A DNA stretch of 24,813 bases, taken from IMG/VR virus record IMGVR_UViG_3300034102_003360, positions 1 through 24,813 of that record, one strand, 5' to 3'. This DNA comes from a virus. Numbering within the stretch: position 1 is the first letter of the stretch; each line of letters opens with the position of its first letter. A program made the translations under genes and the position numbers. Positions 1 through 24,813 of this stretch are shown here, piece after piece. A model generated the notes under the pieces. The model was not told the origin of the DNA. It did no database searches and was given only the letters and a program-made list of their open reading frames with translations.

Positions 1-1
1 C

Positions 2-892
2 GACAAAATCTCATTCCCAGCTTATGTCCAGCTCAAGCTTGACGGAATGCGATTCAACGCAATCGTTAAAGGTACAACGGTAGAATTTAGATCTCGCAAT
101 GGTAAAGAATTAAATATTCCTAACCCTGCATTCTCAGTACCATTTGTAAAAATGGCTGAACATTATAAACAAGACATGGTGTTCGATGGCGAGCTATTGA
201 TTGCAGACTTTGCAGGCAAACCCGTTAATCGACAAACAGGCAATGGTATTTTGTCTAAGTCAATTAAAGGCACAATGAATGAGATTGAAGCCGATAATGT
301 TCGAGCAACATTGTGGGATGCCATTCCTTATACTTCATTCATCGAAGGTATTGATAATGAACAATATAACACTAGATTTGCTAAATTGCTTAATTCTATT
401 TCCTATGTTAATAATCAATTTACTCAATTTAGACATTATGTATCTCCAGTATGGAATAAAGAAGTCAATGACCTTTATACTGCTCAAAAGATCTTTGAGA
501 AGTTTCTTTCCGAAGGTCAAGAAGGTACTATTCTAAAATCTAAAACAGGTATTTGGCAAGACAAACGCTCCAAAGAACAAATTAAGTTTAAAGGCGAATT
601 GGAATGCGAACTTAAGGTTGTTGATTGGGAAGAAGGCACAGGCAAAAACGTTGGCCGTCTAGGAGCATTGGTATGTGAATCGAGCGACGGTGTTATTCGA
701 GTAAATGTCGGCTCAGGTTATTCGGACGAACAGCGTGATGAATATACCAAAAAAGTAATAGGAAAAATCATCACTGTAAAATATAATGCTCGTATTAAAG
801 ATAAATCTGGGGTTGAGAGTTTGTTCTTGCCCGTTTTTATCGAATTGCGTGAAGATAAAGATAAAGCGGAGTCTAGTAAATCTATCAAATAA
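2..892 (+). CDS. gp30: ATP-dependent DNA ligase (T4 gp30-like), 5' partial
   Basis: The enzyme seals nicks in duplex DNA during phage replication and repair, using ATP to adenylate an active-site lysine. The frame is open from the left edge, so the N-terminus lies outside the window. About 296 residues are present, against 487 in T4 gp30. Motif I, KLDGMR, is encoded at 35-52, and its lysine (codon 35-37) is the expected adenylation site. Further along are DGEL (motif III), DAIPY (IIIa-like), EGTILK (motif IV) and IKFK (motif V), in the normal ligase order. The first internal ATG (47) lies inside motif I and cannot be the true start. A late promoter begins two bases after the stop codon. Family assignment is secure; equivalence to gp30 is inferred from the T4-like context. 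Confidence 0.93.
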   Translation, partial: DKISFPAYVQLKLDGMRFNAIVKGTTVEFRSRNGKELNIPNPAFSVPFVKMAEHYKQDMVFDGELLIADFAGKPVNRQTGNGILSKSIKGTMNEIEADNVRATLWDAIPYTSFIEGIDNEQYNTRFAKLLNSISYVNNQFTQFRHYVSPVWNKEVNDLYTAQKIFEKFLSEGQEGTILKSKTGIWQDKRSKEQIKFKGELECELKVVDWEEGTGKNVGRLGALVCESSDGVIRVNVGSGYSDEQRDEYTKKVIGKIITVKYNARIKDKSGVESLFLPVFIELREDKDKAESSKSIK

Positions 893-893
893 T

Positions 894-901
894 TATAAAT
901 A
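894..901 (+). promoter_or_regulatory. T4-type late promoter, TATAAATA
   Basis: An exact match to the T4 late promoter -10 element TATAAATA, which gp55-RNA polymerase recognises with gp33 and the sliding clamp. It lies directly after the ligase stop, and initiation would be expected a few bases before the GAGGA ribosome-binding site (912-916) of the next gene. It probably starts a late transcript covering the two unknown genes and possibly the sugar cassette. Confidence 0.7.
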
Positions 902-922
902 ATCGGGAAATGAGGATTTCAT

Positions 923-1192
923 ATGCCCGCAACAATTTATAACTTTCCTGAGAGACGAACCTACTATCGAGGTTACAAGATTCCTCTTTATACAGAAGAG
1001 GAAATCTTTTTGACTATTTTTGCTTTAAATATGTTTGGTAATGTTAAAGAAAACGTTACTGAAAAAACTCTAGAAAGCTATGAACCTATAGAAGTTATTA
1101 AAGCCTTATTAGAAGCCAAATCCTGTTTTGCACTATCTACAAAAGCAAAACATACTATAATGAATATACTTAAATCTATTGAAACATTGTGA
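923..1192 (+). CDS. Hypothetical protein, 89 aa
   Basis: I do not recognise this protein. It is 89 residues with no obvious signal peptide or metal-binding cluster. The N-terminal third is rich in Tyr/Arg (PERRTYYRGYKIPLY) and the remainder looks helical, with alternating Leu/Ile and Glu/Lys. Its start is well supported: GAGGA at 912-916 is six bases upstream of the ATG, and a late promoter lies at 894-901. The stop codon overlaps the GTG start of the next gene, so the two are probably translationally coupled. Late expression would fit a virion or assembly-related role, but nothing in the sequence proves that. Confidence 0.75.
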   Translation: MPATIYNFPERRTYYRGYKIPLYTEEEIFLTIFALNMFGNVKENVTEKTLESYEPIEVIKALLEAKSCFALSTKAKHTIMNILKSIETL

Positions 1193-1737
1193 ATATATTT
1201 TACCTACATAATAATGTATATGAATGTGCTAAAATGCACCCAGACAAACACGTCGTGAAAATGATCCTCGAATATGCTCAACTTCTTTCTACTGCTCATC
1301 GTTATCTTGATGGCAATATCGTTACTGGCCACACTAAAACTGGTCGAAAACAAACTCGATATGTTCTTCCTGACGACCGCGATAATTTGCTTTATGCTTC
1401 TACTCATATCAATCATCCTTCAGCAATTTGGACTAGAAAGTCTCCAGAAAATTATCTTTGGCTAGCTAATATGCTAATTGCCTTATGTGAAGAATATACT
1501 TATCGTTATGGGAAAACACATAAGGTAGAACGTGACGGACTTTGCTATGTCCTGTTAAAAAATATTCCTAAGAATATAGGTAATGAAGGTTGGTCAGAAC
1601 CGACTCCTGCTATGCCAGATGAATATAAGGTTCCTGGCAATTCTATTCAGGCATATATAAATTATTATGTAGGTGCTAAAAGGCATCTTGCGAATTGGAA
1701 AAAACGAACTATACCATCTTGGTATGTAATTAATTGA
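1189..1737 (+). CDS. Conserved phage protein of unknown function, 182 aa
   Basis: It starts at a GTG whose bases overlap the upstream TGA (GTGA), which implies coupled translation. The N-terminus, MNIFYL...CAKMHPDKHVVKMI, resembles a protein I recall from other T4-like phages that carries a conserved DKHVVKM core followed by AQLLSTAHR. I know no assigned function. The protein is soluble, with several conserved-looking His, Trp and Tyr residues (H17, H21, STAHR, HPSAIW), which could suggest an enzyme or nucleic-acid binding. The C-terminus (YYVGAKRHLANWKKR) is basic and aromatic. It shares the late promoter at 894-901 with the preceding gene and is followed nine bases later by the cupin gene that opens the sugar cassette. 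Confidence 0.82.
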   Translation: MNIFYLHNNVYECAKMHPDKHVVKMILEYAQLLSTAHRYLDGNIVTGHTKTGRKQTRYVLPDDRDNLLYASTHINHPSAIWTRKSPENYLWLANMLIALCEEYTYRYGKTHKVERDGLCYVLLKNIPKNIGNEGWSEPTPAMPDEYKVPGNSIQAYINYYVGAKRHLANWKKRTIPSWYVIN

Positions 1738-1746
1738 AAGGTAATT

Positions 1747-2145
1747 ATGACAACAGACTCTCACCGCGTACCAGTTGAAGCTGGGTTTCACGATGCTCGC
1801 GGAACTATTCTCCCACTAACACATGGCGACGCTAATGTCCAAATGATTTGGTCTAAGGCAGGAGCCCTTCGTGCTAACCACTATCACAAAACAGATACTC
1901 ATACTTGTTATTTGGTAACAGGTGAGATGATGTTCTATTGGCGCAATCATGGTGAGGATACAATTCACCGCGAACATTTTAAACAAGGCGATATGTTTAA
2001 AACTGGTCCATTGATCGATCATGAAATGGTTTTTGAAACTGATTCTATCATGGTTGTTATCTCAGAACACAAACGTGATGCTGATACCTATGACGAAGAC
2101 ATCGTAAGAATTGCTCCTCTCCATGAACAGTATGTTGAAGTATGA
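1747..2145 (+). CDS. Cupin-fold protein, dTDP-sugar isomerase/epimerase-like
   Basis: A 132-residue single-domain cupin. The RGTI motif (18-21) near the N-terminus resembles dTDP-4-keto-sugar 3,5-epimerase/3,4-ketoisomerase (WxcM/FdtA-like) proteins. Metal- or substrate-binding candidates are H45 and H47 (NHYHK), E60 (LVTGE) and H92 after GDMFKTGP, matching the two conserved cupin motifs. It probably acts on an NDP-keto-sugar by epimerisation or isomerisation. Context supports this: the next three genes encode a C-methyltransferase, a Gfo/Idh-like oxidoreductase and an ArnA-like decarboxylase. The start follows AAAGGTAATT, a reasonable ribosome-binding site. Its 3' end overlaps the start of the methyltransferase. 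Cupin fold is confident; the exact reaction is inferred from neighbours. Confidence 0.8.
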   Translation: MTTDSHRVPVEAGFHDARGTILPLTHGDANVQMIWSKAGALRANHYHKTDTHTCYLVTGEMMFYWRNHGEDTIHREHFKQGDMFKTGPLIDHEMVFETDSIMVVISEHKRDADTYDEDIVRIAPLHEQYVEV

Positions 2146-3280
2146 TAGTTGCCGTGCATGCGGCAGTAAAGCATTATTCCCTTGGCTAGCACTACCAAAT
2201 TCACCGGTTGCTAATGCCCTATTTGAAAAACCTGATTTCTATAGACATCCTCTAGAATTAAATGGTTGCTTAGAGTGTGGGCATTTGCAGTTAGCAGGAG
2301 CTCCTGATCCAGATGGTGTGTTTTCTACATATAAGTATAAGTCTGGCGTATCTGCATCTTTTAGAAAACATTTTAAAGAGTATGCTGCAGATATAGTTAA
2401 CAAATATGGATTTGGTATTGATGGTCGAGTATTGGAAATCGGAAGTAATGATGGATACTTATTAGAAGAGTTTAAAAAGCAAAATTGCAGAGTAACGGGT
2501 GTTGAACCATCTGAGCATATGCTTCAAGAACATAATGACAAAGGTATTCCTGTCGTTATAGGATTCTTTACATCCGAAATGGTTGATAACTATAAATGGA
2601 ACAGCTACTTTGATTATGTCTGCGCTAATAACGTACTTGCACATATTCCAAATACATTAGATGTTGTTAATGGCATTACTAAAGCTCTTCGTATCGGGGG
2701 CAAGCTAGTTGTAGAATGCGGCGATCAAGAAGGTATTATTAATGGTAAATTCTTAGACAATGTCTATCACGAACATATAGATTACTATTCATCTTATTCT
2801 TTTGCTAAACTACTTCAACGAGCAAATCTAAAAGTTATATCAGTTAAACCTGTAAATACACATGGAATTAGTTTTAGATTAATTGCCGAAAAAGTATTAC
2901 CTCACGTTAACATAGAATTGCCGAAACCTAAAGTAAATTGGGCACAATCTAAAAAGGATGTTGAACAATTAATTAGCGATCGTGAAGATAAAATGAAAGC
3001 TTTAATTGGCGATCGTCAGTTCTTCGCATATGGTGCTGCTGCAAAAGCAGTTACGGCATTGTATACATTAAGTATGATTAACAATCAATTAATTGGTGTT
3101 GTCGATGACAATGAACTGAAACAGGGTTATTATTTCCCCGGTACAGATGTTTTAATTAAGCATCCAGAAACAATGCCTAAAGATGCGTTGGTTGTGGTAA
3201 CTGCTTGGAATGTTTTTGATGACATTAAAGCAAAATTAGTAGAACGTGGCCATACTGGAGAAATAATCTGTATGCAATAA
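2132..3280 (+). CDS. SAM-dependent sugar C-methyltransferase
   Basis: A three-part C-methyltransferase of the TylCIII/TcaB9 type, which methylates a carbon next to a keto group in NDP-4-keto-sugars. The N-terminal zinc-binding segment has Cys7, Cys10, Cys46 and Cys49 (CRAC...CLEC). The SAM-binding loop is LEIGSNDG (101-108), followed by VEPSEHM. The catalytic region contains YHEHIDYYS with His213 and His215, a family hallmark. The C-terminal Rossmann-like domain has YGAAAKAVTAL (300-310). At 382 residues it is close to the usual length of about 400. I chose ATG 2132; a TTG at 2111 and an ATG at 2123 are also in frame, and none has a clear Shine-Dalgarno. It overlaps the cupin gene by 14 bases, implying coupled translation. 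It is not a DNA methyltransferase. Confidence 0.9.
   Translation: MLKYDSCRACGSKALFPWLALPNSPVANALFEKPDFYRHPLELNGCLECGHLQLAGAPDPDGVFSTYKYKSGVSASFRKHFKEYAADIVNKYGFGIDGRVLEIGSNDGYLLEEFKKQNCRVTGVEPSEHMLQEHNDKGIPVVIGFFTSEMVDNYKWNSYFDYVCANNVLAHIPNTLDVVNGITKALRIGGKLVVECGDQEGIINGKFLDNVYHEHIDYYSSYSFAKLLQRANLKVISVKPVNTHGISFRLIAEKVLPHVNIELPKPKVNWAQSKKDVEQLISDREDKMKALIGDRQFFAYGAAAKAVTALYTLSMINNQLIGVVDDNELKQGYYFPGTDVLIKHPETMPKDALVVVTAWNVFDDIKAKLVERGHTGEIICMQ
3257..3260 (+). promoter_or_regulatory. Ribosome-binding site GGAG deciding a CTG start
   Basis: GGAG lies inside the 3' end of the C-methyltransferase gene, seven bases before an in-frame CTG at 3268. No ATG, GTG or TTG exists in that frame between the last upstream stop (3226-3228) and ATG 3418. 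This is the main evidence that the oxidoreductase begins at CTG. Confidence 0.6.
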
Positions 3281-4011
3281 TCTATGGTACTGGTAAATGG
3301 GCACAACTTATTGGTTCAAAATTAAATGCGCTAAAAGTTACCCCCGTTTACGTAGGTAGCAGAATATCGCCAGAAGTAATATCCCGAGACGAAGTAAAAA
3401 ATGCTTCTTATCGGGATATGCCTGTCTTTATTGCCTCAGCAACACAATCGCATCTTAGCGATCTAAAACATTGTTTAGATTTACGACCAACTAAGATATT
3501 TGTGGAGAAGGGATTCTCCAATGCTGAAGAAAGAAAGCAAGCAACACAACTGGTAGGCAATATTCCCTCATATGTATTATCGCAACATAGATATTCCTCC
3601 ATATTTGATCTTTTCATAAGTTCGCAGGATGTTAATCAAGTATATAAATGTACCTACACCTGGAAAATTGAAAACGATAATGTTTCTGAATTTTTATATC
3701 ATATATCATCGCTGGATGGATATTTAAGAAAGAAACAAACAGAAATATATAACAGTAATTTTGGTAACTACAACATAGATGATATATCTAGTTATAATAT
3801 AGTTGAAAGTCCTTATAGGATTTTAAAAATACAAATTCAATCTCGTCTTTATGATGCTACCTTTAAAATTGGAGCATATAATAACGTAGTAATGAAACAA
3901 AAAGATTCTAAACAAAAAATTGTTATGACATCTTATTCTGAGGATAATTTAGGTAAGATGATATATAATGTTTTAGAGAAAAATAGTAAAATACGACTTG
4001 AGAGGATATAA
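3268..4011 (+). CDS. Gfo/Idh/MocA-like NAD(P)-dependent oxidoreductase, apparent CTG start
   Basis: A Rossmann-fold protein, probably reducing or oxidising an NDP-sugar intermediate. From CTG 3268 it has 247 residues. It opens with YAIIYGTGKWAQ, a dinucleotide-binding glycine motif (GTG at residues 7-9), directly after the start. IASATQSH followed by VEKG (E80-K81-G82) matches the region of Gfo/Idh/MocA enzymes that normally reads EKP. A conventional start at ATG 3418 would remove the whole nucleotide-binding strand-loop-helix, so it is unlikely. The protein is shorter than typical members (about 330-380 residues), and its second half is divergent, so activity is uncertain. It overlaps the methyltransferase and shares a TAATG junction with the next gene, which places it in the sugar operon. 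Confidence 0.72.
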   Translation: MYAIIYGTGKWAQLIGSKLNALKVTPVYVGSRISPEVISRDEVKNASYRDMPVFIASATQSHLSDLKHCLDLRPTKIFVEKGFSNAEERKQATQLVGNIPSYVLSQHRYSSIFDLFISSQDVNQVYKCTYTWKIENDNVSEFLYHISSLDGYLRKKQTEIYNSNFGNYNIDDISSYNIVESPYRILKIQIQSRLYDATFKIGAYNNVVMKQKDSKQKIVMTSYSEDNLGKMIYNVLEKNSKIRLERI

Positions 4012-5024
4012 TGAATATTTTAATTTTAGGCGGTGATGGTTTTATTGGATATCACCTAAGTGAATCGATTCTTGAAGATAGTAGATTCGATAATGCAAAA
4101 ATTGTCAGTGTGGATTTATATAATAATCGTACACATATGCTACCTAAAGATAGCAGACACGTCTTTCATCAATTAGATGTTATTAAAGAACGTAACAAAA
4201 TAGATGAACTAATTGCAGGGTGTGATGTATTATTACCTTTCGTTGCTATCGCAACTCCTAAGCTATATGTTGAACAACCATTACGAGTTTTTGAGTTAGA
4301 CTTTGAAGAAAATCTTCGAGTAATTAAATTAGCCCAAAAATTGGGCAAGCGAGTTATATTTCCATCTACATCTGAAGTATATGGCAAAGGCGAAGCACCA
4401 TTTGACGAAGAAACCACAGACTTAGTATATGGGCCAATTAAATATTCTCGATGGATCTATGCCTGTTCTAAACAATTATTAGATCGTGTTATTTTTGCGT
4501 TGGATCAAAAAGAAGGAATGCGATTTACATTGTTCCGTCCCTTCAATTGGTTAGGTCCATATCTTGATTCTTTAGATGCAACGTCTGAAGGATCGTCTCG
4601 TCTAATTACACAGTTAATGGGTGATGCGTTACAACGAGGCGAAGTTACTTTAGTCGACGGTGGTCATCAGAAACGATGCTTTACAGATGTACGAGATGGT
4701 GTAGCTGCACTTAAAGAAATTCTTTTACATGAAGATATCGCGCAAGGCAAAATCTACAATGTAGGAAATCCTTGGAACAATCTATCAGTTCGTGAAGTAT
4801 CAGAACAATTGATTGTTAAATTAAAAGAACGTAAAATGGTAGACAATGTCCAGATTAAAGTTAAATCTAGCGGCGACTTCTATGGCGCGGGATATCAGGA
4901 TGTATCTAATAGAGTTCCAAGTATCAATGCTATCGGCAATGATTTAAATTGGACTCCTAAATACACGTTTGCCGAATCATTGGATAATATTTTAAATACT
5001 GTTCAATCTAAAAAGCCATTATAA
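4011..5024 (+). CDS. ArnA-like UDP-glucuronate decarboxylase / NAD-dependent epimerase-dehydratase
   Basis: A short-chain dehydrogenase/reductase that closely resembles the C-terminal decarboxylase domain of ArnA, which oxidises UDP-glucuronate and decarboxylates it to a UDP-4-keto-pentose. The NAD motif is GGDGFIG (7-13). DVLLPFVAIATP, FELDFEENLR, PSTSEVYG (118-125) and RFTLFRPFNWLGP all match ArnA as I remember it. The catalytic set appears intact: S121/E122, Y150 and K154, and R301 in SNRVPS at the position of ArnA Arg619. At 337 residues it is a stand-alone version without the ArnA formyltransferase domain. The start is set by AGAGG at 4001-4005, five bases upstream, in a TAATG overlap. 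UDP-xylose or UDP-apiose synthase-like activity is an alternative. Confidence 0.88.
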   Translation: MNILILGGDGFIGYHLSESILEDSRFDNAKIVSVDLYNNRTHMLPKDSRHVFHQLDVIKERNKIDELIAGCDVLLPFVAIATPKLYVEQPLRVFELDFEENLRVIKLAQKLGKRVIFPSTSEVYGKGEAPFDEETTDLVYGPIKYSRWIYACSKQLLDRVIFALDQKEGMRFTLFRPFNWLGPYLDSLDATSEGSSRLITQLMGDALQRGEVTLVDGGHQKRCFTDVRDGVAALKEILLHEDIAQGKIYNVGNPWNNLSVREVSEQLIVKLKERKMVDNVQIKVKSSGDFYGAGYQDVSNRVPSINAIGNDLNWTPKYTFAESLDNILNTVQSKKPL

Positions 5025-5049
5025 TATATAATGGTATAGGAGTTAATTA

Positions 5050-5310
5050 ATGCCTTTTTACGATTTCAAGTGTTCTGAGTGCGCAGATGTGTTCTCAGTA
5101 AGTTGCCGTATAGCAGAGAAGGATAATCAAGAATGTCCTTCTTGTCGCTCAAACAAATATGAACACCACCACACAGCTATGCCAGGCTTTGGTGACCCTG
5201 TCCGTTTAGGCATTAGGACAGTGGATAATGGGTTCAGAGAAGTATTATCTAAGATTGGCTCAAACAATGGTCGTCTAGCCAATCTTAAGGATAAATTGAG
5301 TAGGAAATAA
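5050..5310 (+). CDS. FmdB-type zinc-ribbon protein
   Basis: An 86-residue protein with the FmdB/CxxC_CxxC_SSSS zinc-ribbon signature at its N-terminus: MPFYDFKC with Cys8, Cys11, Cys29 and Cys32 forming two CxxC pairs. The C-terminal half (PGFGDPVRLGIRT, then a basic LKDKLSRK tail) is of a type I recall from phage members. Bacterial relatives are annotated as putative regulators, but the biochemical role is not established. AGGAG at 5038-5042 is spaced seven bases from the ATG. It follows the sugar cassette after 25 bases and may belong to the same transcript or to the phoH unit downstream. Confidence 0.82.
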   Translation: MPFYDFKCSECADVFSVSCRIAEKDNQECPSCRSNKYEHHHTAMPGFGDPVRLGIRTVDNGFREVLSKIGSNNGRLANLKDKLSRK

Positions 5311-5313
5311 ATC

Positions 5314-5355
5314 ATGGTAGTTTGTCTATTATCACCCGAGGAGGTCAATACTTAA
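5314..5355 (+). promoter_or_regulatory. Possible 13-codon leader ORF ahead of phoH
   Basis: A mini-ORF (MVVCLLSPEEVNT, then TAA) has its own AGGAA at 5302-5306, seven bases before the ATG. Its last codons form the 5' arm of the hairpin at 5338-5370. A translated leader could therefore open the hairpin and affect phoH translation. This is an inference from arrangement only; such short ORFs also occur by chance. Confidence 0.3.
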
Positions 5356-5370
5356 ACGTGTTGCCTCCTC
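5338..5370 (+). promoter_or_regulatory. Strong hairpin in the phoH leader (anti-Shine-Dalgarno arm)
   Basis: GAGGAGG (5338-5344) pairs perfectly with CCTCCTC (5364-5370). Three more pairs (CAA/TTG) form if T5345 is bulged, leaving a loop of about 12 nt. No T-run follows, so it is not an ordinary intrinsic terminator. The 3' arm is also complementary to the phoH ribosome-binding site AGAGGAAG (5384-5391). The two pairings would compete, which suggests translational control. Confidence 0.5.
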
Positions 5371-5394
5371 TCTTACTATCCAAAGAGGAAGCTC

Positions 5395-6147
5395 ATGGCA
5401 AAAACTAAAACCAATCTTCAGATCCAATCTAATCAAACACCTCAACTTACATTAACAAATAATAAGTTGAAATTGAGTTTAGATGATATGAAAACTATCA
5501 AGCCATTAACAGATAATCAGAAAGGATTTTTTGAATCTTATGATAAATCAAAAATTATGTTATTGCATGGTGTTGCAGGAACAGGCAAAACATACATTGC
5601 TCTTTATCACGCTTTAGAAGAAGTTTTAGACAAGACAAATCAATATCAGAAAGTAGTAATAGTTAGGTCAGCAGTACCTAGTAGAGATATCGGACATTTA
5701 CCGGGAGACGAAAAAGAAAAGACAGAAGTTTATACAGAACCCTATGTAGAAATTTGTAAAGATTTATTTGATAGACCAGATGCATATCAAAGACTTGTTG
5801 AACAAAAAGCAATACAGTTTATGATTACATCTTTTGTTAGAGGTATTACCTTAAGCAATTCTATCATTGTTGTGGACGAATGTCAGAATATGACAGACAT
5901 GGAATTGAATTCCATAATGACTCGTATCGGACATAGATCAAAGATCATATTCTGCGGAGATTTCAGACAAACAGATTTGTATAAAAAGGGAGATATGTCG
6001 GGATTAAAGAAATTTATAACAATCGCAGATATGATGCCTAATTTCAAAACATTTGAGTTTGGGGTTGATGATATAGTTAGATCTGCTATAGTTAAGGAAT
6101 ATATATTAGCAAGGTTAAAATACGAAACCCAGTATGAAATGGGTTAA
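5395..6147 (+). CDS. phoH: PhoH-like ATPase
   Basis: A P-loop ATPase of the PhoH family, common in marine phages and often linked to phosphate stress, although its activity in phages is unproven. The Walker A motif GVAGTGKT occupies residues 59-66. The Walker B motif SIIVVDECQNMT carries D161 and E162. GDFRQTDLY lies further downstream, as in PhoH/helicase-like ATPases. The 250-residue length fits a single ATPase domain preceded by a polar tail of about 40 residues. The start is supported by AGAGGAAG at 5384-5391. The 84-base leader before it contains a hairpin and a possible leader ORF. The endolysin gene follows after 21 bases. Confidence 0.93.
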   Translation: MAKTKTNLQIQSNQTPQLTLTNNKLKLSLDDMKTIKPLTDNQKGFFESYDKSKIMLLHGVAGTGKTYIALYHALEEVLDKTNQYQKVVIVRSAVPSRDIGHLPGDEKEKTEVYTEPYVEICKDLFDRPDAYQRLVEQKAIQFMITSFVRGITLSNSIIVVDECQNMTDMELNSIMTRIGHRSKIIFCGDFRQTDLYKKGDMSGLKKFITIADMMPNFKTFEFGVDDIVRSAIVKEYILARLKYETQYEMG

Positions 6148-6168
6148 TAACTATAATAAGGAGTACCT

Positions 6169-6795
6169 ATGAGTTTTGAATTCGAATTCACAGAAGAAAA
6201 ATTAAAAAAATGTTTGTCTAGAAACAAAAATATACCTGAATTGTTTAAGACATTTAATACAGTGTTACCAAAATATGAAATAAACACTGTAGATAGGGTC
6301 TCAGCATTTTTGGCACAATGTGGCCATGAATCATTAGACTTTACGGTTCTAAAAGAAAATTTAAATTATGGCGCGAAAGGTTTACTAGGATTGTTTAAAA
6401 AATATTTTCCGAATGAAGCTTTAGCTAAAGAATATGAACGCAAGCCTGAAAAGATTGCAAATAGAATTTACGCAAATAGAATGGGCAATGGACCAGAGTC
6501 ATCTGGAGACGGTTATGCGCATAGAGGCCGTGGCGCAATTCAATTGACAGGTAAACTAAATTATCAAGCATTTGCAAATTCTATTGGCCTTTCTTTAGAA
6601 GACGCAATAGAATATTGCGAAACTTTGGATGGTGCTATTGAATCCGCATGTTGGTTTTGGAGTAAAAATAAATTGAATGCCATTGCTGATAAGAATGACA
6701 TTGTTCTATTGACAAAAAGAATCAACGGTGGTACAATAGGTTTAGAAGATCGTAAAAAGCACTGGGAACATAATAAAGAAGTTCTCGCAGACTAA
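6169..6795 (+). CDS. GH19-family endolysin (chitinase-like lysozyme)
   Basis: A 208-residue single-domain glycoside hydrolase of family 19, expected to cleave peptidoglycan glycan strands at lysis. Seen features: AQCGHES with Glu54 (likely catalytic acid), LKENLNYG with Glu63 (likely second Glu), ANRIYANRMGNGPESSGDG and the hallmark HRGRGAIQLTGKLNY. No signal peptide or membrane segment is visible, so release would need a holin, which I do not find in this window. AAGGAG at 6158-6163 precedes the ATG by five bases. It sits between phoH and a nucleotide hydrolase rather than in an obvious lysis cassette, as is often the case in marine T4-like phages. Confidence 0.92.
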   Translation: MSFEFEFTEEKLKKCLSRNKNIPELFKTFNTVLPKYEINTVDRVSAFLAQCGHESLDFTVLKENLNYGAKGLLGLFKKYFPNEALAKEYERKPEKIANRIYANRMGNGPESSGDGYAHRGRGAIQLTGKLNYQAFANSIGLSLEDAIEYCETLDGAIESACWFWSKNKLNAIADKNDIVLLTKRINGGTIGLEDRKKHWEHNKEVLAD

Positions 6796-6810
6796 AAGGA
6801 AAATTATATT

Positions 6811-7161
6811 ATGACAATGCAACTAGATGTGAAAATGTTTCTCGATGCATGTGAACAAAAGCCTTCTCAGGAAAATGTTCATTTGTATCGAGGATTAATC
6901 GCTGAAGAATATGATGAATTTCAGCATGCAGTAGTTATGCGCGATGAAGTCGAACAACTTGATGCTTGTATGGATATGATCTGGGTTATACTCGGATATT
7001 GCCATATGAAAGGTTACGATATTAAAGGAGCTTGGGAAGAAGTTGCTAATAGTAATCTAAGTAAAATTGATTATAAAACGGGCAAAGTCATTCGCCGCGA
7101 GGATGGCAAAATTTTAAAACCTGAAGGTTGGGCGCCTCCAAACTTAACTAAATTTATATAA
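6811..7161 (+). CDS. MazG-like nucleotide pyrophosphohydrolase
   Basis: A 116-residue all-alpha NTP/PRA-PH-like pyrophosphohydrolase. The metal-binding pattern is EExxE at E32-E33-E36 (AEEYDEF), followed by E48, D51 and D55 (VEQLDACMD). Enzymes of this fold hydrolyse (d)NTPs or related nucleotides to monophosphates. In phages they may clean the nucleotide pool or change alarmone levels, but the substrate cannot be told here. The C-terminal REDGKILKPEGWAPP tail is typical of phage members. An in-frame ATG at 6817 is an alternative start; the AAGG at 6797-6800 fits either loosely. The stop overlaps the ATG of the exonuclease gene (TAATG). Confidence 0.85.
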   Translation: MTMQLDVKMFLDACEQKPSQENVHLYRGLIAEEYDEFQHAVVMRDEVEQLDACMDMIWVILGYCHMKGYDIKGAWEEVANSNLSKIDYKTGKVIRREDGKILKPEGWAPPNLTKFI

Positions 7162-7814
7162 TGTTTAATCACATACCGTTGGAGTTACCTAAACTCCAAC
7201 GTGTAACCAATAGCGATGGCTCCAGAGTATATGCCACTCCTTCGGGTAAGAAATATCCATCGGTCACTACTGTCACAGGATTACTTAAAAAAGATATAAT
7301 CAACGAGTGGCGCAAAAGAGTAGGTGACGAAGAAGCAAATAAAATATCAAGTAAAGCTGCTAAACGAGGCACACGAATTCATACACTTTGCGAAAAATAT
7401 CTTCTTAACGAGGAAGTTTCTGCAGAAATGTTTGATAATGAAATGTGGAATTCGTTAAGGCCTCTTTTAGATGACATAGATGATATATATGCTTTAGAAC
7501 AACCTTTATATTCTGACCATTTACAAGTTGCAGGAACTGTAGACTGTATTGCTAGGTATAAGGGTAAGTTATCAGTAATAGATTTTAAATCATCTAAAAG
7601 AATAAAGCACAGAGATGATATTCACGATTATTTTATTCAATGTTCTGCATATGCTGTTGCATTTGAGGAACTTACAGGAATTCCTGTACCAAGATTGGTT
7701 ATTCTAATGGCAGTAGATGATGAGAAGCCATTGGTCTTTAATGAGAAACGAAATGACTGGATTGAAGAATTTAAAACACTTAGATTAGAATATAAAAGGC
7801 AGAAAGGTATATAA
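7161..7814 (+). CDS. PD-(D/E)XK exonuclease, RecB-like
   Basis: A 217-residue nuclease with the full PD-(D/E)XK pattern. It has GTRIHTL (G70, H74), E113, GTVD with D128, IDFKSSK with D141 and K143, then QCSAY (Q160, Y164), matching the QxxxY motif of RecB-type exonucleases. It probably degrades DNA ends during recombination, repair or host-DNA breakdown. The N-terminus (SGKKYPSVTTVTGLL) is shared with phage exonucleases I recall. It is translationally coupled to the MazG-like gene (TAATG) and followed one base later by the 2OG oxygenase start. It is distinct from gp46/47 and RNase H, which are not in the window. Confidence 0.86.
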   Translation: MFNHIPLELPKLQRVTNSDGSRVYATPSGKKYPSVTTVTGLLKKDIINEWRKRVGDEEANKISSKAAKRGTRIHTLCEKYLLNEEVSAEMFDNEMWNSLRPLLDDIDDIYALEQPLYSDHLQVAGTVDCIARYKGKLSVIDFKSSKRIKHRDDIHDYFIQCSAYAVAFEELTGIPVPRLVILMAVDDEKPLVFNEKRNDWIEEFKTLRLEYKRQKGI

Positions 7815-7815
7815 A

Positions 7816-8418
7816 ATGTTTAAAGACGATTTATATGAGGTTGTTCGAGGAGCGTTATCTAAAGATTTGTGTCAGCATTTAGATACAGAATTTGAATTAT
7901 TAAAGCAGCTAACCTATTTACAGGGTGGACAAAGCGAAGAAAACAAATTTATGTTTGGCGATAGTCAAGTTACAAATAGTTTTGCTTATTACGGGGCACT
8001 ATGCTTTGAATCCTTAGCTTTGCAGATGCAACCGTTGATAGAAAAGATTACAGGCAAATCTTTGTATCCGACATATACATATGCGAGGATTTATTATAAC
8101 GAAGCAACAATGGCAATACATAAAGATAGACCAAGCTGTGAATTTTCAGCAACAATTAATATTACGATAGATGAAAAGCCATGGGAAATTTGGTTTGAGA
8201 ATTTGCAAGGTGAGCATAAAGCAGTTGAATTATATCCCGGCGATTTAATTGTATATAAAGGCGATACATTGAATCATTGGAGAGATGCTTACAAAGGTCA
8301 GCGACAAACACAAGCATTCCTACATTATGTAGACAAAAAAGGTAAATATAGAGATTATAAATTTGACAAAAGACCACACTTAGGTCTATCCGCAAATGCA
8401 AGGAGCGTCAATTTATGA
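7816..8418 (+). CDS. 2-oxoglutarate/Fe(II)-dependent oxygenase
   Basis: A 200-residue oxygenase with the Fe(II) facial triad H102-x-D104 (AIHKDRPSCEF) and H154 (LNHWRD). R163 or a neighbouring residue in GQRQTQAFLHYV is the likely 2-oxoglutarate ligand. The double-stranded beta-helix region spans roughly residues 85-172, with PGDLIVYKGD before the second His. The family hydroxylates proteins, nucleic acids or small molecules; the substrate here is unknown. The ATG starts one base after the exonuclease stop, and the stop overlaps the heme oxygenase ATG (ATGA). Its position next to an Fe-releasing enzyme is suggestive but does not prove a shared pathway. Confidence 0.86.
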   Translation: MFKDDLYEVVRGALSKDLCQHLDTEFELLKQLTYLQGGQSEENKFMFGDSQVTNSFAYYGALCFESLALQMQPLIEKITGKSLYPTYTYARIYYNEATMAIHKDRPSCEFSATINITIDEKPWEIWFENLQGEHKAVELYPGDLIVYKGDTLNHWRDAYKGQRQTQAFLHYVDKKGKYRDYKFDKRPHLGLSANARSVNL

Positions 8419-8945
8419 GCACATTAAAAGAACTAACTGCAGATAAACATAGAGAAGCAGAGTCTCAACCTTTTCTAAAAACAATTTTTGCCGGCAATGT
8501 AGATGAAGCAAAATATACGGACTATCTATATCAATTATTATTGGTGTACCAAACTTTAGAGAATTATGCAGATGATTTGAATTTGTTTGAGGGTATTGAA
8601 GATATAAAAAGATCAAGAATGATTGAGCTGGATTGGGTAGAACTATTAGGAGATGCTCCTAGCGGACATCTAAACAAATCAACTATCAATTACTTAGATT
8701 ATATTAATAGCATTAAGAACGATAAACAAAAGCTCATGGCTCATGTTTATGTCAGACATATGGGTGACCTATTCGGCGGGCAAATGTTAGCGAAGTTATT
8801 GCCCGGTAGTAATCATATGTATAAGTTTAATGATGTACCTAACCTTATTAAAGGCATTAGATCTAAGCTTGATATATCACTTGCAGATGAAGCTAATGTA
8901 GCTTTTGACTATAATATAGATATGCTAAAAGATTATAATGATTGA
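8415..8945 (+). CDS. ho1: Heme oxygenase
   Basis: It cleaves heme to biliverdin IX-alpha, CO and Fe2+. The proximal heme ligand is His12 in TADKHREAE, matching the conserved TxxxHxxAE segment. The distal helix carries HVYVRHMGDLFGGQ (110-123), with Gly117, Asp118 and GlyGly121-122, equivalent to the GDLSGGQ signature. The 176-residue length is slightly short for the family (about 200-240). No hydrophobic C-terminal anchor is seen, so it should be soluble. The start overlaps the oxygenase stop, and its 3' end overlaps the start of the bilin reductase by eight bases. This directly links biliverdin production to its reduction. It needs an electron donor such as ferredoxin, not encoded in this window. 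Confidence 0.93.
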   Translation: MSTLKELTADKHREAESQPFLKTIFAGNVDEAKYTDYLYQLLLVYQTLENYADDLNLFEGIEDIKRSRMIELDWVELLGDAPSGHLNKSTINYLDYINSIKNDKQKLMAHVYVRHMGDLFGGQMLAKLLPGSNHMYKFNDVPNLIKGIRSKLDISLADEANVAFDYNIDMLKDYND

Positions 8946-9615
8946 AATTTGGCCACAGGCAAATGATTTTGCCAATAAGCTAATTGATAGCTTTAAACAA
9001 TATGATAAAGAAGATATTGATGACAAATATTATCATATAGATAAAAATTTTAGATGGGAAAATTACGTTTGGACCAGTAAAAATTTTAGACGAGCTCATA
9101 TTGAAATTGTAGACGCAACTGAAAGTAAAAAGATGTGGGTTATGCATATGTGTATATTCCCGCATTACAATGACCCGTCACCTATATTTGGTTTCGATAT
9201 TGTTTGTGGTAAGAATAAAATTACTGGTGCATTTCATGATTTTTCAAAAGTAGATGATTGTTATTTGTACAAAACATATCTAAATAGAATGGAAGGGTTG
9301 AATTGGTCTAAACCTAGAGAATTGCCTGATTGGGCAAAACAAATATTCAGTCCACAAATGTTGGCAGTTGGTAATATTCAAACACAAGAAGAATTTGATC
9401 AACTAACAAAAACAGTTATTGACAATCTGCAATTATACATTTATAATATAGGTGTTAGGTATGCAGATAAAGATTATAAAGAACAACATAATCATTATTG
9501 TAAATATCAAAAAATGAATCCTCATACACCTGCTATGATGGTAAACTTTGGCGTGAATAAAGATGTCTTTACTCAATTTATGAACGATGTCTTATTCCAG
9601 GAAAAACATGAATAA
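8938..9615 (+). CDS. pcyX: Ferredoxin-dependent bilin reductase, PcyX-like
   Basis: It probably reduces biliverdin to a phycobilin using ferredoxin. The protein (225 aa) has the core pattern HIEIVD (E56), MHMCIFPHY (H70), PSPIFGFDIV (D87) and GAFHDFS. The H70-D87 spacing of 17 equals that between His88 and Asp105 in PcyA. The C-terminus YQKMNPHTPAMM...MNDVLF is typical of the family. Position 195 is Pro, where PcyA (Asp220) and PebS (Asp206) appear to have Asp. Assignment to PcyX rather than PcyA or PebS rests on the adjacent heme oxygenase, the T4-like non-photosynthetic context and my recollection that PcyX was found in uncultured marine phages and makes phycoerythrobilin. Family is confident; subtype is moderate. 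Confidence 0.87.
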   Translation: MIEIWPQANDFANKLIDSFKQYDKEDIDDKYYHIDKNFRWENYVWTSKNFRRAHIEIVDATESKKMWVMHMCIFPHYNDPSPIFGFDIVCGKNKITGAFHDFSKVDDCYLYKTYLNRMEGLNWSKPRELPDWAKQIFSPQMLAVGNIQTQEEFDQLTKTVIDNLQLYIYNIGVRYADKDYKEQHNHYCKYQKMNPHTPAMMVNFGVNKDVFTQFMNDVLFQEKHE

Positions 9616-9877
9616 CGAATTAGAACCATATATCTTAACCGATAGTTTAGTAATAACCAAAAAATTTAGATCCCCTAATGAATTTTCTCTTTACATTGAG
9701 GAACGAGTAGCTAAAGAAAGTATCGGCTACATGGATGCAATTATACAATACTGCGGAGAAGTTGACATTGATGTTGAATCTATATCTAAATTGATTAATC
9801 AATCTCTAAAGGATAGAGTACAATTAGAAGCAGAAGAAGGTAACTACTTTAAAAAGAGGGGAAAATTACCACTGTGA
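9608..9877 (+). CDS. gp33: gp33-like late promoter transcription accessory protein
   Basis: In T4, gp33 bridges RNA polymerase and the sliding clamp gp45 and is required for efficient late transcription with gp55. The 89-residue product has FRSPNEFSLYIEERV, then IGYMDAIIQYC, SISKLINQSLKDRVQLEAE and a C-terminal NYFKKRGKLPL, the pattern of gp33 homologues in marine T4-like phages. Gene order (gp33 then gp59, then gp32 further on) is the same as in T4. I chose ATG 9608 because AGGA at 9599-9602 is five bases upstream; the earlier ATG at 9587 lies within pcyX without a ribosome-binding site. It overlaps the pcyX stop. Its presence agrees with the TATAAATA promoters in the window. Confidence 0.82.
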   Translation: MNNELEPYILTDSLVITKKFRSPNEFSLYIEERVAKESIGYMDAIIQYCGEVDIDVESISKLINQSLKDRVQLEAEEGNYFKKRGKLPL

Positions 9878-10494
9878 TTATGGACGAATATTCAGTATAC
9901 AAAATGTACTTGGCTCTTAAATTACATTTCACGACAGATAACTACGATGTAATTAAACAAAAGGGCAGAGTAAGAGCAAGCCGTCAAGCGTTTGCTAAAC
10001 GTAAAGATATATTCTCTATTAGAAAAGTTTCTAAAACTTATTCGGACGAACAAGTAGCAAATTTCTTAGTTGCTAACTTTACATCCGGAGATCGCTGGGG
10101 CGGTTTATTTGATTCTGAAGCTAACGAACGCTATACAGAATGGCAAAAGCGAGTACAGAGTTTATCCTATATTTTCAGCAACGATCTAGAAGCAATTATG
10201 GAAGAGTTGGAATCTAAGAATAAAACTTTTGATTACGCTTTTGAGATTTCTAAAAATCAACATCCATATATAATTAAAGCATTTTTAAGGAAAACCATAA
10301 CCTTAGAAACGCTTGTTATTCTAGAAAAGATAAATCCTTTTTTAGATAAATTTGATACTCATCTTAACACCGATATTATGTGGCCGGATATTTCCAGATT
10401 GATAAGAAAGTACAAACCATTTTTACAATTTGACAAGGAAAAGTATAATGGAATACTTAGACGAAGAGTTGAACGTGACAGCTCAGAAGATTAA
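9874..10494 (+). CDS. gp59: gp59-like loader of the replicative helicase
   Basis: T4 gp59 loads gp41 helicase onto gp32-coated forks. This protein (206 aa, T4 217 aa) has the expected layout: SVYKMYLALKLHF and YDVIKQKGRVRASRQAFAKRKD near the N-terminus, FLVANFTSGDRWGG, then a helical C-terminal domain with ITLETLVILEKINPFLDKFD, which parallels ISFETFILLDSF in T4 gp59. It is basic in the N-terminal DNA-binding half. The GTG at 9874 overlaps the gp33 stop (GTGA); an ATG at 9880 is an equally plausible start, since AGAGGGG at 9853-9859 is far from both. The gp33-gp59 order is conserved with T4. Confidence 0.88.
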   Translation: MIMDEYSVYKMYLALKLHFTTDNYDVIKQKGRVRASRQAFAKRKDIFSIRKVSKTYSDEQVANFLVANFTSGDRWGGLFDSEANERYTEWQKRVQSLSYIFSNDLEAIMEELESKNKTFDYAFEISKNQHPYIIKAFLRKTITLETLVILEKINPFLDKFDTHLNTDIMWPDISRLIRKYKPFLQFDKEKYNGILRRRVERDSSED

Positions 10495-10660
10495 CAATCT
10501 AGAAAAAGAACTAGATATAACTAGACATCTATTAGAACAAACGATAATGTCACTTAAGGAAACACAACGTTATCTTATGAAATTAGCTTATACTCAATCA
10601 GATCTAACAAAGAAGGTTGCTACATGGCCTTTTATTACTGTATCTGATAAGGATGAATAA
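10448..10660 (+). CDS. Small coiled-coil protein, 70 aa
   Basis: I do not recognise this protein. From ATG 10448 it has 70 residues, nearly all predicted-helical by eye, with a heptad-like run (LNVTAQKINNLEKELDITRH and onwards) that suggests a coiled coil or dimer, and a short non-helical tail (ATWPFITVSDKDE). AAGGA at 10435-10439 is eight bases before the ATG, which favours it over the TTG at 10430. It overlaps gp59 by 47 bases in another frame, a rather long overlap. It lies between gp59 and gp32, so a replication-associated role is possible but unsupported. Confidence 0.65.
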   Translation: MEYLDEELNVTAQKINNLEKELDITRHLLEQTIMSLKETQRYLMKLAYTQSDLTKKVATWPFITVSDKDE

Positions 10661-10871
10661 TTTAGGAGTTTATTTAAAATTTAATATGAGCATTAAAAAA
10701 AGAAATATGGATTTGGACCGAGAGAAAAAATTTCGGACAATTAAGAAGAAAAGTGCTATAGACAAGCATAAGAATCTTATATATAATATTGCATCATCTA
10801 AAAAAATTGATGATGACAATGGAGAGTTAGATTATGATTATTCGACAGTACTCAAAATCAAACGACGTTAA
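10653..10871 (+). CDS. Small basic hypothetical protein, 72 aa
   Basis: An unrecognised small lysine-rich protein (IKKRNMDLDREKKF, RTIKKKSAIDKHKN) with an acidic patch (KKIDDDNGELDYDY) before a basic end (LKIKRR). Such charge could suit nucleic-acid or gp32 contacts, but this is speculation. The start is uncertain. ATG 10653 overlaps the preceding stop in the style of this operon but has only AAGG touching it. ATG 10686 (61 aa) has AGGAG at 10664-10668, 17 bases away, which is long. The stop lies 44 bases before gp32, inside a leader with a direct repeat. Confidence 0.55.
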   Translation: MNNLGVYLKFNMSIKKRNMDLDREKKFRTIKKKSAIDKHKNLIYNIASSKKIDDDNGELDYDYSTVLKIKRR

Positions 10872-10903
10872 TACAAAACATACTTTTTATACACCGTTAA
10901 TAC
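10866..10903 (+). repeat. Direct repeat CGTTAATAC in the gp32 leader
   Basis: The 9-mer CGTTAATAC occurs at 10866-10874 and again at 10895-10903, separated by an A/T-rich spacer, with the second copy just before the gp32 ribosome-binding site AAAGG (10905-10909). T4 gp32 represses its own translation by binding cooperatively to an unstructured A/U-rich leader next to a pseudoknot. These repeats could mark an analogous operator, but no pseudoknot is obvious. Confidence 0.4.
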
Positions 10904-10915
10904 GAAAGGCAAATC

Positions 10916-11848
10916 ATGGCATTTACATCACTATCTGATCTTAGAAAATCCCGCGGCGGATTCGACTCTTTAATGAAAGAGGTAGAAAAGATCGCCAATC
11001 CCCAATCCGAATCACGTGGCGCAGATGATCGCTACTGGCAACCAGAAGTCGACAAGGCAGGTAACGGCTACGCTGTTATTCGTTTCCTTGCACCACCTAA
11101 AGGTGAAGAACTTCCTTGGGTTCGAGTTTGGAATCATGGATTCAAAGGCCCAAGCGGCAAGTGGTACATCGAGAATTCTCTTACAACCTTAGGCAAAGCA
11201 GATCCTGTTTCTGAATACAACACAGAACTATGGAACTCTGGCTCCGAGGCAAATAAAGAAATTGCTCGTCAACAAAAGCGCAAGCTAAGTTACATTACTA
11301 ATATTTTAATCGTTAAAGACCCAGCTCATCCTGAGAACGAAGGTAAAGTATTCCTTTATAAATTCGGCAAGAAAATCTTTGATAAGATTAAAGACGTTGC
11401 TGAACCTCAGTTCGAAGATGAAAAACCAATCAACCCGTTTGATTTCTGGGAAGGCGCAAACTTCAAGTTGAAGATTCGCAATGTCGAAGGTTATCGCAAT
11501 TACGATAAATCTGAATTCGATGGCATTAGCTCTATCTCAGAAAGCGACGATGAAATCGAAGCAATTTGGAACAAGCAACATTCTTTGACACAGTTCTTGG
11601 ATGAGAAACATTTTAAATCTTATGACGAATTGAAGAAGAAATTCGAGATGGTTATGGGATTGAATGGTGGTGGCGCTGCTTCAACAAAACGAGCAGACGA
11701 GACTAATCTAGATGGCATTCAAGAAACACCTAAGTCTGCATTTACACAAAAGGCAGAAAAGGCGCCTGTTAAAGCGCCTCCTAAAGAAGTAGACTTTGAT
11801 GATGACGACGAGTCACTATCCTATTTTGCTAAATTAGCAGAAGATTAA
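10916..11848 (+). CDS. gp32: gp32-like single-stranded DNA-binding protein
   Basis: It coats single-stranded DNA and coordinates replication, recombination and repair. The N-terminus (LSDLRKSRGG) supplies the basic cooperativity motif. The OB-fold core includes AGNGYAVIRFLAPP, WNHGFKG, GKWYIENS, FLYKFGKKIFDK, NPFDFWEGANFKLKIRNV and GYRNYDKSEF. The C-terminus is strongly acidic (DFDDDDES), as needed to recruit gp59 and other partners. Length is 310 residues (T4 301). The whole protein contains no cysteine, so the zinc site of T4 gp32 (His64, Cys77, Cys87, Cys90) is lost; only the NHGF His (H74) remains. Codon use is visibly more GC-rich than in the flanking structural genes, consistent with high expression. 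A terminator follows. Confidence 0.95.
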   Translation: MAFTSLSDLRKSRGGFDSLMKEVEKIANPQSESRGADDRYWQPEVDKAGNGYAVIRFLAPPKGEELPWVRVWNHGFKGPSGKWYIENSLTTLGKADPVSEYNTELWNSGSEANKEIARQQKRKLSYITNILIVKDPAHPENEGKVFLYKFGKKIFDKIKDVAEPQFEDEKPINPFDFWEGANFKLKIRNVEGYRNYDKSEFDGISSISESDDEIEAIWNKQHSLTQFLDEKHFKSYDELKKKFEMVMGLNGGGAASTKRADETNLDGIQETPKSAFTQKAEKAPVKAPPKEVDFDDDDESLSYFAKLAED

Positions 11849-11880
11849 ACTAAAGCTCCTTTCTAAGAACTTAGTTTAAA

Positions 11881-11903
11881 CCCCGCATAACGCGGGGTTT
11901 TTT
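11881..11903 (+). terminator. Intrinsic terminator after gp32
   Basis: CCCCGC (11881-11886) pairs with GCGGGG (11892-11897) around a five-base loop, followed by six T (11898-11903). A second perfect inverted repeat, TTAAACTAA (11845-11853) with TTAGTTTAA (11871-11879), overlaps the gp32 stop just upstream. It lies between convergent operons; on the minus strand only three T follow the hairpin, so it may stop leftward transcription less well. Confidence 0.92.
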
Positions 11904-11913
11904 AATGTACAAA

Positions 11914-13659
11914 TTATCTAAGCTTACCGTATGTGATTTTATATAAATCCAGTGTTGCTTCATGTATAGATTTAGGAGCTGCTGCGGAAAATGGCATAGG
12001 TGCACTTGCTGTTTGATTATTGTTATTGTTGATTTGTGTTATAACATCACCAGCTTTATCCATACCTGCACCCACTAAATCTGCAGTTTCAGACGCCATT
12101 TCTTTTAATACTTTTGCAGTCGCGGTGCCTAAACCTGGGGCTAAGTCTAACATTTCTGTTTTACCGTCGACAGTTATCGGAAATTGAAAAGCGCTATCTA
12201 TAAGCGATATAGTTTTATCTCCCAATGGAGCTAAAAAGTCATCAACAAGAGAAAGTGCCGATTTAGCCATTTTGCTAAAACCGTCTTTCATAGTTTTTAT
12301 AGAATCTTCCACTAAATCTTTGCCCTGCTGCAAATAAAAATCTGTCATACTCGGATAATATTTTCCATCCGAACCTTTAAACATTTCTTCTCCAGATTCA
12401 CTAAACATACCGGGAATAGGTTTTACAGTATTTTTACTCATATCCTTTTTTTCTTGCATCAATTCTCTTCGAGGATCCGTTTCAGCAAATTTTTTACGAT
12501 TTTCATTTGCTTTTTCTTTTTGTATCATGCCTTCAAGTATTTTGTCTTCTTCTGGGCCGGTCATATTGGCAATTGACAATGCAGTTGCGCCAAAGCCCAA
12601 CATACTAAACAGTGCGGCTAAATTGCTGCCTCGAGCTGCAGCTGCAGCTGCGGCTGAAGTGGCTCTGCCTCCAGCTGCAGCTGAAGTGGCTCCTGATCTA
12701 GTAGTTTCTCTTAGTATTTTTGCATCTTCTATAGCTTCACTAGCATTAGATAATAAAGGAAATCTTCCTCTGGGTAATCTTTTTTGACTATTGGGGGGAC
12801 TGGTTGTTTTTTCTCCGTTAACAACTACAGGTGGTATAGCGCCGCCGCCGCTACTAGGCGAGCCTTGTCTATTTTTATTAAGATCAAAATCACCCCCTCC
12901 AAAAGCTTTAGTAAGTTGGTCAAGAACAAATTTGATGCTGGCAAGAATACCTGTTAATACACCTGCTATTGCTGCACCTATAGGACCTGCTAATGCCGCA
13001 ATAGCCGAAACTACTGATCCCGCTAATCCGACGATTCCTGTTATTATCCCGCCTATTGCACTAATAATTCCTGTGCCTAATACTGCCCCAAAGCCTGTAA
13101 GTGCCCCCAATAAACCTTTAAGTAATCCACCGCCACCGCCACCTCCGTCGCTGCCGTTTATTCTTTCGGCAATAGCAGTAGCTAGTAATTCACGTTCTTT
13201 GGCTCTTGCGCTGTCTGAATATTTTTCTCGTATAAATCCAATATCGCTACTAACTAATTCTGTTAGACTAAGTATTTGCGATGTATCATCCATCATCTTT
13301 TGTTGATATTTAGATGGACCAAATAATTTACCCATCATATTTCTAAAGAATCCCTTATCGTCGGAATTCTTATTAGAATTATTTCCTACATTTGGTCTTT
13401 CTCTAAAATTGCTCTTATTCTTTTCAAAGTATTTTTTGATTTCTGAAAGATTAGATCCTTGGCCTTGCAATAATGTTTTTCCCATCTCTTGCATGTCTTT
13501 TCGAAGACTTTGAAACTCTTTGTTTTGTTTCATTAGTCTGTCGGAAACAGTATGTAATACTTTAGTTTGTCCTTGCAAGTTCTGCGTTTGTGCATTTACA
13601 GCTTCAAGCAATATTCTATCAGTATTAGTAACACCCTGAGGATTTTGAGGTAAGGCCAT
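11914..13659 (-). CDS. Tail tape-measure / gp29-like protein
   Basis: A 581-residue protein (T4 gp29 is 590) that probably sets tail length and sits in the baseplate hub. The N-terminal 80 residues look coiled-coil (LHTVSDRLMKQNKEFQSLRK). A run of seven Gly (172-178) precedes a hydrophobic Gly/Ala/Ile/Leu region (about 179-248, e.g. GIISAIGGIITGIVGLAG), as in many tape-measure proteins that enter the host membrane. An Ala-rich repeat (322-344) is followed by a second hydrophobic stretch near 345-366. The C-terminal part is amphipathic. It immediately follows gp26 and the frameshift extension, the usual place of a tape-measure gene after its chaperones. Identity is inferred from composition, length and order; another baseplate protein is possible. 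Confidence 0.72.
   Translation of the reverse strand: MALPQNPQGVTNTDRILLEAVNAQTQNLQGQTKVLHTVSDRLMKQNKEFQSLRKDMQEMGKTLLQGQGSNLSEIKKYFEKNKSNFRERPNVGNNSNKNSDDKGFFRNMMGKLFGPSKYQQKMMDDTSQILSLTELVSSDIGFIREKYSDSARAKERELLATAIAERINGSDGGGGGGGLLKGLLGALTGFGAVLGTGIISAIGGIITGIVGLAGSVVSAIAALAGPIGAAIAGVLTGILASIKFVLDQLTKAFGGGDFDLNKNRQGSPSSGGGAIPPVVVNGEKTTSPPNSQKRLPRGRFPLLSNASEAIEDAKILRETTRSGATSAAAGGRATSAAAAAAARGSNLAALFSMLGFGATALSIANMTGPEEDKILEGMIQKEKANENRKKFAETDPRRELMQEKKDMSKNTVKPIPGMFSESGEEMFKGSDGKYYPSMTDFYLQQGKDLVEDSIKTMKDGFSKMAKSALSLVDDFLAPLGDKTISLIDSAFQFPITVDGKTEMLDLAPGLGTATAKVLKEMASETADLVGAGMDKAGDVITQINNNNNQTASAPMPFSAAAPKSIHEATLDLYKITYGKLR
12628..12696 (-). repeat. Ala-rich low-complexity repeat inside the tape-measure gene
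   Basis: Two imperfect copies of a unit encoding GATSAAA / RATSAAAAAA, visible on the plus strand as repeated CTGAAGTGGCTC and a GCTGCA run. It is in frame, so copy-number changes would alter linker length without breaking the protein. Confidence 0.6.
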
Positions 13660-13661
13660 TT

Positions 13662-13859
13662 TTATTTACCGCTCTTTAGTTGTTTTTGTTTAAGTTTTTC
13701 ATTTTCTTCACTAACATGATTAATTAACATAGTAACGTAAATATCTCTTTCCCATGGAATCATATTTTCTATTTCGGTTAAAGAATAATGATGATGCTGC
13801 ATCAATGAAAAGTTTAACTGAAAATAGTTAAGAAGTCCTTCATGGGAAAGAGTTAGACG
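13662..13859 (-). CDS. -1 frameshift extension of gp26 (lambda gpT-like tail chaperone segment)
   Basis: An open frame with no ATG at its 5' end, overlapping the end of gp26. If ribosomes slip -1 at the heptamer 13859-13865, gp26 residues 1-229 continue with 65 more residues: RLTLSHEGLLNYFQLNFS, LMQHHHYSLTEIENMIPWER, then DIYVTMLINHV and a charged tail. The NYFQLNF...HHHYSLTEIE...PWERDIY pattern looks like real coding sequence and resembles the short conserved segment that follows gp26-like proteins in related phages. The only internal ATG starts (13802 and later) would cut off the conserved part. The stop TAA (13662-13664) is two bases before the tape-measure ATG. By analogy with lambda G/GT it would be a tape-measure chaperone. 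A separate short protein is the alternative. Confidence 0.65.
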   Translation of the reverse strand, partial: RLTLSHEGLLNYFQLNFSLMQHHHYSLTEIENMIPWERDIYVTMLINHVSEENEKLKQKQLKSGK

Positions 13860-14545
13860 AAAAAATTCTGTAATCCCTCAAGCGTCAATTCATTGTGAGC
13901 ACCACACGAAGGACAATCCTGTTCAACGTGTTGTACTACTTTTGGCATAGTTACAAAGAAGTTTTCTAACATTCCAAATTGTGCTTTGGAGAATCCATTA
14001 ACAAACTCTGTCAATTCCTCTGTAGTATAATCGTCGTATATTTTCTCTTCGGTATAAATTGCTTTAATACATTTACACAACAAATCTACAATCTTATCAG
14101 ATTTAAAGTTTTGATAAATTTCGAGCATCTCTTCAAATTTAGGATACCGCATTTCAATCATGATCTTATCTGTGATATTAAGTTTTGATGAATGATCTTT
14201 ATCTTTTTTAACTTCTGCCTTTGTTATATCTAAGTCAAAGTTAATTTTATTTTCGCAATTATTACATTGTAAAGATAGATTCGCAGTTTCACCTATTGAC
14301 TTTGCTCTCATATTAAGGAAGATATATTCTACATCAAAGTTTGCTACTTCTTCCATATTCAATTTATTGAACGTGCATATATCTACTAATTCAGTTATTA
14401 CTCGTTGAATCTCTTCATTATCCGATTCCAAAGCTGTTAAAAGAATTTTATATTCTCTAACTAGGAATGGTCGATACTTTATCTTTTCTCCGGATGAGGG
14501 TAAAGTCAATTCATATGTTGGGGTTTCTAATTTAGGCAATGCCAT
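13853..14545 (-). CDS. gp26: gp26-like baseplate hub / tail assembly protein
   Basis: A 230-residue protein of the T4 baseplate (gp26) family. The opening MALPKLETPTYELTLPSSGE and RPFLVREYKILLTA are typical of marine T4-like members. Two CxxC pairs, Cys94/Cys97 (CNNC) and Cys211/Cys214 (CPSC), suggest a zinc site. FDVEYIFLNMRAKSIGE and MRYPKFEEMLE are further family-like segments. AAAAGGA lies just upstream of the ATG. It acts in assembly of the baseplate hub and, by position, probably with the tape-measure protein as a chaperone. The gene ends with a slippery heptamer that may fuse it to a 65-residue extension. It lies 16 bases after the tube-like gene in the leftward late operon. Confidence 0.85.
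   Translation of the reverse strand: MALPKLETPTYELTLPSSGEKIKYRPFLVREYKILLTALESDNEEIQRVITELVDICTFNKLNMEEVANFDVEYIFLNMRAKSIGETANLSLQCNNCENKINFDLDITKAEVKKDKDHSSKLNITDKIMIEMRYPKFEEMLEIYQNFKSDKIVDLLCKCIKAIYTEEKIYDDYTTEELTEFVNGFSKAQFGMLENFFVTMPKVVQHVEQDCPSCGAHNELTLEGLQNFFV
13859..13865 (-). other. Slippery heptamer U UUU UUC for -1 frameshifting
   Basis: On the minus strand the gp26 codons read AAT TTT TTC GTC TAA, giving the canonical X XXY YYZ heptamer T TTT TTC in the correct phase, one codon before the stop. A -1 slip leads directly into the extension frame. A 6-bp hairpin (TTAACT/AGTTAA, 13831-13814) lies about 27 nt downstream, farther than the usual stimulator spacing. Confidence 0.65.
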
Positions 14546-14561
14546 TGTATATCCTTTTCAG

Positions 14562-15272
14562 TTATTTGCCCGAATTCCAGGCTTTTCTTTCTTCAGATGT
14601 AAGCGGTCCTCTTCTAGACAAACCGTTGTTAAATTCATTTCGTTCTTGTTGAGTTAGAATTGTTGTTACCGGTCTTCTATTATTGCTTCCCGGCAAAATA
14701 ATACCGCTCGACATTTTTGCAGCTATCCATTTTCTATAAGCAAATGTTACATTTAATTTATGTACTTGATTTTGCGTGCTATTATTTAATTCCATCATAG
14801 CAACAGACCTTGGGAACGCTTCTATCAATTCCACTGCATATGTAATATTATTCTTTTCATCTAATTGATCTATTTTTATAGATGCAGCATATTCGGATTG
14901 ATAACTAACATAGTATTGATTCGGGTTTACAATCTTAGCCATCCAAGAGTCAAAGAATGCCTTTACTTCCATTTGTTGATCTACAAGGAACGTCATAGAT
15001 ATTCCTTCTCCACCATAATCAGTACCAACTGGTCTTTGATATGCAGGACCAATAATTCTTTGTTGTTTTACATTTATTGTCTGTGTTGGAAGATTCGCAG
15101 ATTCACAAAATAAACTAACAAGACGAGAATTTTCAGATGTTAAACTATATGGACCTAACTCGGAGGAAGCTATAGACGGAGGAACAAGAATGTTAACCTC
15201 AAATCTATTTGGTTTAGCTAAACCTCTAGTTCTAACTTCTGCTTTAAATTTATCCAATGAGTGAATTGCCAT
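14562..15272 (-). CDS. Tail tube / tube-initiator-like protein (gp54/gp19 family)
   Basis: A 236-residue tube-fold protein. RGLAKPNRFEVNI at the N-terminus, CESANLPTQTI, YGGEGISMTFLVDQ, VKAFFDSWMAKIV and the closing NQVHKLNVTFAYRKW follow the layout of T4 tube proteins gp19, gp48 and gp54. In those proteins the last strand reads TTFDVTFAYRV (gp54) or QTFEVTLALDYW (gp19). Because it sits with gp26 and the tape measure, and gp48 is encoded separately to the right, I favour gp54 (initiator of tube polymerisation) over the main tube gp19. A charged C-terminal tail (LTSEERKAWNSGK) extends beyond the tube fold. It starts in a TAATG overlap with the upstream gene. Confidence 0.72.
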   Translation of the reverse strand: MAIHSLDKFKAEVRTRGLAKPNRFEVNILVPPSIASSELGPYSLTSENSRLVSLFCESANLPTQTINVKQQRIIGPAYQRPVGTDYGGEGISMTFLVDQQMEVKAFFDSWMAKIVNPNQYYVSYQSEYAASIKIDQLDEKNNITYAVELIEAFPRSVAMMELNNSTQNQVHKLNVTFAYRKWIAAKMSSGIILPGSNNRRPVTTILTQQERNEFNNGLSRRGPLTSEERKAWNSGK

Positions 15273-15847
15273 TAATAGTACCCGTTTTTCTTTTTAGTTT
15301 CTTGCCAGACTTTTTCTTTTTTCACTTTTCTAAAACTCTCAACAGGCAACATGGATGCAGTAATCCAATCGTTATAATTTATCTTTAAAAATCTGGATCT
15401 TAAGTGATCATTTAAATAATGCTTTACACAAGCGGTTGCTGCCAAATACTTAGATGAACTATTTAGTATTTGCCAAGAAATTTCAATTCTAGTTTTTTCT
15501 GTTATTTTTTTATCTGTAGTAAGTTTACTCAGCTCTCCTAATAATCTAAATCTAGCTAAGTATGGTAAATAGTGTAGGTTGATACCTAGGAACCCGTCAG
15601 GTACAGTTCTGAAAGGCAAAACTAGAGGAACCGCATCATAATAGGGCAATGTCTCTTTATATTTAGGATCGTACATAAAAAGGTACATATTGCCCGGAAC
15701 TATTCTAGAAGATAGTTTTTCATTTCTAATTAATTGTATACCCGAAAGGTTGGATCCTAAGTTTCTAACTTGATCTCTGTACCATTGGTATGATTTCCGA
15801 GCATCCCCGGCATTCATATTAACTTGTTGGAATATATTATCCGCCAT
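15272..15847 (-). CDS. Conserved T4-like phage structural/assembly protein, unknown function
   Basis: A 191-residue protein I recognise only as a conserved marine T4-like phage type. Its hallmark region is PGNMYLFMYDPKYKETLPYY, then PLVLPF and PDGFLGINLHYLP. A helical part follows with EISWQILN and VKHYLNDHLRSRFLKI, and it ends in a basic tail. It lies between gp4 and the tube-like gene in the leftward late operon, overlapping both neighbours, so a virion or tail-assembly role is likely. A DNA end-protector (gp2-like) role is a possibility, because gene 2 neighbours gene 4 in T4. I see no direct sequence support for that. Confidence 0.72.
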   Translation of the reverse strand: MADNIFQQVNMNAGDARKSYQWYRDQVRNLGSNLSGIQLIRNEKLSSRIVPGNMYLFMYDPKYKETLPYYDAVPLVLPFRTVPDGFLGINLHYLPYLARFRLLGELSKLTTDKKITEKTRIEISWQILNSSSKYLAATACVKHYLNDHLRSRFLKINYNDWITASMLPVESFRKVKKEKVWQETKKKNGYY

Positions 15848-16295
15848 CTACTAATCCTAAATCTTTTTCGGTTAACACCATGAACTTCATGTTTCTATCC
15901 TGACAGAATTCGAATGCTGCTTTCCATTTAGCTTCATTTACGCCATATTGGAATACTTCATCTATAAACCTTTTAGTTTTCCTTGCGGGAATTGCTGGCG
16001 GTTTAGTGAATCTTTCAGGCTTTATTTCTATCAAGTATTTTTGAGTAGCACCAGTTTTGTTCTTAATTTTGATGTAAAAATCTACAAAGTACCGATGCAC
16101 TTTTCTATCAACAGGGGATATGTATGGAACAATTACGGTTTCAGAGCCCCACTCCTGAACCGACGAATTTAGATCGCACCACTTCATAAATCGCAGCTCC
16201 CACAACGAACGATATACTATATTGTTAATATCGCCGTGATATTTTGCAGGATTCTTGGCCCTAAACTTGCCCTTGTAGGTTTTGGTGTACAACAT
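15837..16295 (-). CDS. gp4: gp4-like head completion nuclease
   Basis: A 152-residue head completion protein (T4 gp4/50), needed to finish DNA-filled heads before tail joining, with a TnsA/PD-(D/E)XK-type fold. YKGKFRAKNPAKYHGD and IVYRSLWELRFMKWCD carry the conserved Glu in the first helix. VHRYFVDFYIK contains the active-site Asp, and YLIEIKPE the ExK pair (E and K separated by one residue). The C-terminus has AKWKAAFEFC and FMVLTEKDLGL, as in homologues. It is the first gene after the leftward late promoter at 16323-16330. No Shine-Dalgarno is evident before the ATG (TTATATTAG). The stop overlaps the next ATG. Confidence 0.88.
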   Translation of the reverse strand: MLYTKTYKGKFRAKNPAKYHGDINNIVYRSLWELRFMKWCDLNSSVQEWGSETVIVPYISPVDRKVHRYFVDFYIKIKNKTGATQKYLIEIKPERFTKPPAIPARKTKRFIDEVFQYGVNEAKWKAAFEFCQDRNMKFMVLTEKDLGLVDGG

Positions 16296-16299
16296 CTAA

Positions 16300-16307
16300 T
16301 ATAAATA
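16300..16307 (+). promoter_or_regulatory. T4-type late promoter (rightward), TATAAATA
   Basis: An exact TATAAATA on the plus strand, 32 bases before the gp48 ATG. Initiation is expected near 16313-16315, giving a leader of about 26 nt. It drives the baseplate operon gp48-gp53-gp27-gp5-gp25-gp6. Confidence 0.82.
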
Positions 16308-16322
16308 ATAATGATTCAACAA

Positions 16323-16330
16323 TATTTATA
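16323..16330 (-). promoter_or_regulatory. T4-type late promoter (leftward), TATAAATA
   Basis: The plus strand reads TATTTATA, the exact complement of TATAAATA. Leftward initiation near 16315-16317 would give a leader of about 20 nt before the gp4 ATG at 16295. It faces the rightward late promoter only 15 bp away. Confidence 0.82.
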
Positions 16331-16339
16331 AAGAAAACG

Positions 16340-17470
16340 ATGGCTAATATCCGGGACAGAAGAGATCAAGATAGATCAGAAAATGGCGAGCTGGAGTTTC
16401 AAAATCAAAATAGTTATCTAAGTGAGTATCGTATTGGTACTCTAGAATATCCAGAAGGATTGCGACAAAACCCAGATTTGCAGCATTGGGTTGCTTTCTA
16501 TATTAATACAAGAGATAAATCGATAGTTGGAAATAAACCATCTTCTTCATATACATCATCGGCCGCCGGTGATACTAATTACGTGGATAAAAAAGAACAA
16601 GATAGAGTAAATTTACTAAACAACAGTGGCTCTAAATTATCACAGGATGCGTTGGCATCTACAATACCGGTCGTTCGAGAAAATGCGGGTAAACTCGCAG
16701 GTGCAATTACCTTTATAACCAAAATAGGTACAGGTTCTAAGATTAAGGATGCTGTTACAGCTTCGGTTTTGGTTGGAACTACCGCGAGAGTTTTCGCAGA
16801 AGCGACAAAAAATTTAAATTTGCCGTCTTTTACTTCAGGAAGCACTTCTAGATTAAAAGACGTAATCACTCTGCATATTGAGGAAAGACCATCTGTTAAA
16901 TACGGAGTCAATTACGCAGATACAGATATGGGACTTTTAACAGGTCTATTAGTTGAAGGATCTGCGGCAGCTACTGCAGGGAATTTGAAGGGAGCTTTGC
17001 CAGAAATGCAGGCAAGATTCATAAGATCCTTGTTAAAGGTACCTGTATTAAACAATATAACAGAACTCGCTACCAGAGAAAGAACTAATCCTTTTAGAGA
17101 AGTTTTATTTGAATCCGTTGATTATAGAACATTCAATTTTAGATATAGATTTTTTCCAAAAAGTTTTAATGAGTCTGAAAAGATTAAATCTATTATCGAC
17201 ACATTTAAAATACACATGCACCCTCAATTATCCGAACAAAAATTGTTCTATCTTTATCCTTCGGAATTTGATATAGAATATATGTACGGAGATAAGGCTA
17301 ATCCATATCTACACAAACTTGCAAGATGTGCACTAACAGATATGTCTGTAGAATATGGCGGAGAGCAATTTTCAACACATTCTGATGGGTCGCCTGTCGA
17401 AATAGGATTGACATTAACGTTCCGAGAATTAGAACAAATGACCTCAGAAAGAGTAAAAAATGGCTACTAA
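16340..17470 (+). CDS. gp48: gp48-like baseplate tail-tube cap protein
   Basis: A 376-residue protein (T4 gp48 is 364) that caps the baseplate hub and forms the platform for the tail tube with gp54. The C-terminal half carries the family core: TNPFREVLFESVDYRTF, FRYRFFPKSFNES, FKIHMHPQL, YPSEFDIEYMYG, YLHKLARCALTDMSVEYGG and FREL. The N-terminal half is polar and then rich in small residues (VVRENAGKLAGAITFIT, ASVLVGTTARVFAEATK), less conserved. It is the first gene of the rightward late operon, 32 bases after TATAAATA. Its ribosome-binding site is weak (AAAGAAAACG). Its stop overlaps the gp53 ATG. Confidence 0.88.
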   Translation: MANIRDRRDQDRSENGELEFQNQNSYLSEYRIGTLEYPEGLRQNPDLQHWVAFYINTRDKSIVGNKPSSSYTSSAAGDTNYVDKKEQDRVNLLNNSGSKLSQDALASTIPVVRENAGKLAGAITFITKIGTGSKIKDAVTASVLVGTTARVFAEATKNLNLPSFTSGSTSRLKDVITLHIEERPSVKYGVNYADTDMGLLTGLLVEGSAAATAGNLKGALPEMQARFIRSLLKVPVLNNITELATRERTNPFREVLFESVDYRTFNFRYRFFPKSFNESEKIKSIIDTFKIHMHPQLSEQKLFYLYPSEFDIEYMYGDKANPYLHKLARCALTDMSVEYGGEQFSTHSDGSPVEIGLTLTFRELEQMTSERVKNGY

Positions 17471-18068
17471 ACTTTTTGATCTGTTTCCTAAAATTTCGTA
17501 TACTTTAGACGACGAAGAAACTAATCAAGTTGTTACTGATATTTTTAAAAGAATTATTCTTTCTAAAGAATTTCAAGAAAATAATTCTTATTTTGATCTT
17601 TATGATATTATGGATGGAGAAACCCCTGAAGAAATTTCTTATAGATTTTATGGAACTCAGGATTTACATTGGCTAGTACTAATGACCAATAATATTATAG
17701 ATCCTAGATTTGAATGGCCTGTGTCAGAAGCAGAATTAATAAAAAGAGTTGAGAGTAAATACGGAACAGAAAAAGATATATTTACTGTTAATAGAGCCGT
17801 TAATCCTGCAGGCTATCAAATAGAAACATATTTTATTTTGTTACAGGAATCCACTCACAAAAAACCTAAAAGATTAATACTGGAAGGCGTAGACGATGGC
17901 GGAATCAATATTCCAATTTCTTATAGAGACACAATAGTTGGCACTGAATATCAAAGTAATTTTGAAGTAGAACAAACAAAAAACGAAACTTACAGACGTA
18001 TCAAAATTTTAAAATCTTCTGTAGTTCAAGATGTTTTATTAAGTTTTAATAATATAGCAAGCACATAA
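17460..18068 (+). CDS. gp53: gp53-like baseplate wedge protein
   Basis: A 202-residue baseplate wedge subunit (T4 gp53, 196 aa), which joins neighbouring wedges around the hub and has a LysM-like domain. The diagnostic run is DGETPEEISYRFYGTQDLHW, then LVLMTNNIIDPRFEWP, parallel to the T4 region around LYWVLLMCNDNYDPYYGW. The central part (QIETYFILLQ) and the C-terminal TYRRIKILKSSVVQDVL match the end of T4 gp53. It starts within the last codons of gp48 and ends in a TAATG overlap with gp27, so the three are translationally coupled. Confidence 0.9.
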   Translation: MATKLFDLFPKISYTLDDEETNQVVTDIFKRIILSKEFQENNSYFDLYDIMDGETPEEISYRFYGTQDLHWLVLMTNNIIDPRFEWPVSEAELIKRVESKYGTEKDIFTVNRAVNPAGYQIETYFILLQESTHKKPKRLILEGVDDGGINIPISYRDTIVGTEYQSNFEVEQTKNETYRRIKILKSSVVQDVLLSFNNIAST

Positions 18069-19423
18069 TGCTAGAATCTCAATTTCTTCAAAATCCCGGC
18101 CAGGTAGAAATAAAAAATATTGTTTTGTTGTCTTCGCCGAAGGGAACATATGTTAATTTATTAGATTACCTAGTAGAAATAAACATTTATGAAAGTTTGT
18201 TTAGTGGTTCTGTATCTGGGACAATAACTTTGGCTGATAGTACTAATTTAATATCCATGATGCCATTAATGGGTGAAGAATTGTTATTCATGAATATTAA
18301 AACACCGGGCATGGAGGATAAATTTAGCATATATAAAACATTCAGAATATATGCAATATCTGATAAAATTTATGGCGATGATGCCAGCAAATTAATATAC
18401 CATTTAAATTTTACAACAACAGAAACATTTAATGATTTAAACAATCCTATATATCGAGCTTTTGAAGGTACCCCATCTCAAATAATTACAAGAATATATG
18501 AAGATTATTTACAAGCTGATAGAAATGTTTCTTTAAGTAAAAATTTAGATGAGACTAAAAATCCTTTGACTATATTAGACAATCCTACAAATAAAATAAA
18601 GTTTGTAAGCCCAGGATGGACTCCTATACAATGTATTAATTGGATTGCTAGTAAGTCTGTCCCACAAAATAAAACTTCTGCAAATTTCTTATTCTGGGAA
18701 ACAACAAAAGGATTTTATTTTGGTAGCACGAATACATTATTCAATAATTTGGAAGAAGTGTCTTTAGGTGAGTATGTTTACTCTGAATCATATATCAATA
18801 CATTATCTATAGATGAAAGACCATTAGCAATGTTTGCTATAAAATCTATGATTATTGAGAAATCTTTTGATCAATTGGAAAATACTATGACAGGATATCT
18901 ATCTAATAGATTGTTGGATATTGATTTATATAATAAACAATATAACGAAAATGATTATGACCATATAGATAGATTTGAAGATTATCCCCATTTAAGTGAA
19001 GGAACTTCTATTCCATTAGCTTATAAAAATATTACAAGAAATCCAAAGTCGCATATACGAGTTAATTATAGTACGCCAAAGTTGCATTCAAAAATAGAAA
19101 ATAATTTTGACGAAGTAACAAAGTATATTTTTGGAAAGAGACGAGCCAGCTTAGTGGAATTAGGAAATTTTAAAATGCAAATTGTAATACCCGGAAGAAC
19201 AGACATAGAAGCGGGGACAGTTATAAAAATTAAAATTCCAAAGAAAACTCCGGGTCCGCTTGGCAATGAGGATAGAACCAGTTACGAATCAGATCCTTTA
19301 TATTCTGGATATTATCTAATAACAGACGTTGCTCATAAGATAAATCCTAAATCACATTTCACAACATTAACAATTACAAAAGATTCATTCTCGAAAAAAG
19401 CATATGATGGGATATCCTCATGA
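18068..19423 (+). CDS. gp27: gp27-like baseplate hub protein
   Basis: A 451-residue hub protein (T4 gp27, 391 aa) that forms the ring on which gp5 sits. Features seen include IKNIVLLSSPKGTYVNLLDY and LVEINIYESLFSGSVSGTIT near the N-terminus, typical of the first tube-like domain. PGWTPIQCINWIASKSV and ANFLFWETTKGFYFGS form the central domain core. The C-terminus has MQIVIPGRTDIEAGTVIKIK, then LYSGYYLITDVAHKI and FTTLTITKDS, typical of gp27/gpD-like hub proteins. It overlaps the gp5 start in an ATGA junction; the products form the hub-spike complex. It is longer than T4 gp27, as expected for the marine group. Confidence 0.86.
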   Translation: MLESQFLQNPGQVEIKNIVLLSSPKGTYVNLLDYLVEINIYESLFSGSVSGTITLADSTNLISMMPLMGEELLFMNIKTPGMEDKFSIYKTFRIYAISDKIYGDDASKLIYHLNFTTTETFNDLNNPIYRAFEGTPSQIITRIYEDYLQADRNVSLSKNLDETKNPLTILDNPTNKIKFVSPGWTPIQCINWIASKSVPQNKTSANFLFWETTKGFYFGSTNTLFNNLEEVSLGEYVYSESYINTLSIDERPLAMFAIKSMIIEKSFDQLENTMTGYLSNRLLDIDLYNKQYNENDYDHIDRFEDYPHLSEGTSIPLAYKNITRNPKSHIRVNYSTPKLHSKIENNFDEVTKYIFGKRRASLVELGNFKMQIVIPGRTDIEAGTVIKIKIPKKTPGPLGNEDRTSYESDPLYSGYYLITDVAHKINPKSHFTTLTITKDSFSKKAYDGISS

Positions 19424-21999
19424 TAATAGATAATTCTTTCACGTGGTGGACAGGTGTCGTAGAGGATAGAGACGATCCTGAAAAATTAGGTAGATGTAGA
19501 GTACGAATATTTGGGTATCATACTGCAGATACAAATTTATTACCTACATCAGATTTACCATGGGCTATTCCTTTACAATCTATTACATCGGCAGCAACTT
19601 CTGGTTTAGGACATACCCCTGTAGGTATCGTTCCTGGTACATGGGTTATGGGATGGTTCTTAGATGGTGAAGAGGCGCAGAGACCTTTAATATTAGGAAC
19701 TATTGCAGGCAAACCTATTACTTCTGCAGATGCCGTTAAAAAATTAGCTCAACAAGAAATAGAAGTTGGTTTTTTTAAAGCATCGGATGGAAAGGTAATT
19801 CGAGACGAAAATAATAATCCTATTGTTGTACCTACAAATACGACGAGCGGAATAACTGCACTACCGCCTTTAAGTGTGAATGATATAGAAATATTATTTA
19901 AAGCTATTGCAGTATCTTTATCTAATAATAATATTAGTACAGAAAGCACTACAGGCAATTTAGGCAAATATCAAATTAGTGTTTCTAGATTAATGGAATT
20001 GGGATATATTAATAGACAACGAGAAGATTCTATCCCCGAAGAATGGGCAAATTTTGCAGAAAATTGGACCGGGCAAAACGGCATAAAAACAAAGGCAATG
20101 TTTTTAGCAAATGAGAACGAACAAGAAATAGCTATGTTTGCTTCTATTAAAGAACATTATAATACTTTAATACGACTAGAAAAAATAACAGAAACGGATA
20201 ATTATAGAAACGTTGCGGGATTATTAACTGTTGCTCATGTCATGGGTGTTAATAATGCGGACAAATTAAATAAGAAAACTGAAACAGGAGTAAGAGCTAA
20301 AGATTATTTTGTACTAGGAAATAGTGCTTTGGGTGGAATAGAAACTGATTTTGTAAAATCTTTAGATAGTGCAGGTAATTATTTGCCATCGGTCAATGAT
20401 AATTCAAATGTATTAAATAACGATGAACTAAGAAAATTGCAAGGGTTCCAAGATCCAAATAAAAAATATCCTAAAATAGAATATGCAAATGTTAGTGATA
20501 TTAATAAATTAGCAGTAGGTGATACGTCTCACCTGTCTCTTTTAATAAAAGAAAATAAAAGAATAGATAAAATCCCAATTACAGGAACTCCTAAGACATG
20601 GGATGAACCTTCATCTGCGTATGGTGCAGTATATCCGTACAATCAGGTTATAGAAACAGAAGCGGGACACGTAATAGAATTAGATAGTACTCCGGGCGCA
20701 GAAAGAATACAAGTATTTCATAAAAGCGGAACTTATATAGAGGTAGATGTTAATGGTACAATGGTTAGAAAAACCGTTGGCGATAATTATGAGATATTAG
20801 ATAGAAATAATTTTACATATATTAAAGGTGCCCACAATTTAACCGTTGAAGGGCAAACCAATATTTTTGTCAAGGATGATGCAAAGATAGAAGTGGATGG
20901 CGATTTATCTGTAGTTGGGCACGGTAAAACATCTGTTGCTACAGCAGGAACCGCATCTGTTGTTGCTGAAAATTTTATTGTATCCGCCGATAAAAGTATT
21001 ACGATGGTTACGAATGGAGACTTTAATATACAGGGTAAAGATATTAATCTGTATGCTAAAGGTGGTTCTATGACACAAAAAGCATCTGGCGATATTTCTA
21101 TGGAGTCGGGAACAACAGGTACATTTAGTATAAAAGGTGGATTGGCATTATTATTAGATGCAGCAATAGTTAAAACTAAAATGGGTGCCAATAGAGTAAG
21201 AGAAATTGCATACGCAGTATTACCAAGACCATCTAGTAAAACTCCGGATAATACTGAAGTACCAGTATTGCCAAGAGAAATATTAGCCAAGTCTAATTAC
21301 TTATTTGATTCTAATGAAGATAATGCTAGCACATATCAACAGCTATTAGAAAAATCTGGATTAATTAATAGCAAAATGAGGACTAAAATTTCCACTACAG
21401 ATTCAACTTCTCAAAATTCTAGTAGTACGGGCAATCCCGAATTAATTGTAAATTCGGATCTTAACGAAATAAGACAATTTAAATATTTTCCAAGATCATT
21501 TATATTATCCAAAAAAGAAAATAGAATATTTACACTTGGGGATATGTTACAAGATGGCGGTTTAACAGCGCAACGAGGATTAACAGAACAGCAAATTGTT
21601 TATAATTTAAAACAACTAGTAGTTAATTGTTTAGATCCTATTAAAGCCAAATATCCAGATATGAAAATAACCAGTGGCTTTAGATCTAGTACTTCTCAAG
21701 TATTCGGAAGTATATCCGAGAAAAGCGATCATGGATTGGGTGCAGCTGCAGATATTAAATTTACTAATACAGATAAACGAGAATATAAAGCAATTGCAGA
21801 ATGGATCGTAGCAAATGTTCCACACCGACAGATAATATTAGAATATTACTTTCAACCCGGAAGTAGTAAATTAAAATCTGCTTGGATTCATGTATCATTT
21901 TTAACATATGATGGATCTTTGGTAAAATCTTCATATCCTAACGTACAAACATTCGTTAACCATCAGTCTAAATATACTAAATTGGTTAACTTGGCATAA
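19420..21999 (+). CDS. gp5: gp5-like baseplate hub spike with lysozyme-like and M15 peptidase domains
   Basis: An 859-residue spike protein (T4 gp5, 575 aa). Residues 8-100 form the OB-fold (TWWTGVVEDRDDPEKLGRCR, then VPGTWVMGWFLDGEEAQRPL). Residues about 150-300 resemble a lysozyme/transglycosylase module: E175 in TESTTGNLGKYQISVSRLME, with later W216 and QEIAMF. Residues about 395-600 are the triple beta-helix stem, with short strand repeats such as GDLSVVG, GDFNIQGKDINLYAKG and GDISMESG. Residues about 700-859 look like an M15 peptidase: ITSGFRSS, SDHGLGAAADIKF (H771, D778), E808 and WIHVS (H824) as zinc and catalytic candidates. It would pierce and locally digest peptidoglycan at infection. 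OB and stem are confident; the enzyme domains are likely. Confidence 0.88.
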   Translation: MIIDNSFTWWTGVVEDRDDPEKLGRCRVRIFGYHTADTNLLPTSDLPWAIPLQSITSAATSGLGHTPVGIVPGTWVMGWFLDGEEAQRPLILGTIAGKPITSADAVKKLAQQEIEVGFFKASDGKVIRDENNNPIVVPTNTTSGITALPPLSVNDIEILFKAIAVSLSNNNISTESTTGNLGKYQISVSRLMELGYINRQREDSIPEEWANFAENWTGQNGIKTKAMFLANENEQEIAMFASIKEHYNTLIRLEKITETDNYRNVAGLLTVAHVMGVNNADKLNKKTETGVRAKDYFVLGNSALGGIETDFVKSLDSAGNYLPSVNDNSNVLNNDELRKLQGFQDPNKKYPKIEYANVSDINKLAVGDTSHLSLLIKENKRIDKIPITGTPKTWDEPSSAYGAVYPYNQVIETEAGHVIELDSTPGAERIQVFHKSGTYIEVDVNGTMVRKTVGDNYEILDRNNFTYIKGAHNLTVEGQTNIFVKDDAKIEVDGDLSVVGHGKTSVATAGTASVVAENFIVSADKSITMVTNGDFNIQGKDINLYAKGGSMTQKASGDISMESGTTGTFSIKGGLALLLDAAIVKTKMGANRVREIAYAVLPRPSSKTPDNTEVPVLPREILAKSNYLFDSNEDNASTYQQLLEKSGLINSKMRTKISTTDSTSQNSSSTGNPELIVNSDLNEIRQFKYFPRSFILSKKENRIFTLGDMLQDGGLTAQRGLTEQQIVYNLKQLVVNCLDPIKAKYPDMKITSGFRSSTSQVFGSISEKSDHGLGAAADIKFTNTDKREYKAIAEWIVANVPHRQIILEYYFQPGSSKLKSAWIHVSFLTYDGSLVKSSYPNVQTFVNHQSKYTKLVNLA

Positions 22000-22010
22000 T
22001 AAATAATCAT

Positions 22011-22409
22011 ATGGCAACCTCAAGAGATATAAAACAATTTTCAGATTTAGACCTTTCTTTTAAGGCTAATCCGTTTACTAAAGATTTATACTTAAAAACA
22101 GATGAAGATGCGGTCAAAACTGCATTAAAGCATTTATTAAGAACTAGAAATTTTGAGAGACATTTTCATCCTGAAATAGGCACACAAGTACATTCTTTAT
22201 TATTCGAACCATTTTCATCTGCAGTGAAAATTGCAATGGAAAGAACAATAAAAGAATCTATTGAGAAATTCGAGCCAAGAGTAAGATTAATTTCTGTTAA
22301 GATTACAGAAACAGCAGATGTTAATGATCTAGATGTTAATATTACTTTTACATTAAGAAATACAGAAGCACCTATAACAATTCAAACTTTAATAAGTAGA
22401 GTAAGATAA
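22011..22409 (+). CDS. gp25: gp25-like baseplate wedge protein
   Basis: A 132-residue wedge protein (T4 gp25, 132 aa) of the gpW/gp25 family, which helps initiate sheath assembly. The family core is clear: DLDLSFKANPFTKDLYLKTD, then AVKTALKHLLRTRNFERHFH, PEIGTQVHSLLFEP (the EPR-like region conserved across contractile systems is at EKFEPRVRL) and VNDLDVNITFTLRN. It starts 11 bases after gp5; no strong Shine-Dalgarno is visible (AAATAATCAT). Its stop overlaps the gp6 ATG by one base (TAATG). Confidence 0.93.
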   Translation: MATSRDIKQFSDLDLSFKANPFTKDLYLKTDEDAVKTALKHLLRTRNFERHFHPEIGTQVHSLLFEPFSSAVKIAMERTIKESIEKFEPRVRLISVKITETADVNDLDVNITFTLRNTEAPITIQTLISRVR

Positions 22410-24253
22410 TGGCTAATTACAGAATAGCAGAACTAGACTTTGATTCAATTAAAACGAATCTAAAACAATTTCTAAGCAATTACAGAGATAAAGATAATAA
22501 TCTTATTTTTAAAGATTATGATTTTGACGCATCTAGTCTTTCTATATTAATAGATCTTTTATCTTATAATACTCATTATAATGCGTATTTAGGAAATATG
22601 GTTGCGAATGAGATGTTTTTAGATTCTGCAGTTAAAAGAGAATCTGCAGTATCTATTGCTAAGCACTTAGGATATACTCCTTTATCATATAGAAGTGCTA
22701 GAGCAAAAGTAGCATTTACAGTACAAGACCCCGCAGGAAATCCATCCACATTAACATTACCTAAATTTTCACCTTTTACAACTACAATTAATGGGCAACA
22801 ATATACCTTTGTAAATCTTGATGCTGTTACAATATCACCATTAGATGGGGTATATTCTTTTGCTGATGTTGAAATTGTCGAGGGAGTTCCTTTAGTATAT
22901 TCTTATAGAGTAGATGTATCTGGTCCAAGTGAAAAATATACAATACCTAATAAGAATGTAGACACAAGTACTTTAAGAGTAACTGTTCAAAATTCATATA
23001 CAGATTTAACAACAACTACATTCACTTTAGCTGAAAATTTATCAAGTATTACCTCCACGGCAAAGGTATTTTTTATTGAAGAAAATCCTTCAGGATTTTA
23101 TGAGATATTTTTCGGGGATAATGTTATTGGAGAAAAATTAAGACCTGGAAACATAGTAACAATCGAATATCTAGTTAGTAACGGAGATTCTTGTAATGTT
23201 TCGGGTAATATAACACAGGTGTTTTCATTAGGTTCTACAGTTGGCGGTGTTGTTTTAAATAACAGCATAGTTGCAACTATAAACTCATCCGGCGGCGATG
23301 TAGGAGACACTATAGATGAAATTAAATTTAAAGCTCCTCGTTTCTTATCATCATATAATAGGGCAGTTACTTCATCAGATTATAAAGCAATAATTGAAGC
23401 CAATTACCCGTTAGTAGAATCTATTTCAGTTTGGGGAGGGGAAGATAATGATCCTCCTAAATATGGCAAGGTTATAATATCATTAAAACCGTATGATGGA
23501 TTTACTGTTAGTGACGCAATTAAAAATAATATTAAAAACAATATATTAGCAGATAAAAAAGTAATGTCAATAATTCCAGAATTTATTGATCCAAATTATC
23601 TTTATATTAATCTAGACACAAAAATTAAATTCTCATCTAAAAATTCTAGATACACAGCATCTCAAATTGAAATTTTAGTACGTTCAGAAATTGAAAATTA
23701 TTTCAAAACCGAATTACAAAAATTCAATAAAAATTTTATATATTCTAAAATGTCTAAAAAGATTGATGCCATAGATTCATCTATTATCGGAAATGTATCT
23801 ACAATAAAGGTACAAAAAAGAATTGTTCCTGTTATAGGAGCACAAAATGGGTATACAGGTTCTTCAATTATAAAATTTGCCAATAAGTTAGTTTCGGGTA
23901 GTATAACTTCTACTGCATTTTATTATACAGTAAATGGAGTAGTGTATACTGCATATTTGCAAGATAATATTACATCTGCAACAACTGGGACTTTGGATCT
24001 TTTGGATTTTTATACGAATAGTGTTTTAGTATCTTCTATAGGAACGGTTAATTATACCGCAGGAGAGATATCATTTAGCAGATTAAATCCTACAGGTTAT
24101 CTTGAAAACGCAACAGACATTAGAATATATTCTAGAATTACAGAATTAGATATTGCATCTACAAGAGATTTAATATTAGTTATAGACGATAGTAAAACGG
24201 ATACTACAACTAAAAGAACACCCGGATTATCAGTAACAGTAACAGTAGAATAA
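22409..24253 (+). CDS. gp6: gp6-like baseplate wedge protein
   Basis: A 614-residue wedge subunit (T4 gp6, 660 aa) of the gpJ/gp6 family, which dimerises into the inner baseplate ring. The N-terminus has the typical MANYRIAELDFDSIKTNLKQ, FKDYDFDASSLSILIDLLSY and NTHYNAYLGNMVANEMFLDS; RESAVSIAKHLGYTPLSYRSA follows. The central part has FYEIFFGDNVIGEKLRPGN, and FKAPRFLSSYNRAVTSSDYK marks the segment before the C-terminal domain. The C-terminus is Ser/Thr-rich beta structure. It is coupled to gp25 by a TAATG overlap, and a further gene starts one base after its stop. Confidence 0.93.
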   Translation: MANYRIAELDFDSIKTNLKQFLSNYRDKDNNLIFKDYDFDASSLSILIDLLSYNTHYNAYLGNMVANEMFLDSAVKRESAVSIAKHLGYTPLSYRSARAKVAFTVQDPAGNPSTLTLPKFSPFTTTINGQQYTFVNLDAVTISPLDGVYSFADVEIVEGVPLVYSYRVDVSGPSEKYTIPNKNVDTSTLRVTVQNSYTDLTTTTFTLAENLSSITSTAKVFFIEENPSGFYEIFFGDNVIGEKLRPGNIVTIEYLVSNGDSCNVSGNITQVFSLGSTVGGVVLNNSIVATINSSGGDVGDTIDEIKFKAPRFLSSYNRAVTSSDYKAIIEANYPLVESISVWGGEDNDPPKYGKVIISLKPYDGFTVSDAIKNNIKNNILADKKVMSIIPEFIDPNYLYINLDTKIKFSSKNSRYTASQIEILVRSEIENYFKTELQKFNKNFIYSKMSKKIDAIDSSIIGNVSTIKVQKRIVPVIGAQNGYTGSSIIKFANKLVSGSITSTAFYYTVNGVVYTAYLQDNITSATTGTLDLLDFYTNSVLVSSIGTVNYTAGEISFSRLNPTGYLENATDIRIYSRITELDIASTRDLILVIDDSKTDTTTKRTPGLSVTVTVE

Positions 24254-24254
24254 C

Positions 24255-24813
24255 ATGACAACAATTTTTGATACTGTAGAATTATCGGGGCCATTAAAAT
24301 TAAATGGTATCTCGAAAACTAATAAATTTAGAGGTAGCTTTACTGGCTGGTTTTATCCATTATTTTTAACAAGAAAAGAAGCAATACAGGAAGATATAAA
24401 CCGAGGCGGTAAGGGCATATATCAAGTAACTGAATTTTTTGATAGAGACGGTGAATTTTATACTGCAGATAGTTATGGATTTTATGGGGAATTAAAGGAC
24501 CCGTTAATATACACATTACACGTTGGCAACGGCGCAGAGAATCCTTTCTCAAAGATACAAAACAGATTATCATTATTAATCGAAAATCAATTACCAGATT
24601 TTGTACAAACAGATTATGGTATGTTTGTGACTTTCCTAAAAGCATATTATGAGTTTTTAGAACAAAATAATCAAGCACAAGAATTGCTTCAAGATATTAC
24701 TAAGTATGCAGATATTGATGAAACGTCTGAAGAAATGATTAATAAATTTTTAGAAAATTATGCTCAGGATATTTCCTCATCTAATATCGTAGATAATAAA
24801 GCTTTAGTAAAAA
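24255..24813 (+). CDS. gp7-like baseplate wedge / structural protein, 3' partial
   Basis: An open frame begins at ATG 24255, one base after the gp6 stop, and runs off the right edge (186 codons seen). The N-terminal part (LSGPLKLNGISKTNKFRGSF; GKGIYQVTEFFDRDGEFYTA) is unfamiliar. From about residue 100, RLSLLIENQLPDFVQTDYGM, FVTFLKAYYEFLEQNN and ADIDETSEEMINKFLENYA resemble a segment found in marine T4-like wedge proteins and in the later part of T4 gp7. Position after gp25-gp6 also fits gp7. The assignment stays moderate because most of the protein is outside the window. Confidence 0.62.
   Translation, partial: MTTIFDTVELSGPLKLNGISKTNKFRGSFTGWFYPLFLTRKEAIQEDINRGGKGIYQVTEFFDRDGEFYTADSYGFYGELKDPLIYTLHVGNGAENPFSKIQNRLSLLIENQLPDFVQTDYGMFVTFLKAYYEFLEQNNQAQELLQDITKYADIDETSEEMINKFLENYAQDISSSNIVDNKALVK

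Follow-up and report, generated by a model that had tools for sequence, protein, structure and literature searches.

A predicted −1 frameshift at the end of gp26 would give short and long tail assembly chaperones in T4-like phages

The DNA analysed here, hereafter the window, is a whole virus record of 24,813 bases whose ends are classed 'linear'. On its minus strand, a gp26 gene ends at a run of T residues, and a second reading frame, displaced by −1, runs on from this point almost to the start of the next large gene. The question raised by this locus is how that second frame is translated, and what its product would be. The features concerned are as follows, in order of transcription.

14562 to 15272, minus strand: tail tube protein, upstream of gp26 (PHROG 45, E=2.4e-41)
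13853 to 14545, minus strand: gp26, predicted short tail assembly chaperone, zero frame, ORF of 230 aa
13876 to 13879, minus strand: Shine-Dalgarno-like GAGG, 10 nt upstream of the heptamer
13859 to 13865, minus strand: slippery heptamer T TTT TTC, candidate −1 tandem slip site
13853 to 13855, minus strand: zero-frame stop TAA of gp26, one codon past the heptamer
13836 to 13851, minus strand: possible short hairpin UCUUUC / GAAGGA, weak, 7 nt past the heptamer
13662 to 13859, minus strand: gp51-type C-terminal extension, −1 frame, 65 aa plus stop
11914 to 13659, minus strand: tape-measure-like ORF, 581 aa, labelled by position and size only

We consider it very probable that a −1 slip at the gp26 heptamer gives rise to short and long tail assembly chaperones. 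Most ribosomes would reach the gp26 stop and produce a short chaperone of 230 residues, while a minority would slip back by one base at U UUU UUC and produce a long form of 294 residues, the last 65 of which would constitute a gp51 domain. Base pairing between 16S rRNA and a GAGG-type sequence ahead of the heptamer would hold the slipping ribosomes, helped in many lineages by a hairpin immediately past the site. By analogy with the lambda pair gpG/gpGT and the P2 pair gpE/gpE+E', the tape-measure protein would be bound by many copies of the short form and few of the long one, which would recruit tail tube subunits and then leave. The occurrence and rate of the slip, as well as the chaperone role, are what we infer from the comparisons below.

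The short gene belongs to the T4_baseplate family (PF12322, E=1.8e-59; PHROG 150, E=1.6e-62). Its 3′ end reads CAG AAT TTT TTC GTC TAA, with a heptamer of the X XXY YYZ form in phase at 13865-13859 and one sense codon left before the stop, as the preliminary description had read it; the stop lies one codon past the heptamer in 155 of 169 heptamer-bearing loci. Base 13859 is shared by both frames, and a slip would give a product of 229 + 65 = 294 aa. Translation bears out the −1 frame that had been described as open from 13877 to a stop at 13664-13662, with 65 residues encoded after the slip (13859-13665). These residues had been called a coherent segment, and two observations agree with this. 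They match PHROG 634, the baseplate hub assembly catalyst gp51, over positions 58-118 of 121 (E=1.5e-27), and when relatives from the window's clade are compared in 16 non-overlapping pairs, nucleotide differences number 137, 36 and 230 at positions 1, 2 and 3 of the −1 frame codons, and therefore the extension evolves as a protein in that frame. The extension is an overlapping, protein-coding −1 ORF without its own start.

The next ORF starts at ATG 13659, two bases past the extension stop, again as had been noted. Its tape-measure label comes from position and size only, family searches having returned no significant match and tblastn against phages no relative. A G/GT-type gene order is seen directly for tail tube, short gene and extension, the tape measure being placed by position and size. 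This order and the homology with T4 gp26/gp51 support the earlier proposal that gp26 and its fusion are counterparts of lambda G and GT, and a fold match with an HK97 protein, described below, is suggestive.

Elsewhere in the window, on the plus strand, a heme oxygenase gene (8415-8945, PF01126) is followed by a ferredoxin-dependent bilin reductase gene (8938-9615, PF05996), bilin pigment genes being known from cyanophages. A phage late-transcription coactivator (9587-9877, plus strand, PF16805) comes next, and a gp5-like hub protein is encoded at 19420-21999 (plus strand), in which residues 718-796 or so resemble an M15 peptidase (E=2e-4, a match that does not reach the curated cut-off).

Conservation of the junction was examined in sequences related to the window. 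A tblastn search with the extension hit 546 of the 50,697 phage records (E<=0.01). Most of these are Synechococcus phages or records named 'Cyanophage'; Vibrio and Prochlorococcus phages follow, and phages of Sinorhizobium and Pelagibacter are represented too. Near the gp26 end, the window and 14 phage records, as well as 3 more, carried T TTT TTC or T TTT TTT without exception. A first set contained 176 sequences, of which 173 had a gp26 ORF recognised by HMM (T4, Acinetobacter 133 and Aeromonas 25 had none on the searched strand) and 170, the window included, had a readable gp26 end; 3 of the 176 ran off their contig. An in-phase T TTT TT[C/T/A] was found in 169 of these 170 ends, closed by C in 150 loci, T in 12 and A in 7. 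The single exception, L126, has a gp26 with an early stop. A second set was made of 82 contigs, 80 loci picked by the extension protein and 2 by a Vibrio gp26; one (L256) had no gp26 on its contig, and in all 81 others the heptamer was in phase, joining both frames, and the extension followed in the −1 frame expected from it. Nine of the 82 contigs were also present in the first set. The heptamer, whose lack of conservation in relatives keeping the extension had been listed among the refuting results, is thus retained in both sets.

The 169 heptamer-bearing loci were thinned at 80% identity to 89 representatives, and 38 and 21 were left below 60% and 50% gp26 identity, respectively, which means that the heptamer spans deep divergence. 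As they are drawn from heptamer-bearing loci, these 89, 38 and 21 representatives are conditioned on the heptamer, and the unconditioned count is 169 of 170. A second exception, of another kind, is the Synechococcus phage S-SCSM1 (L009), which has the heptamer together with a −1 frame that is closed after 4 residues, near 1470-1510. The homologous extension then resumes in another frame after an apparent short insertion, which is either an assembly error or a real change. This locus was left out of the extension start-codon count and of the synonymous-resampling fold test reported below.

Could the extension instead be a separate small gene 51, translated from its own, possibly non-AUG, start or by re-initiation after the gp26 stop? 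Database annotation leans this way: among the 17 heptamer-bearing phage records whose annotation was examined, the extension has a CDS of its own in 13, under the names gp51, hub assembly catalyst or hypothetical protein, and is part of a joined gene in none. The annotated starts nevertheless vary from one record to another (for instance locus positions 1507, 1510, 1558 and 1597), and the 4 remaining records have no such CDS. In the window, the first possible start of the −1 frame is TTG 13805, as had been stated, followed by ATG 13802. These correspond to extension residues 18 and 19 and could serve a separate gene 51. Across the family, however, no ATG, GTG or TTG occurs within the first 10 extension residues in 40 of 88 representatives, although these residues are conserved, and an early start, within these 10 residues, accompanied by a Shine-Dalgarno match occurs in only 3 of the 88. 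Relatives with an ATG-started separate gene, which would have counted against the frameshift, were accordingly not upheld as the rule, and an independent start was rejected as the main route. A separate gene 51 would moreover leave the near-invariant heptamer unexplained. We regard this explanation as very unlikely, and return to a −1 slip on the heptamer.

Sequences around the heptamer were then considered. Upstream, an xAGG motif is found 9-10 nt before the heptamer in 79 of the 89 representatives (53 at 10, 26 at 9), and in one more at 19. Pairing with the 16S tail reached a mean of −7.00 kcal/mol, against −5.32 (sd 0.14) after synonymous resampling, and was stronger than in all 300 of 300 resamplings. 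Codon choice is shifted as well: the Glu preceding a conserved Gly is encoded by GAG in 51 of 68 cases, compared to a 25% background, and in 9 of 14 within the set of under 50% identity. By these statistics, selection acts on the xAGG element across the family over and above the protein that it encodes. The statistics given here and below treat sequences as independent.

Downstream of the heptamer, folding was stronger than expected. For the 45-nt stretch starting 5 nt past the heptamer, the mean energy was −7.4 kcal/mol, against −3.7 for synonymous resampling in the −1 frame, with a mean z of −1.82 and 38 of 88 representatives below −2. Stretches starting 2 and 8 nt past the heptamer were also low (mean z −1.64 and −1.31), while those starting at 14 nt or more were near background (mean z −0.67 to 0.02). 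Dinucleotide shuffles agree, the stretch starting at 0 standing out with a mean z of −1.64. A second, smaller dip about 60-105 nt past the heptamer was also observed with dinucleotide shuffles (z −0.85), and synonymous resampling (−0.28) gave it no support.

A single hairpin common to all lineages was rejected, as RNAalifold found no shared structure among 89 ungapped downstream stretches; the hairpins differ by lineage. In five hand-picked stretches, z was −4.12 for P-HM2, −7.25 for S-PM2, −4.56 for L024, −1.88 for L018 and −1.10 for the window. Within one clade of 14 rows, picked for carrying the hairpin, 96.1% of pairs are kept, and the clade exceeds 500 of 500 shuffles both on paired cells and on covariation score; only one pair is compensatory, a number reached by 267 of the 500 shuffles, so that the counts support this hairpin in part. 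In the window's own clade, hairpin pair counts do not clearly exceed those of shuffles. On this comparative evidence, a downstream hairpin is under selection in many lineages, and the hairpin of the window's own clade is weak. As for stimulatory elements, the Shine-Dalgarno-like one is found family-wide and in the window too, whereas the downstream structure is family-wide but weak in the window.

These elements bear on a second explanation, transcriptional slippage, in which RNA polymerase would slip on the T run and a mixture of mRNAs would yield both proteins. The slip site is indeed a T run, and polymerases have been described to slip in this way on stretches of 9 A or T (PMC5009743). The run is of six T in 82 of the 89 representatives, closed by C or A, and both the upstream rRNA-pairing element and the in-phase placement of the codons point to the ribosome rather than the polymerase. 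We consider transcriptional slippage highly improbable, and keep ribosomal slippage as the preferred reading.

Codon usage at the site itself shows selection on the heptamer rather than constraint by the protein. The first Phe codon is TTT in 89 of 89 heptamer-bearing representatives, and the codon before the T run ends in T in all 89 (AGT 35, AAT 23, GAT 16, TCT 12, GCT 3); the residue it encodes varies (S, N, D or A), yet the codon always ends in T. In 6 of the 89, the second codon has changed from Phe to Leu (TTA) with the run retained. By codon use alone, the probability of NNT TTT in all 89 is about 1e-28, independence being assumed. The FFxTMP motif of gp26 served as a control: its FF dipeptide is slippery in 2 of 81 representatives, the 8 others of the 89 lacking the motif and being left out. 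A third explanation, in which a conserved Phe-Phe together with AT-rich codon use yields the heptamer incidentally and the extension is a degraded gene remnant, has virtually no probability: residues G224, F228 and F229 do not vary among 12 aligned gp26 and TTT makes up 75% of Phe codons, but the control site, the invariant TTT with its preceding T, and the 169 of 170 loci rule out a chance heptamer, and the extension frame evolves as a protein.

What the two products would do was addressed with structural models. In the AlphaFold model of gp26 (pLDDT 88.6), residues 1-93 match 3fgx (Z 7.9), the HK97 chaperone 2ob9 (Z 7.4, over 83 residues) and YqbN 3klu (Z 6.8), the next structural row being at Z 4.2; 3fgx and YqbN are proteins that we take to have the chaperone fold. 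A Z under 8 may reflect only a common arrangement, and Foldseek returned no match at E<=0.001 for the gp26 and gp51 models. Because of these two points, the match with the tail assembly chaperone fold is only suggestive, and a chaperone-like fold for the N-terminal part of gp26 is suggested by the model. The model of a T4-type gp51 (pLDDT 90.6) has three C-terminal helices beyond its gp26-like part. A PDB sequence search with T4 gp51 gave no relative up to E 1, and a profile search with gp26 gave two weak MtrB rows only.

In T4, gp26 and gp51 are listed as hub assembly chaperones in a review (PMC3004832), in which gp51 is described as required yet absent from the particle. According to the same review, genetic studies support the presence of T4 gp26 in the hub. 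This presence is debated, and counts against gp26 being a chaperone that departs. Overall, gp26 and gp26-gp51 are most likely the short and long tail assembly chaperones.

The preliminary description had doubted whether such a frameshift was new for T4-like phages, and this caution was justified. Frameshifting of the lambda type in tail genes has been described as widely conserved except in T4 (PMC5009743). The PRFect paper, citing Vladimirov, Gautam and Davidson 2022, mentions that in some T4-like phages the short and long forms are encoded by two different genes; according to the phage Adele paper (PMC12846349), which cites Vladimirov et al. 2022, the chaperone genes of T4-like phages are known to contain poly-T signals for frameshifting. 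Since both papers cite this work, the T4-like chaperone frameshift is probably already in print. The title of the article (Virology 566:9-15) names a mechanism other than frameshifting. Our literature search, in which this article was known by its title and through citations, found no primary report of gp26/gp51 frameshifting in T4-like phages. Sullivan et al. 2010 had remarked that the gp51 of cyanophages and marine vibriophages seem to lack the first ~200 residues of T4 gp51 (PMC3037559), and the word 'frameshift' is absent from the relevant text of that article. A slip would account for this: these gp51 would look short because gp26 would supply the N-terminal ~200 residues that are apparently missing.

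Comparison with T4 itself shows homology of both parts. The short form has a homologue in T4 gp26 (PF12322, E=8.8e-64). T4 gp51 matches PHROG 150 over positions 13-280 of 282, and PHROG 634 as well, while T4 gp26 matches PHROG 150 only up to position 235; T4 gp51 is therefore a gp26-like protein with its extension in one frame. Profile comparisons relate the extension to the gp51 C-terminus (E=1.2e-8) and gp26 to gp51 (E=1e-8). Where T4 has two separate genes, the window has one locus with a frameshift junction. The heptamer was not found in T4 gp26, and, unlike in the window, the gp26 and gp51 genes are separate and on divergent strands in T4, Acinetobacter 133, Aeromonas 25, a Krischvirus, 44RR and IME13. 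In Klebsiella phage CP-p-KP-21068 (L264), unlike in T4, a gp51-type gene and a gp26-type gene lie in tandem on the same strand (1501-2792), and the gp26-type protein has only 184 aa. The frameshift arrangement is kept in Vibrio phage nt-1 and in two related contigs, each about 245 kb long. A tree, unrooted and long-branched, joins T4-type gp26 and gp51 (support 0.962) beside the nt-1 frameshift type, and fits one duplication in the T4 group, unrooted as it is. The ratio of short to long protein would be kept in two ways, by the slip rate in one lineage and by gene duplication in T4. We tentatively propose, as a history that is possible but somewhat short of probable, that a three-part, dnaX-like signal operates outside the T4 group, with a hairpin rebuilt often at one and the same position but in differing shapes, and a slip rate under selection, and that the T4 group left frameshifting once, by duplication.

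Beyond the T4-like phages, lambda has a short and a −1-frameshifted long chaperone, gpG and gpGT, between the major tail protein and the tape measure gene, with a described role (PMC5009743). Its site, gcg gga aag (G GGA AAG), is unlike the T TTT TTC found here. Phage P2 gpE/gpE+E' has a nearly identical heptamer, GGT TTT TTG in the zero frame, that is T TTT TTG (L302, 2179-2185); the P2 long form is about half the length of this one. By eye, the P2 E' extension resembles that of the window in a pattern H[WY]xxxE[IL]xxM. BLASTP and hhalign gave no significant similarity between the two extensions, and the resemblance is therefore not supported. In Vandenendeviridae and Andersonviridae, the short chaperone gene has an invariant GTTTTT close to its end, from which the −1 frame stays open (phage Adele, PMC12846349); these genes share the poly-T plan with the window but belong to other families.

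The arrangement of the signal recalls that of E. coli dnaX, where a Shine-Dalgarno-like sequence, a heptamer and a stem-loop follow each other at set spacings. All three elements are seen family-wide here, with a weak hairpin in the window. Stimulators of frameshifting are mentioned in PMC5009743 and PMC7618472; in dnaX, the heptamer is A AAA AAG and shifting shortens the product (PMC5009743), whereas here it would extend it. The locus of the window is a well-supported example of an already known type of frameshift, and the three-part signal carried across the family is its most interesting part.
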